Shown: positions 1-64,000 of the stretch, piece after piece | Layout: each line of letters opens with the position of its first letter | How positions within the stretch are numbered: the stretch's first letter is position 1 | From: Pseudomonas fragi | GTDB taxonomy: Bacteria > Pseudomonadota > Gammaproteobacteria > Pseudomonadales > Pseudomonadaceae | Direction: 5' to 3' | Assembly (NCBI RefSeq): GCF_002269505.1 | Contig: NZ_NQKQ01000013.1 | Location: 62,001 to 126,000 of the forward strand | Length of the DNA stretch: 64,000 nt | Program-made: the position numbers and the translations under genes | The notes under the pieces: generated by a model | Database searches by the model: none | Seen by the model: the letters and a program-made list of their open reading frames with translations, nothing else | What the model was told of the DNA's origin: nothing

Positions 1-2567
1 TGGCTGGCCTGTTGCTGCACGCCCAGCTCATGGACGCTGGCTTGCAGATCGTCCAGTGCCTTGCGGCGATTGGCCTGCAGATACTGTTCGCGCTCAATGC
101 TGCTGGCGCGCTCGGCTTGCTCGGCCTGTTCGTCGCGCTGTTGATCGAGTTGAGCCAGTCGATCCGCCACCTGGCGGTCGAGGGTCATAAAGCAGGCTGA
201 CGGATTTTCGCGCAGCGCATCAAGAGTGGCCGGAGTCAGCAGACTGGCAAACTCGCTCAGCTCTTCTTCAAGGCGGCGGCTGTCGGCATTCAGATGCAAG
301 TGCTGCTCGGCCAGTTGTTGTGCGGCGAGCTGGCTGGCCTGGGTGCAGCGCTGCACTTGCTGCTGTAAATGCGCGGCCTCTTTTTGCAAGGCCAGCAGCA
401 CGTTCTGGCGCTGTTCGTCCTGGGTGATGCTGTGGTGCAGTTGTTCGAGGCGCAGGCTCAGCCATTGCTCGCGTTTGCCCGGCTCCTGGGCCAGCCACTG
501 TTCGTAGAGCGGGTGGGCTTCAAGATCGGGCGCGAGGGCTTGTTGCTCCTGATGAATGCGCTCTTGTTGTTGCAGAAACTCTTTCTGCTGGGCAATCAGC
601 CCGCCGACTTTTTCACGCAGTTGGGCAAGAGTTTCCTTGAGCCCGTCAACCACGGCGCAGGCGCTGGTTTCTTCCGCTTCATCGTGGCGGCCAAGGCTTT
701 GCAGCAATGCTTCGGGCTGGTGGTACGGGTGCTCGGCGCTGCCACACACCGGGCAGGGCTGGTCATCCTGTAACTGCCCGCGCAGTTCTTCGACGCTGGC
801 ACTGCGGGCCAGGCGTTGACGCTCAAGCAGTTGGCGGGTCACCTGCAGGGTTTGCTCGGCCATTTCAAGGTCGGCCTTGGCCTTGATGCCTTGCTGGCTC
901 AGGCGGTCGCGTTCCTGTTGTACGCTGTGTTGTCTGATCTGCAGCTCTTGCAGGCGGACATCGAGTGCGTGCTGGCTGTTGCTCAGGCGTTGCAGCTCTT
1001 CAAAGGCACGCTGTTGCTGGCGGTTGTCCTTGAGCAGGCTGCCCAGGGTGTGGATTTGTTCGTTGACCGCATGGGGCTCTGCAGCGGCTTCCTGAAACAG
1101 GATTTCCAGGCTGTTGCGCAGTTCGCTCAGTTGCTGCGCCGCTTCTTGGGCGCGCAGCTCCAGGCCTGGCAGTTCTTCGCGACCCTTGGTCAGGCTGTTG
1201 CTGAGCAGAACCAGTTTTTGCAGGCGCGGGCGGTAGGCGTCCCAGGCGTTGGCCAGTGGTGCCAGTTCGCTGCTGCGTTCAAGCTGGGTGGCAATCTGTG
1301 CCAGGCGTTCGGTGCCTTGTTGCTGACGCTCAAGCAGGGCATCCAGCGCCTGTTGTCCGGCGTTGCAGGCCTGCTCGGCCTGTTGCTGGAGGGTCTGCTG
1401 GCTGCTCAGCGTCCGGGTCAGGCGGTCAAGGTTGGCCTGTTCCAGATGAGCTTGCTGCACTCGCGGCGCAGCCTCCCGTTGTTGCTCCTGCGCCAGGGAT
1501 GCCGCCTGAAGGGCGTTTTGAACGTCTGCCTCCAGACGGGCCTTGCGTTGGCCCAACTCGGTCTGTTGGTGCAGTTGGGCGCTGATTTGCTCGGCCAGCG
1601 GGCTCAGTTGCCCCTCCAGCTCGGCCAGCCGGGCAAACTGATGGCGTTGCGGCGCCAGTTGCTCCAGCAGATGCAGGGTCTGGCGCTGGTCGGCCTGACT
1701 GTCCCACAGGGCTTGCGCCTGTTGCAGCTGGTCGGCTGCACTCTGTCGTTGTTCTTGCAGCTCGCTCAGGGTTTTGAGCCAGCTGTGCTGCTGTTCAAGT
1801 TGCTTGAGCTGGCCTTGCTGATTCTTCAACTGCTGCTGGGCTTGCTCGAAGCGCTGATCCAGTTCGGCGCGGGCCTCGGGCTCAAGCGGGGTAACGCCGA
1901 CGGCCTGGTCGAGCAGAAGCTTGTGCGCATCCTTGGCCTCTTTGGCCTTGTCGAAGGCACGCTTGCCCAGGCGGGTGTAGAGGGCCGTGTCGGTGAGCTT
2001 TTCCAGCAGCTCGCTGCGTTCGTTGTCATCGGCCTTGAGAAAGGCGCTGAATTCGCTTTGGGCCAGCATCACGGCGCGGGTGAATTGCTCGAAGTTGAGC
2101 CCCAGGCGCGCTTCCAGCTGGACTTTGTAATCGCCTTTCTGGCTGGCCAGCAGTTGGTCACTGTCAAGGTCGCGCAGGCTTTGGCGGCTGGCCTGCAACT
2201 TGCCGGTGGCTTTTTCGCGGGCGCGATTGGCTTCCCAGCGGGCACGGTAGCGGCGCCCGTCAATGCCGACAAAGTCCACTTCGGCATAGCCTTCACCGGT
2301 ACCGCGGCGCAGCAGGGTGCGTGGGTCGCCGGTGGCGATTTCACCGTCGGCGTCCGGTACCTTGGCATCGCGTCCGGTGTTGTTCAGTCGGGGCACGGCG
2401 CCAAACAGGGCCAGGCACAGGGCATCGAGCAGGGTGCTTTTACCGGCGCCAGTGGGGCCGGTGATGGCAAACAGACCGGCACTGGCCAGGGGCTCGGCGG
2501 TGAAGTCGAGCTCAAAGGGACCGGCCAGCGAGGCGAGGTTTTTCAGGCGGATGGCGAGGATTTTCAT
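1..2567 (-). CDS. sbcC: SbcC, ATPase subunit of the SbcCD nuclease (partial, C-terminus off the left edge)
   Basis: SMC-like ATPase that, with the SbcD nuclease, opens and cleaves hairpins and blocked DNA ends. The protein starts MKILAIRLKN; Walker A GPTGAGKST is at residues 37-45. About 855 codons are visible, and most of the rest is Gln/Leu/Glu-rich coiled coil. The C-terminal ATPase half (signature and Walker B) lies beyond base 1, so I cannot check it. The start codon overlaps the sbcD stop (ATGA, 2564-2567), the usual sbcD-sbcC coupling. The long plus-strand open frame over 816-2588 is a shadow of this gene. Confidence 0.95.
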   Translation of the reverse strand, partial: MKILAIRLKNLASLAGPFELDFTAEPLASAGLFAITGPTGAGKSTLLDALCLALFGAVPRLNNTGRDAKVPDADGEIATGDPRTLLRRGTGEGYAEVDFVGIDGRRYRARWEANRAREKATGKLQASRQSLRDLDSDQLLASQKGDYKVQLEARLGLNFEQFTRAVMLAQSEFSAFLKADDNERSELLEKLTDTALYTRLGKRAFDKAKEAKDAHKLLLDQAVGVTPLEPEARAELDQRFEQAQQQLKNQQGQLKQLEQQHSWLKTLSELQEQRQSAADQLQQAQALWDSQADQRQTLHLLEQLAPQRHQFARLAELEGQLSPLAEQISAQLHQQTELGQRKARLEADVQNALQAASLAQEQQREAAPRVQQAHLEQANLDRLTRTLSSQQTLQQQAEQACNAGQQALDALLERQQQGTERLAQIATQLERSSELAPLANAWDAYRPRLQKLVLLSNSLTKGREELPGLELRAQEAAQQLSELRNSLEILFQEAAAEPHAVNEQIHTLGSLLKDNRQQQRAFEELQRLSNSQHALDVRLQELQIRQHSVQQERDRLSQQGIKAKADLEMAEQTLQVTRQLLERQRLARSASVEELRGQLQDDQPCPVCGSAEHPYHQPEALLQSLGRHDEAEETSACAVVDGLKETLAQLREKVGGLIAQQKEFLQQQERIHQEQQALAPDLEAHPLYEQWLAQEPGKREQWLSLRLEQLHHSITQDEQRQNVLLALQKEAAHLQQQVQRCTQASQLAAQQLAEQHLHLNADSRRLEEELSEFASLLTPATLDALRENPSACFMTLDRQVADRLAQLDQQRDEQAEQAERASSIEREQYLQANRRKALDDLQASVHELGVQQQAS

Positions 2568-3805
2568 GGTTGTTCACCTTCCAGCTGAACTTCTTGCAGC
2601 AGCACGGCAAAGTCCTTGAGGGTTTGTTCGTCGGCCTCACTGCCGTAGTTTTCCTGCCAGGCGCGGCTGAACAGCTCCAGCGGCGTTAACTGGTCGAGCT
2701 CGATCAGCCCCGAGTCGTCGTCACCGTGACGGCTGCCGCTTCCGGCATATTCGGCGGCGATACGCACCAGCCGAACGGACTTGCCCTGCAGCGCCGTTTC
2801 AATCTGTTGGCGCAAATCGGGCTGCGGTTCGTCGAGTGTGACCCGTACTTCCAGCCAGGGCTGGCGCTGGGTATCGGCGAGCAGGTCGATATCCGCCAGG
2901 TCCGCCAGTTGGGCGAGGATGTCAGCCAGTGGCAGCGGGCCGATCCGTTGCAGGTTGACTGCCCGGGGGATCAATATCGGCTCAACGCTGACCAGGGTTT
3001 CGCCTTTGAGGGTGACGTCGAGAATCTGGTGCTGGTAGCCGATTTCCGAGAAGGACAAGGGGATTGGCGAGCCGCAGTAGCGGATGCGCTCTTCGCTGTT
3101 GACCCGCTGCGGTTTGTGCAAATGGCCCAGGGCCACATAGCTGATATCGTGGCCGAACAGGCTGGCGGGCAGGGCTTCGGCATTGCCGATGATCAGGCTG
3201 CGCTCGGAATCTTCGGAGACCGACCCCCCGGCCATGTGCGCGTGGCTGATGGCAATCAGCGCCTGGCCCTTCTTGCGCTTGGCATTGGCGGCCTCGATCA
3301 GTCTTTCATGGACCTGGCCGATACCGCGCAGGTAGTCGTCCCCCAGGTGTGCGCCGGTGACTTCGGCGGGGCGCAAAAAGGGCAGCGCCAGGCACCAGGC
3401 TACCGTCTTGCCCTTGGCATCGGGCAAGGGGATCAGCAGGCGCTCGGCGTCGAGCTGGCCGTCGTCGAGCCACAGCACCCGGCCCAGGGCATGGGTACGC
3501 AAGCGGCGCATCAGGGGCGCAGGCAGTTCGATGCGCGAGCCGGAGTCGTGGTTGCCGGCAATCATCACAATGGTCAGCTTGGGCTGTTGCTCATGGGCAC
3601 TGACGATAAAGTCGTAGAGCCGTTCCTGGGCTTTGACCGGCGGGTTGACGGTGTCGAAGATGTCCCCGGCTATCAGCAACACGTCGGGTGTGTGCTCCGC
3701 CAGCCGGGCCAGTAGCCAGGACAGAAAACAGGCGTGTTCAAAGTCGCGGTCCTGGCCGTGGAGGTTTTGCCCCAGGTGCCAGTCGGAGGTGTGAAACAGG
3801 CGCAT
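2564..3805 (-). CDS. sbcD: SbcD, Mre11-type nuclease subunit
   Basis: Metal-dependent exonuclease/endonuclease subunit of SbcCD, 413 aa. The calcineurin-like phosphoesterase motifs occur in order: HTSDWHLGQ at the N-terminus (metal ligands D and H), AGDIFD, IAGNHDSG, ISHAHM and LGHLHKPQ. The start is placed at MRLFHTSDWH; an upstream in-frame Met adds ten residues with no homologue character. It is followed directly by sbcC with a 4-bp overlap, so translation is coupled. Length fits the family. Confidence 0.96.
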   Translation of the reverse strand: MRLFHTSDWHLGQNLHGQDRDFEHACFLSWLLARLAEHTPDVLLIAGDIFDTVNPPVKAQERLYDFIVSAHEQQPKLTIVMIAGNHDSGSRIELPAPLMRRLRTHALGRVLWLDDGQLDAERLLIPLPDAKGKTVAWCLALPFLRPAEVTGAHLGDDYLRGIGQVHERLIEAANAKRKKGQALIAISHAHMAGGSVSEDSERSLIIGNAEALPASLFGHDISYVALGHLHKPQRVNSEERIRYCGSPIPLSFSEIGYQHQILDVTLKGETLVSVEPILIPRAVNLQRIGPLPLADILAQLADLADIDLLADTQRQPWLEVRVTLDEPQPDLRQQIETALQGKSVRLVRIAAEYAGSGSRHGDDDSGLIELDQLTPLELFSRAWQENYGSEADEQTLKDFAVLLQEVQLEGEQP

Positions 3806-3829
3806 AACAGAATCCGTTTTCAAAGGGGC

Positions 3830-3867
3830 AGGCAACCCGCTCGCTCAAGCGGTACACGGGTTGCCCT
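3830..3867. terminator. Hairpin between batD and sbcD
   Basis: Inverted repeat aggcaacccg (3830-3839) / cgggttgccct (3857-3867), with a smaller inner stem. It lies just downstream of the batD stop, in the short gap before sbcD, so it could end the Bat transcript. It lacks a clear T-run, so termination is inferred from position and the stem only. Confidence 0.45.
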
Positions 3868-3871
3868 GAAA

Positions 3872-5506
3872 TTATTTGGGGTACAGCGGTGGCAGGCTGC
3901 TCGGCTCGCTGGCGTCTTGTTGCTCGCGTTCGGCGGCAGGAATGCTGCGGATGGCCTTCCACAGCTCATCGCCTTGCCAGTGCTGGCCGGTTTCGCTGTA
4001 GAGCGCGCCGTTGAGGCCGTCCAGGGCATCGGACAGCAACACAAAGCGTGCCGCCATATCGGCCAGGGTCTCGGGTTGCTGCCGCGCCCAGGCATCCAGG
4101 GCCTGGCGGGTGGCCTGGGGGTCGTTGGCCAGGCACGCGCGCTTCAGGTCGTCCAGCAGGGTGCGCGGGCTTGGGCCGGTTTGCGCAGCGCGCAGGATTG
4201 CCGGTTGCCAGCGGGCACGCCACCACAGACCCAGACTGGCCAGGGTGGTGAGTGCCAGAAACAGGGTGCTGAGCTGCCAGATCCAGAGCGAGGGCGCTTC
4301 GTTCTGCGCTGTTGTGGTGCCACTGACCGGTGTGTCCACAGCCAGAGTGGGGTTGGCCGCTGCGAGCAGGGTACGGGCGGGCAGGTAAGTGCGCTCCAGA
4401 TGATCTTCATGGGTGTTCCACCACACCACTTCGACGGCGGGCAGTTCAATCTGGCCAACCCGGGTCGGAACCAGTGCTTCGCGCTCTTCGCGGCTGCCGA
4501 TCAGGCCGTTTTCGGTGATCTGGTTGCTCAGTTGCGCCAGGTCGGGGTAGCGCCGCAGGCCGTTGACGTCGGTGGCGGGCAGGGGCGGCAGTTGGGCGCT
4601 GGACAGGCCTTCGGCCTTGAGGGTGAGGGTGCGGGTCAGCGAGTCACCGACCAGCGCATGGTCAGGCTCGGGGTTCCAGGTTTCACTCATGCTCAGGCTG
4701 CGCGCTGGTAACCAGGGGGCATTGGCAGGCCAGATGTCGGGCTTGGGCAGCACGTTCAGCGGGATTTCGGCCGAGGTCACGTGCACCATCTTGCCGGGCT
4801 TTGGCCCCAGCGGGGCAGGGGCCGTGGCTTGCTGGCTGTCGACCTGGGTGGCACTGAAGGTCTGGGCCGGGATGACCAGCTCGCCGCTGCGCTGCGGATA
4901 GATACCGTAGCGGCGTTCGATCACACCGTGGCGCACGCCATTGATCAATTTTTCATAGGTACGCGACTCGCCCAGTTGCTCGACAATGGCGTCGTCGAGG
5001 TGCAGGGCGGTCAGGCTGCTGTCATCGTACAGCGCCACCGAATGGTAAACGCGCACGGTCAGCAGCGCCTGGGCCTGCACATAGACGCTGGGCTGGTCGA
5101 GGCTGGCTTCGATAAATACCGGGGCCAGTTCGTTTTCGCTGGCCGCGCTCTGGGTGACGGTGAGGGTGATCGGCTGGCTGTGGTAGTCACCGACTTGCAG
5201 CGCCGGGATGATCACCGTGCCGGTCTGCTTGGGTTGCAGGGTGATCATCCAGCGGGTGGTGCCCTTGTTGTCGTCGCTTAGGCTGTTGAGCTGGTTGACC
5301 TGGCGGGTACCGCGTACTTCGAACAGGCCGTCCAGCGGGGTCAGGTCGGGCTTGCCAAACTGGGTGACGTCGTCGGACTCCAGGGTCAGCTCGACGGTTT
5401 CACCGGAGTTGAGCTGGTCGCGGTCAATGCTGGCGACCAGTCCCATGGCGTGTGCAGGCAAGGTCCAGCAACACAGCAGAAGAAGCAAAGCGCAGAGGCG
5501 GTTCAT
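3872..5506 (-). CDS. batD: BatD-like membrane protein
   Basis: Last gene of the Bat-type operon, 544 aa. Start chosen at MNRLCALLLL, which gives a Sec signal peptide ending near AHA and an ATGA overlap with the preceding VWA-TPR gene. The long periplasmic part is beta-rich and BatD-like (Pfam BatD, 'oxygen tolerance'). A single membrane helix near residues 390-415 (LWIWQLSTLFLALTTLASLGLWW) is followed by a cytoplasmic tail. BatD proteins act with BatA/BatB and MoxR in the cell envelope. Their molecular role is unsettled; Bacteroides work gave the aerotolerance name. Confidence 0.88.
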   Translation of the reverse strand: MNRLCALLLLLCCWTLPAHAMGLVASIDRDQLNSGETVELTLESDDVTQFGKPDLTPLDGLFEVRGTRQVNQLNSLSDDNKGTTRWMITLQPKQTGTVIIPALQVGDYHSQPITLTVTQSAASENELAPVFIEASLDQPSVYVQAQALLTVRVYHSVALYDDSSLTALHLDDAIVEQLGESRTYEKLINGVRHGVIERRYGIYPQRSGELVIPAQTFSATQVDSQQATAPAPLGPKPGKMVHVTSAEIPLNVLPKPDIWPANAPWLPARSLSMSETWNPEPDHALVGDSLTRTLTLKAEGLSSAQLPPLPATDVNGLRRYPDLAQLSNQITENGLIGSREEREALVPTRVGQIELPAVEVVWWNTHEDHLERTYLPARTLLAAANPTLAVDTPVSGTTTAQNEAPSLWIWQLSTLFLALTTLASLGLWWRARWQPAILRAAQTGPSPRTLLDDLKRACLANDPQATRQALDAWARQQPETLADMAARFVLLSDALDGLNGALYSETGQHWQGDELWKAIRSIPAAEREQQDASEPSSLPPLYPK

Positions 5507-7245
5507 TTGGGCGTGTCCTGATGGAGCTGCTGTTCGTACCAGAATTTGCGGCGCAACAATTCGCTGGGGTTGTCGGGGATCTGTCTGAGCCATTGTTCAA
5601 GTGCCTGGCGCTGTTCTTCTGCGGTCTGGTCGGCGGTCGGTGCGGGCGCACGGGTGGTGGGTTCGTCGCCAGGTTCGCCGTCGGCGCGCGGGGCAGCGTC
5701 GGGGTCGAGCTGCTCGTGCGGCGCCGGCTCGGTGCTGGGGTTAGTGGCCGAGCTGTTGTCTTCATTGTGCAGTGTGCTGCTGGAGGCACCCTGGGCGCTG
5801 CTGCTCAGCGGGGTTTCAGACTCGGCTGGCGCAGGCGGCTCGGGGGGCTGTTCGGTTTCGGCTTCGGCGGCAGCTGCGGCGCGCTGCTGCTCAAGCAGTT
5901 GCTCGACCAGGGCTTTGTTCTGCGCGGCGGCCTCCAGCTCGGGTTGCAGTTCCAGCGCCTGTTCCCAGGCATCGATGGCCGCTTCCAGCTCACCGTTCAT
6001 GGCCAGGGCATTGCCGCGATTATAGTGCGCGCTGGCGCTGTTGACTTCGGCAAAACGTCGGGCGGCGCCAGCATAGTCGCCAGCCCGGTACAGAGCCACG
6101 CCCTGCCAGAGCGGGTCGCTGAAATGCTCCACAGCCAGCAGCGGCTTGTTTTGCTGCAACAGGCGCAGGCCCTGTTGGTCGGGGCGCAGCCACAGGTCGG
6201 TAAAGCTCATGGCCTGCGCCGGCTGCGGTTGCAGCATAAACAGCAGGGGCAGGCAGAACAGCCAACCGCGCCGGCCTGCGCAGGCCACCAGCAGCAGAAG
6301 GGGCAGCAACAGCCAATAACCCTGGTCGGCCCAGGTATCCAGTTGCAGGGTCTGGCCGTCATTGCGCAGGTTGCGCGGGCCGTCGAGCAGGCCCAGACCG
6401 CGCAGGTCATTGTCATCCAGACGCGCCTGGCGATAGCGCCCGTCCACATCCAGGGCAAAGGCCCGCAGGCTGGGGCTGTCCAGGCGTGGCAGGAGAATGG
6501 CGCCCTGATCGTCCTTGAGGAATTGGCCACTTTCGTCCACCACCGGCGCGCCTTCGCGACTGCCAATACCCAGGATCAACAGTTGCGGAGCATGGCCGCT
6601 CAAGGCCTGGCGGATGCCGTTGCGTTCCTGTTCGCTGAGTGATGAGGTGATCAACAGCAAGCGACCCTGGCCCAGTGCGCTTTGATCCAGCAGTTCAAGG
6701 GCCTTGCCAATCGCCAGGTCGGCGCGATGCCCCGGCTGAGGCATGATCGACGGCTTGAGGGCTTCGAGCAGGTTGCGGCTGGTGGCCATGTCATCGGACA
6801 GCGGCACCAGGGTATGGGCACTGCCCGCGTAGATGATCACGGCGGATTGCGCGTCGTTACGGTTTTGCAGCAGGTCGTAGATCTTGCGCCGCGCCTGCTC
6901 CAGGCGGTTGGGCGAACTGTCGGTGGCGAGCATTTCGGGGGTCAGTTCGAGCATCACTACCAGGGGGTCTTCGGGTTTTTGCGAGGGCTGCTCGACGCGT
7001 TGCCAGCTGGGCCCGAGCAGGGCCAGCATGGCGAGCAGCCAGCCCAGGCCCAGGGCGATCCATGGCAGCTTGCTGCTGCGGCCGGTGCCGCCGCTGAGCA
7101 GCACCCGATGAAAAGCGGGCGGCAGGATTTTCTGCCAGCGACCGGCGCGTTTTTCCCGGTGCCAGCGCTGCCACAGCAACCAGCCGAGCAGCGGCAGGAT
7201 TAGCAGCCATTCGGGGCGCAACCAGTGCGGCCAGAGCGAGCTCAT
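5503..7245 (-). CDS. BatB/BatC-like fusion: VWA domain plus TPR, degenerate MIDAS
   Basis: 580 aa. Two N-terminal membrane helices (about residues 12-26 and 62-78) flank a short loop. A VWA domain follows (about 95-290), then one or two helices near 311-340, TPR repeats near 380-450, and a Pro/Glu/Ala-rich low-complexity tail. This architecture joins BatB (VWA) and BatC (TPR) in one chain. At the MIDAS position, where BatA has DVSGS, this protein has ELTPE (100-104), so divalent-metal binding is probably lost. It overlaps both neighbours by 4 bp. Confidence 0.88.
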   Translation of the reverse strand: MSSLWPHWLRPEWLLILPLLGWLLWQRWHREKRAGRWQKILPPAFHRVLLSGGTGRSSKLPWIALGLGWLLAMLALLGPSWQRVEQPSQKPEDPLVVMLELTPEMLATDSSPNRLEQARRKIYDLLQNRNDAQSAVIIYAGSAHTLVPLSDDMATSRNLLEALKPSIMPQPGHRADLAIGKALELLDQSALGQGRLLLITSSLSEQERNGIRQALSGHAPQLLILGIGSREGAPVVDESGQFLKDDQGAILLPRLDSPSLRAFALDVDGRYRQARLDDNDLRGLGLLDGPRNLRNDGQTLQLDTWADQGYWLLLPLLLLVACAGRRGWLFCLPLLFMLQPQPAQAMSFTDLWLRPDQQGLRLLQQNKPLLAVEHFSDPLWQGVALYRAGDYAGAARRFAEVNSASAHYNRGNALAMNGELEAAIDAWEQALELQPELEAAAQNKALVEQLLEQQRAAAAAEAETEQPPEPPAPAESETPLSSSAQGASSSTLHNEDNSSATNPSTEPAPHEQLDPDAAPRADGEPGDEPTTRAPAPTADQTAEEQRQALEQWLRQIPDNPSELLRRKFWYEQQLHQDTPK

Positions 7246-8315
7246 CGGCGCCTCCGCAAACGCAGGCGCGTGAGGCGCGCACGCCAGTCAGGGTGTTGCT
7301 GCAGAAAATGCTTCTTGCTCAGCCAGCGTTGCAGCGGGTTGTTGGGCCACAGTTCGCGGATCACCAGCAGCACGCTGAGCAACAGGGCCACGGCCAGCGG
7401 CCAGCTGTAGAGTGCCTGGGCCGGGCGCGCCTGGGTCGGTTGCTGGGCCACGGGTTCCAACTGGTCGAGGGTGTCCTTGATGGCTGCCAGTTCACCACCG
7501 TTGCGGGCACGGAAGTAGCGGCCACCGGTGACTTTGGCGATTTCTTCGAGCGCCGGTTCATCAAGGTCGACCCCGGGGTTGATGGTGAACATGCCCTTGC
7601 TGCTGTCGTCGGGGTCGGCGCCGATGCCGATGGGGTAGATTTTGACCCCCTCTTCGGCCGCTAGGCGTGCCGCTGTCAGCGGGTCGATCTGCCCGCCGTT
7701 GTTGGCACCATCGGTAATCAGGATCAGCACCCGGCTTTGTGCCGGGCGTTGGCGCAGGCGCTTGAGGGCCAGGCCAATGGCATCGCCGATAGCGGTATTT
7801 TTACCGGCGATGCCGATGCGTGCTTCGTCGAGCCAGGTGTGCACGGTGTGACGGTCAAAGGTCAGCGGCGCTTGCAGGTAAGCCTGGCTGCCGAACAGGA
7901 TCAGGCCGACGCGGTCGCCTTCACGGTTTTCCAGGAACTCGCCGAGCAGGTTTTTTACCAGGTCCAGGCGGGTTACGTCTTCACCCTGCCATTGCATGTC
8001 GGGGTAATCCATCGAGCCCGAGACATCCACCGCCACCAGCAAATCACGGCCGCTGGCAGCAATCGGCAACGGCTCACCCAGCCATTGCGGGCGGGCAGCG
8101 GCGGTCAGTAACAGCAACCAGAGCACGATATGAGGGATTTGCTGGCGCCAGGAGGGCAGGTTGGCGCGGGCTTTGCGTCGGGTCAGTTGCTCAAGGTCAC
8201 TCAAGAAACTGACCTGTAGCGCCGCCTCGCCGCTGTCGGCAGGCGGCAGCACCAGGCGCATCAACCAGGGCAGGGGCAGCAGGACGAAGATCCACGGCCA
8301 GGCAAATTCAAACAT
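7242..8315 (-). CDS. batA: BatA, VWA-domain membrane protein
   Basis: 357 aa. Start set at [10 protein letters not shown], immediately before the first membrane helix (residues 5-22) and overlapping the DUF4381 stop by 8 bp. A second helix covers about 58-73. The VWA domain has an intact MIDAS, DVSGS at 97-101, plus later Thr and Asp ligands (ITDGANNGG region). A C-terminal helix near 305-325 anchors the domain so that it faces the periplasm. It probably partners with the following VWA-TPR protein and is remodelled by the MoxR ATPase of the same operon. Confidence 0.92.
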   Translation of the reverse strand: MFEFAWPWIFVLLPLPWLMRLVLPPADSGEAALQVSFLSDLEQLTRRKARANLPSWRQQIPHIVLWLLLLTAAARPQWLGEPLPIAASGRDLLVAVDVSGSMDYPDMQWQGEDVTRLDLVKNLLGEFLENREGDRVGLILFGSQAYLQAPLTFDRHTVHTWLDEARIGIAGKNTAIGDAIGLALKRLRQRPAQSRVLILITDGANNGGQIDPLTAARLAAEEGVKIYPIGIGADPDDSSKGMFTINPGVDLDEPALEEIAKVTGGRYFRARNGGELAAIKDTLDQLEPVAQQPTQARPAQALYSWPLAVALLLSVLLVIRELWPNNPLQRWLSKKHFLQQHPDWRARLTRLRLRRRR

Positions 8316-8802
8316 GTTTGCGAATCCAGGTTTCAACCGCTTGATTGAGCCCGGCAATGGCTTTGTCGTCGAGCTTGCACTCGGGTTTATAGGCGCCTTC
8401 AACCAGCACCATCCAGCGGGTCAAACCGGCAGCCGGGCAGCGGTTGTCGAGAAACGCCAGCCACTTGCGACCATTGAGGGTGTGGCTCTGGCTGTAGGGG
8501 TAGTGGTTGCGGCACAGGCGCTTGAGCAGGCCGTTGAGCTGCTGCAACCAGGCGCCGGCCGGTGCGCCGTCGTAGGGTTTGGGAAAACGTGCCAGCTCTT
8601 CAAGGGCGGCCAGGCGCACCGGGTCGAGGGGTTGCTCGACGCGGGCCGGCTGGCGTGTGGCGGGCAGGTAGCGGCGCAGCCACCACAGGCCCCAACCCAG
8701 CGCGGGCAGCACAATCAGCAGCAGCCACCAGCCCGGTGCCGGCGGCCAGATACCGAGTTCGGGCGGTGTGATCAAAGGTTGCAGTTGCTCAAGTTGTTTC
8801 AT
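8308..8802 (-). CDS. DUF4381 membrane protein
   Basis: 164 aa. N-terminal [22 protein letters not shown], then one membrane helix (about residues 26-45) with a Trp-rich end, then a basic cytoplasmic domain. This is the DUF4381 family, a constant member of gammaproteobacterial MoxR-DUF58-VWA operons. No catalytic motif is visible. It overlaps the DUF58 gene by 4 bp and batA by 8 bp, so a role in the same membrane complex is inferred from context. Confidence 0.88.
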
Positions 8803-9743
8803 GAGGCTTTGCCGGGGCGTTTGGCGTTGAGGTATTCACGCAGTTGTTCGACCATTTCACTTTGGGTGCTGAGCGGCATCAGCAATACCCGCAGCTTTTG
8901 CGCCAGCAGTTCCCAGCGGGCGATGCGGGCTTCGCCCTGGGCGCGGTAGGCCTGACGCAAATCATAATTGAGCGTATCCAGTTCCAGCTGCGCACCGCCC
9001 TCGGCAAAGCGCAGCAGCCCGGCAGCGGGCAGGGCGTGATCCAGCGGGTCGGACAGCGGCAGCAACATCAGGTCGCAGTGGCGCGACAACAGGCTCAATT
9101 GCTGTTCAGCGGCGTCGGTGAGGCCGCGCTCATCGCAGATCACGATCACCAGGCTGCCGGGGCGCAGCACTTCGCGGGCGCGGATCAGGGCCATGCCCAG
9201 GGCATCGCGGTCCGATTGTACCTCGGTGTGCAGCGACTGGTTGACCCGCACCAGACGGTTAAGCAACTGCAACAGGCTCTGCTTGCTGCGCCGTGGTTTG
9301 ATTTCATAGTGTTCATGGTCGCCAAACACCAGCCCGCCGACGCGATCGTTATGGCCCAGCGCAGCCCAGCCGATCAGGCTCGCGGCCTGGGCGGCGAGCA
9401 CTGATTTGAACATCTGCCCCGAGCCGAAAAACAGCCGCCGGCTTTGTTCAGCGAGGATAAAGATCGGCCGCTCGCGCTCCTCATGAAACATCTTGGTGTG
9501 AGGTTCCTGGGTGCGGGCGGTGACACGCCAATCGATGGTGCGCACATCGTCACCAGCCTGATAGACCCGCACCTGATCGAAATCGACCCCGCGCCCGCGC
9601 AGTTTCGAGTGATGCAAGCCCACCAGCGGGCTGCGCTGGCTGGGCGAGGAGAACAGCTGCACCTCGCGCACCCGGTGGCGCATCTCGATCAGTTGCGCAA
9701 GGGTGACGCGGATGCCGGGTTCGGCGGGCAGGGGGGTGTTCAT
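8799..9743 (-). CDS. DUF58 domain protein
   Basis: 314 aa, no signal or membrane segment. The DUF58 signature is present: YQAGDDVRTIDWRVTART followed by the F.EERERPIFIL stretch, near residues 60-95. DUF58 proteins have a VWA-like fold; the motif expected after the signature reads AEQSRR here. It sits between the MoxR ATPase (3-bp gap) and DUF4381 (4-bp overlap), the standard order. The function is probably as a MoxR client or adaptor for the membrane VWA proteins. Confidence 0.92.
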   Translation of the reverse strand: MNTPLPAEPGIRVTLAQLIEMRHRVREVQLFSSPSQRSPLVGLHHSKLRGRGVDFDQVRVYQAGDDVRTIDWRVTARTQEPHTKMFHEERERPIFILAEQSRRLFFGSGQMFKSVLAAQAASLIGWAALGHNDRVGGLVFGDHEHYEIKPRRSKQSLLQLLNRLVRVNQSLHTEVQSDRDALGMALIRAREVLRPGSLVIVICDERGLTDAAEQQLSLLSRHCDLMLLPLSDPLDHALPAAGLLRFAEGGAQLELDTLNYDLRQAYRAQGEARIARWELLAQKLRVLLMPLSTQSEMVEQLREYLNAKRPGKAS

Positions 9744-9746
9744 CGG

Positions 9747-10706
<960 letters not shown>

Positions 10707-10902
10707 CGATGACTGTTCCTGAAAAGGACACCGGCGGCGCAAAAATTACGCCGGGGTTGGGGGCGTTACTTTAATCCATTGGAGGCCTTGCGGACTAATG
10801 GCGGTTGGGCTTTTTATGGAAAAAACTGAAATGCGCAGGGTTGTTGAGAATGCTGCTCATCTGCGTGGGGTATGGCGGATAAAAAAGAGGGGAATGTTGC
10901 AA

Positions 10903-11649
10903 TTACAGACCGTAGAACGTGCGGGCGTTCTGCCATAAGGCTCTGTGCGCGCCGTCCTCACCCAGGGCGTCCATCAGCAAGGTGATGTCGCTGGCCGCAA
11001 AAGGCCGTGGCGCCCGGGTTGAGGGCAGGTCTGTGCCAAACATCAGGGCATCGGGGTTGATGCCGTGAACCTGTTGCAGCACCGGCGCTACAGCGAAATC
11101 AACCCGGCCAAAGCCACAGGCCTTGATCCGTACACCGTGCTCTGCCAGGCGCAGCAGGCTGGGCAGGCCGTCGTGGCTCAGGCCCAAATGATCGATGCTC
11201 AGCGCCGGCAAGCGCCGTAACCGCTCTTCAAGCCCCGCCAGCTCCCGAGAGTCGATATACAACTCCGAATGCCAGCCCACTTGCTCATGCACGCGCATGG
11301 CCAGTGATTCGAGCTGGTCAAGTTGCTCGCAACCTCCGCGCTTGAGGTTAAAGCGCAGGGCCCGCACACCGTGGCTATGCAGGGTTGCCAGTTCGTCATC
11401 GGTGACGCTGGCCGGCAGCTGGGTCACCCCGACAAACCCCGGCCCCAGACGCTGCAAGGCATCAATCAGGTAGCTTTGGTCATAACCCTGGAAGGAGCCC
11501 GATACCACCGCGCCGCCGACGATACCCTGGGGTGTGGCCCGGGCCAGGTAATCATCGGCACTGAAAAACCCCGGCACATAGCCGTTGTTGGGAATCAGCG
11601 GGTAAGCGCTGTCGATGATATGGCAGTGGGCATCGAAGATCGGGCGCAT
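10903..11649 (-). CDS. Amidohydrolase-2 family protein
   Basis: 248 aa TIM-barrel amidohydrolase of the PDC-lactonase/ACMSD-like group. It begins MRPIFDAHCHIID, giving the HxH metal pair. Downstream it has SIDHLGLSHDG, a fit for the second His cluster, and MFGTDLPSTRAPR, where the Asp is the usual catalytic or metal residue. It stands alone, with no pathway neighbour to suggest a substrate; the family hydrolyses lactones, amides or dicarboxylates. Length is short but complete. A REP pair lies directly upstream. Confidence 0.82.
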   Translation of the reverse strand: MRPIFDAHCHIIDSAYPLIPNNGYVPGFFSADDYLARATPQGIVGGAVVSGSFQGYDQSYLIDALQRLGPGFVGVTQLPASVTDDELATLHSHGVRALRFNLKRGGCEQLDQLESLAMRVHEQVGWHSELYIDSRELAGLEERLRRLPALSIDHLGLSHDGLPSLLRLAEHGVRIKACGFGRVDFAVAPVLQQVHGINPDALMFGTDLPSTRAPRPFAASDITLLMDALGEDGAHRALWQNARTFYGL

Positions 11650-11679
11650 GGTGGTGAGCTCCAGTGGAAGTGCATGACT

Positions 11680-11764
11680 GTGGGAGCGAGCCTGCTCGCG
11701 ATGGTATCAGTGCGCCGGGCCAGACAGATCGCATTGCCTGCATCGCGAGCAGGCTCGCTCCCAC
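11680..11764. repeat. REP doublet (REPIN-like)
   Basis: Two inverted copies of the Pseudomonas REP core, 11680-11700 (gtgggagcgagcctgctcgcg) and 11743-11764, enclose about 42 bp. The outer ends are perfect inverted repeats. This is the classical REPIN arrangement mobilised by a RAYT transposase, which is not in this window. Confidence 0.9.
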
Positions 11765-11799
11765 AATGTGCCCTGCTAGATTCCCTTCCTCATGGAGGA

Positions 11800-12156
11800 T
11801 TAATTCAGCTCGCTGATATAGGTACCAGTGCCCTTGAGGATGTTCTGCAGGGTCAGTTCAACTTCAGCCAGGTCTGCGGCGGCGGTGCTGTGCAGGATTT
11901 CCAGATGGTCATCGCCCTTGAGCACATCAGTATCACCTGCGGCGATTTCGATCAGCAGGCGGGTAGGGCTCAGGGTGACTTTTACCCCGTCCAGGGTCGA
12001 AGGCTCGTCCTCAAGGGTGATTTCCAGCTCGTCTTCGTCCGGGTAGCGGGTCATCAGGAACATTTCGCCCGTATTGGTGTGGCAACACAGCATCGCCATG
12101 TTGTCTTCTTCGTCGTCGCACGGGTTGGCGAGCAGGTGGTCGGTGGTCATTTGCAT
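11800..12156 (-). CDS. Conserved hypothetical acidic protein
   Basis: 118 aa, strongly acidic, no signal or membrane segment. It starts MQMTTDHLLANP with AGGA seven bases upstream. It contains a CC pair (MAMLCCHTNTGE) and an alternating beta-like C-terminal half rich in Glu, Asp and Leu. I recognise it only as a conserved Pseudomonas protein of unknown function. It is divergent from gdhB and shares the 12157-12652 intergenic region with it, so co-regulation is possible but unproven. Confidence 0.75.
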   Translation of the reverse strand: MQMTTDHLLANPCDDEEDNMAMLCCHTNTGEMFLMTRYPDEDELEITLEDEPSTLDGVKVTLSPTRLLIEIAAGDTDVLKGDDHLEILHSTAAADLAEVELTLQNILKGTGTYISELN

Positions 12157-12351
12157 GGGTAATTCCTGGCGCTCTTGGCGCGGGTAGGTCGATCAGAGGC
12201 CAATTTTGCCAGCCTGAACCGATTTGTGCAGGTTTGAATGGAACATCAGGGCAAATGGTCAGTCATTTCTGATACTGACTTTGGAAACCAAGGCGCTTTT
12301 ATGAAGGTTTTTCGCTCCTCGATGCTAGGGTTGTTCATAGGTCACGCCTGC

Positions 12352-12390
12352 TGTTGCGTCCCGATGACCGAATATGTCGCCGCACCGTAA
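12352..12390. promoter_or_regulatory. Candidate ArgR site upstream of gdhB
   Basis: 12375-12390 reads TGTCGC-N8-AA, an exact fit to the Pseudomonas ArgR half-site as I remember it. A weaker copy, TGTTGC-N8-GA, starts at 12352 in the same orientation, giving a direct repeat with 23-bp period. P. aeruginosa gdhB is known to be arginine-inducible and ArgR-dependent, which fits. The site lies about 260 bp before the gdhB start. Confidence 0.6.
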
Positions 12391-12490
12391 GCAGGCCGTG
12401 CAGCTCACTCGTTAAGCTGCGCGGTGATTGTTATCTCTAAAGACACAGCCTGTTCAGCCGGCAGTCGTTTTTGTAGATAACCATCCTTGA

Positions 12491-12528
12491 AGGTGAATGT
12501 GACCCATGGGTCACGGCCAGCTTCACCT
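12491..12528. promoter_or_regulatory. Nested palindrome in the gdhB leader
   Basis: A perfect 16-bp palindrome, GTGACCCATGGGTCAC (12499-12514), is enclosed by a second pair of arms, aggtgaa (12491-12497) and ttcacct (12522-12528). AAGGTGAA occurs again near 12548. The spacing suits an operator or an RNA hairpin in the leader; the ligand is unknown. The rest of the 496-bp gap 12157-12652 shows nothing else I can name. Confidence 0.5.
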
Positions 12529-12652
12529 CCCTGTCATGCTGTGCGTTGAAGGTGAACTGCCCGAGTCAGACCTTGCACAGCATTGGCAGCTCCCCATGCG
12601 GGAATAACACGCGACGCTTCTCTCAATAACAAGCCCAAGCGGAGTACCACAG

Positions 12653-15600
12653 ATGGCGTTCTTCACCGCAGCCAGCAAAGCCGACTTCCAGCATCAACTG
12701 CAAGCGGCACTGGCGCAGCACATCAGTGAACAGGCACTGCCACAAGTGGCGCTGTTCGCTGAGCAATTCTTCGGCATCATTTCTCTGGATGAACTCACTC
12801 AACGGCGCATGTCCGATCTCGCTGGCTGCACGCTGTCAGCGTGGCGCCTGCTGGAGCGCTTCGATCCGGCCCAGCCGCAAGTGCGGGTGTTCAACCCCGA
12901 CTACGAACGCCACGGCTGGCAGTCCACCCACACCGCGGTTGAAGTGCTGCATCACGACCTGCCGTTTCTGGTGGACTCGGTACGCACCGAGCTGAACCGT
13001 CGCGGTTACAGCATTCACACCCTGCAAACCACGGTATTGAGCGTTCGTCGTGGCAGCAAGGGCGAGCTGCTGGAAATCCTGCCCAAGGGCACTACGGGCG
13101 AAGGTGTCTCGCAAGAGTCGCTGATGTACCTGGAGATCGATCGCTGCGCCCACGCCGCCGAATTGAACGTGCTGAGCAAGGAGCTGGAACAGGTTCTGGG
13201 TGAAGTGCGCATTGCCGTGGCTGACTTTGAGCCGATGAAGGCCAAGGTGCAGGAGTTGCTGGCCAGTGTCGACAACTGCCAGTACGCCGTCGACGCCGAC
13301 GAAAAAGCCGAAGTCAAAAGCTTCCTGGAATGGCTGGTGGGCAACCACTTTACCTTCCTGGGTTATGAAGAATTTGTGGTACGTGATGAAGCCGATGGCG
13401 GGCATATCGAATATGACGCCAATTCTTTCCTTGGCCTGACCAAGTTGCTGCGCGCCGGCCTCACCGCCGAAGACCTGCGCATCGAAGACTACGCCGTCAG
13501 CTACCTGCGCATGCCGACCCTGCTGTCGTTTGCCAAGGCCGCACACCCGAGCCGCGTGCATCGCCCGGCGTACCCGGACTATGTATCGATCCGCCAGATC
13601 GATGCCAGCGGCAAGGTCATCAAGGAATGCCGCTTCATGGGCCTGTACACCTCCTCGGTGTATGGCGAAAGCGTGCGCGTGATCCCTTATATCCGCCGCA
13701 AGGTCGCGGAGATCGAGCGTCGCTCGGGCTTCCAGGCCAAGGCTCACCTGGGCAAGGAACTGGCGCAGGTGGTAGAAGTGCTACCCCGTGACGATCTGTT
13801 CCAGACCCCGGTGGATGAGCTGTTCAGCACCGTGATGTCGATTGTGCAGATCCAGGAACGCAACAAGATTCGCGTGTTCCTGCGCAAAGACCCGTATGGC
13901 CGCTTCTGCTACTGCCTGGCTTATGTGCCGCGTGACATCTATTCCACCGAAGTGCGGCAGAAAATCCAGCAGGTACTGATGGAGCGCCTGCAGGCTTCGG
14001 ATTGCGAATTCTGGACCTTTTTCTCGGAATCGGTGCTGGCCCGTGTGCAGCTGATTTTGCGGGTTGACCCAAAAAATCGGATCGATATCGACCCGTTGCT
14101 GCTGGAAAAAGAAGTCATCCAGGCTTGCCGCAGCTGGCAGGACGACTACGCCAGCCTGGTGGTCGAGAGCTTCGGCGAGGCCAATGGCACCAAGGTGCTG
14201 GCCGACTTCCCGAAAGGCTTTCCGGCAGGTTACCGCGAGCGCTTTGCTGCGCACTCGGCCGTGGTCGACATGCAGCATTTGATGAGCCTGAGCGAAAAAA
14301 ACCCGCTGGTGATGAGCTTCTACCAGCCACTGGGGCAAAGCGCCGGCCAGGAACTGCATTGCAAGCTGTACCACGCCGACACGCCGCTGGCCCTGTCCGA
14401 CGTGCTGCCGATTCTGGAAAACCTCGGCCTGCGTGTGCTGGGCGAGTTCCCGTACCGTTTGCGTCACGCCAACGGTCGCGAGTTCTGGATTCATGATTTC
14501 GCCTTTACCGCTGGTGAAGGCTTGAACCTGGATATCCAGCAACTTAACGACACGCTGCAGGATGCGTTCGTGCATATCGTGCGCGGCGATGCCGAGAACG
14601 ACGCCTTCAACCGCCTGGTACTGACTGCCGGCCTGCCTTGGCGCGACGTGGCGTTGCTGCGTGCCTACGCGCGTTACCTAAAGCAGATTCGCCTGGGCTT
14701 TGACCTGGGTTATATCGCCAGCACCCTGAACAACCACACCGACATCGCCCGCGAGTTGACACGGTTGTTCAAGACCCGTTTCTATCTGGCGCGCAAGCTG
14801 ACGGCCGAAGATCTGGAAGACAAGCAAGTACGTCTGGAACAGGCGATTCTGACGGCACTGGACGATGTTCAGGTGCTCAATGAAGACCGTATCCTGCGTC
14901 GCTACCTGGATTTGATCAAAGCCACGCTGCGTACCAACTTCTACCAGCCGGATGCCAACGGTCACAACCGTTCGTATTTCAGCTTCAAGTTCAACCCGCA
15001 CCTGATCCCCGAGCTGCCAAAGCCGGTGCCGAAGTTTGAAATCTTCGTCTACTCGCCACGGGTTGAAGGCGTGCACTTGCGCTTCGGTAATGTGGCCCGC
15101 GGCGGTTTGCGCTGGTCTGACCGTGAAGAAGACTTCCGTACCGAAGTGCTGGGCCTGGTAAAAGCCCAGCAAGTGAAGAACTCGGTCATTGTGCCGGTGG
15201 GCGCCAAGGGCGGTTTCGTGCCGCGTCGTCTGCCATTGGGCGGCGGCCGTGACGAGATCCAGGCCGAGGCGATTGCCTGCTACCGGATCTTTATTTCCGG
15301 CTTGCTGGACATTACCGACAACCTGAAAGATGGCGCGCTGGTGCCGCCGTTGAACGTGGTTCGTCATGATGACGATGACCCGTACCTGGTCGTGGCTGCC
15401 GACAAGGGCACCGCAACCTTCTCCGATATTGCCAACGGCATTGCCATTGATTACGGCTTCTGGCTGGGTGATGCGTTCGCCTCGGGCGGCTCGGCCGGTT
15501 ATGACCATAAAAAAATGGGCATTACCGCCAAGGGCGCCTGGGTTGGCGTGCAGCGTCACTTCAAAGAGCGCGGTATCAACGTCCAGCAAGACAGCATCAG

Positions 15601-17509
15601 TGTGGTCGGCGTGGGTGACATGGCCGGCGACGTGTTCGGCAACGGTCTGCTGATGTCCGACAAGCTGCAACTGGTCGCGGCCTTCAACCACCTGCACATC
15701 TTTATCGACCCGAACCCGGAGCCGGCCAATAGCTTCGCCGAGCGTCAGCGCTTGTTCGACCTGCCGCGTTCGGCCTGGTCGGATTACGACACCGGCATCA
15801 TGTCGGCGGGCGGCGGGATCTTCTCGCGCAGCGCAAAAAGCATCGCTATCTCTGCCGAGATGAAAGAGCGCTTCGCGATTACTGCCGACAAGCTGACCCC
15901 GACAGAACTGCTCAATGCCTTGCTCAAGGCACCGGTGGACCTGTTGTGGAACGGCGGTATCGGTACTTACGTAAAAGCCAGCAGCGAAAGCCACGCCGAT
16001 GTCGGCGACAAGGCCAACGATGCGTTGCGCGTCAATGGCAACGAATTGCGCTGCAAGGTAGTGGGCGAGGGCGGCAACCTGGGCATGACCCAGCTGGGCC
16101 GTGTCGAGTTCAACCTCAACGGCGGCGGCTCCAACACCGACTTTATCGACAACGCCGGCGGCGTCGACTGCTCTGACCACGAAGTGAATATCAAGATCCT
16201 GCTCAATGAAGTGGTGCAGGCTGGCGATATGACCGAGAAGCAGCGCAACCAGCTGCTGGGCAGCATGACCGACGAGGTTGGCGGCCTGGTGCTGGGCAAC
16301 AACTACAAGCAAACCCAGGCCATTTCGCTGGCGGCACGCAAGGCTTATGAGCGAATTGCCGAATACAAGCGCCTGATGAACGATCTGGAGGCCCGTGGCA
16401 AGCTGGACCGTGCCATCGAGTTCCTGCCGTCTGAAGAGCAGCTCAACGAACGCGTAGCAGCGGGCCATGGCCTGACCCGTGCCGAGCTGTCGGTGTTGAT
16501 CTCTTATAGCAAGATCGATCTCAAGGAAGCATTGCTCAACTCCCAGGTGCCGGATGACGACTACCTGACCCGCGACATGGAAACCGCGTTCCCGCCGATG
16601 CTGGTCAGCAAGTTTGCTGAAGCCATGCGTCGCCATCGTCTGAAGCGTGAAATCGTCAGCACCCAGATTGCCAACGATCTGGTCAACCACATGGGCATCA
16701 CTTTTGTCGAACGCTTGAAAGAGTCGACCGGCATGAGTGCAGCCAACGTGGCTGGCGCATACGTGATCGTGCGTGACATTTTCCATCTTCCGCACTGGTT
16801 CCGTCAGATTGAAGCGCTGGACTACCAGGTACCGGCTGAAATCCAGCTGGCGCTGATGGATGAGCTAATGCGCCTGGGCCGTCGCGCTACGCGCTGGTTC
16901 CTGCGTAGCCGTCGTAACGAGCTGGATGCTGCGCGCGATGTGGCGCACTTCGGCCCGCATCTGGCGGCGTTGGGCCTCAAGCTTGACGAGTTGCTGGAAG
17001 GGCCGACCCGCGAAGGCTGGCAGACCCGCTACCAGGCTTACGTCGAGGCTGGCGTGCCGGAGTTGCTGGCGCGCATGGTGGCGGGTACCACGCACCTGTA
17101 TACCCTGTTGCCGATTATCGAAGCTTCGGATGTTACCGGGCAAAATGCTGCGGACGTGGCCAAGACGTACTTTGCCGTGGGCAGCGCGCTGGACCTGACC
17201 TGGTACTTGCAGCAGATCAGCAACCTGCCGGTGGAGAACAACTGGCAAGCCCTGGCCCGCGAAGCGTTCCGTGACGACATCGACTGGCAGCAGCGGGCAA
17301 TTACCATTTCGGTGCTGCAGATGACCGATGCGGGGGAAAGCATCGAGGCACGGCTGTCGCTGTGGCTTGAGCAGAACCACACCATGGTTGAGCGCTGGCG
17401 CGCGATGCTGGTGGACCTGCGTGCCGCCACCGGCAACGACTATGCTATGTACGCGGTGGCCAACCGCGAGCTGCTGGACCTGGCGTTGAGCGGTCAATCA
17501 GGGCTCTGA
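12653..17509 (+). CDS. gdhB: NAD-specific glutamate dehydrogenase, 180-kDa class
   Basis: 1618 aa, full length for the large NAD-GDH family. It oxidatively deaminates glutamate to 2-oxoglutarate and ammonium in arginine and glutamate catabolism. The first ~700 residues are the ACT-like regulatory region typical of this class. The catalytic core has RGGLRWSDREEDFRTEVLGL and the KGGF stretch near residue 851, and a Rossmann-type VGVGDMAGDVFGNG near 985. The C-terminal third is helical. A good ribosome site (ggag) precedes the ATG. It is monocistronic, with a strong terminator at 17528. The large open frames on the minus strand here are shadows. Confidence 0.98.
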   Translation: MAFFTAASKADFQHQLQAALAQHISEQALPQVALFAEQFFGIISLDELTQRRMSDLAGCTLSAWRLLERFDPAQPQVRVFNPDYERHGWQSTHTAVEVLHHDLPFLVDSVRTELNRRGYSIHTLQTTVLSVRRGSKGELLEILPKGTTGEGVSQESLMYLEIDRCAHAAELNVLSKELEQVLGEVRIAVADFEPMKAKVQELLASVDNCQYAVDADEKAEVKSFLEWLVGNHFTFLGYEEFVVRDEADGGHIEYDANSFLGLTKLLRAGLTAEDLRIEDYAVSYLRMPTLLSFAKAAHPSRVHRPAYPDYVSIRQIDASGKVIKECRFMGLYTSSVYGESVRVIPYIRRKVAEIERRSGFQAKAHLGKELAQVVEVLPRDDLFQTPVDELFSTVMSIVQIQERNKIRVFLRKDPYGRFCYCLAYVPRDIYSTEVRQKIQQVLMERLQASDCEFWTFFSESVLARVQLILRVDPKNRIDIDPLLLEKEVIQACRSWQDDYASLVVESFGEANGTKVLADFPKGFPAGYRERFAAHSAVVDMQHLMSLSEKNPLVMSFYQPLGQSAGQELHCKLYHADTPLALSDVLPILENLGLRVLGEFPYRLRHANGREFWIHDFAFTAGEGLNLDIQQLNDTLQDAFVHIVRGDAENDAFNRLVLTAGLPWRDVALLRAYARYLKQIRLGFDLGYIASTLNNHTDIARELTRLFKTRFYLARKLTAEDLEDKQVRLEQAILTALDDVQVLNEDRILRRYLDLIKATLRTNFYQPDANGHNRSYFSFKFNPHLIPELPKPVPKFEIFVYSPRVEGVHLRFGNVARGGLRWSDREEDFRTEVLGLVKAQQVKNSVIVPVGAKGGFVPRRLPLGGGRDEIQAEAIACYRIFISGLLDITDNLKDGALVPPLNVVRHDDDDPYLVVAADKGTATFSDIANGIAIDYGFWLGDAFASGGSAGYDHKKMGITAKGAWVGVQRHFKERGINVQQDSISVVGVGDMAGDVFGNGLLMSDKLQLVAAFNHLHIFIDPNPEPANSFAERQRLFDLPRSAWSDYDTGIMSAGGGIFSRSAKSIAISAEMKERFAITADKLTPTELLNALLKAPVDLLWNGGIGTYVKASSESHADVGDKANDALRVNGNELRCKVVGEGGNLGMTQLGRVEFNLNGGGSNTDFIDNAGGVDCSDHEVNIKILLNEVVQAGDMTEKQRNQLLGSMTDEVGGLVLGNNYKQTQAISLAARKAYERIAEYKRLMNDLEARGKLDRAIEFLPSEEQLNERVAAGHGLTRAELSVLISYSKIDLKEALLNSQVPDDDYLTRDMETAFPPMLVSKFAEAMRRHRLKREIVSTQIANDLVNHMGITFVERLKESTGMSAANVAGAYVIVRDIFHLPHWFRQIEALDYQVPAEIQLALMDELMRLGRRATRWFLRSRRNELDAARDVAHFGPHLAALGLKLDELLEGPTREGWQTRYQAYVEAGVPELLARMVAGTTHLYTLLPIIEASDVTGQNAADVAKTYFAVGSALDLTWYLQQISNLPVENNWQALAREAFRDDIDWQQRAITISVLQMTDAGESIEARLSLWLEQNHTMVERWRAMLVDLRAATGNDYAMYAVANRELLDLALSGQSGL

Positions 17510-17527
17510 CAGCCTGAGTTGCAAAAC

Positions 17528-17566
17528 AAAGCCCCGGCTCATGTGCAATGAGTCGGGGCTTTTTTG
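17528..17566. terminator. Rho-independent terminator of gdhB, probably bidirectional
   Basis: Stem aaagccccggctcat / atgagtcggggcttt with a 5-base loop, followed by a T-run on the plus strand and preceded by an A-rich stretch that would serve the convergent DUF4404 gene. Confidence 0.93.
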
Positions 17567-17586
17567 TTTCTGGGGGTTACCGGAAA

Positions 17587-17850
17587 TCAGATGCCGATAT
17601 TGCCCAAGGTTTGCACAATGCTGCGCAGGGTGACGGCGAGAGTGGGATGATCGACCTCAAAGCGCTCTACAGCGAGGTTGACGCTGTCGGCAAGGCTGGA
17701 ATCGTTGGTCGCTTTTTCGATGTCGATTTGAGCCTGGATTTGTGTGGCGAGCTGGTTCAAATGTTCACGCTCTTCCTGGGTGAGCGGCGGGTTCTGTTCC
17801 AGTTGCTCGCGCAAGGTATTGAGTTGTTCTTGCAGATCGCGGGCAGGCAT
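17587..17850 (-). CDS. DUF4404 family protein
   Basis: 87 aa, no signal. It begins MPARDLQEQLNTLREQLEQN, an amphipathic helix, followed by EEREHLNQLATQIQAQI and a C-terminal helix ending RSIVQTLGNIGI. This matches DUF4404, a small all-helical family of unknown function. The start at MPARD has AGGA eight bases upstream; the in-frame ATG three codons earlier abuts the ribosome site and is less likely. Its position next to mlaA and rssB is the same as I recall in P. aeruginosa. Confidence 0.85.
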   Translation of the reverse strand: MPARDLQEQLNTLREQLEQNPPLTQEEREHLNQLATQIQAQIDIEKATNDSSLADSVNLAVERFEVDHPTLAVTLRSIVQTLGNIGI

Positions 17851-18148
17851 AGCATTCATCCTTTATTGATAGGCTCTGGTGTAGACCTTCGAAGTGAGCA
17901 AAAGATCTGTCTCTAGATTAATCCACTCGCGGGCGAAGTGCATGATCTCTATCAAAATCCCCGGTGCGTGTTTTTTGTCGTGCGGGCGGGTGGATTTAAA
18001 AGAATCGGCAGCGGTGGGAACGTCTATCTTTTATACAAGTCTGTTTAGGCGATTGCTTGGGGGCTGCCTAAAAGACATTTGCCGTTATACTGGTGTTCTG
18101 ACTCAGGGCATAGCGCCCAAGTGTTGAGTAACTTCAGGGAGTTTTGCT

Positions 18149-18838
18149 ATGCGCTGGACTGTTCGTCTCGCTCCATTGTTTGTCTGTGCCGGTGTGGCCA
18201 TGATGCCTTTGGCGGCCAATGCCGCCACCGAAGATGACCCGTGGGAAGGGTTTAACCGGGTTGTGTTCAAATTCAACGACACCCTCGATACCTATGCCTT
18301 GAAACCGATAGCCCAGGGCTATCAGTTCATCACTCCGCAGTTTCTGGAGGATGGCATCCACAACATGTATCGAAACGTCGGTGACGTGCGCAACCTGGCC
18401 AACAACGTGCTGCAGGTCAAGCCACACGCTGCAGGCGTGGATACCGCCCGTTTGCTGATGAATACCATCGTCGGTGTTGGCGGCTTCTTTGATGTGGGCA
18501 CCAAGATGGGCCTGCAGCGCAACGACGAAGACTTTGGCCAGACCCTTGGTTACTGGGGCCTGAGCAGCGGTCCTTACCTTGTTTTGCCGCTGCTGGGGCC
18601 AAGTACGGTGCGAGACGCCCTTGGTATCTACCCGGACTCCTACGCCGAACCCTACCGTTACATGCATGACGTCTCGGCGCGCAACACCGTTGCCGGGATG
18701 AAAATCATCGATGCGCGGGCCAATCTGCTGTCGGCTGAAAAACTGATCACCGGTGACAAGTACATTTTCATTCGCAATGCGTATCTGCAAAGCCGTGAAT
18801 TCAAAGTCAAAGACGGGCAAGTTGTCGACGACTTCTGA
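18149..18838 (+). CDS. mlaA: MlaA (VacJ), outer-membrane lipid asymmetry protein
   Basis: 229 aa. MlaA removes mislocalised phospholipid from the outer leaflet of the outer membrane and passes it to the MlaC/MlaFEDB route. The family signature DPWEGFNRVVFKFND follows the signal peptide, with later GVGGFFDVG and FGQTLGYWGLSSGPYLVLPLLGPS. Strong ribosome site cagggag. The leader ends in AANA, a signal-peptidase-I site after residue 25. The only leader Cys (13) sits in LFVC, which is not a normal lipobox, so lipid anchoring is doubtful. It is monocistronic with its own terminator. Confidence 0.95.
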   Translation: MRWTVRLAPLFVCAGVAMMPLAANAATEDDPWEGFNRVVFKFNDTLDTYALKPIAQGYQFITPQFLEDGIHNMYRNVGDVRNLANNVLQVKPHAAGVDTARLLMNTIVGVGGFFDVGTKMGLQRNDEDFGQTLGYWGLSSGPYLVLPLLGPSTVRDALGIYPDSYAEPYRYMHDVSARNTVAGMKIIDARANLLSAEKLITGDKYIFIRNAYLQSREFKVKDGQVVDDF

Positions 18839-18856
18839 TTCGTTCGATACGCCCGG

Positions 18857-18883
18857 AAAAAACGGCCCCAGTGGCCGTTTTTT
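18857..18883 (+). terminator. Rho-independent terminator of mlaA
   Basis: Stem aacggcc / ggccgtt extended by A and T runs, directly after the mlaA stop. Confidence 0.92.
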
Positions 18884-19180
18884 GCATTGTTGCAGATGAG
18901 AAACACTCCGTTTAAGAAGGGGCGCAACCTAGGTTTTAGTTGCCGTAAACGTGGTTCTTATAACCCGCGGTAATTTAACGTGACGAACACCTCAAGCCGC
19001 CATCGGCCTGAGCTTGAAACCCCCCGCGGATGGGAGTACCGTCTGCGCCTTACACGGGCACCTTTGTAGGATCGAGCAACACAGTCGATTTGAATCAGGG
19101 ATGTTCACAAGCCATTTCAGTTGTTGATCCCGATGTTTGCGAGGGTCAACGACAACCTAATTCTGGCGCCGTTTGCCCAC
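18884..19180. other. Upstream region of rssB, no recognised element
   Basis: About 300 bases between the mlaA terminator and rssB. It presumably holds the rssBC promoter. I see no convincing -35/-10 pair, no REP and no strong palindrome. An open frame extends back to 19121, but it has no ribosome site. Confidence 0.6.
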
Positions 19181-20365
19181 ATGCAAAAAACCAGTGCCAC
19201 GCTGCTGATCATTGATGACGACGAAGTAGTACGCGCAAGTCTGGCGGCCTACCTGGAAGACAGCGGCTTCAGCGTCCTTCAAGCCAGTAATGGCTTGCAA
19301 GGTCTTCAGGTGTTCGAGCAAGAGCAGCCAGATCTGATCATCTGTGACCTGCGCATGCCGCAAATGAGTGGCCTGGAGCTGATACGCCAGGTCGCCCAGC
19401 GTTCGCTGCAAACGCCGGTGATCGTGATCTCGGGTGCCGGTGTGATGAGCGATGTGGTCGAGGCCCTGCGCCTGGGCGCTGCCGATTACCTGATCAAGCC
19501 GCTTGAAGACCTTGCCGTTCTTGAGCATTCGGTTCACCGGGCGCTGGATCGTGCACGCTTGCAGCTTGAGAATCAGCGTTATCGCGACAAGCTGGAGTCT
19601 GCCAACCGCGAGCTGGAGGCCAGCCTGCATTTGCTGCAGGAAGACCAGAATGCCGGTCGGCAGGTGCAGATGAACATGCTGCCGGTCAGTCCGTGGTCGA
19701 TTGACGAGTTCAAGTTTGCTCACCAGATTATTCCGTCCCTGTACCTGTCCGGCGATTTTGTCGACTATTTCCGGGTGGATGAGCGTCGGGTTGCGTTTTA
19801 TCTGGCTGACGTTTCCGGACACGGCGCGTCTTCAGCGTTTGTCACCGTTCTGCTCAAGTTCATGACCACGCGCCTGCTGTTCGAGTCCAGGCGCAATGGT
19901 ACCTTGCCGGAGTTCAAGCCTTCCGAAGTGCTTGGGCACATCAACCGCGGCCTGATCAACTGCAAGCTGGGCAAGCACGTAACCATGGTGGGCGGTGTGA
20001 TCAATGAAGAAACTGGAGAGCTGACCTACAGCATTGGCGGGCACTTGCCACTGCCGGTGCTCTACACTCCAGACAGTGTCCGTTATCTGGAAGGGCGGGG
20101 TTTGCCCGTTGGCCTGTTCAACGAAGCGACCTATGAAGACCAGGTTTTGAAATTACCTGAAGCCTTCAGCCTTACCCTGATGTCGGACGGCATCCTGGAT
20201 CTTTTGACCGAGCCGACGCTCAAAGAGAAGGAAGCTGCTTTACCGCAACTGGTTAAAGCAGCAGGCGGCAGCCTGGATGGTCTGCGCAAAGTGTTTGGAT
20301 TAGCTACGCTAGGGGAGATGCCGGATGATATCGCCTTGTTGGTGTTGAGCAGGAATCTTAAATGA
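19181..20365 (+). CDS. rssB: RssB, response regulator with PP2C-type phosphatase output
   Basis: 394 aa. Receiver domain 1-120 with acidic pocket IDDDE, phospho-acceptor Asp56 (ICDLRMP) and Lys106 (DYLIKP). A helical linker leads to a PP2C/SpoIIE-like domain with SGDFVDYF, DVSGHG, MSDGI and PDDIALL metal motifs. In Pseudomonas, RssB with RssC controls RpoS through partner switching rather than as an E. coli-style ClpXP adaptor. The start at MQKTSATLLI puts the receiver at the N-terminus; an upstream in-frame TTG adds 20 unconserved residues. It overlaps rssC by ATGA. Confidence 0.93.
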   Translation: MQKTSATLLIIDDDEVVRASLAAYLEDSGFSVLQASNGLQGLQVFEQEQPDLIICDLRMPQMSGLELIRQVAQRSLQTPVIVISGAGVMSDVVEALRLGAADYLIKPLEDLAVLEHSVHRALDRARLQLENQRYRDKLESANRELEASLHLLQEDQNAGRQVQMNMLPVSPWSIDEFKFAHQIIPSLYLSGDFVDYFRVDERRVAFYLADVSGHGASSAFVTVLLKFMTTRLLFESRRNGTLPEFKPSEVLGHINRGLINCKLGKHVTMVGGVINEETGELTYSIGGHLPLPVLYTPDSVRYLEGRGLPVGLFNEATYEDQVLKLPEAFSLTLMSDGILDLLTEPTLKEKEAALPQLVKAAGGSLDGLRKVFGLATLGEMPDDIALLVLSRNLK

Positions 20366-20844
20366 GTACCGGTAGAATTCAGTTCGCCGAACAGGATGGC
20401 ACTTTTGTCCTGAAGTTTGTGGGTGAAGTGCGTCTGACGTTGTGTTCGGCTCTGGATGCGACGATCGAGAGGATTTTCACGGCGCTGAACTTCAACGCCA
20501 TCGTGATTGACCTCACCGAAACCCGCAGCATTGACAGCACCACCTTGGGTTTGCTGGCGAAGCTGTCGATCTTGTCGCGGCAAAAAACAGGGCTGTTGCC
20601 GACCGTTGTCACCACCCACGAAGACATTACCCGGCTGCTTGAGTCGATGGGCTTCGATCAGGTATTCAACATCATCGGCAAGCCGATCCCGTGCCCGGAT
20701 TGCCTGACTGACCTGCCTTCGCAGGATCAGACCGAAGAGGTGGTGCGGGTAAAAGTGCTGGAAGCGCACAAGATTCTGATGGGGCTCAACGACTCCAACC
20801 GTGAAGCTTTCCATGATCTGGTGAATGCACTCGAGCGGCACTGA
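20362..20844 (+). CDS. rssC: RssC, STAS anti-sigma-factor antagonist
   Basis: 160 aa. The N-terminal STAS domain (about 1-105) contains VIDLTETRSIDSTTLGLLAKL, with the conserved Asp-Ser pair at 58-59; Ser59 is the expected phosphorylation site and substrate of the RssB phosphatase. A C-terminal extension has CPDCL and a helix ending EAFHDLVNALERH. Start ATG overlaps the rssB stop, so the two are co-translated as a phosphatase/antagonist pair acting in the general stress response. Confidence 0.92.
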   Translation: MSTGRIQFAEQDGTFVLKFVGEVRLTLCSALDATIERIFTALNFNAIVIDLTETRSIDSTTLGLLAKLSILSRQKTGLLPTVVTTHEDITRLLESMGFDQVFNIIGKPIPCPDCLTDLPSQDQTEEVVRVKVLEAHKILMGLNDSNREAFHDLVNALERH

Positions 20845-20881
20845 TTTCCAGCGGGCTTGACCCGCATGGATGTCAAAGATC

Positions 20882-21064
20882 AAAAGCCCCCTCACCCTGG
20901 CCCTCTCCCGGAGGGAGAGGGGACTAAAAGCAAAAGCAGATTTCACAGTACCGCACATCAAGCTCCCTCTCCCGAAAGGAGAGGGAACTGACCGCCCGCG
21001 GTTTCAAAATCCCCACCAATCAGCTCCCTCTCCCTCCGGGAGAGGGTTGGGGTGAGGGGCTTTT
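20882..21064. repeat. Long imperfect inverted repeat with three ctctccc palindromes
   Basis: Outer arms 20882-20922 and 21023-21064 are inverted copies (aaaagccccctcaccctggccctctcccg...). Inside each arm and at 20961-20987 sits a small palindrome of type ccctctcccggagggagaggg. It fills the gap between convergent rssC and the arylsulfotransferase gene, so the transcripts from both sides could fold here. It resembles the ccctcaccct/gagaggg palindromes scattered in many proteobacteria. Confidence 0.88.
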
Positions 21065-21070
21065 AGCTTT

Positions 21071-22192
21071 TTATCCTACAACCAACCATGGTATTTCCCG
21101 GCACTGATAACGGTGCGCGCGGAAGATCGCGTTGTTTTCACCCGGCAGATAGGCTCTGGAGGCTGCATCCGGGTACGGGGCGAAGTAGGGGTTGATATAT
21201 TCCCAGACCACTTCTCCCCTCGGGGTGACTTCAAACAGACGGCCGAAATTGGCCTCGGTCACCAGGGTATTGCCGTTGTGCAGCCGTTGCGCGCCGCCCA
21301 TGAACGGGGTGAAAAAGGCATAGCCCGGGGTATCGGCGTACTGCCACACGATCCGCTGGCTCAGTGGCTCTATTTCCAGGATGCGCGAGTGCGGCATGCT
21401 CGCATGCGGGCGAAAGATACCGTTGTCGAATACCAGCACGTTGCCGTTTTCCAGCTCACTCGGGCAGTGCTGTTGCGCAACCAGATCATGGCCCAGGCGC
21501 CACAGCACCTTGCTACTACTACGCGAAATGGCAATCACCGCCGAGACGCTGCGCAGGCTGAGGATTATCTTGCCGTCGCGGCCCGGCGAGACTGCGTTGG
21601 TCATGGGCCAGTGGTAGCGCTCAAACGCAGCATGCAGCGGGTAGTCTTCAGGGCTCAGGTGCTCCCAGCTGCGCCACTCCCACACCACATGGCCCTGGCG
21701 GTCAATTTCCTTGACCACATCGGCATAGATCACCCCGCCGGGTGCCTCGCTGCCTGGAATACCCCCCACCACGCGGCTGGCCAGCTGCGGGCTTAACGGT
21801 TCGACGGTGGTGTAGAGCAGATGGCCGTTGTCCAGCCATTGGGCATCGTGATGGTGCATAAGATCAGTGTGTTCCCAGACCACTTCGCCGTCAGGGGTGA
21901 CCTCGCTGAAAGCACCGCCATGCCAGACCGACCAGCCAGGGAACAGGTCCTGTGAGTCGGGGTGGTTGCCGTTGTAACCCAGGTTGCCGTTGCGCAGTAT
22001 CACGGCATCGCGGCCGGGGCGCTGAGGCAGCTTCCAGCGGTGGACGATTTCGCCGTCCAGGTCGATCAGCAATACATTGCCATCTGCCGTTTGCGGAGCG
22101 AACAGCGTGTAACCACCGGCGCTGCGGGAATGATCGACACCGACCAGGCCGGTCTTGTGGCGTTTCAGGGTGGTGCTGTGCAGGTTTGACAT
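21071..22192 (-). CDS. Arylsulfotransferase (ASST) family protein
   Basis: 373 aa with repeated beta-propeller blades: DGNVLLIDLDGEIVHRW, LRNGNLGYNG, DGEVVWEH, LDNGHLLYT, RQGHVVWEW, LENGNVLVFDNG, LHNGNTLVTEANFGRLFEV and GEVVWEY. Bacterial ASSTs transfer sulfate between phenols using an active-site His. There is no signal peptide, unlike the periplasmic E. coli enzyme, so it is probably cytoplasmic and may have another activity. It is divergent from a GlxA-type regulator, the likely controller. Confidence 0.8.
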   Translation of the reverse strand: MSNLHSTTLKRHKTGLVGVDHSRSAGGYTLFAPQTADGNVLLIDLDGEIVHRWKLPQRPGRDAVILRNGNLGYNGNHPDSQDLFPGWSVWHGGAFSEVTPDGEVVWEHTDLMHHHDAQWLDNGHLLYTTVEPLSPQLASRVVGGIPGSEAPGGVIYADVVKEIDRQGHVVWEWRSWEHLSPEDYPLHAAFERYHWPMTNAVSPGRDGKIILSLRSVSAVIAISRSSSKVLWRLGHDLVAQQHCPSELENGNVLVFDNGIFRPHASMPHSRILEIEPLSQRIVWQYADTPGYAFFTPFMGGAQRLHNGNTLVTEANFGRLFEVTPRGEVVWEYINPYFAPYPDAASRAYLPGENNAIFRAHRYQCREIPWLVVG

Positions 22193-22233
22193 GGTCAGAT
22201 TCCATCAAGGTTCCACTGGCATTGTGCGCAACA

Positions 22234-22255
22234 GGGGAGCATTGTCGTGCTCCCC
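22234..22255. promoter_or_regulatory. Perfect 8-bp inverted repeat in the ASST/regulator intergenic region
   Basis: ggggagca (22234-22241) and tgctcccc (22248-22255) around a 6-base loop. It lies 41 bp upstream of the ASST start and just before the regulator gene. It could be an operator for the divergent pair or a leader hairpin. A GTG at 22247 inside it is an alternative, less likely start of the regulator. Confidence 0.4.
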
Positions 22256-22273
22256 GTATGCGTGGAATCGAGT

Positions 22274-23344
22274 ATGTCGAGGCACACCGTGGCGCTCCAT
22301 GCCAAACACCCCTCTTTTGCTGCCATGCCGGACACCCGGTTGCGCACGGTGGTGGTACTGGCATTCGATGAGCTGTTGCTGCTCAACGCGGCGGGGCCGC
22401 TGGAAGTGTTCGCCGCCATACCCCGGCTGTTGGGCGGCACGTTTACCAGCCATCCACCTTATCGGCTGCTGCTGGTATCACCGGCAGGAGGCCAGATCAC
22501 GTCGGTTTCCGGGATCAGCGTCAATACACTGTCCCTTGAACAGCTCGACCGGCAGGCGCCGGTTATCGACACCCTGATAGTGGCTGGCGGGCCGGGCGTG
22601 TCAGCACTCGAAGCCAGCGCGCATGTCTGCAGCTGGTTACGCAGTCGCGCCGCGTCCATACGCAGGCTGTGCTCCATAGGTACAGGCACATTCGCCCTGG
22701 CCGCAGCCGGGCTGCTCGAGGGTCGCAAGGTGGTCACCCACTGGAAATTTGCCGAACAACTGCAAGCCCGCTACCCGGCGCTGCAGTGCCAGAGCGAAGG
22801 GCTGTACCTGCACGATGGCAATCTCTGGACCTGCGCGGGTGCCGCTGCCGGTATCGACCTGGCGCTGGGCCTGGTCGAACAGGATCTCGGCCCTCATGCC
22901 GCGCTTGAGCTGGCGCGATACTTCACCGTGTTCCTCTGGCGTTCGGCCAGGCAACCCCAGCTCAGTGCTTCGCTCAATGCCCAGTCGCGGGCCCTGCGTA
23001 CTGACCCGGACGTGCGTCTGGTGCGCCTGCATGGGTGGATTGCGGCCAACCTGCAAAGCGATCTGCGTGTGGAGAAACTGGCGGAACAATTTGGCATGAG
23101 CCCGCGCCATTTTGCCCGAGCCTATGTGGCCACTACCGGCCAGACGCCTGCCCAGGCGGTAGAGCTGTTGCGCCTTGATGCCGCCTGCCAGTTGCTGAAA
23201 ACCACCTGCGAGCCGATCAAACGGATTGCCGAAACCGCAGGTTTCGGTCGGGAAGAACGCATGCGGCGAGCGTTTCACAAGCAATTGGGCATCAGCCCGC
23301 ACGATTACCGAAACCAGAACACAGGCGCTGTGCTGCAAGGCTGA
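22274..23344 (+). CDS. GlxA-type AraC-family transcriptional regulator (DJ-1/PfpI + HTH)
   Basis: About 356 aa. The N-terminal class-I glutamine-amidotransferase-like (DJ-1/PfpI) domain runs from TVVVLAFDELLLLNAAGPLEVF to about residue 190. It contains IVAGGPG and SIGTGTFALAAAGLL, where the usual nucleophile-elbow Cys is replaced by Gly/Thr. A C-terminal AraC double HTH follows (VEKLAEQFGMSPRHFARAY, then IKRIAETAGFG). GlxA-like regulators usually control nitrogen or amine catabolism genes. Start uncertain: ATG 22274 is chosen; ATG 22325 and GTG 22247 are alternatives. Confidence 0.88.
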   Translation: MSRHTVALHAKHPSFAAMPDTRLRTVVVLAFDELLLLNAAGPLEVFAAIPRLLGGTFTSHPPYRLLLVSPAGGQITSVSGISVNTLSLEQLDRQAPVIDTLIVAGGPGVSALEASAHVCSWLRSRAASIRRLCSIGTGTFALAAAGLLEGRKVVTHWKFAEQLQARYPALQCQSEGLYLHDGNLWTCAGAAAGIDLALGLVEQDLGPHAALELARYFTVFLWRSARQPQLSASLNAQSRALRTDPDVRLVRLHGWIAANLQSDLRVEKLAEQFGMSPRHFARAYVATTGQTPAQAVELLRLDAACQLLKTTCEPIKRIAETAGFGREERMRRAFHKQLGISPHDYRNQNTGAVLQG

Positions 23345-23352
23345 TCTGGCGG

Positions 23353-24276
23353 CTAAGCGGATGCTGAGTTTGACGCCTGGGCAACGCTCTTGTGATGGGC
23401 CAGCACTCTATTGATCAAGGCCCGGGTCACCTTGGGCAGTGCCTGCAGGTCTCGCACCAGAATGCTGCGTTCGCGCACCCGCCAGGGCTCGTCCAGTTCG
23501 ATCACCGTCAGGCCCATGGTCTGCTGATGGCGACGGGCCGAAGACTCCGGCAGGATGGCAATGCCCACCCCGGCTTCGACCATACGGCACATGGCCTCGA
23601 AGCTGTAGACCTTGATGCGCATGTTCAAGGTCTTGCCGTGCAGGGCGACCTGTTCATGCAAAAAGCGTAGCAGGGTCGTGCCTTCGTGCAGGCCGATATG
23701 TGGATAGGCCAGGGTTTCGGCCAGTTTGATCGACGTGCAGTGGGCCAGGGGATGATCGAGGGGCGTGACCAGGACTAACTGGTCGGTACTGAAGTGGATG
23801 ACTTGCAGGCTGTCGGCTTCGACCGGGCCGGCAATGATGCCCATATCCGTTGAGCCATCCATGACCCCGCGAACAATATCGCGGCTCAGGCGCTCTTGCA
23901 GGTCCACCGTTACACCGGGACGTTCGGCCAGGAAACCGGCCAGGATTCCCGGCAGAAATTCGCTCGCCGCGGTGGTGTTGGCGAAGATCCTGATATGCCC
24001 CGAAGCCTCGGTATCGTACTCGGTGAACTCGCTTTTCATATAGTCCACCTGGCGCATGATCACCCGCGCATGCTGCAAAAACAGTTCGCCGGCAGGGGTC
24101 AGTTCTACGCCGCGGCTGTCGCGGTACAACAGGCGGCTGGCGAGGTTTTCTTCCAGACTCTTGATCCGCGCACTGGCCGCTGCCGGGGAGATAAACGCCT
24201 TGCGCGCCCCCTGGGTGAGGCTGGGGGATTCGGCGATATGAATAAACAGGCGCAGGTCGACAAGATCAAAGTGCAT
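23353..24276 (-). CDS. LysR regulator of the itaconate operon (inferred)
   Basis: 307 aa LysR-type regulator. The N-terminal winged HTH is LVDLRLFIHIAESPSLTQGARKAFISPAAASARIKSLEENL; the effector domain starts near residue 90. It is divergent from the itaconate catabolic operon, as the LysR gene is in the equivalent P. aeruginosa cluster, so it probably activates that operon in response to itaconate or its CoA ester. A perfect inverted repeat lies in the shared intergenic region. Confidence 0.92.
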   Translation of the reverse strand: MHFDLVDLRLFIHIAESPSLTQGARKAFISPAAASARIKSLEENLASRLLYRDSRGVELTPAGELFLQHARVIMRQVDYMKSEFTEYDTEASGHIRIFANTTAASEFLPGILAGFLAERPGVTVDLQERLSRDIVRGVMDGSTDMGIIAGPVEADSLQVIHFSTDQLVLVTPLDHPLAHCTSIKLAETLAYPHIGLHEGTTLLRFLHEQVALHGKTLNMRIKVYSFEAMCRMVEAGVGIAILPESSARRHQQTMGLTVIELDEPWRVRERSILVRDLQALPKVTRALINRVLAHHKSVAQASNSASA

Positions 24277-24356
24277 GGCAGAGTTCCGTTGGGTCTTGGG
24301 CGTTAAGCAAAACCGAACGCCCCCTTACCGAAACGCAGATTCACAGATCGCCCGGC

Positions 24357-24377
24357 TTTTGGCAATCATGGCCAAAA
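24357..24377. promoter_or_regulatory. Putative LysR operator in front of ich
   Basis: TTTTGGC-N7-GCCAAAA, perfect 7-bp arms. It contains T-N11-A geometry and sits between the divergent LysR gene and ich, 25 bp before the ich start. Assignment to the LysR protein is by position. Confidence 0.6.
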
Positions 24378-24401
24378 TAACAAGCCACGGGGCAATCACC
24401 G

Positions 24402-25232
24402 ATGAGCGATAACGCACTGTCTGCCTGGATCGGTCGTACTGAAGAAATCCATGATTATCTGAGCCTGAACCTGGTAACCCGTATCGCCGCTACTTTCGGT
24501 GAGAGGGTGCCGCAGGTCGGTGAGCCGCTGCCGGCGTTGTGGCAGTGGTGTTTCTTCCAGCCTGCGGTGGAGGAGAGCGGGCTGGGCGGCGATGGTCACC
24601 CGGCCCGAGGCGGGTTTTTGCCGCCTGCCCACAACCGTAATCGCATGTGGGCGGGCGGACGTGTCGAGTTTTTCACGGCACTCAAGGTGGATGCCTGGGC
24701 AACACGGGTTTCCACCATCCTCGATGTGCGCGAAAAGCACGGCAAAACCGGCGCGCTGTTGTTTGTCACGGTCCAGCACGACTATGTACAGGACGGCCAA
24801 CTGGCCATTCGTGAAGAGCAGGACATCGTCTACCGCGAACCCACCCCGCCCAAGCTGGCTGATGGCGAGCCCTTGCCTGCGGGCATCTGGCAGGAGTCGA
24901 TCACGCCCAGCCCCACCTTGCTGTTTCGCTACTCGGCCGTGACCTTCAATGGTCATCGCATTCACTACGACTGGCCCTATGCGAGCGCAACCGAAGGCTA
25001 CCCGGGGCTGGTGGTACACGGGCCGCTGATGGCCACCCTGAGCCTGCGCGCTTTTTGTCGCGCCAACCCTCATGCCCATGTACGCCGCTTTGCCTATCGC
25101 GGCGTGCGGCCGCTGATTGCGCCCCGGCCTTTTTTACTCCGGGGGCGGGTCGTGGCAGCGGGCAAGGCCGAGTTGTGGGTGGGCAACTCAGAGGGCATCG
25201 CCCAGCAGGGTGAAGTGAGCTTCAACGAATAA
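24402..25232 (+). CDS. ich: Itaconyl-CoA hydratase (MaoC-like)
   Basis: 276 aa, double hot-dog protein. The N-terminal half is FAS1-dehydratase-like. The C-terminal half has the MaoC hydratase motif: TFNGHRIHYDWPYA (catalytic Asp/His region) and GYPGLVVHGPLMATL. It hydrates itaconyl-CoA to citramalyl-CoA in itaconate catabolism. It heads the ich-acad-voc-prpD-ict-ccl-dctPQM operon; the same order in P. aeruginosa, known for itaconate use, supports the assignment. A mesaconyl-CoA hydratase is the nearest alternative by family. Confidence 0.88.
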   Translation: MSDNALSAWIGRTEEIHDYLSLNLVTRIAATFGERVPQVGEPLPALWQWCFFQPAVEESGLGGDGHPARGGFLPPAHNRNRMWAGGRVEFFTALKVDAWATRVSTILDVREKHGKTGALLFVTVQHDYVQDGQLAIREEQDIVYREPTPPKLADGEPLPAGIWQESITPSPTLLFRYSAVTFNGHRIHYDWPYASATEGYPGLVVHGPLMATLSLRAFCRANPHAHVRRFAYRGVRPLIAPRPFLLRGRVVAAGKAELWVGNSEGIAQQGEVSFNE

Positions 25233-25250
25233 CGATAACAAGGAGCTGTA

Positions 25251-26414
25251 ATGAATCCGTATCTGAACGAAGACTACAACGCCATTCGCGAGGGTGTGCG
25301 CGCCCTGTGTGCTGAGTTTCCGGCCGAGTACTGGCGCAGAATTGACGAAGAAAAGGGCTTTCCTGAAGCCTTTGTCGCCGCCATGACCAAAGCGGGCTGG
25401 TTGTCGGCGATGATCCCGGAGCACTACGGCGGCTCGGGCCTGGGGCTGGCCGAAGCCTCGATAATTCTCGAAGAAGTGAACCATTGTGGCGGCAACTCCG
25501 GCACCGTGCATGGCCAGATGTACAACATGTTTACCTTGCTGCGCCACGGCAGCGAGGCGCAAAAAAACGACTACCTGCCCCGGCTGGCCAGCGGTGAACT
25601 GCGCTTGCAGTCGATGGCGGTGACCGAACCGAGCACGGGCACCGACACCACCAAAATCAAGACCACCGCCGTGCGCCAGGGTGACAAGTATGTGATCAAT
25701 GGCCAGAAGGTGTGGATCTCCAGGGTTCAGCATTCCGATCTGATGATCCTGCTGGCCCGCACCACGCCGTTGGCCGACGTGCAGAAAAAAGCCGACGGCA
25801 TGTCGATCTTCCTGGTTGATCTGCGCGAAGCCATCGGCAACGGCCTGACCGTGCAGCCGATTGCCAATATGGTCAATCACGAAACCAACGAGCTGTTTTT
25901 CGACAACCTTGAAATCCCCGTCAGCAGCCTGATTGGCGAAGAGGGCAAAGGCTTTCGCTATATCCTCGACGGGCTCAATGCCGAGCGCACGCTGATCGCC
26001 GCCGAATGCATCGGTGATGGCCGCTGGTTCAATGAAAAGTCCGCGCAGTACGCCCGTGATCGCGTTGTGTTTGATCGCCCGATCGGCCGGAATCAGGGTG
26101 TGCAGTTCCCGATTGCCGAAGCCCATATCGAGCTTGAGGCCGCCGATTTGATGCGCTGGCGTGCCTGCGAAGAATACGACAGTGGGGGCAAGGCTGGAGC
26201 AGCGGCCAATATGGCCAAGTACCTGGCGGCCAAGGCCAGTTGGGAAGCCGCCAACGCCTGCCTGCAAACCCACGGTGGTTTCGGCTTTGCCAATGAATAC
26301 GATGTCGAACGCAAGTTTCGCGAGACCCGTCTGTACCAGGTAGCGCCTATTTCCACCAACCTGATCCTGTCCTATGTGGCCGAGCACCTGCTCGACTTGC
26401 CGCGTTCCTTTTAA
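25251..26414 (+). CDS. Acyl-CoA dehydrogenase in the itaconate operon
   Basis: 387 aa FAD-dependent acyl-CoA dehydrogenase. Motifs: MAVTEPSTGTDTTKIKTTA (flavin/substrate loop), then VINGQKVWISRVQHSD, and C-terminal LQTHGGFGFANEYDVERKFRETRLYQVAPISTN. Strong ribosome site aaggag. Substrate unknown; the three core itaconate enzymes do not need it. A C5 dicarboxylyl-CoA such as methylsuccinyl-CoA is a guess from context. The conserved ACAD base cannot be fixed by eye, because E is not at the usual YE.G position. Confidence 0.92.
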   Translation: MNPYLNEDYNAIREGVRALCAEFPAEYWRRIDEEKGFPEAFVAAMTKAGWLSAMIPEHYGGSGLGLAEASIILEEVNHCGGNSGTVHGQMYNMFTLLRHGSEAQKNDYLPRLASGELRLQSMAVTEPSTGTDTTKIKTTAVRQGDKYVINGQKVWISRVQHSDLMILLARTTPLADVQKKADGMSIFLVDLREAIGNGLTVQPIANMVNHETNELFFDNLEIPVSSLIGEEGKGFRYILDGLNAERTLIAAECIGDGRWFNEKSAQYARDRVVFDRPIGRNQGVQFPIAEAHIELEAADLMRWRACEEYDSGGKAGAAANMAKYLAAKASWEAANACLQTHGGFGFANEYDVERKFRETRLYQVAPISTNLILSYVAEHLLDLPRSF

Positions 26415-26430
26415 GCAACGGAGATTGAGC

Positions 26431-26823
26431 ATGCAGATCAGTCATCTGGACCATCTGGTTCTGACAGTGCGGGATATCCCCGCGAGCCTGGATTTTTACA
26501 GCCGGGTGTTGGGCATGCAGCCCGTGGTGTTCGGTCAGGGCCGCCATGCCCTTGGGTTCGGTCAGCAAAAGATCAACCTGCATCAGGCCGGTGCCGAATT
26601 CGAGCCCAAGGCCAACCAGCCACTGCCGGGTTCGGCAGACCTGTGTTTTATCGTCGCAACCCCGTTGGATGCGGTGATCGAGCAGTTGCATGGCCTGGGT
26701 GTTGCCATCCTCGAGGGGCCGGTCATGCGCACCGGTGCCCAGGGGGCGATTCGCTCGATTTACCTGCGCGACCCGGATCTGAACCTGATCGAGTTGTCCA
26801 ATGTGCTGGAGAACGCGGCATGA
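26431..26823 (+). CDS. VOC/glyoxalase-fold protein in the itaconate operon
   Basis: 130 aa. Typical VOC start ISHLDHLVLTVRDIPASLDFYSRVLGM, later HALGFGQQKINLHQ and C-terminal YLRDPDLNLIELSN, which supply the His/His/Glu metal ligands. The fold covers glyoxalases, epimerases and ring-cleaving dioxygenases. An epimerase or lactone/CoA-ester isomerising role would suit the neighbours but is not shown. The start at ATG 26431 follows a ggag-like site; it overlaps the next gene by ATGA. Confidence 0.85.
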   Translation: MQISHLDHLVLTVRDIPASLDFYSRVLGMQPVVFGQGRHALGFGQQKINLHQAGAEFEPKANQPLPGSADLCFIVATPLDAVIEQLHGLGVAILEGPVMRTGAQGAIRSIYLRDPDLNLIELSNVLENAA

Positions 26824-28190
26824 GTCAGCACACACAAGCGCTTTGCGCTTTTTTGACCGACCTGGATTACCCGCAGTTGCCCGAAGCGGTTATCAGTCGC
26901 ACGCAAGAGCTGTTTCTTGACTGGCTGGGCTCGGCCCTGGCCAGTCAGGGGGCGCACCCGATCCCGTTGTTCGAGCGCTACGCGGCGAAGATGGGGCCGG
27001 CCAACGGGCCTGCCGGCATTCTGGTCAATGGCCGGTCCACCTCGGCGTATTTTGCCGCGCTGGTCAATGGTGCCAGCTCCCATTTGGTGGAGCAGGACGA
27101 CCTGCACAACAGCTCCGTGCTGCACCCGGCGACCGTGGTGTTTCCTGCGGTGCTGGCGGCGGCACAGGACCTGGGCAAATCGGGTCGTGAACTGATCCTC
27201 GCCGCTGTCGCCGGTTATGAAGCGGGCATTCGCATCGGTGAGTTTCTTGGCCGCTCGCATTACCGCATCTTTCACACCACGGCCACGGTCGGCACCCTGG
27301 CGGCAGCGGTGGGTGTCGGCAAGCTGATGGGGTTCAATCAGCAGCAGTTCACCCATCTGCTGGGCAGCGCCGCAACCCAGGCCGCGGGCCTGTGGGAGTT
27401 TCTGCGCGATGCTGCGGACTCCAAACAGCTGCATACCGCCAAGGCAGCGGCCGATGGTTTGCTGGCGGCTTACCTGACGGCTGAAGGGCTGAGCGGGGCA
27501 AAGAACATTCTCGAAGGCGAACAGGGCATGGCTGCCGGCATGTCCAGTGATGCCAACCCGACCTGCCTGTCTGATCGCCTGGGCAGCCGCTGGGCACTGA
27601 CCGAAACTTCCTTCAAGTTTCATGCCTCATGCCGTCACACTCACCCGGCTGCAGATGCACTGCTGGGGTTGATGCAACGCGAGGGGGTGTGCGCAGAGGA
27701 CATTGCCAGCGTCACCACCCGGGTCCATCAAGCCGCTATCGATGTCCTGGGACGCGTAGTGGTGCCGCAGAGTGTGCACCAGGCCAAGTTTTCCATGGGC
27801 ACGGTGCTGGGCCTGATCGCCGTTTACGGCAAGGCCGGACTGCCGGAATTTCACCAGCATGCACTGACCGATCCGCGCATCAGCGCCTTTTGCGACAAGG
27901 TGCGCATGGAACTGGACGAGGAAGTCGACAGCGCCTATCCGCAACGCTGGCTGGGCCGGGTGACGGTGACCACGGTGCAGGGCAATACCTTGTACGGGAG
28001 CATCGACGAACCCAAGGGCGACCCGGGCAATACCCTCAGCCGCGCCGAACTGGAAGACAAATTTCGCCGCCTGCTGGCCTTCTCAGGGGCGCGCAGCAAC
28101 GAGCAAGCAAGCGGGCTCGTGGAGCTGGTCTGGAACCTGCGCCATCTAGACGACTTGAGTGGGCTGACGCGCACCGGGAGCCCATCATGA
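26820..28190 (+). CDS. MmgE/PrpD family protein in the itaconate operon
   Basis: 456 aa, full length. It has the MmgE/PrpD all-helical domain with LDWLGSALAS near residue 30, VLHPATVVFPAVLAAAQ, and FHTTATVGTLAAAVG, followed by the C-terminal alpha/beta lid with KFHASCRHTHPAADAL. The family includes 2-methylcitrate dehydratase, immune-responsive cis-aconitate decarboxylase (which makes itaconate) and iminodisuccinate epimerase. Its presence in an itaconate-degrading operon is therefore notable. It overlaps both neighbours by 4 bp. Confidence 0.9.
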   Translation: MSQHTQALCAFLTDLDYPQLPEAVISRTQELFLDWLGSALASQGAHPIPLFERYAAKMGPANGPAGILVNGRSTSAYFAALVNGASSHLVEQDDLHNSSVLHPATVVFPAVLAAAQDLGKSGRELILAAVAGYEAGIRIGEFLGRSHYRIFHTTATVGTLAAAVGVGKLMGFNQQQFTHLLGSAATQAAGLWEFLRDAADSKQLHTAKAAADGLLAAYLTAEGLSGAKNILEGEQGMAAGMSSDANPTCLSDRLGSRWALTETSFKFHASCRHTHPAADALLGLMQREGVCAEDIASVTTRVHQAAIDVLGRVVVPQSVHQAKFSMGTVLGLIAVYGKAGLPEFHQHALTDPRISAFCDKVRMELDEEVDSAYPQRWLGRVTVTTVQGNTLYGSIDEPKGDPGNTLSRAELEDKFRRLLAFSGARSNEQASGLVELVWNLRHLDDLSGLTRTGSPS

Positions 28191-29392
28191 GCGTCGCCGC
28201 ACACAAACCCCGTCCACTGGACGGCATTACGGTGGTCAGTCTGGAGCACGCCATTGCCGCGCCGTTTTGCACTCGCCAACTGGCCGACCTCGGTGCCCGG
28301 GTAATCAAGATCGAGCGCCCCGGCTCCGGTGACTTTGCTCGCGACTATGACGGGCGGGTCAATGGCCTGGCTTCGCACTTTGTCTGGACTAACCGCTCCA
28401 AGGAAAGCCTGACCCTCAACGTCAAGCAGCCGCCAGCCGCGGATGTGCTCGACAAGCTGCTGGCCACGGCCGATGTGCTGGTACAGAACCTGGCGCCGGG
28501 CGCGGCAGAGCGCATGGGGCTGTCGTTTGCAACCCTGCATGAGCGTTTCCCGAGGTTGATCGTCTGCGATATTTCCGGCTACGGCGAGGGCGGGCCCTAC
28601 GAGCAGAAAAAGGCGTACGACCTGCTGATTCAGAGTGAAGGCGGCTTTTTGTCCGTGACCGGCGGGCCCGGGGAAAACGACATGGCCAAGGCCGGTTGCT
28701 CGATTGCCGATATCGCTGCGGGCATGTACGCCTATACCGGTGTGCTCTCGGCCTTGCTGTTGCGGGACAAGACCGGGGAGGGCAGCCGCATTGATGTGTC
28801 GATGCTTGAAAGCCTGGTGGAGTGGATGAACTACCCGCTGTATTACGCCTACGACGGTGCTGCGCCACCACCGCGGGCGGGGGCCGCGCATGCCACCATC
28901 TACCCCTACGGGCCGTTCCCCACCGGTGACGGCGGCACGGTGATGCTTGGCCTGCAGAATGAACGCGAATGGCAGCAATTTTGCGACAGGGTGTTGCTAC
29001 AGCCGGACCTGGCGAGCAACCCGAGCTTTAATGCCAATGCGCGGCGCTCGGAGAACCGCAGCGAGTTACGCGCCATCATCGTTGAAGTCTTTGCCAGCAT
29101 GGGGGCCGATGAAGTGATTGCCCGGCTCGACGGGGCAGCGATTGCCAATGCCCATGTCAACGATATGGCCGGTGTGTGGGCCCATCCGCAATTGGCCGCC
29201 CGTGAACGCTGGCGCGAGGTGGACAGCCCTGCGGGCAAGTTGCCGGCGCTGCTGCCACCGGGGCGCAACGCGGCTTTCGAGCCGCGTATGGATGCGGTGC
29301 CGGGTCTGGGCCAGCACACCGACAGCCTGCTGAGTGAACTGGGTTACGCCGCAGATGAGATCCAGCATCTGCATCAACAAGGAGCGGTATAA
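28187..29392 (+). CDS. ict: Itaconate CoA-transferase (CaiB/BaiF family)
   Basis: 401 aa class III CoA-transferase. It begins with PLDGITVVSLEHAIAAPFCTRQLADLGARVIKIERP, then DFARDYDG and NVKQPPAADVLDKLL; the catalytic Asp is expected in the NDMAKAGCSIADIAAGMYA region. It activates itaconate by transferring CoA from succinyl-CoA. Position between prpD and ccl matches ict of P. aeruginosa. ATGA overlap with the previous stop. Confidence 0.9.
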   Translation: MSVAAHKPRPLDGITVVSLEHAIAAPFCTRQLADLGARVIKIERPGSGDFARDYDGRVNGLASHFVWTNRSKESLTLNVKQPPAADVLDKLLATADVLVQNLAPGAAERMGLSFATLHERFPRLIVCDISGYGEGGPYEQKKAYDLLIQSEGGFLSVTGGPGENDMAKAGCSIADIAAGMYAYTGVLSALLLRDKTGEGSRIDVSMLESLVEWMNYPLYYAYDGAAPPPRAGAAHATIYPYGPFPTGDGGTVMLGLQNEREWQQFCDRVLLQPDLASNPSFNANARRSENRSELRAIIVEVFASMGADEVIARLDGAAIANAHVNDMAGVWAHPQLAARERWREVDSPAGKLPALLPPGRNAAFEPRMDAVPGLGQHTDSLLSELGYAADEIQHLHQQGAV

Positions 29393-29408
29393 GGCATGGA
29401 GCATCGTG

Positions 29409-30236
29409 ATGGATAACACCAGCATTCGTTCAGCGCTGTTTGTCCCGGGCACTCGCCCCGAGCGCATACCCAAGGCGCTGCAAAGCGGCGCCGATCAGGT
29501 GATCGTCGATCTGGAAGACGCCGTGGCCGAAGACCTCAAGGCCCAGGCCCGGGCCAACCTGGATGCTTTCCTTGAGGCCAATCCCCAGGCCCGTGTCCTG
29601 GTGCGCATCAATGCGCCGCAGCATCCGCAGCAGGCAGCCGATATCGAATTGTGCCGTCGCCGGCCCGGCGTAGTGGCGGTATTGCTGCCCAAGGCCGAAA
29701 GCGCGGCACAGGTCGAACAGGCTGCGGCGTGTGGCAAGGCAGTGTGGCCGATTATTGAAAGCGCCAGGGGCTTGCTTGAGTTGCCGGCCATTGCCCGGGC
29801 TCGCGGGGTTGAGCGTCTGAGTTTCGGTGCGCTGGACCTGGGCCTGGACCTGGGCCTGACCAGCGACACGGCTGGCGCGCAGCGCATTCTCGATCAGGCC
29901 CGATACGCCATTTTGCTGCACAGCAGCCTGGCGCAACTGGCGCCGCCGCTGGACAGTGTGTTTGCCGATATCAAAAACACCGCCGGTATGACCCGCATGG
30001 CCGCCGATGCCAGAGATATGGGCTTTGGCGGACTGCTGTGCATTCACCCGAGCCAGGTGGCATTGATTCACGCCGCCTATATGCCCCGTCAGGATGAACT
30101 GGACTGGGCGCGGCGGGTTCTGGATACCGTTGCATCTGCAGGCGGGGTGTTTGTGCTCGACGGGCAGATGGTCGACGCCCCGGTGATCGGCCTTGCCCGG
30201 CGGGTATTGCACCGGGCCGGTCGGCCTTGTGCCTGA
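29409..30236 (+). CDS. ccl: Citramalyl-CoA lyase (CitE-like)
   Basis: 275 aa HpcH/HpaI-CitE family TIM barrel. Motifs: RSALFVPGTRPERIPKAL, then QVIVDLEDAVAEDLKAQAR (metal Glu/Asp) and PIIESARGLLELPAI with FGALDLGLDLGL. It cleaves citramalyl-CoA to acetyl-CoA and pyruvate, the last step of itaconate breakdown. The start at ATG 29409 is chosen for its ggag site and the family N-terminus; the frame stays open upstream into ict. Confidence 0.9.
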   Translation: MDNTSIRSALFVPGTRPERIPKALQSGADQVIVDLEDAVAEDLKAQARANLDAFLEANPQARVLVRINAPQHPQQAADIELCRRRPGVVAVLLPKAESAAQVEQAAACGKAVWPIIESARGLLELPAIARARGVERLSFGALDLGLDLGLTSDTAGAQRILDQARYAILLHSSLAQLAPPLDSVFADIKNTAGMTRMAADARDMGFGGLLCIHPSQVALIHAAYMPRQDELDWARRVLDTVASAGGVFVLDGQMVDAPVIGLARRVLHRAGRPCA

Positions 30237-31307
<1,071 letters not shown>

Positions 31308-31405
31308 ACGTCGCCAGTGCTGATTGCCGTGGGTGGTCCTGCAGGGATCGCCACGGCAACCTTTGCTCCGTCGTTTCTCGACCGCTCTTTCAAGGGAGAC
31401 AACCC

Positions 31406-32044
31406 ATGCACGCAGCCGTTCGTGTCTGGAATCACGCGGAAGAAATGCTGGTGGCGTTCCTGCTTGCAGGCATGACCCTGGTGACCTTCGCGTATGTGAT
31501 TTTCAACAACCTCTATGGCGTTTTCTACTCCCTGGGGGATTCGCTGCCGTTCGCCAACGAGGCCATGCTCGGCATCGGTGACAGCATTCTTTACGTCGCC
31601 CAGGAGATGACCTGGAGTGTGGCCTTGACCAAGGCCATGTTCGGCTGGCTGATTTTTGTCGGTCTGGCCTGGGGCGTGCGCATTGGTGCGCATATTGGTG
31701 TCGACTTGCTGGTGCGCCAGTTCAAGCCTGCCAACCAGCGGCGGGTGGCCTTGCTGGCCGTGGCCATTTGTCTGGGTTACTGCGTGCTGATGGCGTACTC
31801 CAGCGAGCAGTGGGTGGCCACGTTGTATGCCGTTGGCACCAGTGCTGAAGACCTGGACCGCTTCGGTATCAAACAATGGCAAGTGGTGATGATAGTGCCG
31901 ATCGGTTTTGCCTTGATGTTTGTGCGTTTCCTGCAGGTTTTTATCCGCATCATTCAGGGCAAGCAGCAAGGCCTGGGCTTGCACAGTGAGGTGGATGATG
32001 CCGTCAAACTGGCGGAAAACGACCAGCAGGGGACTCCAAAATGA
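31406..32044 (+). CDS. dctQ: TRAP transporter small membrane subunit (DctQ)
   Basis: 212 aa. Four predicted membrane helices (about residues 13-35, 70-92, 115-137, 155-180 in this start). DctQ-type WGVRIGAHIGVDLLVRQF motif in the middle. ATG at 31406 has gggag nine bases upstream. It overlaps dctM by ATGA. It forms the membrane complex with DctM for Na+-coupled uptake. Confidence 0.92.
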   Translation: MHAAVRVWNHAEEMLVAFLLAGMTLVTFAYVIFNNLYGVFYSLGDSLPFANEAMLGIGDSILYVAQEMTWSVALTKAMFGWLIFVGLAWGVRIGAHIGVDLLVRQFKPANQRRVALLAVAICLGYCVLMAYSSEQWVATLYAVGTSAEDLDRFGIKQWQVVMIVPIGFALMFVRFLQVFIRIIQGKQQGLGLHSEVDDAVKLAENDQQGTPK

Positions 32045-33321
32045 CCATTGCCTTCCTTTTTGTCGCCTTGTTCGTGCTGATGTTTGTCGGTATTCCGGTG
32101 GCGATTTCCCTGGGTTTGTCCGGGGCCATGACCATTCTGTTCTTCAGTAACGACTCGGTGCGTTCGCTGGCGATCAAGCTGTTTGAAACCAGCGAGCACT
32201 ACACATTGCTGGCGATCCCGTTCTTTCTGCTATCGGGTGCATTCATGACCAGCGGCGGCGTTGCCCGGCGCCTGATCGATTTTGCCAACGCCTGCGTCGG
32301 GCATATCAAGGGTGGCCTGGCCATCGCCGCAATCCTGGCCTGCATGCTGTTTGCGGCACTCAGTGGCTCGTCGCCGGCTACGGTGGCGGCGGTGGGCTCG
32401 ATCGTGATCGCCGGCATGGTGCGATCGGGCTACAAGCAGGATTTTGCCGCCGGTATTGTCTGCAACGCCGGTACCTTGGGCATCCTGATTCCGCCGTCGA
32501 TCGTGATGGTGGTCTACGCCACCGCCACCGAAACCTCGGTGGGCAAGCTGTTTATGGCCGGTGTTGTGCCGGGTCTGTTGCTGGGGCTGGTATTGATGGT
32601 GACCATCTACATCCTGGCGCGGGTCAAGGACATGCCTTCGCTGCCCCGGGCCTCGTTCAGGGACATCGTCACTGCAGGGCGCCGCGCCGGTTGGGGCCTG
32701 ATGTTGATCGTGATCATTCTCGGCGGTATTTATTCGGGCATGTTCACCCCCACCGAAGCGGCAGCGGTGGCGGCGGTGTATGCCGCGTTTGTGGCGATCT
32801 TTATCTACAAGGACATGACCGTCCGTGAATGCCCGAAGGTGATTGTCGAGGCGGGCAAACTGAGTGTGGTGCTGATGTTTATCATTGCCAATGCCATGCT
32901 CTTTGCCCATGTGCTGACCACCGAGCAGATCCCGCAGTCGATTACCGCCTGGGTGGTGGAGCAGGGTTTTACCCCGATTGAGTTTCTGTTGGTGGTCAAT
33001 ATTGTGTTGCTGGTAGCCGGGACTTTTATGGAGCCTTCGGCAATCATCCTGATTCTGGCGCCGATCCTGTTTCCGATTGCTATGCAACTGGGCATTGACC
33101 CGATCCACCTGGGCATAATCATGGTGGTGAATATGGAGATCGGCCTGATCACGCCACCCACCGGGCTTAACCTGTTTGTCACCTCGGCGGTCACGGGCAT
33201 GCCGCTGACCCGCGTGGTGCGTGCGGTATCGCCGTGGCTGCTGGTGATGCTGGCGTTCCTGGTGCTGGTGACATACGTGCCGTTTGTGTCGCTGGCATTG
33301 CCGAACTGGTTGGGGATGTAG
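32041..33321 (+). CDS. dctM: TRAP transporter large membrane subunit (DctM)
   Basis: 426 aa, about 12 membrane helices. DctM signatures: LLAIPFFLLSGAFMTSGGVARRL, LSGSSPATVAAVGSI, GTLGILIPPSIVMVVYA, FTPTEAAAVAAVYA and GLITPPTGLNLFV. It is the transport subunit of the TRAP system that closes the itaconate operon. No terminator hairpin with a T-run is obvious after the stop; a REP follows. Confidence 0.95.
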   Translation: MTIAFLFVALFVLMFVGIPVAISLGLSGAMTILFFSNDSVRSLAIKLFETSEHYTLLAIPFFLLSGAFMTSGGVARRLIDFANACVGHIKGGLAIAAILACMLFAALSGSSPATVAAVGSIVIAGMVRSGYKQDFAAGIVCNAGTLGILIPPSIVMVVYATATETSVGKLFMAGVVPGLLLGLVLMVTIYILARVKDMPSLPRASFRDIVTAGRRAGWGLMLIVIILGGIYSGMFTPTEAAAVAAVYAAFVAIFIYKDMTVRECPKVIVEAGKLSVVLMFIIANAMLFAHVLTTEQIPQSITAWVVEQGFTPIEFLLVVNIVLLVAGTFMEPSAIILILAPILFPIAMQLGIDPIHLGIIMVVNMEIGLITPPTGLNLFVTSAVTGMPLTRVVRAVSPWLLVMLAFLVLVTYVPFVSLALPNWLGM

Positions 33322-33369
33322 TGGGTATACGCAGAACCGTAACGAAGTCGGCCGAGGTGGCCGACCTCT

Positions 33370-33430
33370 GTGGGAGCGAGCCCGCTCGCGAATGCATCAC
33401 GCGATAGATGGGAGCGAGCTCGCTCACACA
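33370..33430. repeat. REP doublet, one degenerate copy
   Basis: tgggagcgagcccgctcgcga at 33371-33391 followed by gggagcgagctcgctcacaca at 33410-33430, the Pseudomonas REP core twice, placed between dctM and the convergent small gene. It may protect or end the long itaconate transcript. Confidence 0.85.
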
Positions 33431-33442
33431 GAGGCTTGGCTG

Positions 33443-33817
33443 TCAGCGACGATAGTCGCGGTGATGGTTGTCGTAGCGCTGGTGCATGGCCCTGTCATGG
33501 CGGCGGCGCTCAGCTTCGCGGCGGGCTTGCTCGCGGCGCCATTGATCGCGACGCCAGTTTTCTCTGTGTCGATCGTCTTTGCGGGCATGCCAGCGGTTGT
33601 CATAGCGGTTGTGATCGTCACGGGCAAGCAGGGCCGCTGGTTGTTGGCCGGCCAACGTTGGCCAGGGGTTGGCTGCCATGGGCGCCGTTGCCTCAACGGT
33701 TGCAGGTTGAGTGGCAAAAACCGCGGGCGAGGTCTTTATCGGTGTGGCAGATGCCGAGCCCATTGCCGCAAACGCGAACAGGCTCAAAAGCACCATCCGT
33801 GGGGCGTGGAATTTCAT
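33443..33817 (-). CDS. Small secreted Arg/His-rich protein
   Basis: 124 aa. Clear signal peptide (KFHAPRMVLLSLFAFAAMGSASA), then a Pro/Ala/Thr-rich linker, then a highly basic tail from about residue 65 made of Asp-Arg-His-Arg clusters (HNRYDNRWHARKDDRHREN...). It looks like a periplasmic unstructured polycation. I do not recognise a named family. Convergent with dctM. A TTGTATACAA palindrome lies 135 bp upstream, in its probable promoter region. Confidence 0.7.
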   Translation of the reverse strand: MKFHAPRMVLLSLFAFAAMGSASATPIKTSPAVFATQPATVEATAPMAANPWPTLAGQQPAALLARDDHNRYDNRWHARKDDRHRENWRRDQWRREQARREAERRRHDRAMHQRYDNHHRDYRR

Positions 33818-33951
33818 GAGCGAAGATAACCTCTGAATATCATTCGAATGTGTGGCTAGCTGCTGCGCAAGCCTTGAGGCTCACGCTTGACGGGCAGATA
33901 TGCGTATTCACATAGACAGATAATCAGGGAAAAGTTCGATGGCCCTGTGGT

Positions 33952-33961
33952 TTGTATACAA
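33952..33961. promoter_or_regulatory. TTGTATACAA palindrome, copy 1
   Basis: Perfect 10-bp palindrome within ggtttgtatacaaccc, so its flanks are partly symmetric too. It lies between the small secreted protein gene and the permease terminator. It has GntR-type operator form (TnGTnnACnA). An identical copy lies at 37269. Confidence 0.55.
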
Positions 33962-33986
33962 CCCGCAGCCGATTAGAGCAGTACGA

Positions 33987-34010
33987 AAAACGGCGCCTGA
34001 GCGCCGTTTT
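33987..34010 (-). terminator. Rho-independent terminator of the purine permease gene
   Basis: aaaacggcgc / gcgccgtttt around a 4-base loop; read on the minus strand the stem is followed by T-rich sequence. It sits 18 bp after the permease stop. Confidence 0.92.
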
Positions 34011-34027
34011 GCGGAGTTTATGCCGGG

Positions 34028-35542
34028 CTAGTGTTCTTGCTCGAAGCTCTTTTTACGCAAGGCCGGAGCCTGTTCAGGGTACTCGTCAGACTCCACTACC
34101 GGCACTTCCTTGCCATTGCAGTCGAACAGCTTGCCGTCGCGAAACACATCGCCATCGTTGAGGCAGCTGATATCCCGCGAGCGCAGGATACGGTCGCTGG
34201 CGGCGACGAATACCGACTGCTGGTCCGAGTTGCCGGCCCGCAGATGGTTGAACAGCAGGTTAAGCAGGATGGCCATGATTGCGGCCGAGCTGATGCCGGA
34301 GTGGAAGATGGTCTCGAACCAGGTCGGGAAGTGCTGGTAGAAGTTGGGCGCTGCAATGGGGATCATGCCGAAACCGATCGATGTGGCGACGATGATCAGG
34401 TTCATGTTGTTGCGATAGTCCACCTGGGCCAGGGTACGGATGCCGCTGGCTGCGACGGTGCCAAACAGCACCAGGCCAGCCCCGCCGAGCACGGCAGTGG
34501 GCACGGCGGCGACCAGGCGTCCCATCACCGGCAGCAGCCCCAGAGTCACCAGGATCAGGCCGCCGGTGGCTACCACGTAGCGGCTCTTGATACCGGTTAC
34601 GGCGACCAGGCCGACGTTCTGTGCAAAGGCACTCTGGGTGAAGGAGCCAAACAGCGGCGCCAGGGCACTGGAAATCATGTCGGCGCGCAGGCCGTTGCCA
34701 AGGCGTTTGGCGTCGACCTTGGTTTCGATGATCTCGCCCACTGCAATGATATCGGCGGAGGTCTCGACCATGGTCACGATAATCACGATCAGCATCGACA
34801 GAATGGCCGCGAGGCGGAACTCGGGCATGCCGAAGTGCAGCACTTCGGGCAGTGCGACCAGCGGGCCTTCAAGCACACGGGAGAAGTCGGTCATGCCGAC
34901 GGCGGTTGCCACCAGTGTGCCGAAAACGATTGCCAGCAGAATCGACAGGCGCGAGATACTGGCGCTGCCCAGTTTGCTGAGCAGCAACACCAGCACCAGG
35001 GTGACTGCCGCCAGGCCAATGTTGGCCATGCTGCCGAAGTCCGGTGACTGACTGTTGCCGCCCATGGCCCAGCGTGCCGTGACCGGCATCAGGGTCAGGC
35101 CGATGGTGGTAATGACGATACCCGTCACCAGTGGCGGAAAGTACTTGGTGATGCTGGAAAACAGCGGCGTAATCAACAGACCGATTACCGAAGCCACGAT
35201 CACCGCCCCGAACACCACCGGCAGGCCGCCACTGCCGTCACCGCCAATGATCGCGACCATGGTGGAGACACCGGCGAAGGACACCCCCTGTACCAGCGGC
35301 AGGCGACAGCCGAAAAACGGAATGCCCAGTGTTTGCAGCAGGGTGGCCAGGCCACCGGCGAACAGTGAAGCGGCGATCAACAGGCCAACGTCGGCAGAGG
35401 AAAGACCGGCCGCCTGACCGATGATCAGGGGCACCGCAATGATGCCCCCGTACATCGTCAGCACATGCTGCAGGCCGTAAGCCAGGTTGGCGCCAATACC
35501 GAGGTTTTCGTCTTCTGGACGAGGGGAAGCGGAAGAAGTCAT
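34028..35542 (-). CDS. Purine permease, NCS2 (uracil/xanthine/urate) family
   Basis: 504 aa, about 13-14 membrane helices. NCS2 signatures: GLQHVLTMYGGIIAVPLIIG at the N-terminus, FFGCRLPLVQGVSFAGVSTM, and QNVGLVAVTGIKSRYV (NCS2 signature region). A hydrophilic C-terminal tail of about 65 residues follows. The downstream partner in the same direction is an 8-oxoguanine deaminase gene (96-bp gap), so the substrate is probably an oxidised or common purine. Strong terminator after it. Confidence 0.92.
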   Translation of the reverse strand: MTSSASPRPEDENLGIGANLAYGLQHVLTMYGGIIAVPLIIGQAAGLSSADVGLLIAASLFAGGLATLLQTLGIPFFGCRLPLVQGVSFAGVSTMVAIIGGDGSGGLPVVFGAVIVASVIGLLITPLFSSITKYFPPLVTGIVITTIGLTLMPVTARWAMGGNSQSPDFGSMANIGLAAVTLVLVLLLSKLGSASISRLSILLAIVFGTLVATAVGMTDFSRVLEGPLVALPEVLHFGMPEFRLAAILSMLIVIIVTMVETSADIIAVGEIIETKVDAKRLGNGLRADMISSALAPLFGSFTQSAFAQNVGLVAVTGIKSRYVVATGGLILVTLGLLPVMGRLVAAVPTAVLGGAGLVLFGTVAASGIRTLAQVDYRNNMNLIIVATSIGFGMIPIAAPNFYQHFPTWFETIFHSGISSAAIMAILLNLLFNHLRAGNSDQQSVFVAASDRILRSRDISCLNDGDVFRDGKLFDCNGKEVPVVESDEYPEQAPALRKKSFEQEH

Positions 35543-35638
35543 GATGAGTCGCTCGCTTTTGTTATTTTAGATGCGTCTAACAGCACGTTCTCAGTTGCAT
35601 CCGTTGAGCCCGCTCAGGCACTCAACGGCCTGAAGGGG

Positions 35639-36997
35639 TTATTCGCCGCTGACCAACTGGTGGGCCAGCCGGTTGTGTCGCTCCACCACCCGCGGCAGGT
35701 CGACGGTGGTGAGGTGGCCGTCTTTGACCACCACGCGGCCATTGATCACGCTGGTATGGACGTGGGTCGGGGTACAGAACACCAGGGCTGCCAGCGGATC
35801 GTGATGGGCCCCGGCATAGGCCAGATGGCCCAGGTCGAAAGCGACAAAATCCGCCACCATGCCAGGTGCCAGTGCACCAATATCATTGCGGTTAAGCACC
35901 TTGGCGCCCCCCAATGTGGCAATTTCCAGTGCCTCGCGAGCAGACATCGCATCGGGGCCAAACCCGACCCGCTGCAACAGCAGGGCCTGGCGTACCTCAC
36001 CAATCATGCTGGCGCCATCGTTGGACGCCGAACCGTCTACCCCCAGCCCCACCGGCACGCCGTGGTCGCGCATCCTGCGAATCGGCGCGATTCCCGAAGC
36101 CAGGCGCATGTTCGAACACGGACAGTGGGCAACCCCGGTGCCGGTGCGCGCGAACAGCTCAATGCCGTGCTGATCGAGTTGTACGCAATGGGCGTGCCAG
36201 ACATCGGGGCCGACCCAGCCCAGGTCTTCGGCGTACTCGGCGGGAGTCATGCCGAACTTCTCGCGGCTGTAGGCGATGTCACTGACGTTCTCGGCAAGGT
36301 GGGTGTGCAGCGATACCCCGTACTCGCGGGCGAGCACTGCGGCCTCGCGCATCAGGTCGCGGCTGACCGAGAAGGGCGAGCAGGGCGCCACGACCATGCG
36401 CAGCATCGAGCCATGGCGGGGGTCGTGGTAGTCCTCGATCAGACGCTGGGACTCTTTGAGAATATGGCTTTCTTTCTCAACCACCGAGTCGGGCGGCAAA
36501 CCGCCCTGGCTACGGCCCACACTCATGCTCCCGCGTGCGGCGTGAAAGCGCATGCCGATCTCGGCGGCGGCATGGATGCTGTCGTCCAGCTTGCAGCCGT
36601 TGGGGTAGATATACAGATGGTCACTGGAGGTTGTGCAGCCGGAGAGAATCAGCTCGGCCATCGCCGTTTGGGTCGAAACCGCGATCATTTCCGGCGTCAG
36701 TCGCGCCCAGATTGGATACAAATTGTTAAGCCAGTTGAACAGCTCGCCGTCCTGGGCTGCCGGCACAACGCGGGTAAGGCTCTGGTACATATGGTGGTGG
36801 GTGTTGACCAGGCCCGGGATAACCACCTTGCCGGTCATGTCCAGAATCACGTCGGCCTGTTGCGGCAGGGATTCGCTGGGGCCGACCTGCTTGATCAGGT
36901 TGTCTTCGATAAACAGGCCACCGCGCCTGATTTCCCTGCGTTCACCATCCATTGTGACCAGAAGTTCGGCGTTTTTGACCAGTAAAGTCTTTGCCAT
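35639..36997 (-). CDS. 8-oxoguanine deaminase (amidohydrolase superfamily)
   Basis: 452 aa. Metal site: NTHHHMYQSLTR (HxH), HTHLAEN, then HCVQLDQHGIELFARTGTGVAHCPCSN and the catalytic Asp in GLGVDGSASNDGASM. P. aeruginosa has a characterised 8-oxoguanine deaminase of this type that makes urate from 8-oxoguanine; the SASNDG and CPCSN motifs agree with that subgroup rather than guanine deaminase. It is upstream of the purine permease and probably co-transcribed with it. Confidence 0.88.
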   Translation of the reverse strand: MAKTLLVKNAELLVTMDGERREIRRGGLFIEDNLIKQVGPSESLPQQADVILDMTGKVVIPGLVNTHHHMYQSLTRVVPAAQDGELFNWLNNLYPIWARLTPEMIAVSTQTAMAELILSGCTTSSDHLYIYPNGCKLDDSIHAAAEIGMRFHAARGSMSVGRSQGGLPPDSVVEKESHILKESQRLIEDYHDPRHGSMLRMVVAPCSPFSVSRDLMREAAVLAREYGVSLHTHLAENVSDIAYSREKFGMTPAEYAEDLGWVGPDVWHAHCVQLDQHGIELFARTGTGVAHCPCSNMRLASGIAPIRRMRDHGVPVGLGVDGSASNDGASMIGEVRQALLLQRVGFGPDAMSAREALEIATLGGAKVLNRNDIGALAPGMVADFVAFDLGHLAYAGAHHDPLAALVFCTPTHVHTSVINGRVVVKDGHLTTVDLPRVVERHNRLAHQLVSGE

Positions 36998-37268
36998 GGG
37001 TATTCCTCTTCCGTTTGGAGTTTGCTTTCAACGTAACGCGGTTGCAGGCATCGGTTTTCGGCTTGAGCCAAGCCCTGGCAGCCGGATGCAGCATGGCTGT
37101 ACAGGGGCGCTCGGTTCACTGGCACACCCATGGGCGCAGTGAATGTGCGATGACATGCGCCGGTAAGGCGCGGTGCATTGAAGCTGCATGGTGGTTGACC
37201 GTGGCAATACGCAGCGGCGATTGCCGGTGTCGTAGGCGCGCAACGATGTAACCAGAATTGGTTATTAT

Positions 37269-37278
37269 TGTATACAAC
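37269..37278. promoter_or_regulatory. TTGTATACAA palindrome, copy 2
   Basis: Identical to the 33952 copy. It lies 272 bp upstream of the 8-oxoguanine deaminase start, so the two copies bracket the deaminase-permease pair. Likely bound by a GntR-family repressor encoded elsewhere. Apart from this site, the REP and the amidase hairpin, the gap 36998-37571 (574 bp) shows nothing I recognise. Confidence 0.55.
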
Positions 37279-37394
37279 TAAAAATGCAGTGTTGTTATCG
37301 ATTGTGACCGGGGACTGGCCAGGGGAAGGATTTGCTGGCGTCTGGAAATTCGATCAGGGCCGGGGGGGTGCAGGTGTGTACGGGGGCGGGTTAT

Positions 37395-37480
37395 GTGGGA
37401 GCGAGCCTGCTCGCGATGCAGGCGACGCGGTCTTTCGGGCAAATTGCAGGGATGACTTTGCGAGCAGGCTCGCTCCCACA
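37395..37480. repeat. REP doublet (REPIN-like)
   Basis: Inverted REP cores at 37395-37415 (gtgggagcgagcctgctcgcg) and 37460-37480, about 44 bp apart. Same core as the 11680 element. Confidence 0.88.
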
Positions 37481-37525
37481 GTAATGGCGGTGTGTTTTTA
37501 CTTTTGCTGCTGCCACGCGGTGTGA

Positions 37526-37565
37526 GGGCGGGATCTGTGCGCGGCGTTGCTCACAGATCCCGCCC
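37526..37565. terminator. Perfect 14-bp hairpin after the amidase gene
   Basis: gggcgggatctgtg (37526-37539) and cacagatcccgccc (37552-37565), loop of 12. It begins 7 bp past the amidase stop. There is no T-run on the minus strand, so it may stabilise the mRNA end rather than terminate by itself. Confidence 0.6.
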
Positions 37566-37571
37566 ATTCCA

Positions 37572-39275
37572 TCACGTCAACGGTGGCGTACGCGGCGGGA
37601 TCATGCGTTTGCTGCCGGTTGCCTCAAATGCCGAAGCAAAGCGCAGCAACGCCGAATCATCATAGGCGCGACCGGCAAATGTCAGCCCCACCGGCATGCC
37701 GATATCGGCCATTACGCCCATGGGCACGGTCACGGTAGGTACGCCCAGATGGCGGATGGCGAGATTGCCGTTGGCCACCCAGACTCCGTTGCTCCAGGCG
37801 ATATCCGCCGACGCCGGGTTCACATCCGCATCTGCCGGGGCCACATCGGCCACGGTCGGGAACAGCACCGCATCCAGACCCAGGCGGTCCATCCAGTCTT
37901 CCAGGTCGATACGCCTGGTTTTTTCAAGGCCGCGCAGGCCGTCTGGCACGCTACTGATCTGATCCCACGGGGTAATGCCGCGCTGGGCCATGCGCACGTA
38001 TTCATCCATGCCTGCCGCCAGTTCGTCTTCACGGTTGGGCAGGGTGCCCGGGTCGTGAGGGAAAATCAGCGGCCCATCAACGTCGGCCAACCGGTTGAGT
38101 TTCGGGTCACCGTTGGCGCGCAGAAAATCATCGAACGCCCATGCGGACAACTCCCAAAGCTCGTCATGCATAAACGCTTTGGACACCAGCCCGCGGGTAA
38201 ACACGGTTGGCGCGCCGGGGCGATCGCCTTCGCAGTTGGAGACCAGCGGGAAGTCCACTTCAATCACTTCGCCGCCCTGGGCTTCGATGGCCTTGCGCGC
38301 GGCTTGCCACAGGTCGATCACCGAGGCGCGGGTGATGATGCGCTGCCCGGTCGGGCCGCCGATGCCCGGTGCTTCGGCGGTGCCCGCTTCAGGGTCGGCA
38401 TTGATATACATGCGCGGTACGCCAAAGCGTTTTCCGGCCAGCGCTTCGCTGCCGGCATTGAGTTGTGCATAGGAGGCCGGACGCACCGAAGCCACACTCG
38501 GGATCGGTACCCAGGGCTGCAGGCGCCACAAGTCTCCACGGGTATCAGTATCTTCAGCGACTACCACATCGAGCACTTCGAGCAGGTCGGCCATGGTGCG
38601 GGCAAAGGGCACCACCACGTCCATGGTTGGCGTCAGCGGCCAGTTGCCGCGCACCGAAATCACTCCGCGTGAAGGGGTGTAGGCGCACAGACCGTTGTTG
38701 GACGCCGGGCCGCGCCCGCTCGACCAGGTTTCTTCCGCCAGGCCGAAGGCCGAAAAGCTGGCTGCCGTGGCAGTGCCTGCGCCGTTGGACGAGCCGGAGG
38801 CGAAAGGTGCTGTCAGGTAGTTGGCGTTGTACGGGCTTTCGGCACGGCCATAGACCCCGCGCTGCATGCCGCCGTTGGCCATGGGTGGCATGTTGGTCTT
38901 GCCCAGGCAGATGGCACCGGCACCGCGCAGGCGTTCAATGGTGAACGCATCACGGTATGCCACCAGGTCCTTGAAGGCGGGGCTGCCCGACGCGGCCGTC
39001 AGGCCCTTGACCAGGTAACTGTCCTTGGCGGTGTAGGGGATGCCGTCCAGCGGGCCGAGGGTCTGGCCCTTGGCACGGCGGGCATCGGAGGCCTGCGCCT
39101 CGCTCAGCACCTGGGGGTTGCGCACCACTACCGCATTGAGTGCGGTTGGCGTGTCAGCCGTGTCGTAGGCGTCGATCCGCGCCAGATAAGCCTGTACCAG
39201 TTCTACCGCCGTGGTCTGGCCGGATTCGAGCGCGGCGCGCAGTTGGGCTATGGACACCTCGGTGACTTCAATCAT
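37572..39275 (-). CDS. Amidase-signature family hydrolase
   Basis: 567 aa from ATG 39275 (MIEVTEVSIAQLR). The Lys-Ser-Ser triad is recognisable but divergent: Lys in IPYTAKDSYLVKG, cis-Ser in FASGSSNGAGTATAAS, nucleophile Ser in EETWSSGRGPAS where most members have DTGGSIR.PA. No signal peptide. It hydrolyses a carboxamide of unknown identity. It lies downstream of the oprD gene in the same direction with a 93-bp gap, so it may be part of the aromatic catabolic region or a separate unit. Confidence 0.88.
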   Translation of the reverse strand: MIEVTEVSIAQLRAALESGQTTAVELVQAYLARIDAYDTADTPTALNAVVVRNPQVLSEAQASDARRAKGQTLGPLDGIPYTAKDSYLVKGLTAASGSPAFKDLVAYRDAFTIERLRGAGAICLGKTNMPPMANGGMQRGVYGRAESPYNANYLTAPFASGSSNGAGTATAASFSAFGLAEETWSSGRGPASNNGLCAYTPSRGVISVRGNWPLTPTMDVVVPFARTMADLLEVLDVVVAEDTDTRGDLWRLQPWVPIPSVASVRPASYAQLNAGSEALAGKRFGVPRMYINADPEAGTAEAPGIGGPTGQRIITRASVIDLWQAARKAIEAQGGEVIEVDFPLVSNCEGDRPGAPTVFTRGLVSKAFMHDELWELSAWAFDDFLRANGDPKLNRLADVDGPLIFPHDPGTLPNREDELAAGMDEYVRMAQRGITPWDQISSVPDGLRGLEKTRRIDLEDWMDRLGLDAVLFPTVADVAPADADVNPASADIAWSNGVWVANGNLAIRHLGVPTVTVPMGVMADIGMPVGLTFAGRAYDDSALLRFASAFEATGSKRMIPPRTPPLT

Positions 39276-39368
39276 GGGCTTACCGCTTGAGGACAATGGG
39301 AAACCGCAGAGCTTAGCGAAACTCCTGCCTGCACAGCCAGCCCATGTCGCATCTGTGGTCGCAAATAG

Positions 39369-40640
39369 TCACCACCATTTCCAGGTGTAATCGATATTGA
39401 GCCGCAGCTCGTTGTCATCGCGGTGGCTGGCCTGGGCGGTGAAGTCGTTGCGGTACCAGGCGTTGCGCAGGCGCAGCGACAGATCCTTGAGCGGGCCGCT
39501 TTGCAGGACATACCAGACCTCGATGTCTTTTTCGCTCTCGCTCAGGTTCGAGCCGCCAAACCTGGCCAGCTCGATATTGTCGCCACTCACGTAGCGCAGC
39601 ATGCCGTTGAGGCCCGGCGCGCCCATCCCGGCAAAGTTGTAGTCATAGCGCACCTGCCAGCTGCGTTCCTTGGGGTTGAGGAACTCGGAACTGAGGGTAC
39701 CTTCAGTGATCACCAGCGGTTCGGTGCCAAACAGATACGGCATGGCAGTCTTGCCAGTCAGTTGCATATAGCCGGCGCCGAATTTATGGGCGCCCAGGCT
39801 GTAGGTCAGCATCAGTGCGGCATTGCGGTTGTCCACCGTCCCGGCTTTGGCTGCGCCGTCTTCGCCAGTGACAAACAGGCGAAAATCGCTTTTCAGGCTA
39901 CCGGGACCCATCGGGCGATTGTCGACAAAGCCGTAAAAATCCTTGCGGTACAGCTGCGCCAGTTCAGCGTGGTAGTACTTGAGAGTTAGGTGCGGTGACC
40001 AGGCATAGTCGCCGCCGATAAACATAAAGCGGTTGGACTCGGCCGCACCATTGAAGCGGCCATTGGGCGAGCCCACCGACATTTTCTGGTAGTCGGTTGA
40101 GTCGCGCAGGTTGATGCGGTCCAGCCAGCCGACGTGCAGCGTCAGTTGATCGATGTCCTGGGACTTCAGATACGCGCCGCGAAACGTTTGCGGCAGCAAG
40201 CGGGTAGGGCTGGCGAATGCGATCGGCAAAAAGGTGCTGATGGTGCCCAGTTGCAGCTCGCTTTTCGAGACGCGGGCCTTGGCTGTCAGCCCCAGCTCCG
40301 AGTACTCATCGGCAGGTTCGCGGGTGGTGGCGTTGTAGGGCAGCAGGCCGGTGCCAGTGCGGGCGCGTGAGGAGTCCAGGCGCACACCGAGCAAGCCTTG
40401 CGCGTCCAGGCCAAACCCGACCGGACCTTCGGTGTAGCCCGAGCGCAGGTTGAGGATAAACCCCTGTGCCCATTCCTGGGCAGCCGCCTGGGGCGTTGCA
40501 TTGACGTAGTTGCGATCGAAGTAATAGTTGCGCATCACCAGGTCAGCGTGGCTGTCATCGATAAAGCCGCTGGCCAACGCAGGCCCCATGGATAAAACGC
40601 AGGTGCAGGCGCTGAGCGCCCGAAGAACAGTCTTGAGCAT
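39369..40640 (-). CDS. OprD-family outer-membrane porin
   Basis: 423 aa. Signal peptide MLKTVLRALSACTCVLSMGP..ALA, then mature SGFIDDSHADLVMRNYYFDRNY, the standard OprD N-terminus. Beta strands throughout and a C-terminal aromatic ending (DYTWKWW). OprD porins admit carboxylates and aromatic acids; location next to an aromatic-acid MFS transporter and the mhp genes suggests phenylpropionates as substrate. It follows the MFS gene with a 62-bp gap. Confidence 0.93.
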   Translation of the reverse strand: MLKTVLRALSACTCVLSMGPALASGFIDDSHADLVMRNYYFDRNYVNATPQAAAQEWAQGFILNLRSGYTEGPVGFGLDAQGLLGVRLDSSRARTGTGLLPYNATTREPADEYSELGLTAKARVSKSELQLGTISTFLPIAFASPTRLLPQTFRGAYLKSQDIDQLTLHVGWLDRINLRDSTDYQKMSVGSPNGRFNGAAESNRFMFIGGDYAWSPHLTLKYYHAELAQLYRKDFYGFVDNRPMGPGSLKSDFRLFVTGEDGAAKAGTVDNRNAALMLTYSLGAHKFGAGYMQLTGKTAMPYLFGTEPLVITEGTLSSEFLNPKERSWQVRYDYNFAGMGAPGLNGMLRYVSGDNIELARFGGSNLSESEKDIEVWYVLQSGPLKDLSLRLRNAWYRNDFTAQASHRDDNELRLNIDYTWKWW

Positions 40641-40702
40641 GGCAGGTTCACTTTTATTGTTATGGGGGGTGGAGCACTGCGCGCCTCTCGGCGCGCAGGT
40701 TG

Positions 40703-41896
40703 TCAGTCGGGTGATGCTGCGTTGCGCCGCACCGACAGGTAAAACATGGCCACGGCCGCAATCACGATGCCTGGTGCTGACGCCAGCATCACCCCGGCGG
40801 TGCCGGTGCCCAGCGCGAGCATCTTGCCGGCCACCAAGGGGCCGCTCATGGCTCCGAGGCGACCGATGGCCACCGCGCTGCCCACGCCCGTGGCGCGTAT
40901 CGAGGGGCGATAGAAATGCGGTGCCAGGGCGTAGAGCACGCATTGGCCTCCGGTGGCAAAAAAACCGGCAATAAAGCCCGCCGCCAGCATGCCCGGCAGA
41001 TGGCTCGCCAACCCAAGGGCGGTCAGTGAAACCAGGATGCCCACATAGATCAGTGCCGACAGGGCCCAGGCGGGCAGGCGGTCCATGACCCAGCCCAGAA
41101 ACAGGGTGCCGGCCGCTGCGCCAATTTGCAGGGCAAGCATCACCCAGCTGGCCTGGCGTCCGGTGAAACCCTGGCCGATCACCAGGCTCGGCAGCCAGTT
41201 GATCAGGATGTAGACCACCATCAGGGTAAAGAAATAGCTGACCCAGATCAGCGCAGTCGGCAGTGCCGCGCCCTCGCGAAATAAACCCTGAACCACACCG
41301 ATGGGCGCCTCGCCCTGAACGTTGCGAAATTGCTGCGACTCGGGAAGGTAGAGCCCCAGCAGCGGCACGATCAACAGCGGCACCACGCCACCGACGTAGA
41401 ACACCACTTGCCAGCCACCGGCCAGGTCGGCGATGCCGATCAGGGCGGCCAGCGCGGCGCCCAAAGGCACGCCGCAATACATCAGGCTTACTGCCGTACC
41501 GCGCAAGCGCGGGCCAGCCACTTCGCTGGTGAGGGCGATCAGGTTGGGCAGGGCGGCGCCAAGGCCAACGCCGGTGAGGCAGCGTGCGACCAGCAGGCTG
41601 TTAAAGTCCCAGGCCAATGCGGTGGCAAGGGAGAACACCCCGAACAGTCCCACCGAGGCCATCAGCACTCGTTTGCGGCCAATGCGGTCGGCCAGCCAGC
41701 CGCCCGCAAATGCGCCGGGCAACAGGCCGAAAATTCCGGCGCTGAACACCCAGCTCATGTGTAATTTATCCAGTTCGAACGCGGCAGCCATGCCTTGAGC
41801 AGCAATCCCTGCGGCCTGTAGATCGAGGCCTTCCATGAGGGCAACGAGAAAACACAGGCCGATGGTGCGGGCCATTTGCAGATTGAGTGAAGTCAT
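40703..41896 (-). CDS. mhpT: MFS aromatic-acid transporter, MhpT/PcaK type
   Basis: 397 aa, 12 membrane helices. Start ATG 41896 (MTSLNLQMARTIG). AAHS-family features: LMEGLDLQAAGIA with the helix-1 Asp, and GGWLADRIGRKRVL loop 2-3. Probably brings 3-(3-hydroxyphenyl)propionate or related acids across the inner membrane for the mhp enzymes immediately upstream. The symbol is by context and family; specificity is inferred. Confidence 0.85.
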   Translation of the reverse strand: MTSLNLQMARTIGLCFLVALMEGLDLQAAGIAAQGMAAAFELDKLHMSWVFSAGIFGLLPGAFAGGWLADRIGRKRVLMASVGLFGVFSLATALAWDFNSLLVARCLTGVGLGAALPNLIALTSEVAGPRLRGTAVSLMYCGVPLGAALAALIGIADLAGGWQVVFYVGGVVPLLIVPLLGLYLPESQQFRNVQGEAPIGVVQGLFREGAALPTALIWVSYFFTLMVVYILINWLPSLVIGQGFTGRQASWVMLALQIGAAAGTLFLGWVMDRLPAWALSALIYVGILVSLTALGLASHLPGMLAAGFIAGFFATGGQCVLYALAPHFYRPSIRATGVGSAVAIGRLGAMSGPLVAGKMLALGTGTAGVMLASAPGIVIAAVAMFYLSVRRNAASPD

Positions 41897-41956
41897 GGGC
41901 TGTACCCGTTTTATTGTTGTTATGGACGAAGCAGCGTTAACCCCTGTTTCTGTGGG

Positions 41957-42020
41957 TGCAGGCAACGCGGTCCGTCAGGTAAACCGCGTTGCCTGCATCG
42001 CGAGCAAGCCCGCTCCCACA
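41957..42020. repeat. Palindrome plus REP core
   Basis: tgcaggcaacgcggt / accgcgttgcctgca inverted repeat (41957-41996), followed at once by an inverted REP core atcgcgagcaagcccgctcccaca. It lies between mhpE and the transporter gene and may separate their expression. Confidence 0.8.
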
Positions 42021-42037
42021 AGGGGATAAGGAAGGCT

Positions 42038-43048
42038 TTAGCGTTTGAGCAGGTCCAGCGCCACGTCGACGATCATGTCTTCCTGACCGCCCACCATCCG
42101 CCGCTTGCCCAGTTCGACCAGGATGTCCAGGGTCTTGAGGCCGTACTTGGCCGCAGCGATTTCGGCGTGGCGCAAGAAGCTCGAATACACCCCGGCATAA
42201 CCCAGCGCCAAGGTCTCGCGGTCGACCCGCACCGGGCGATCCTGCAACGGTCGGACGATGTCATCCGCGGCATCCATCAGCGTGTAAAGGTCCGTGCCGT
42301 GGTTCCAGCCCAGACGCTCGGCGGCGGCGATAAACACTTCCAGCGGCGCATTGCCGGCCCCGGCCCCCATGCCCGCGAGGCTGGCATCGATCCGGTCGCA
42401 GCCTTCTTCAACCGCCGTAATCGAGTTGGCCACGCCCAGCGACAGGTTGTGGTGGGCATGCATGCCGGTTTCGGTTTCAGGCTTGAGCACGGCCTTGAAC
42501 GCACGGAAGCGATCGCGAATGTCCTGCATGTTCATCGCTCCGCCCGAGTCGGCCATGTACACGCAGGTCGCGCCGTAGCTCTCCATCAGTTTGGCCTGGG
42601 CCGCCAGCTGCTCGGCAGGGATCATGTGGCTCATCATCAAAAAGCCGACAGTGTCCATACCCAGTTCACGGGCGTATTCGATGTGCTGCTTCGATACGTC
42701 GGCTTCGGTGCAATGGGTGGCAATGCGCACCACCCGTGCCCCGGCGTTGTACGCGGCCTTGAGGTCGTGAACCGTGCCGATGCCGGGCAACAGCAGGGTG
42801 GTGATTTTTGCGTGGCTGATCACGTCCGCCGCCGCTTCGATCCATTCCAGATCGGTATGGGAGGCAAAACCGTAGTTGAAGCTTGAACCTTGCAGACCAT
42901 CGCCGTGGGCCACTTCGATGGCGTCGACGCGGGCCTTGTCCAGGGCGCGGGCGATGTCCTGCACGTTCTGCAACGAGTACTGGTGGCGTACCGCATGGCT
43001 GCCGTCACGCAGGGTAACGTCGCTGATGTAGATCTTTTTACCGTTCAT
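42038..43048 (-). CDS. mhpE: 4-hydroxy-2-oxovalerate aldolase
   Basis: 336 aa. DRE-TIM metallolyase: [17 protein letters not shown] at the N-terminus, VADxIxxAKI..[13 protein letters not shown] and the C-terminal DmpG-like communication domain. It splits 4-hydroxy-2-oxopentanoate to pyruvate and acetaldehyde. The aldehyde is channelled to the dehydrogenase MhpF, encoded 10 bp upstream. Confidence 0.96.
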
Positions 43049-43058
43049 GGTTTTCCCC

Positions 43059-43997
43059 TCAGGCGTTGAGCATCGACAGCGCCATGCGCTCGGCGGTGGC
43101 CAAGGCTGCGGAGGTCATGATGTCGAGATTTCCGGCGTAGGCCGGCAGGTAGTGGGCGGCGCCTTCGACTTCCAGAAACACCGAAGTCTTGAGCCCGGAA
43201 AATCTGCCCAGCCCGGGAATGGTCAGCGGCCTGTCTTCAGGGATTAGGTCGAACTGCACGCGTTGCTTGAGGCGATAGCCCGGCACATAGGCTTGCACGG
43301 CTGCCGCCATTTCGACGACAGACGCCTCGACCAGGGCCTGGTCTGCGGCTTCGCTGAGCACAAAAACGGTGTCGCGCATCATCAGCGGCGGCTCGGCAGG
43401 GTTCATCACAATGATCGCCTTGCCCTTGGTTGCGCCGCCAATCACTTCGATGGCCCTGGAGGTGGTTTCGGTGAACTCGTCGATATTGGCTCGGGTGCCG
43501 GGGCCGGCAGATTTACTGGCAATCGAAGCGACGATTTCGGCGTAATGCACCTTGGCCACACGGGACACGGCGGCGACCATCGGAATGGTTGCCTGGCCGC
43601 CACAGGTCACCATGTTGACGTTCAGCTGGCCCAGGTTCTGCTCCAGATTGACCACCGGTACACAGTACGGGCCGATGGCCGCGGGGGTGAGGTCAATCAG
43701 GCGGATGCCGGGTTTGATCCCGCGCAGAAAAGCGTCGTTCTTGACATGGGCTCCGGCCGATGTGGCATCGAACACGAAGTCGATGTCCTTGAACACGTCC
43801 ATGCGCGTCAGGCCTTCAACGCCTTCGTGGGTGATTGCAACGCCCATGCGCGCAGCACGGGCCAGACCGTCGGAGGCCGGGTCGATGCCGACCATTGCGC
43901 CCATTTCCAGGTGCCGGGCGTTGCGCAGGATTTTGATCATCAGGTCGGTGCCGATATTGCCGGAGCCGATGATGGCGACCTTGAGTTTCTTGTTCAT
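43059..43997 (-). CDS. mhpF: Acetaldehyde dehydrogenase (acylating)
   Basis: 312 aa. NAD-binding [11 protein letters not shown] at 10-20 and catalytic Cys132 in [10 protein letters not shown]. Converts acetaldehyde and CoA to acetyl-CoA in complex with MhpE. Start ATG 43997 ([10 protein letters not shown]); eight upstream residues in the open frame are not family-like. Confidence 0.96.
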
Positions 43998-44029
43998 TAT
44001 TGTTGCCTCAGTTGCACGCAAGTCGCCGA

Positions 44030-44851
44030 TTACTCGGCGCTGCTGTGTTGCGAGAAGTCCACACCGACACTGCCGATGCCTTCGATATGCGCGTCGAAAC
44101 GATCACCGGCGGCCACGGCCACCATCGGCCCCAGTGCGCCGGTCAGGATGATGTCGCCCGCTTGCAGCGGATTGCCCAGGCGCGCCATGGTGCAAGCCAG
44201 CCACACGGCCGCATTGAGCGGATGGCCCAGGCATTGCGCGCCGCTGCCACTGGACACTTCTTCACCATTGCGGGTCATGCGCATGCCCGCATTGCGCAAG
44301 TCCAGCCCTTCGAGGCTGCGGGCCGGGCCGCCGAGCACGTAGCAGCCGCTGGAGGCGTTATCGGCCACCGTATCGACAAAGCGGATGTTCCACTGCTGCA
44401 CGCGGCTGCCGACGATTTCCAGGGCCGGCACCACCCAGCCGGTGGCGGCCATGACTTCGTCGAAGGTGGTGTCGGGGTGGGGCAAGTCATGTTTGAGGAT
44501 CAAGGCGATTTCCGCCTCGATCTTGGGTTGCAACACGCGATCGATGGGTACGGTCTGGTTGTCGCCATAGCACATGTCGGCGAACAGGGTGCCGAAGTCC
44601 GGTTGGTCCACGCCCAGCTGCGCTTGCACTTTGGGGTTGGTCAGGCCGATTTTTCGGCCCACTACCCGGCGCCCATTGGCGACGCCGTGGGCGACATTGA
44701 GCTGCTGGATGGTGTAGGCGGCTGTCGCGTTGTCTTCACCGATCAGCTCGCGCAGGGGGGCGATGGCGCTGCCGTGGGTTTCGGCGTGGCGCAGGTCGGC
44801 GGCCAGTTGGGCCAGTGTTTCGGGAGTCGGGTTCATGGCGGTCTCGGTCAT
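44030..44851 (-). CDS. mhpD: 2-keto-4-pentenoate hydratase
   Basis: 273 aa FAA-hydrolase-superfamily hydratase: [19 protein letters not shown] and the metal triad in EAEIALIL. It adds water to 2-hydroxypenta-2,4-dienoate. Start at ATG 44851 overlaps the mhpC stop by one base (TGATG), a coupled arrangement; a second Met five codons in is an alternative start. Confidence 0.94.
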
Positions 44852-45720
44852 CAGTGGGTCAGGAAGTCCAGCACCATGCGGTTGAAGGTGTCGGCGTGTT
44901 CCCATTGCGCCCAGTGGCCGCAGCGGTTGAACACGTGCAACTGCGCGTTGGGCAGCCCTGCCAGCAGGCGCAAGCCGGTATCCATTGGCACAAAGCGGTC
45001 TTCGCGCCCCCAGACCAGCAGTGTTTCGGCGCTGATTTCGTGCAAGCGATGGCTGAAGTCGGGGAACTGCTTGGGATTGAGGGTGCTGCTTTTGACGAAG
45101 TTTTCCAGGTGGTCGCGGCGCGCCAGGAGGTTATCCAGACGGGTCTGGAACAGTTCTTCGGTCAGGCTGCTGGTGTCGAAAACGAAGACGCTCATCATCT
45201 TCTTCAGGTTCTCGATGGTCGGCTCGCGGTACAGCGCACCGATCAGTTTGATGCCTTCGGTGGGCTGGGGCACAAATGCGCTCGGACCGCCGGTGCCGCC
45301 GCCCATGAGGATCAGTTTGCCGATGCGCTCGGGGTTTTCCAGAGCGAAGGCCACGGTGCTGTGGGCACCCATCGAGTTGCCGATGATGTGCACCCGGTCA
45401 AGGTCCAGCACATCGAGCAGACCCTTTAGCGCCGACGCATTGAGGTTGGAGCGTGAACCTTCGCTCACCACCGGGTCGCTTTTGCTCCAGCCCGGGCAAT
45501 CGAGCAGGATCACCCGGTAACCGGCAGTCACTAGTGGTTCGATGTTGCGGTTGAAGTTGGCCCAGCCGCTGGCGCCGGGCCCGGAGCCGTGGAGCATGAC
45601 CACGGTCTCGGCACCCTGGCCGACGTTGTTGTAGTGCAATTGCAGATCCAGGTCGCCTTCCTTGATGCGGGCAAAGCGGCTGGTCGAGGCTTCAGTGAAT
45701 ACGCTGGCAGTGGCAGTCAT
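44851..45720 (-). CDS. mhpC: 2-hydroxy-6-oxonona-2,4-dienedioate hydrolase
   Basis: 289 aa alpha/beta hydrolase of the C-C bond (meta-cleavage) group. Oxyanion loop [10 protein letters not shown], nucleophile Ser116 in GNSMGAHS, Asp in WGREDRFVP and His in RCGHWAQWE. It cleaves the ring-fission product of 2,3-dihydroxyphenylpropionate to succinate and 2-hydroxypentadienoate. The start follows an aagga site. Confidence 0.95.
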
Positions 45721-45737
45721 GGCAGAGTTCCTTGAAT

Positions 45738-46691
45738 TCAAAGGGGCTGGGTCAGCGGCTGCGCGCCTAGGGCGCCGAAGCCTGCAATCCATTCGGGAAT
45801 CGGGCGGTAGTAGCGGCCTTCGGTTTGGTAGGGGCCAAAGGCGGACAAGGCGGCGAATGCGGCGACCCAGGTTTTCACCTCGTGGGTCGATTTGCCGGCG
45901 AGCGCCGACAGCGCGTCATTGCCCAGTGCATCGAGGTCGCTCAAGCGGCCTTGCTCCAGCGTGTCGAGAAACTGCTGGTCCCAGACCGGGTTGAGCGGGT
46001 GCAGGCTGTTCTGGTCTTCGACGAAGTGCCGGGCGGCCTGGATGACCCGTTGCTGGCGTGCGGCGCGTTCATCGGCGGGCAATTGGCGGCCGCTGCCCAT
46101 CAAGCGGTCGGCCATGCGGGCATCGACCTTGGCCAGCTCTGGCACCGGGGGCTGATGGGACAGGCCTCCGGACGCCAGGAACAGCACGCGCAGGTCCAGT
46201 GATCTGGCCCACTGGCCGATGGCCTCGCCCAGCAGTCGTGCCCGCTTGAAACCGGGCAGGGGCACCGCCACCGAATTGATGAAGACCGGAATCACCGGGC
46301 AGGTGCGCAACCCGCCCAGCAACAGTTCCAGGGGTTGGGCAAAGGCATGATCGACTTGCATTCGGTAGGACACGGCGGTGTCGATACCCGCCTCCATAAC
46401 GGCTTGGGCGCAGGCTTCGGCCAGGGCTTTGGGTACGTCGAGAGGGCCGGCGGCGGTGTCGAAATCACCAATGGCATCGGCGGCCATGCCAATGCAAAAA
46501 GGCGGCATGACGTCGTAGAAAAAACCGTTGTAGTGATCGGGCCCCAGGAGCACGATCAGTTGCGGGTCGAAGCGGGCGATGCGTTCGCGGGCATCGCGGA
46601 TCATGCAGTCGACTTCGGCCAGCACTTCGGGGGCCGGGTCGACGTAGCCCACCAGCGGCGTGTGTGACAAACAGTGCAAATAGGCGCTCAT
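45738..46691 (-). CDS. mhpB: 2,3-dihydroxyphenylpropionate 1,2-dioxygenase
   Basis: 317 aa extradiol dioxygenase of the LigB (type III) fold. Starts [21 protein letters not shown]; key His in CLSHTPL and [32 protein letters not shown] later. It opens the catechol ring using Fe(II). One base separates its start from the mhpA stop. Confidence 0.96.
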
Positions 46692-46692
46692 C

Positions 46693-48351
46693 TCAAGCCA
46701 CCTTGCTGACGACTGGCGTCACCTGGATGTGTGGTTGCGTGTTGAGCGCCAGGGCCAGTTCATTGCAGGCCTTGCCGAGGGTTTGCGGTGTGGCCAGCCC
46801 GGCGAGGAAGCGATCAGGGCGCAGCAGGGCAATGGACGATGAGCCGCGGGCGAACCACTCGCGCAGGCGGCCAGTGCTGTCGCCGACCCGAATCACGTCG
46901 TTGCCGGCGTCGCTCGGGGCCCTGAGCTGGACATCCGGCAGCACTTGAATAAACCGCGTGCCCAGGGTTTTCCATTGCGCAATCTGCGCCGCCGTCAGGC
47001 CCCAGGTCGGGTCGCAGCCCCAGGCAACAATGGCGAAATTCTCACCGATCACTTCATCGAGGAGCACGGTCGCGCCGGCGTCGGTCAGCACCTTGGGCTG
47101 AATGAACATCTTGCCCACCGGCGAGCCTTTTTCGCTCGGCACGATCAGGGCGCCACGGGTGTATTGCGGCATGGGCTTGAAGCGCATCTCGACGAAGTAG
47201 CGTTTGACCGGCGGCACATAGTTGAGCAGCCACGACACGCCATCGCGCAGGGTGCCCTGCCAGCGCTTGGGGGGGGCCAGTACGTGGCCGGCCAGTACCG
47301 AGAGGTCGATCATGGCCTTGACGTGATCCCGGCGCTCCAGCTCATAGCTGTCGAGCAGGCGGTCACTGGCCAGGCCCTTGATCACCCGTGACAGTTTCCA
47401 GGCCAGGTTGGAGGCATCGCGCATGCCGCTGTTGTAACCCTGGCCTTGCCAGACCGGCATGATATGCGCGGCATCCCCGGCCAGCAGTACCCGGCCCTGG
47501 CGGAAGCGACCTGCGAGGCGGGCGTTGTGGGTATAGACGCGACTGCGAATCAGCTCGATGCGGTCCGGGTCCGGCAGCACCTTGGCCAGCAGCTTGCGCA
47601 TGTTTTCGGGCTTGCTCAGCTCGGCTTCGGTCTCGCCGGGCATCACCATAAACTCAAAGCGGCGCACGCCGTGGGGCAGGGCGGCGGACACGTACGGGCG
47701 CACCGGGTCGCAGCACAGGTACACATGGGGCGTGCTCAGGGGGTCGTTGGCGATATCCACCACGATCCACTGATTGGGCGCAGTCTTGCCCTCAAAACTG
47801 ATGTCCAGGCTGCGCCGCACCAGGCTGTTGCCGCCATCGCAGCCAATCAGGTACTTGGCCTGCAGGCGTTCGCTGCGACCCTCGGCGTTTTTCAGTGTGA
47901 GTTGCACACCGCTGTCGCTTTGCTCGAAGCCTTCGAGTTCGCGGCCGAACAGCACCTTGACGTTGTCAAAGCGTTGCAGGCCTTCGAACAGCACGCGGTC
48001 AGCCAGCGGCTGAATAAAGGCGTTACGGCGGGACCAGCCGAACTCATCGGTCTTGGGCTGAATGTCTGCAAAGCAGCGACCATTGGGCGTCATGAAGCGC
48101 ATCGCATGCCAGGGCGTGGTGTGCGGCAGCACGTCATCAGCAAGGCCGACGGCCTGGAATGTGCGCAGGCTTTCGTCGTCCAGACCAATGGCGCGCGGGT
48201 AGTCGATCAGGCTGTCGAGCTTTTCCACCAAGGTGACGTTTACACCACATTGGCCCAGGTAATTGGCGATCATCAGCCCGACAGGACCCGCTCCGACAAT
48301 GGCGATATCGGTGCTCAGGTCCAGGGTGGAAGCAGTGGGTGCAGAACTCAT
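46693..48351 (-). CDS. mhpA: 3-(3-hydroxyphenyl)propionate hydroxylase
   Basis: 552 aa FAD monooxygenase. GXGXXG in [19 protein letters not shown] near residue 20, middle [10 protein letters not shown], and late [21 protein letters not shown]. It ortho-hydroxylates 3-HPP to 2,3-dihydroxyphenylpropionate with NADH and O2. First gene of the mhpABCDFE operon; ggaga six bases before ATG. Divergent from mhpR. Confidence 0.96.
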
Positions 48352-48440
48352 GGGTATCTCCGTTCAGCGCTTTTTTTGGATTTCTTGTTGGGCGCAGTAT
48401 GGAAATCGCGAAGCTGGTGGACAACGACAACCCTTGCTAG

Positions 48441-48456
48441 GGTGCACCCAGTGCAC
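48441..48456. promoter_or_regulatory. Putative MhpR operator
   Basis: GGTGCACCCAGTGCAC, two GTGCAC-type half-sites. It closely resembles the E. coli MhpR operator as I remember it (GGTGCACCTGGTGCAC). It lies in the 140-bp mhpA-mhpR divergent region, 90 bp upstream of mhpA and 36 bp before mhpR. Confidence 0.7.
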
Positions 48457-48491
48457 ATCCTTGATTTACCGATAAAAATAATGGAAAACAC

Positions 48492-49280
48492 ATGAGCGAA
48501 ACCGAATACAAGGCCGTGCGGGGCCTGATGCGCGGGCTATTACTGATCAACGGTCTCAACCGTTTCGACGGGGGCGCCAGTACCGCTCAGTTGGCCGAGC
48601 AGAGCGGTTTGCACCGCACGACCGTGCGTCGTTTGCTGGAGACGTTGCAGGCCGAAGGCTACGTGCGCCGCAGTGAATCGGATGACAGCTACCGGTTGAC
48701 CCTGAAGGTGCGTGAGCTGAGCGAAGGCTTTCGCGATGAACAGTGGATTTCTTCGATTGCTGCGCCCTTGCTGGGTCAATTGCTTCAGCAAGTGGCCTGG
48801 CCCACCGACCTGTCTACCCTGGATGGCGACGCGATGGTGATTCGCGAAACCACTCACCGTTTCAGTCGCCTGTCGTTTCACCGTTCGATGGTGGGGCGCC
48901 GCTTGCCCTTGCTGATGACCGCGACCGGGCGGGCGTACTTTGCGTTTTGCCCGCCAGCCGAGCGGGAAGAATTGATCGAGTTGATGATCAGTCGGGGCGA
49001 CTCGCAGTCGGCGCTGGCAGCGGATCGCCGATTCGTCGAGCGACTGGTAGAGCACACACGCAGCAAGGGCTATGGCGAAAACAACGCGCACTGGGGAGAA
49101 GAGCGCAAGATCGCGGCGATTGCGATCCCGGTGATGCATGAGGAGCGGGTGATGGGTTGCCTGAACCTGGTGTATATCGCCAGGGCCATGCCGGTCGAGG
49201 AAGCTGCACGGCGCTTTTTACCGGCGATGCAGGAGGTGGTGGGAAAGATTCAGGCTGGGCTGAGCGCAGACAAACTGTAG
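48492..49280 (+). CDS. mhpR: MhpR, IclR-family activator of the mhp operon
   Basis: 262 aa. N-terminal winged HTH (GGASTAQLAEQSGLHRTTVRRLLETLQAEGYVRR) and C-terminal IclR effector domain (AIPVMHEERVMGCLNLVYI). Divergent to mhpA with a matching operator between them. The last codons and stop coincide with the left arm of a palindromic element (49279 on), so the insertion may have altered or trimmed the C-terminus slightly. Confidence 0.93.
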   Translation: MSETEYKAVRGLMRGLLLINGLNRFDGGASTAQLAEQSGLHRTTVRRLLETLQAEGYVRRSESDDSYRLTLKVRELSEGFRDEQWISSIAAPLLGQLLQQVAWPTDLSTLDGDAMVIRETTHRFSRLSFHRSMVGRRLPLLMTATGRAYFAFCPPAEREELIELMISRGDSQSALAADRRFVERLVEHTRSKGYGENNAHWGEERKIAAIAIPVMHEERVMGCLNLVYIARAMPVEEAARRFLPAMQEVVGKIQAGLSADKL

Positions 49281-49399
49281 CCGCTGAGGAGCGCAGCGAG
49301 GCTGCGATGGGCAGCCCTCGCATTCTCAGACAGACCGGGTGTGCAGGGTTTGCGAGCGCTGCGCGCCCCGACGCAGCCTCGTTCTACTCGTCAGCGGCT
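49279..49399. repeat. Palindromic element A (MITE-like)
   Basis: Terminal inverted repeats of about 28 bp: 49279-49306 (agccgctgaggagcgcagcg...) and 49372-49399. Total 121 bp. It begins at the mhpR stop codon. A related longer copy lies at 50150. No transposase is inside. Confidence 0.8.
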
Positions 49400-49452
49400 T
49401 GTCTGTTGGCGCTAAAACGTTTTGCGCAAGGTTCTGTAGCGTCTGCGATGGA

Positions 49453-49494
49453 TTTTGCTTTTGCTTTTGCTTTTGCTTTTGCTTTTGCTTTTGC
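49453..49494. repeat. (TTTTGC)7 microsatellite
   Basis: Seven perfect tandem copies of the hexamer TTTTGC, 42 bp. Being a multiple of three it would read as FAFAFA or QKQKQK in spurious frames; no supported gene crosses it. Confidence 0.95.
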
Positions 49495-49682
49495 TGGAGC
49501 CACACGTATGTCCAGACGACGCGAATGCCCATCACAGAAGGCCGAACGCAGGTGCTGTTATGGGGGTGGCGCGGCAGGACGCCGCGCCAGCCGCGATGGG
49601 CCATGGATGGCCCGTCGCGGCGTGCCCCCATGACAGTGCCGGAGTGAGGGAACCACCGAGCCTGGGCGAGGCGGCCGTATGG

Positions 49683-49748
49683 TAGGGCAAGCCTTTTTGG
49701 TTACTTTTTCGGCGTCTGGAAAAAGTGACCCGCCGTAAGGGCGGAACC
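49683..49748 (-). repeat. Divergent inverted copy of the 49825/51011 repeat
   Basis: Its reverse complement (ggttccgcccttacggcggg tcacttttt..., then aaaagtaaccaaa) aligns along most of its length with the ggtttcgctcttacagcgag-tcactttgcaaaa...aaagtaaccaaa portion of the two direct repeats. Confidence 0.7.
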
Positions 49749-49824
49749 CGTAGAAAGTCGTGACACATCGAATAGATATGTACTCGGCATCGCTGCGGGC
49801 GCATCGCAAAACAACTGGCACACT

Positions 49825-49932
49825 GGGTACATATCCGGCATCCGCAGTTAACTGAAATGATGGTTTCGCTCTTACAGCGAGTCACTTTGCAAAAGCGGCA
49901 AAGTAACCAAAGCGCTTTCGCCCCTGCGTACG
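49825..49932 (+). repeat. 108-bp direct repeat, copy 1
   Basis: Runs from gggtacatatccggcat to cccctgcgtacg. Near-identical to 51011-51118 over its 3' two thirds and at the 5' end, with a variable 20-bp stretch. The translated core SLLQRVTLQKRQSNQSAFAPAY recurs in both copies but is not a believable protein. Confidence 0.88.
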
Positions 49933-50149
49933 GCCTTCGCTGCGCTCAGGTGTCCCTCGCTCCGGTCCCGCTCCGTGGGCCCGCCGTGACGGGCCATCCC
50001 TGGCCCAACACGGCTCTCCCGGCATCCATGCCGGTCGACCCACTACGCAGAACCTCCTCTCGGCCTCCCGAAGGGGCGGGCAGATCAAAAGCACTGCCCG
50101 CCGAGGCGGCCGACCGGCCGGCCTGGTTGGTGGGGTGCATTCACGATCC

Positions 50150-50311
50150 GTAGCAGCTGACGAGCCGTGCGAGGCTGCGTTCGGCTTGGTGCGCCACTGC
50201 GACGTAGCAGTCGTAAAGTCAGCTTCCTCGGTTAATCAGGCATACCGCGTGTACCTGTTTTGCGACCGCTGCGCGATCGAACGCAGCCTCGTTCTACTCG
50301 TCAACTGCTAC
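50150..50311. repeat. Palindromic element B (MITE-like)
   Basis: 162 bp with terminal inverted repeats of about 34-38 bp: gtagcagctgacgagccgtg... on the left and ...tactcgtcaactgctac on the right. Same family as element A. The rest of 49281-50376 holds only the repeats listed and unsupported open frames. Confidence 0.8.
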
Positions 50312-50376
50312 GTAGAGGGATAGACGACGAATCCTGTAGACGCAGCCATCGTAAAACCCTGCACTGGGGTGTTTTT

Positions 50377-50646
50377 CTATGCAGGCTGCAATCGCCAACC
50401 CAACACATTCAACACGTCACAACCATCTCGCAGTAGCAGCGCAGCAGCCGTGGCCAGATGTTTGAGATCAACCGAATCTGCCTGCTGCAATTCTCGGCTG
50501 GAGAGTGTTTCCATAAGTTGGGTTGCCGCCAGCATGCGGGCCACGGCGTTGGCGTGAAGCACATCGAGGGGCGTATTGCGGTCGATAAATAAGGCGGGGA
50601 TGGTGCAGTCGATGGCGGTTAACGGAATAAATGGATGTTGAGTCAT
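50377..50646 (-). CDS. DUF3077 family protein
   Basis: 89 aa. N-terminal half FIPLTAIDCTIPALFIDRNTPLDVLHANAVARMLAA, then LQQADSVDLKHLATAAALLLRDGCDVLNVLGW, the DUF3077 pattern as I know it from Pseudomonas small proteins. Function unknown. A caggagc ribosome site precedes ATG. It lies between the two 108-bp repeats, so it may have been carried in with them. Confidence 0.75.
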   Translation of the reverse strand: MTQHPFIPLTAIDCTIPALFIDRNTPLDVLHANAVARMLAATQLMETLSSRELQQADSVDLKHLATAAALLLRDGCDVLNVLGWRLQPA

Positions 50647-51010
50647 AAGTGATGCTCCTGGAAGGGTATTTGAGCCAGCTTATTTCGTCGCCAAACGAAA
50701 ACAGGTGGCCGCTGTACGCGGGTTGGCGAACCGGTGATCCAGGAAACCCGGCAGACCCGAAGATCTCCCACGTACAGCTGCCATAAAGCAGTGCGAGCAA
50801 AATACACGCTTAGCCATATTTAACAACCACACGTTAACTGGATACTGCCAGGTCGCCAAACCCGGTCGCCTTATCGGCGAGGGCTGACTATAGGCGTCGT
50901 GCCGATACCTCAGCAATTGGCAAACCTGTGCGAAAAATCCTGAAAGTTCGTAGTGGGGCTGGTGTTGTGCGGGGCCGCGATTGGGGGGCATTGGTGATAA
51001 CTGGCAGGCC
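50647..51010. other. Leader region of the DUF3077 gene, nothing firmly identified
   Basis: About 360 bp upstream of the DUF3077 gene. It has a minus-strand open frame (50680-51027) with no convincing protein character, and no REP, terminator or promoter pair that I would defend. Confidence 0.4.
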
Positions 51011-51118
51011 GGGTACATATCCGGCATGCATGTCTAACTGGAATATGGGTTTCGCTCTTACAGCGAGTCACTTTGCAAAAACGGCAAAGTAACCAAAGCG
51101 CTTTCGCCCCTGCGTACG
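51011..51118 (+). repeat. 108-bp direct repeat, copy 2
   Basis: Same length and orientation as 49825-49932. It ends 48 bp from the 3' end of the LysR gene on the minus strand. Confidence 0.88.
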
Positions 51119-51165
51119 CCTGTCGCCGGTGCGCAGCGGTCCCGAGATCTTTACACGTTCTTTGT

Positions 51166-52035
51166 CTACAACCGCTGCCAGAGCGCTTCGGCCTGGGGGT
51201 TACGGTTGTCCCGCCAGCGCACCAGGATCACTTCCAGATGGTCGGACTCCATATCCGGGTACAAGCGCACCAGTTCACCGCGCTCAATCAGCGGCGCCAC
51301 CATGCTGTGGGGCATGCACGCCACCCCCTGGCCGCTGGCGACCATCGGTTTGAGTGCCTCGGACACCGTGGCCTCGAATACCTGCAGCAAACGTTGAGGC
51401 TGGGGGTGACGGTTGATCTGGGTGCGCGACAGTTCATGCAATTGCGCACTGCGCGAGTAACTGAGCAGTGGAATCGGTTCATCGGTCTGCGCGCAATGCG
51501 CCGCCAGTGCCGGAGTGGCCACCCAGTACAACTCGTCATGGCCCAGGGACTTGACCTCGAATTCGCTCTGGCGCGAGTAGGGCGCCGTCTTGGTATCACG
51601 GTAGAACAGGATGAAATCGCAACGCCCGGACATGAGCGCCATGTAGTAGTCGTCGGTGCTGCGATAACCCGTGTCGATACGGGTAAAAAGCGGCGATTGC
51701 GGGCTGTTCAACTGGCTGATCCAGCCCGGGAAGAAGTTGCAGGCAAGGGTGTGCAGCGAGGCGAAGGTCAGTGGCCGGTTGAGCACCTTGACGCTCTGTT
51801 CACAGTCGCGGGCCATGCGCACCAGTTCCACGGCATTGGGCAACAACGCCTCACCGGCGGCCGTCAGGCGTACCGGGTTGCGCTCACGGTCGATCAGGGT
51901 TGCACCCAGATGCGCTTCGAGCAATTGAATGCGCCGGCTCAGGGCCGATTGTGAGGAGCCGCGCATGCTCGCCGCCGCCGTGAACTTGCCGGTATCGGCC
52001 AGGGCAAGAAAATCTTCATACCAGTCGATGTTCAT
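51166..52035 (-). CDS. LysR-type regulator of the aap/iaaA operon (inferred)
   Basis: 289 aa. Winged HTH WYEDFLALADTGKFTAAASMRGSSQSALSRRIQLLEAHLG at the N-terminus, effector domain from about 90 (LTFASLHTLACNFFPGW). Start at ATG 52035 (MNIDWYEDF); 15 upstream residues are not family-like. Divergent from the amino-acid ABC transporter operon by 154 bp and so its likely regulator. Confidence 0.9.
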   Translation of the reverse strand: MNIDWYEDFLALADTGKFTAAASMRGSSQSALSRRIQLLEAHLGATLIDRERNPVRLTAAGEALLPNAVELVRMARDCEQSVKVLNRPLTFASLHTLACNFFPGWISQLNSPQSPLFTRIDTGYRSTDDYYMALMSGRCDFILFYRDTKTAPYSRQSEFEVKSLGHDELYWVATPALAAHCAQTDEPIPLLSYSRSAQLHELSRTQINRHPQPQRLLQVFEATVSEALKPMVASGQGVACMPHSMVAPLIERGELVRLYPDMESDHLEVILVRWRDNRNPQAEALWQRL

Positions 52036-52189
52036 AGGGTTATTCCAATATTCGATAGCTCGTCCAGCATAGTGGATCAATTGCCGCTATCCGGGCCATG
52101 CCGCTGTCTTTATTGTGCTCCTCAACCGCCACCTGCCGTTGGACTGTGGTTGACAGGCATAACAAGAAGAATTTTCAAGGGGCAATGAT

Positions 52190-53227
52190 ATGCATAAATT
52201 GAATAGGGCCAAGCTTTTACTGGGTGCTCCGCTGTTGGCACTGCTGTTGACCGGTGCCCAGGCCGCCCAGGCAGGTGTGCTGGAGAAGGTCAAGGCGCAT
52301 GGCAGTGTGCGCTGCGGGGTCGCGGGCGACAAACCGGGCTTTTCGCTGATTGATGACAAGGGCCGCTGGACCGGCATGGACGTGGATCTGTGCCGCGCCG
52401 TGGCCGCGGCCGTGCTGGGGGATGCGGACAAGGTCGAGTACCTGACCACCACCGCAAAAAACCGCTTTACCGCCCTGGCCTCCGGGGAGATCGATATTCT
52501 GTCGCGGGCCGCCTCCTGGACCGCTGAGCGCATCGCCAACCTGGGCGTGGACTTCACCACCGTGTGGTTTTACGACGGCCAGGGCTTTATGACCCACGCC
52601 GCCGACGGTATCCAGAAACTCACTGACCTGGACGGCGCCACTTTCTGCCTGTCACCGGGTACCACCTCCGAGCAAAACCTGGAAGATTATTTCGGTCGCC
52701 GTGGCCTGACTTACAAAACCGTGGTCATCGAAAAAAGCCCCGAGCTGTACGCCGCTTTCCAGCGCGGCCGCTGTAACGCCATTTCCAATGATTCTTCGGG
52801 GCTGGCAGCGCGCCTGGCGCTGATGAACAACCCCAAGGACTATGCGCTGTTGCCCGAGGTGATTTCCAAGGAGCCGCTGGGTGCCTTCGTCGCTCAAGGT
52901 GACACGGTGTGGCGCAATATCGTGACCTGGACCGCTTACGCGCTGATGACCGGCGAAGAGCTGGGCGTGACCTCGGACAACGTCGACGAGTTGCGTGGCA
53001 ATAAGACCGCATCCACTGATATCGCCCGCTTGCTGGGCACGGAAGGCACCATCGGCAAGTCCTTTGGCCTGGACAGTGACTGGGCGTATCGCGCCCTCAA
53101 GCAAGTCGGCAACTACGCGCAAATCTATGAGCGCAACCTCGGCCAGCAGACGGCATTGAATATTCCGCGCGGTCTCAACCGCAGCTGGAAAGACCATGGC
53201 CTGATGTACGCGCCGCCGATTCGCTGA
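52190..53227 (+). CDS. aapJ: Amino-acid ABC transporter substrate-binding protein (AapJ/BztA type)
   Basis: 345 aa periplasmic protein. Signal peptide to about residue 28 (LTGAQAAQA). AapJ-type features: VKAHGSVRCGVAGDKPGFSLIDDKGRWTGMDVDLCRAVAAAV and FCLSPGTTSEQNLEDYF. The aap/bzt group takes up acidic amino acids and their amides with broad specificity. Ribosome site aagggg. First gene of a five-gene coupled operon ending with an isoaspartyl peptidase, suggesting a role in Asp/Asn or isoaspartyl-peptide use. Confidence 0.92.
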   Translation: MHKLNRAKLLLGAPLLALLLTGAQAAQAGVLEKVKAHGSVRCGVAGDKPGFSLIDDKGRWTGMDVDLCRAVAAAVLGDADKVEYLTTTAKNRFTALASGEIDILSRAASWTAERIANLGVDFTTVWFYDGQGFMTHAADGIQKLTDLDGATFCLSPGTTSEQNLEDYFGRRGLTYKTVVIEKSPELYAAFQRGRCNAISNDSSGLAARLALMNNPKDYALLPEVISKEPLGAFVAQGDTVWRNIVTWTAYALMTGEELGVTSDNVDELRGNKTASTDIARLLGTEGTIGKSFGLDSDWAYRALKQVGNYAQIYERNLGQQTALNIPRGLNRSWKDHGLMYAPPIR

Positions 53228-53240
53228 GGGGAGTTCTGTC

Positions 53241-54395
53241 ATGTCGACCCATCGTTCGCCCAACCTGCGCCTGTCGAGCGTGCTGCAGCAGGGGCTGGTA
53301 CTGGCTCTGGTTGGCGCAGTGTTTTACCTGCTCTCCAGCAACGCCGCGCTGAACCTGAAGAACCTCAATATCGCCTCGGGGTTCGGTTTTCTGTCCCAGC
53401 GCGCCGGTTATGACATCAGCTTCTCGCTGATTGATTACACCCCGGATGCAACCTATGCCCGCGCCTATCTGGTGGGCTTGCTCAACACCTTGCTGGTGTC
53501 GGTGCTGAGCATTGTGCTGGCGACCTTGCTGGGAGGTGCGCTGGGCATGGCGCGCGTCTCGGAGAACTGGCTGATCAAGCGCCTGAGCGGCACCTGCATC
53601 GAATTTTTGCGCAACGTCCCGTTGGTGGTGCATCTGGTCTGGTGGTACGGGCTGGTCTTGGCGCTGCCCGGAGTCAAGCACTCGGCCTCGCTGTTTGGCG
53701 TGGTGTTTTTGAACAATAACGGCCTCAACCTGCCGTGGCTCGAACAGGGCAGCGTAGTCGGCTGGGGGCTCTTTCTGATGCTGCTGGGCACCTTGCTGGC
53801 TTATGTGTTCTGCCGCTTGAAAGAAGCGCGCGGGCCGTGGCGCGGATTTGCCTCCAGGCGCTGGCCCGCGCTGCTGGCCGGAGCGGTGCTGCTGCCCTTG
53901 CTGGTGTACGCCCTGAGTGACGCCCATGTGCAATGGGAAGTGCCGGTGCAGCGCGGTTTCGGGTTCAAGGGCGGGATCACTCTGGTGCCGGAAATGCTCG
54001 CGCTGTGCCTGGCCCTGTCGTTTTACAGCGCCAGTTACATCGCCGAGATCGTACGTGGCGCGATTGAATCTGTGCATCGCGGCCAGTACGAAGCGGCCAG
54101 GGCACTCGGCTTCACATCCGGCACTACCCTGCGCCAGTTGATCGTGCCGCAGGCCATCTATCCGATGATTCCGCAGATCACCAACACCTATCTGAACATC
54201 GTCAAGAACTCCTCGCTGGGGGTGGTCATCGGCTTTATGGAGCTGGTCTCGTCAACCGGCGGCACCACCCTGAACCAGACCGGCCAGGCCATCGAATGTA
54301 TCGCGCTGGTGATGGGCACCTACTGTGCAATCAGCCTGGTGATCTCGTTGGCGATGAATATCTATAACCACCGTATTGGCCAGAGGGGGCACTGA
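53241..54395 (+). CDS. aapQ: Amino-acid ABC permease (AapQ type)
   Basis: 384 aa membrane permease, larger than HisM-type permeases because of a central insertion, as in AapQ/BztB. Signature EIVRGAIESVHRGQYEAARALGFTSG (EAA loop) in the C-terminal half and NTLLVSVLSIVLATLLGGALGMAR near the middle. Good ribosome site gagggga. Confidence 0.93.
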   Translation: MSTHRSPNLRLSSVLQQGLVLALVGAVFYLLSSNAALNLKNLNIASGFGFLSQRAGYDISFSLIDYTPDATYARAYLVGLLNTLLVSVLSIVLATLLGGALGMARVSENWLIKRLSGTCIEFLRNVPLVVHLVWWYGLVLALPGVKHSASLFGVVFLNNNGLNLPWLEQGSVVGWGLFLMLLGTLLAYVFCRLKEARGPWRGFASRRWPALLAGAVLLPLLVYALSDAHVQWEVPVQRGFGFKGGITLVPEMLALCLALSFYSASYIAEIVRGAIESVHRGQYEAARALGFTSGTTLRQLIVPQAIYPMIPQITNTYLNIVKNSSLGVVIGFMELVSSTGGTTLNQTGQAIECIALVMGTYCAISLVISLAMNIYNHRIGQRGH

Positions 54396-54397
54396 AC

Positions 54398-55495
54398 ATG
54401 ACCGCAATGAATCATGCACTGGCAGTGCCGCTGGCACCGCCGCGCTTGCCCCGGCTACAGCGTGCCCTGGCCTGGAGCCGCAGCCACCTGTTCCCCAGCG
54501 TGGGCCATGGGCTGCTGACCCTGAGCGTACTGGCACTGCTCTGCTGGTGTGTGCCCGCGGCGCTGAACTGGCTGGTATTTGATGCCACCTTCGTCGGCAG
54601 CAGCGCCAAAGACTGCAACCCCGGCGGCGCTTGCTGGCTGCCGATTACCCAGCGCTGGAACCTGTTCGTATACGGCTTCTACCCGCAGGCTGAACAGTGG
54701 CGGGTAAGCCTGGCACTGATGCTGGCAGGGGCAGCGTTTGTCTTGCTGTTTTTCAAGCGCCTGGACCGACGCCTGCTGCTGGGGTATCTGGCATTGCTGC
54801 CGATTGTGATGTGGTGGTTGCTCAAGGGCGGTGCCGGTTTGCCCGAGGTGTCTTCGACCAAATTCGCCGGGATGCTGGTCACGGTGTTCCTGGGCACCGC
54901 AGGGATGATCTTTGCCTTGCCGCTGGGGATTTTGCTGGCTCTGGGCCGGCGCTCGAAATTGCCCGTGGTGCGTATGCTCTGCGTGCTGTACATCGAGCTG
55001 GTGCGCTCGGTGCCGGTGATCTCGCTGCTGTTTATGGCCTCGCTGATGATCCAGTTGTTCCTGCCGCCAGACTCGGCCTTCGACATCCTGCTGCGGGTGC
55101 AACTGGTATTGATCCTGTTTACCGCCGCCTACATGGCCGAGACCCTGCGCGGCGGTCTGCAGAACCTGCCCAAGGGGCAGTACGAAGCGGCAATGGCGCT
55201 GGGTTTTGGCTACTGGAAAACCATGGGCCAGATCATCCTGCCGCAAGTGCTCAAGCAGTCCATAGCGCCTTTGCTCACCCAGTTTATCGGCCTGTTCAAA
55301 GAGACCACGCTGGTAATGATCGTGGGCGTGCTGGACATCGTCGGCATCGCCATGAGCACTGCCGTCGCCCCGGAATGGGTTGAGTATGGCCACGAAATCT
55401 ACGTCTTCCTGGCGATCTACTTCTTCGTCATCTGTTTTGCACTGTCGCGCTATGCCCGACACCTTGAACAACGTATGGAGCAAAGCCGCTCATGA
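54398..55495 (+). CDS. aapM: Amino-acid ABC permease (AapM type)
   Basis: 365 aa. Long N-terminal helices, a periplasmic loop with DCNPGGACW, then the HisM core with [26 protein letters not shown]. Pairs with AapQ. It ends in an ATGA overlap with the ATPase gene. Confidence 0.93.
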
Positions 55496-56268
55496 TCAGC
55501 AAACCCAAGGCTGATGCCGCCGCGATGGTGCGCATCGAACAATTGAACAAGTGGTTCGGCAATGCCCATGTGCTGAAGAACATCTCGCTGAATGTGCAGG
55601 CCGGGGAAAAAGTGGTGATCTGCGGGCCTTCGGGTTCCGGCAAATCGACCCTGATCCGTTGCATCAACCAGCTGGAGCAACACCAGCAGGGCCTGGTCGA
55701 GGTGCTGGGCGAGGAGCTCAACGGCAACCTCAGGGGGCTGGAGCGTATCCGCCGCCAGGTGGGCATGTGCTTCCAGCACTTCAACCTGTTCCCGCACCTC
55801 ACGGTACTGAAAAACTGCACCTTGCCCCAGACGTCTAATCTGGGCGTGCCCGAGGCGCAAGCCATCGAGCGTGCGCTGGGCTTGCTGGACAAGGTCAAAA
55901 TGCGCGACCACGCCAACAAGTTTCCGTCGCAGTTGTCCGGTGGCCAGCAGCAACGCATCGCCATCGCCCGGGCGCTGTGCATGCAGCCCAAAGTCATGTT
56001 GTTTGATGAGCCGACCTCGGCCCTGGACCCGGAAATGATCGCTGAAGTGCTGGACGTGATGACCGGCCTGGCCCAGGAAGGCATGACCATGATCTGCGTG
56101 ACCCACGAAATGGGTTTTGCGCGCAAAGTGGCAGACCGGATCGTATTTATGGACCAGGGCGAGATCGTTGAAGAAGCGCCCCCCGAGCGGTTTTTCTCCG
56201 CCCCCGAGTCTCCCCGTACCCAACGTTTTTTGAGCCAGATAATCAATCACGGAGTGCATGCCCAATGA
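55492..56268 (+). CDS. aapP: Amino-acid ABC ATPase (AapP type)
   Basis: 258 aa. Walker [10 protein letters not shown], signature [15 protein letters not shown], Walker [14 protein letters not shown], switch His in VTHEMGFA. Energises AapJQM. Overlaps both neighbours by 4 bp. Confidence 0.95.
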
Positions 56269-57224
56269 CCCAATCCATTGCGATGGCCTTGCATGGCGGT
56301 GCCGGTGTGCTGATGCCCGGTGTCTTGACCCGCGAAGACGAACAGGCGATCCACGCCGCATTGCTGCAGGCGCTCAAGGCCGGTGTCGATGTGCTGGAAA
56401 AGGGCGGCAGCAGCCTGGATGCGGTACAGGCCAGTGTGGTTGAGCTCGAAGAGTGCCCCTGGTTCAACGCCGGCAAAGGCGCGGTGTTTACCCATGCCGG
56501 AGACCATGAACTGGACGCCGCGATCATGAATGGTGCCAACCGCGAAGCCGGTGCCGTGGCCGGTGTGCACCATGTGCGCAATCCGATCTGTGGAGCCCGT
56601 GCGGTCCTGGAACACAGTGAGCATGTGCTGCTGGCCGGTGCCGGGGCAGACTTGTTCCTGTCCGAACAGGCGGGTCTGGAACACGTCAGCAATGACTGGT
56701 ACGACACGCCCTTGCGTCGTCGCCAGTGGGCTGCGCAACAGCAGCAGCCGGAGACGGTGTTGCTGGAGCCGGGAGGCGTGGAGAAAAAATTTGGCACCGT
56801 GGGTGCTGTTGCTCTGGATAGCCACGGCCATGTCGCAGCGGCCACCTCCACGGGTGGCATTACCAACAAGCGCTATGGCCGGGTGGGCGACTCGCCGCTG
56901 ATCGGCTCCGGCACCTGGGCCGATGACCGCAGCGCGGCAATTTCGGCGACCGGGCACGGCGAGTTCTTTATGCGCACCGTGGTGGCTCACAACATCGCAT
57001 CGCGCATTCGCCTGGTGGGTTCGAGCCTGGCTGACGCCTGCGAGCAAGTTGTGCAGGGCGAGCTCAAGGAGCTGGGTGGTAACGGCGGTGTGGTCGCCGT
57101 GACACCGGCTGGCGAGACCGTGCTGAGCTTCAATACGCCGGGCATGTACCGCGCCTGGCTGGATGCTGACGGCGGCCTGCACACGGCCATTTACGCCGAG
57201 GACGACTGCCTGCATCGACGTTGA
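56265..57224 (+). CDS. iaaA: Isoaspartyl peptidase / plant-type L-asparaginase
   Basis: 319 aa Ntn hydrolase. Starts [12 protein letters not shown]; autocleavage site before Thr178 in [11 protein letters not shown], the N-terminal nucleophile of the mature beta subunit; [21 protein letters not shown] follows. Hydrolyses beta-aspartyl dipeptides and asparagine. Coupled to the ABC ATPase by ATGA, so import and hydrolysis are one transcript. Confidence 0.95.
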
Positions 57225-57234
57225 GTGAATTGAC

Positions 57235-57280
57235 CCGCGGGGCGGCTGGAGATTAGTCTCGATCTCCTTTCGCCCCGTGG
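57235..57280. terminator. Complex hairpin after iaaA
   Basis: Outer arms ccgcggggcg / cgccccgtgg with inner ggaga / tctcc, placed in the 65-bp gap before the NIPSNAP gene. No T-run; likely an attenuator or mRNA-end stabiliser. Confidence 0.5.
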
Positions 57281-57289
57281 AATGCATCG

Positions 57290-57595
57290 ATGATCACCTG
57301 CTACCTGCGTTACGTGATTGACCCTTACCAACTGGCCGAATTCGAGGCCTATGCCAAAGTCTGGATCCCGCTGGTAGAGAAGTTCGGCGGCCAGCATCAT
57401 GGCTACTTTCTGCCCTCGGAAGGTGCCAACAATATCGCCCTGGCCATGTTCACCTTCCCCAGCCTCGCAGCCTATGAAGACTATCGCGAGCGCTCAAAAA
57501 CCGATGCCGAGTGCATTGCCGCGTTTAAACTGGCTGAAGACAATCGCTGTATCCTGAGTTACGAGCGCAGCTTTTTCAGGCCGGTTTTCGTGTAA
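57290..57595 (+). CDS. NIPSNAP family protein
   Basis: 101 aa ferredoxin-like fold. MITCYLRYVIDPYQLAEFEAYAKVWIPLVEKFGGQHHGYFLP is the standard NIPSNAP start; DYRERSKTDAECIAAF and YERSFFRPV complete it. Function generally unknown. It lies after a hairpin behind iaaA and may or may not share its transcript. Confidence 0.88.
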   Translation: MITCYLRYVIDPYQLAEFEAYAKVWIPLVEKFGGQHHGYFLPSEGANNIALAMFTFPSLAAYEDYRERSKTDAECIAAFKLAEDNRCILSYERSFFRPVFV

Positions 57596-57626
57596 TCCCC
57601 CCATTTCTTCCAAGAGGCATGCCCCC

Positions 57627-58037
57627 ATGGCAGCTGCATCCGCATTTATTGATATTCCCGTTTCAGCCGACCAGGTCTGGCAATTGATCGGTGGCTTTAA
57701 CTCGCTGCCGGACTGGCTGCCCCTGGTTGCTACCAGTGAATCTGGTGAAGGCGGGCGCTTGCGCCATCTGCAGACCGTGGATGGCACGGTGATCGTTGAG
57801 CGCCTGCAAACATTCGACAATGCTGGCAAGACCTATAGCTACTCCATTGTCGAGGCGCCGTTCCCGGTGACCGACTACCTGGCGACCTTGCGCGTTGAAG
57901 CGCTGGGCGACGGCGCCCGTGTGACCTGGTCGGGCCAGTTCACCCCGGCAGGTGTGAGCACTGAAGCTGCCGAAGAACTGTTTGCCGGGGTTTATCAGGG
58001 CGGGCTGGCGGCGCTGAGCGGCAATTTCGCCGGCTGA
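57627..58037 (+). CDS. SRPBCC family protein
   Basis: 136 aa START/Bet v1-like helix-grip protein. FIDIPVSADQVWQLIGGFNSLPDWLPLV at the N-terminus, GGRLRHL, then YSYSIVEAPFPVTDYLATLRVE and a C-terminal helix. Binds an unknown hydrophobic ligand or acts as a cyclase. 31 bp after NIPSNAP, probably co-transcribed. Confidence 0.87.
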   Translation: MAAASAFIDIPVSADQVWQLIGGFNSLPDWLPLVATSESGEGGRLRHLQTVDGTVIVERLQTFDNAGKTYSYSIVEAPFPVTDYLATLRVEALGDGARVTWSGQFTPAGVSTEAAEELFAGVYQGGLAALSGNFAG

Positions 58038-58042
58038 TTTGT

Positions 58043-58064
58043 TGTGGGAGCGGGCTTGCCCGCG
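58043..58064. repeat. Single REP core
   Basis: tgtgggagcgggcttgcccgcg directly after the SRPBCC stop. No inverted partner nearby. The gap to 58260 beyond it is AT-richer and shows nothing recognised. Confidence 0.8.
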
Positions 58065-58266
58065 ATGGTATCGACGCGGTTCAACTGGCACACCGCATCG
58101 CCTGAATCGCTATAGCCCGTTTCCCATTAAATACAAGCGTAAAAGTGGGTTAAAACTACCCAGCTTCCGTGCAGTGATGGCCATTTAAAATCAACTAAAT
58201 CTTAAAAACTGTGGCTATTTAATGACTTAGGTCAGTATTGCCTTGAAATAAAATGTGCAGAATCAC

Positions 58267-58296
58267 TTGTTACTGATTGTTACGATAGGGTAAGAT
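58267..58296 (+). promoter_or_regulatory. Candidate sigma70 promoter of a small RNA
   Basis: TTGTTA (58267-58272), 18-bp spacer, TAAGAT (58291-58296). Four to five of six bases fit at each box. Confidence 0.5.
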
Positions 58297-58302
58297 CGCC
58301 CC

Positions 58303-58370
58303 GCGTTCACCTACCACGGTTTATGCATTTTTAAGCCCCAAGTTTCCATCAGCTACTTGGGCTTTTTTTT
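58303..58370 (+). ncRNA. Candidate small RNA with its own terminator
   Basis: About 68 nt from the predicted start to a strong terminator: aagcccCaagt / acttgggctt stem (58333-58363) with an 8-T run. No gene reading into the terminator lies within 260 bp, and no open frame in it looks coding. So this is either an sRNA or a distant terminator for the SRPBCC unit. I do not recognise a named family. Confidence 0.45.
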
Positions 58371-58410
58371 GCCTGAAATTTGATATTGGATCCAGTTTTC
58401 GGGCAAGAAA

Positions 58411-58432
58411 AAGGCGCCAATCGCTGGCGCCT
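58411..58432 (-). terminator. Rho-independent terminator of gudD
   Basis: aaggcgcca / tggcgcctt stem; on the minus strand a T-run follows. 31 bp beyond the gudD stop. Confidence 0.9.
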
Positions 58433-58462
58433 TCAGGCAGTTGCCACGCTCTAATGAGCGAT

Positions 58463-59812
58463 TCAACGCACCAGACAGGGCTTTTTGTTGTCGTATTTCC
58501 AGCCGGGAATCATGTACTGCATGGCTACGCTGTCATCCCGTGCACCCAGGCCCATGCCTTTGTACAGTTCGTGAGCCTTGGCCACGGCGTCCATGTCGAT
58601 GTCCACGCCCAAACCAGGCTTTGTCGGAACCTTGATGTGGCCGTCGACAATTTTCAGCGGTTCACGGGTCAGGCGCTGGCCGTCCTGCCAGATCCAGTGG
58701 GTATCAATGGCGGTGATGTCCCCCGGCGCTGCAGCCGCAACCTGGGTGAACATGGCCAGGGAAATATCAAAGTGGTTGTTGGAGTGCGAGCCCCAGGTCA
58801 GGCCCCATTCGTGGCACATCTGTGCAACGCGTACCGAGCCCTGCATCGTCCAGAAATGCGGGTCGGCCAGGGGAATGTCCACGGCTTGTGACTGAATCGC
58901 ATGGCCCATTTCGCGCCAGTCAGTGGCAATCATGTTGGTAGCCGTAGGCAGGCCGGTGGCGCGGCGGAACTCAGCCATCACTTCGCGCCCCGAATAGCCG
59001 TTTTCGGCGCCACACGGGTCTTCGGCATAGGCCAGCACCTGATGCTGATCACGGCACAGGGCGATGGCTTCTTTAAGTGACCATGCGCCATTGGGGTCCA
59101 GGGTGATGCGCGCATCGGGGAAGCGCTCGGCCAGTGCGGTTACTGCCTCGATTTCTTCGGCGCCGCGCAGCACGCCGCCCTTGAGCTTGAAATCGTTGAA
59201 ACCATAACGGGCTTGCGCCGCGTCTGCCAGGCGCACAATGGCTTCAGGGCTCAGCGCCTTTTCATGGCGCAGGCGTTGCCAGTCATCACCTTCGGTTTCA
59301 TTGCGGTAGGCCAGATCGGTCTGTTGGCGATCGCCAATGTAAAACAGGTAGCCGAGCATCTTTACCGCATCGCGTTGCTGGCCTTCGCCAAGCAGGGCTG
59401 CCACTGGCACTTCCAGGAACTGGCCGAGCAAGTCGAGCAGGGCGGCTTCCATGGCGGTGACGGCGTGGATGGTGATGCGCAGGTCGAAGGTCTGCAGGCC
59501 GCGCCCCGCCGAATCGCGGGCGGCGAAGGTGCTGCGCATGGCGTTGAGAACGCTCTGGTAGTTGCCGATGGGCTGGCCCACCACCAGGTTGCGGGCGTCT
59601 TCCAGGGTTTCGCGGATGCGTTCGCCACCGGGCACTTCACCCACGCCGATATGGCCGCTGCTGTCCTTGAGGATAACGATATTGCGGGTAAAAAAGGGGC
59701 CGTGGGCGCCACTGAGGTTGAGCAGCATGCTGTCATGGCCCGCCACCGGAATTACCTGCAGGCTGGTGACGATCGGAGCTTTTATGGCGTGATGTTGATG
59801 GTCGGCGTTCAT
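58463..59812 (-). CDS. gudD: Glucarate dehydratase
   Basis: 449 aa, enolase superfamily. Starts with [32 protein letters not shown], typical of GudD. Catalytic KxK at 209-211 (FKLKGG), metal ligands in [15 protein letters not shown] and the following Glu/Asp, and the His-Asp region [13 protein letters not shown]. Dehydrates D-glucarate or L-idarate to 5-keto-4-deoxyglucarate. 13 bp after gudP. The next pathway enzymes are not in this window. Confidence 0.95.
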
Positions 59813-59825
59813 GGTCTGGTCCTTG

Positions 59826-61166
59826 TCAGGCAGGTTGCAGGGCGGTGGGGGTCACGGCCGTGGGAGTGGGTTTGGTCTTGGCAAAGAACACAATGAGAGC
59901 CGCAATGATCGACGTGCCGGCCAGACCATAGAGGCCGCCCTGGATCGAGCCGGTGGTTTGTTCCAGGAAGCCGAAGGTGGTGGGGGCGACGAAGCCGCCG
60001 AGGTTGCCGATGGAATTGATCAGCGCGATGACCGCCGCCGCGATGCGTGCATCCAGGTAGCCCTGGGGAATGGGCCAGAACAGCGCCGAAGCCGATTTGA
60101 AACCGATGGCGGCAAAGCAGATGGCGATAAACGCAAAGATCGGTCCGCCGGTAGTGGACATAAACATGCCGATGGCGGCAATGACCAGGGCGGCCGCCAC
60201 CCAGGCCTGCTGGAACCTGAATTTGCTGGCCAGCGAGGCAAAGGCGTACATGGCAATGATGGAGATCAGCCACGGGATCGAGTTGTAAAAGCCCACCTGG
60301 ATATCGCTCAGGTCGCCCATTTTTTTGATGATGCTCGGCAGCCAGAAGGTGGCCGCGTAAATGGTCAGCTGGATACAGAAATAGATCGCGCAGAACAGCA
60401 TGATCTGACGATCCTTGAGCAGCATGCCCAGGGTTGGCTTGACGGTGTTGGCGGCATCGCGTTCACGCTGCTCGCGGTCAATCTCGTTGACCAGCGCATC
60501 TTGCTCGGCACGGCTGAGCCACTTGGCGTCATGAGGTTTTGAGTCCAGCCAGAACCACACAAACACGCACAGCACCACCGAGGCCATGCCTTCGATGATG
60601 TACATCCACTGCCAGCCATGCAGGCCCATGCCGGTGATTTGCAGCAGCAGGCCGCTCAGTGGTCCCGAGATCAGCGAGGCCAGTGCCGAGCCGCTGAGGA
60701 AGATGGCAATCGCCTTGCCGCGTTCGGCGCCTGGCAGCCAGCGGGTGAAGTAATAGATCACGCCCGGGAAGAAGCCCGCTTCGGCTACGCCGAGCAGAAA
60801 ACGCAGGATATAGAAGTGGGTTTCGTTCTGGATAAAGGCCATCAGGGTGGCGGTGATGCCCCAGGTGAACATGATCCGGGTCAGCCAGATGCGGGCGCCG
60901 ACTTTTTGCAGCAGCATATTGGACGGCACTTCAAACAGTGCGTAGCCGATGAAAAACAGCCCGGCACCGAAACCATAGGCGGCGGCACCAATGCCCAGAT
61001 CGTGCTCCATGTGGCTGCGCACAAAGCCGATGTTTACCCGGTCGATGTAGTTGACGATAAACATGATGACGAAGAGCGGCAGTACATGCCTCTTCACCTT
61101 TTGGATCGCACGGGCCAGGACGGGGTCGTTGGCGTACGCAGCAGACGGATTGCTGGAAGTGTTCAC
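59826..61166 (-). CDS. gudP: D-glucarate/galactarate MFS transporter
   Basis: 446 aa, 12 helices, ACS-family of [29 protein letters not shown] (helix 1) is diagnostic, with [20 protein letters not shown] and a long central loop. Followed by gudD and divergent from the FCD regulator, so aldarate uptake is the likely role. Confidence 0.92.
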
Positions 61167-61427
61167 AATTCAAAGCCCCACTGATTATTTTTATGCGGGT
61201 TATGTGTGCCGCAGGTCAGGCCTGCAGTTGCCAGACATCATACGAGTTGGCTTTTTTCCTGGCAATGCTTTGAAACAAACCAAAAAGTTATAAAAATGTC
61301 GATATAGATACTGAAGTGTCAATTTTCGGGTGATTTGCTGGCTTTAAGGCCAAATAAAGCTGCAAAAGAGGTACTTGCCTGAAGGCCGTAATCAGTTTTA
61401 AGCACAGGTTTGTCTGATTTTTATATA

Positions 61428-61442
61428 ACTTGTCATACATGT
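61428..61442. promoter_or_regulatory. Putative GntR (FCD) operator between gudP and gudR
   Basis: ACTTGTCATACATGT, palindromic as ACnTGTnnnACAnGT, the FadR-type TnGTnnnACnA form. 45 bp upstream of the gudR start, in the 320-bp gap 61167-61486. I see no other clear element in that gap. Confidence 0.5.
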
Positions 61443-61486
61443 TCGGGTGCTACTATCAGGCCGTCTTGTTCGAAGGGATTTGCCCC

Positions 61487-62197
61487 ATGCACGACCCCCA
61501 GAGTGCGCCGTTGCGCAAGCGTTCACCGGGCCTGGCCCACGACATAGTGGCCGAGCTGACACAGCGAATCCTGCTGGGCCAACTGGCACCCGGCGAGAAG
61601 CTGCCTTCCGAGTCGGCCATCGTGCGCGAGTACGGTGTGAGCCGCACGGTGGTGCGTGAAGCAATATCCAAGTTGCAGGCAGCGGGGCTGGTCGAAACCC
61701 GTCACGGCATTGGTACCTTCGTGCTTGAGCGTGATCAGCGCCAGGGCATTCACTTGAGCCGGGATACCGCGGCCAGCGTGCGCGGTATCGTCGAATTGCG
61801 CCTGGGCCTGGAGACCCAGGCCGCGGCGCTGGCCGCCAGGCGTCGCACGGAGGAACAACTGCTGCAGATGCGCCAGGCGCTGGATGACCACCAGAATTCA
61901 CTGGCCAACAATGACAGCAGCGTCGAGCCGGACCTGCGCTTCCACCAGTTGATTGCTCAGGCGACAGGCAACGCGTACTTCACCGATATCATTGCCCAGT
62001 TGGGGCGTTCGGTGATTCCGCGTACCCGGATCAATAGTGAAGAGCGCGGTGATACCGACCTCAAGCAGCTTGGGCAAATGGCCGTTCTGGAGCATGAGGC
62101 AATCTTGCGCGCGATCCGCCGCCAGGACCCCGACGCCGCCCGCGCTGCCATGCTGCTGCATTTGAGCAACAGCCTGGAGCGCATGGCGGGGGAGTGA
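61487..62197 (+). CDS. GntR/FadR-family regulator of glucarate genes (inferred)
   Basis: 236 aa from ATG 61487 with gaaggga upstream. wHTH IVAELTQRILLGQLAPGEKLPSESAIVREYGVSRTVVREAISKLQAAGLV; FCD effector domain from about 90 with Asp/His metal ligands in DLRFHQLIAQATGN and EHEAILRAI. Divergent from gudPD; probably represses them until aldarate binds. An open frame extends back to 61430 (TTG) without support. Confidence 0.9.
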   Translation: MHDPQSAPLRKRSPGLAHDIVAELTQRILLGQLAPGEKLPSESAIVREYGVSRTVVREAISKLQAAGLVETRHGIGTFVLERDQRQGIHLSRDTAASVRGIVELRLGLETQAAALAARRRTEEQLLQMRQALDDHQNSLANNDSSVEPDLRFHQLIAQATGNAYFTDIIAQLGRSVIPRTRINSEERGDTDLKQLGQMAVLEHEAILRAIRRQDPDAARAAMLLHLSNSLERMAGE

Positions 62198-62203
62198 GGG
62201 CTG

Positions 62204-64000
62204 TCACTTCAACGCCATATCCTCAGGATTGATCTGTTTCCAGGCTTGCAGCACCACCTGCGCCTTGGGCTCCTGGCCGCTGTCGAGGTAGAACTGGATC
62301 AACGCCAGACGCGCATCGCGAAACGCCGGCTGGCGTTTGAGCAGTTCTTCCATTTGTGCGCAGGCCTGGTCGAGCTGGCCGCTCTGGTGCAGGGCCACCG
62401 CCAGCACATAGCGGTACTGGCTGTTGTCCGGTTCCAGTTTCACGGCCTGCTGCAAAGCTTTCATCGCTTGTTCGGGCTGGCCGGCGCGAATCAATGCCAG
62501 CCCCTGGCTGTGTTGCAACAATGCTGCCTGGGGTTGTGCCTTGATCGCGCCGCTGAGCAGGGTCGAGGCCTCGGAACTTCGCCCGCTGGCCTCCAGCCAT
62601 TGGGCGAGAGTGACCAGCGCCGGGTAGAAGTCGGGATCACGCAGCAACGCGGCGCGCAGCTTGGGCTCAACCTCGGCATTGCGCCCGCTGGCCTGGTACA
62701 GCATGGCCAGATTGAGGTTGGACTCGGCCCGTTCGGCCAGGCTCAGTTGCACGCTTTCGTATTCACCGATGGCTGTGTCCCACCCGTGCTGATACGTCCC
62801 CAAGCCAGCGCGAGCAGCGCCCTGCAGGTTGCGAGCGGCAATGATGCGCACCGCACGCACGTCGTCACTGAGTAACGGGCCGAGCAACTCGATCCGCTCG
62901 GCAGGTGGCAAGAAGGCGCTCACCGCCCGTACCGCGCTTTCACGCACTTGCGCAGCGGGATGGTTGAGGTCCTTGCTGGCCAGTTTCAGCGCGGATTCGC
63001 TGGGGTAGTTGGCCAGCTCGGCCAACAGCGTTGCGCGTTGAATTGCCGGCAGATTGTTGCGCCGCAATTGCTCGTACAGCGTCTGCGCCGCACCCGGCCG
63101 GCCTGCCCGTATCAGCCACAGGCTTTCATCATAGCGCGCCGCTTGTGGTGCATCGTGGGCGCTCCATAGCTTGAATTGCTCGGTTACCCGGTCTGCGGCC
63201 TTGCCCTGATGGCAGGTCAGGCAGGCGTCAGGGGTACCCAGGACTTTGGCCCGCAGCGGGTTGGGGATGCTGAAGCTGTGGTCATGGCGAAAGTCGTTGC
63301 CCATGTAAAACTTCCCGGGCATATGGCAATCCACGCATTGCGAACCCGGCTGGCCTTCGGCATGGCGATGGTGGTCGATGGAGTCATAGTTCTTCGCTTG
63401 CAGGCCCTTGCCGTCAATTCCGGGGATCGCAGCCTTGCCGGCGGTGTTGTGGCATTGCAGGCACACGCCATTGCCCGGCGCCTTGAGTTCGGTGCTGTGG
63501 GGGTTGTGACAGTTGCTGCAACGCACGCCCTTGTCGAACATTTTGCTTTGCAGGAACGAGCCGTGTTCGAACACCTCGTCCTTGATCTTACCGTCCAGTG
63601 CGTACAGTTCGCGGGTCAGTACGCTGGGCAGGTAGTCGTCCATCAGGCGCTTGCCCACGGTAAAGCCATCGCCCAGTGGTGCGCGGCGGGCATGGCAGCG
63701 GGCGCAGGTTTCGATCTCGACAGTGGCGTCCTTGCTTTTAAGGTCAACGTCAAAGCCGCTGTGGGGCAACGGGTTGTTTTCGGTTACGGCGCGCAAATGG
63801 CTGGACGCCGGACCGTGGCAGGCCTGGCAACCGACGCCGAGGCTGTTCCACTGGCTGTTGAAGGTGTTGGCGGTGGCGTCGAAGTTGCGCTTGTAGCCGG
63901 TGGTGTGGCACTCGACGCACATGAAGTTGGCGTTCTGGCTGGGCTTGCTCCAGTGCAGCGGGTTCTTGAAATTCACGCCCTGGCCCGGGTACAGATGGAA
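62204..64000 (-). CDS. Multiheme cytochrome c with TPR tail (partial, N-terminus off the right edge)
   Basis: Open to the window edge: the frame continues past the GTG at 63976 as FHLYPGQG, so this is not the true start. Seven CXXCH heme motifs are visible: CVECH, CQACH, CARCH, CSNCH, CLQCH, CVDCH, CLTCH. From about residue 300 of the visible part come HEAT-like and then TPR repeats to the end (AMKALQQAVKLEPDNSQYRYVLAVALHQSGQLDQA). Similar to the cytochrome c554-like/TPR proteins; a periplasmic electron carrier or multiheme oxidoreductase. Substrate unknown. The signal peptide and perhaps another heme lie beyond 64000. Confidence 0.9.
   Translation of the reverse strand, partial: FHLYPGQGVNFKNPLHWSKPSQNANFMCVECHTTGYKRNFDATANTFNSQWNSLGVGCQACHGPASSHLRAVTENNPLPHSGFDVDLKSKDATVEIETCARCHARRAPLGDGFTVGKRLMDDYLPSVLTRELYALDGKIKDEVFEHGSFLQSKMFDKGVRCSNCHNPHSTELKAPGNGVCLQCHNTAGKAAIPGIDGKGLQAKNYDSIDHHRHAEGQPGSQCVDCHMPGKFYMGNDFRHDHSFSIPNPLRAKVLGTPDACLTCHQGKAADRVTEQFKLWSAHDAPQAARYDESLWLIRAGRPGAAQTLYEQLRRNNLPAIQRATLLAELANYPSESALKLASKDLNHPAAQVRESAVRAVSAFLPPAERIELLGPLLSDDVRAVRIIAARNLQGAARAGLGTYQHGWDTAIGEYESVQLSLAERAESNLNLAMLYQASGRNAEVEPKLRAALLRDPDFYPALVTLAQWLEASGRSSEASTLLSGAIKAQPQAALLQHSQGLALIRAGQPEQAMKALQQAVKLEPDNSQYRYVLAVALHQSGQLDQACAQMEELLKRQPAFRDARLALIQFYLDSGQEPKAQVVLQAWKQINPEDMALK

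Follow-up and report, generated by a model that had tools for sequence, protein, structure and literature searches.

The closest described counterpart of the locus analyzed here is the P. aeruginosa itaconate operon, PA0878-PA0886, in which three accessory genes between ich and ict have been assigned functions in work published in 2023 and 2025. PA0879 is given as a methylsuccinyl-C4-CoA dehydrogenase, PA0880 as a 2-hydroxyparaconate lactonase (RdoPA) and PA0881 as an (S)-(R)-methylsuccinate isomerase (PMC9875883); the dehydrogenase and isomerase assignments are also made in PMC12290011, which terms the lactonase function of PA0880 proposed. The activities were shown either in P. putida carrying P. 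aeruginosa genes (PMC9875883) or in assays of the purified enzymes of P. aeruginosa and C. necator (PMC12290011).

The window, i.e., the whole 64,000-nucleotide stretch of Pseudomonas fragi DNA that was analyzed, carries an itaconate operon of the P. aeruginosa type, as judged by gene order and Pfam matches. Three + strand open reading frames at 25251-28190, encoding an acyl-CoA dehydrogenase (ACAD), a VOC protein and an MmgE/PrpD protein, lie between ich and ict. A divergent LysR-type regulator gene (23353..24276, - strand; Pfam HTH_1 and LysR_substrate) presumably occupies the PA0877 position. The + strand gene ich (24402..25232), encoding itaconyl-CoA hydratase, is named by position (PMC9875883), and the sole Pfam match of its product is FAS1_DH_region (26.5 bits versus a cut-off of 22). 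Downstream of the three accessory genes, all on the + strand, are ict (28187..29392), encoding a family III itaconate/(R)-methylsuccinate CoA-transferase (Pfam CoA_transf_3, 1.5e-102), ccl (29406 or 29409..30236), encoding (S)-citramalyl-CoA lyase (Pfam HpcH_HpaI; 161.9 bits with the RipC_Ccl model, below its cut-off of 375), and genes for the DctP, DctQ and DctM components of a TRAP transporter (30315..33321; Pfam DctP, DctQ and DctM) at the position of IctPQM, a name found in the title of PMC12599236. No difference in gene content or order was seen between the window and PA0878-PA0886, including the TRAP transporter and the three genes between ich and ict; the same order is given in PMC9875883. 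ACAD and VOC are separated by 16 bases, as read from the sequence, VOC and PrpD share a 4-base ATGA overlap, and a second 4-base ATGA overlap joins PrpD to ict, whose ATG overlaps the PrpD stop. This tight spacing, together with the Pfam matches and the conserved order, bears out the statement of the preliminary description that the three genes stand in coupled order inside the operon.

The ACAD (25251..26414, + strand, 387 aa) matched the N, M and C acyl-CoA dehydrogenase domains of Pfam (C-terminal E-value 1.2e-34), and thus has the three ACAD domains within the cluster by which (RS)-methylsuccinyl-C4-CoA dehydrogenase (Mcd) is recognized. Its Glu245 is found in the motif GLNAER, at what we take to be the site of the base in isovaleryl-CoA dehydrogenase, and no Glu is present in LYQVAPIST at residues 361-369. 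In NCBIfam, it came closest to the models for acryloyl-CoA reductase and glutaryl-CoA dehydrogenase, reaching the cut-off of neither, and the best solved relative was FadE3, which could point to another acyl-CoA substrate, such as glutaryl-CoA, for an enzyme that belongs to the operon by position only. This is very improbable, however, as the gene is at the PA0879 position (PMC9875883, PMC12290011), growth on methylsuccinate required PA0879 (PMC9875883) and purified dehydrogenases use methylsuccinyl-CoA, which the C. necator enzyme converts to mesaconyl-C4-CoA (PMC12290011). Moreover, in all 17 other loci examined that have both genes, ACAD precedes PrpD directly or with only VOC between them.

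The MmgE/PrpD protein (26820..28190, + strand, 456 aa; Pfam MmgE_PrpD N 9.2e-71 and C 4.9e-46) is a predicted (S)-(R)-methylsuccinate isomerase of the PA0881 type, encoded by msi. It shares the MmgE/PrpD family and all seven active-site positions with Msi (PA0881 and C. necator E6A55_22590); the residues published for Msi, i.e., His88, Glu91, His102, Tyr148, His152, Lys202 and Lys266 in P. aeruginosa numbering (PMC12290011), are H88, E91, H102, Y148, H152, K202 and K266 in the window protein. In addition, the gene lies in an itaconate cluster together with an acyl-CoA dehydrogenase gene, as is expected for the isomerase. The preliminary description had linked this protein to the enzyme making itaconate in macrophages, a link that stands at the level of the family only. 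The window protein indeed shares its Pfam family with cis-aconitate decarboxylases (6r6u, 12ux, 12vw), which it matches at E-values of 1e-30 to 3.5e-27, and a role as cis-aconitate decarboxylase or methylcitrate dehydratase, making or recycling a C5/C6 acid, could be imagined. That role is scarcely credible, however, since no activity of the purified MmgE/PrpD protein could be detected on cis-aconitate, trans-aconitate, itaconate, mesaconate or citraconate (PMC12290011), and the window protein reached only 39 bits with the NCBIfam PrpD model (cut-off 950). By E-value, its solved relatives were, in order, IDS epimerase (2hp0/2hp3), B. subtilis IRG1 and cis-aconitate decarboxylase. Tyr148 aligns with a tyrosine in the first two and with a proline in the decarboxylase, which catalyzes a different reaction; the decarboxylase reading was rejected on the purified-protein inactivity, the nearer kinship to IDS epimerase and this substitution. 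IDS epimerase has the histidine and tyrosine pair in common with the window protein, although it has Asp in place of Glu91 and a different substrate. None of the three accessory proteins of the window reached the cut-off of an NCBIfam model.

The VOC protein (26431..26823, + strand, 130 aa; Pfam Glyoxalase PF00903, 4.6e-12) is of the RdoPA (PA0880) 2-hydroxyparaconate lactonase type. H8, H51, D70 and E121 were invariant in all 10 rows of an alignment that did not include PA0880, and the metal residues were kept in the 5 rows drawn from the VOC side of the second cluster described below. We take H8, H51 and E121 to be metal ligands, and the protein may use this conserved metal site for lactone hydrolysis. 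RdoPA is likewise of VOC type and has the same place in the operon, and Ustilago maydis Rdo1 resembles the window protein in family and in its setting in an itaconate gene cluster, although the cluster of Rdo1 is one for itaconate production. Many VOC enzymes are glutathione-dependent or are epimerases, and the protein could therefore be a glyoxalase-like enzyme or epimerase, with the effect on 2-hydroxyparaconate being secondary. VOC relatives are also common away from itaconate genes, as 43 of 81 genus-sample neighbourhoods held none of the genes sought and VOC was the only one present in 54 of 80 named loci. The closest solved relatives were 3ey7/3ey8, 3huh/3hnq (STM3117) and 3zw5 (GLOD5), and for STM3117, which two reviews equate with RipA, a review reports a methylglyoxal/glutathione activity. 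We nevertheless consider a non-lactonase unlikely, given the effects of PA0880 itself. Without PA0880, 2-hydroxyparaconate was not removed and its presence halted growth on itaconate, while itatartarate accumulated with PA0880 (PMC9875883); in the tested strains, lactone opening was a means of detoxification and provided no carbon source. The lactonase assignment comes from one study, which used fungal acid mixtures rather than pure lactone or purified enzyme (PMC9875883, in the sections consulted).

PMC7397319 reports the adjacency of the VOC and rip genes in Salmonella. Neither 274 genomes of the window's class nor 197 genomes from the order to which a Serratia genome belongs yielded a RipC_Ccl match above the cut-off of that family; the latter set held one match at E <=1e-60 (G705), with no VOC match in the 18-kb stretch taken around it. 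No link of human GLOD5 to itaconate was found in the literature searched.

Taken together, the three genes very probably make this an itaconate and methylsuccinate operon with a lactone-detoxification gene. In this pathway, the PrpD-family protein would interconvert (S)- and (R)-methylsuccinate via an enolate, Ict would convert (R)-methylsuccinate to (R)-methylsuccinyl-C4-CoA, the ACAD would oxidize this to mesaconyl-C4-CoA, and Ich and Ccl would yield acetyl-CoA and pyruvate. The VOC protein would relieve inhibition by hydrolyzing fungal (S)-2-hydroxyparaconate to itatartarate. Gene order, family matches and residue matches in the window suggest that its proteins have the same activities as the published enzymes. 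Because the three genes had been assigned earlier in P. aeruginosa (PMC9875883, PMC12290011), their functions are already known, which runs against the preliminary description on its own terms; the window operon is a further member of a characterized operon, whose accessory functions were settled elsewhere. The suggestion that the genes serve related C5 acids or side products holds for methylsuccinate, both stereoisomers of which are fed in by ACAD and PrpD, and for 2-hydroxyparaconate through VOC (PMC9875883, PMC12290011). It does not hold for mesaconate or (S)-citramalate, growth on both of which needed none of the three genes (PMC9875883).

In the 17 other loci with both ACAD and PrpD (L051, L061-L066, L181, L182, L207, L238, L251, L071, L072, L076, L101 and L149, with L061 and L149 apparently being one genome with an identical gene layout), the conserved arrangement of these two genes rules out chance grouping. 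PrpD was followed by ict and then ccl in 15 of the 17; the L238 stretch ends before the ict/ccl position, and ccl and ict precede ACAD in L101 (Oceanobacillus). The VOC gene is a separable add-on of the operon. PrpD follows ACAD directly in operons of two genomes, G256 and G244, with PrpD proteins 93% and 89% identical to that of the window, respectively. An itaconate operon with VOC placed between these two genes, as in the window, was also seen in 2 of the 80 other genus-sample neighbourhoods and 3 of 80 named loci.

Among 298 Pseudomonas genomes, with genes called by a codon-model script, 19 of the 81 VOC neighbourhoods contained a different, same-strand cluster of a VOC relative, a family III CoA-transferase and an HMG-CoA-lyase-like enzyme, accompanied in 16 of the 19 by a D-2-hydroxyacid dehydrogenase; a further 9 of the 81 had CoA-transferase and VOC genes and no lyase gene. 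No published description of this cluster was found, nor was a lyase of its type found in the window's genome. We tentatively propose, at somewhat less than an even chance, that the breakdown of fungal 2-hydroxyparaconate and itatartarate has a gene cluster of its own in many pseudomonads. The VOC relative would open the lactone 2-hydroxyparaconate to itatartarate, the CoA-transferase would form (S)-itatartaryl-CoA, the HMG-CoA-lyase-type enzyme would cleave this to acetyl-CoA and hydroxypyruvate, and the dehydrogenase, with a glycerate kinase in P. benzenivorans, would lead hydroxypyruvate via glycerate into glycolysis. The stereochemistry fits, as (S)-itatartaryl-CoA and (R)-citramalyl-CoA share a geometry that an HMGL-type lyase should accept, and the itaconate operon gave no (R)-citramalate use. 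If true, two itaconate derivatives of fungi, found to be inhibitory or dead ends in the strains tested in 2023 (PMC9875883), would have a bacterial route of breakdown, with the genes for using both at hand and the need for a second lyase type explained, in a protein family that also includes Salmonella STM3117 and human GLOD5.

The same genes could instead degrade an acid other than itatartarate, such as (R)-citramalate by way of a CoA-transferase and an HMGL-type (R)-citramalyl-CoA lyase, a reading that is possible but that we would rather doubt. In the lyase tree, clades A (21 rows), B (8 rows) and C (9 rows) each fell on one side of a starred branch. The second-cluster lyases (clade A) did not group with the clade C lyases of the genus, which we take to be MvaB, the HMG-CoA lyase of leucine degradation. 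A sister clade B CoA-transferase/lyase pair accompanied by LysR and TRAP genes was found in G008, G035 and G113, genomes in which neither VOC (at E 1e-10) nor ccl (at 1e-60) was matched, and in G202 such a pair immediately follows the itaconate operon; the HMGL-type PA2011 takes (S)-HMG-CoA, whose geometry matches that of (R)-citramalyl-CoA. However, (R)-citramalate degradation leaves unexplained the VOC gene next to the clade A lyase, the dehydrogenase in 16 of the 19 clusters and the P. benzenivorans glycerate kinase. The itatartarate proposal has points against it as well. The second-cluster VOCs do not group with the operon VOCs and form their own side of a starred branch (100/99, length 0.37), which also favors (R)-citramalate or another acid. 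The full-cluster label required 6 changes on the VOC tree, and the link between VOC and the cluster has therefore been gained or lost repeatedly; such gain and loss, the incomplete neighbourhoods and a glycerate kinase (at least 60% identity) in clusters of one species only, P. benzenivorans (L061 and L149), likewise count against it. Since the solved relatives of the dehydrogenase include glycerate, phosphoglycerate and D-lactate dehydrogenases, kinship does not tell its substrate. The betaproteobacterial loci L141 and L148 have CoA-transferase, lyase and VOC genes and no such dehydrogenase. Among the second-cluster proteins, the only matches over an NCBIfam cut-off were to hydroxymethylglutaryl-CoA lyase (a subfamily model) and glycerate kinase.

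The stretch at 25251-28190 holds three complete genes on the + strand: first the gene encoding an acyl-CoA dehydrogenase (ACAD, 387 aa), then those encoding a VOC/glyoxalase-family protein (130 aa; ATG at 26431, mechanical ORF opening at 26374) and an MmgE/PrpD protein (456 aa; ATG at 26820, mechanical ORF opening at 26643). As read from the sequence, 16 bases separate ACAD from VOC, and ATGA overlaps join VOC to PrpD and PrpD to ict. The trio is preceded by a divergent LysR gene and ich and followed by ict, ccl and a TRAP transporter, the same gene order as in P. aeruginosa PA0878-PA0886. Among the named loci (best 80 of 430), the operon proteins of P. psychrophila are 80-99% identical to those of the window, whose genome spans 5.05 Mb.

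The preliminary description placed three extra enzymes within the itaconate operon, possibly feeding related C5 compounds into the pathway; these enzymes are real and that reading was correct in outline, but it is already known. Since functions for PA0879-PA0881 have been published (PMC9875883, PMC12290011), the prior assignment in P. aeruginosa that the description named as counting against it does exist. The available portions of de Witt 2023 (PMC9875883) report that, once the P. aeruginosa cluster has been introduced into P. putida, PA0879 is required to grow on methylsuccinate, that growth on (S)-methylsuccinate requires PA0881 as well, and that PA0879, PA0880 and PA0881 are all dispensable for growth on itaconate. 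According to the same portions, PA0880 is required to convert 2-hydroxyparaconate to itatartarate, which relieves inhibition by the former, and a mixture of both compounds allowed growth in no strain tested.

The window PrpD protein carries, at identical positions, all seven active-site residues reported for the isomerase of P. aeruginosa. Its best solved relative is IDS epimerase (E 1.8e-34), followed by B. subtilis IRG1 and cis-aconitate decarboxylase. In alignments with these relatives, the first two have a tyrosine aligned with window Tyr148, whereas cis-aconitate decarboxylase has a proline; all three have an aspartate opposite window Glu91. The methylsuccinate isomerase protein had no activity on cis-aconitate, according to the accessible part of Gonner 2025 (PMC12290011).

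The VOC gene is the loosely attached member of the trio. Among 298 Pseudomonas genomes, PrpD matches at E <=1e-100 were found in 87, ccl matches at E <=1e-60 in 106 and VOC matches at E <=1e-10 in 84 (E <=1e-20 in 78 of these, at 82 places); three of these genomes (G116, G292 and the window's own) have VOC positioned between ACAD and PrpD. PrpD directly follows ACAD, with no VOC between, in G256 and G244 (PrpD 93% and 89% identical). VOC occupies this slot in 3 of the named loci (best 80 of 430), namely P. psychrophila, P. kuykendallii and a Salinicola MAG, and in an Oceanobacillus locus from the same best 80 relatives of ccl, ict, ACAD and PrpD lie no more than about 7 kb from it. In this Bacillota genome (O. 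oncorhynchi, L101, 3173-10378), a VOC relative (63%) comes after genes resembling ccl, ict, ACAD and PrpD (33, 58, 56 and 39% identity), forming an itaconate-type cluster that differs in gene order. Four Acinetobacter VOC-relative neighbourhoods (L097, L110, L140, L143) share about ten more gene families, none of which matched the itaconate or second-cluster genes looked for.

The nearest solved relatives of the window VOC are the Vibrio protein 3ey7 (80/124 identical, 65%), Salmonella STM3117 (74/126, 59%) and human GLOD5 (68/123, 55%). In GLOD5 (PDB 3zw5), the equivalents of window VOC H8, H51, D70 and E121 are all kept; no joint mention of GLOD5 and itaconate was found in the literature searched (preprints and most subscription papers being outside its scope), and STM3117 and GLOD are absent from the main texts of PMC9875883 and PMC12290011. 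In their accessible text, two reviews (PMC7397319 from 2020, PMC13307414 from 2026) equate STM3117 with RipA, a CoA-transferase. Since the solved structures named STM3117 (3huh/3hnq) share approximately 59% identity with the window VOC, the gene numbering in those passages seems to be off by one.

Elsewhere in the genus, many VOCs show about 60% identity to the window VOC. Before annotation, it was guessed that VOCs beside a CoA-transferase may serve 2-hydroxyparaconate/itatartarate catabolism, with hydroxypyruvate enzymes and a lyase of the CitE or HMGL type as the genes to look for nearby. Pfam searches of VOC neighbourhoods identified an HMGL-like lyase (PF00682), D-2-hydroxyacid dehydrogenase (PF02826), glycerate kinase (PF02595), PEP carboxylase and a dicarboxylate symporter (PF00375). 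Among 81 neighbourhoods (80 plus the window's own, covering all 82 VOC places), 3 represent the itaconate operon setting, 4 have itaconate operon genes within 8 kb, 22 have a CoA-transferase (at least 60% identity) and a lyase (at least 59%) within 8 kb, 9 have the CoA-transferase without the lyase, and 43 have none of the genes looked for. CoA-transferase, lyase and VOC also occur together in 5 of the named loci (best 80 of 430; L136, L141, L144, L148, L149).

A lyase tree of 40 rows resolved three supported clades: VOC-linked lyases (A), lyases with TRAP genes (B) and a clade C that we take to be the HMG-CoA lyases of the leucine pathway. The 22 pairs contain a clade-A lyase in 19 cases and a clade-B lyase in 3. 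All 19 clade-A lyases lie on the same strand as VOC, 18 of them at most 32 bases away (2 bases by coordinates in L061); a D-2-hydroxyacid dehydrogenase (at least 55% identity) accompanies 16 and the symporter 15, and this dehydrogenase was found in none of the 56 neighbourhoods outside the operon and without the transferase-lyase pair. Across genomes, clade-A lyases (76-100% identity) occur in 20, with VOC directly adjoining in 18, 2.3 kb off in G241 and about 47 kb off on the same contig in G235. In P. benzenivorans, the clade-A cluster directly follows the itaconate operon.

Clade-B lyases (59-66% identity) occur in 18 genomes and, by coordinates, lie at most 1.6 kb from ccl in 10; the locus sequence of G202 confirms this proximity, the cluster there lying right behind the itaconate operon. 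Clusters of CoA-transferase, HMGL-type lyase, LysR and TRAP genes without a nearby VOC were observed in G035, G202, G008 and G113 (L250, L251, L253 and L254). Since G008, G035 and G113 gave no VOC match at E 1e-10 and no ccl match at 1e-60, another substrate is suggested for the clade-B pair, perhaps (R)-citramalate. In the VOC tree, which has few columns, an unsettled bootstrap and a midpoint root, a strongly supported branch separates every labelled second-cluster VOC from the operon VOCs; the second-cluster VOC may therefore differ in substrate.

The fungal lactone 2-hydroxyparaconate has the (S) configuration, as cited in the available text of PMC9875883, which also reports no metabolism of (R)-citramalate via the itaconate operon. 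Because, under the sequence rules, the two lowest priorities change places when CH3 becomes CH2OH, (S)-itatartaryl-CoA would share the geometry of (R)-citramalyl-CoA. In the accessible part of PMC6689899, Ccl-type PA0883 is specific for (R)-HMG-CoA, which would match (S)-citramalyl-CoA, and HMGL-type PA2011 for (S)-HMG-CoA, so an HMGL-type lyase would be expected for (S)-itatartaryl-CoA. Kinship of the dehydrogenase does not tell hydroxypyruvate from pyruvate as substrate. That the second cluster serves itatartarate catabolism is a testable prediction added by this analysis, and a tentative one. Within the literature scope already described, nothing was found on itatartarate with hydroxypyruvate or on itatartaryl-CoA, and, by title among the matches listed, no bacterial itatartarate breakdown beyond PMC9875883 and PMC12290011.

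The window's own genome gave no HMGL-type lyase match at E <=1e-70; it carries a CoA-transferase relative (57% identity) at another place, with no lyase match in the surrounding 17 kb. Itatartarate is probably a dead end in this organism, as reported for P. aeruginosa in the available portions of PMC9875883. Beside second-cluster VOCs, DctM is 95% identical to window DctM over 426 residues in G164 (L052) and 99% over 121 in G001 (L051), while in both loci the second DctP and DctQ are 57% and 74-75% identical to the window's, a pattern suggestive of recombination or gene conversion involving two TRAP loci.
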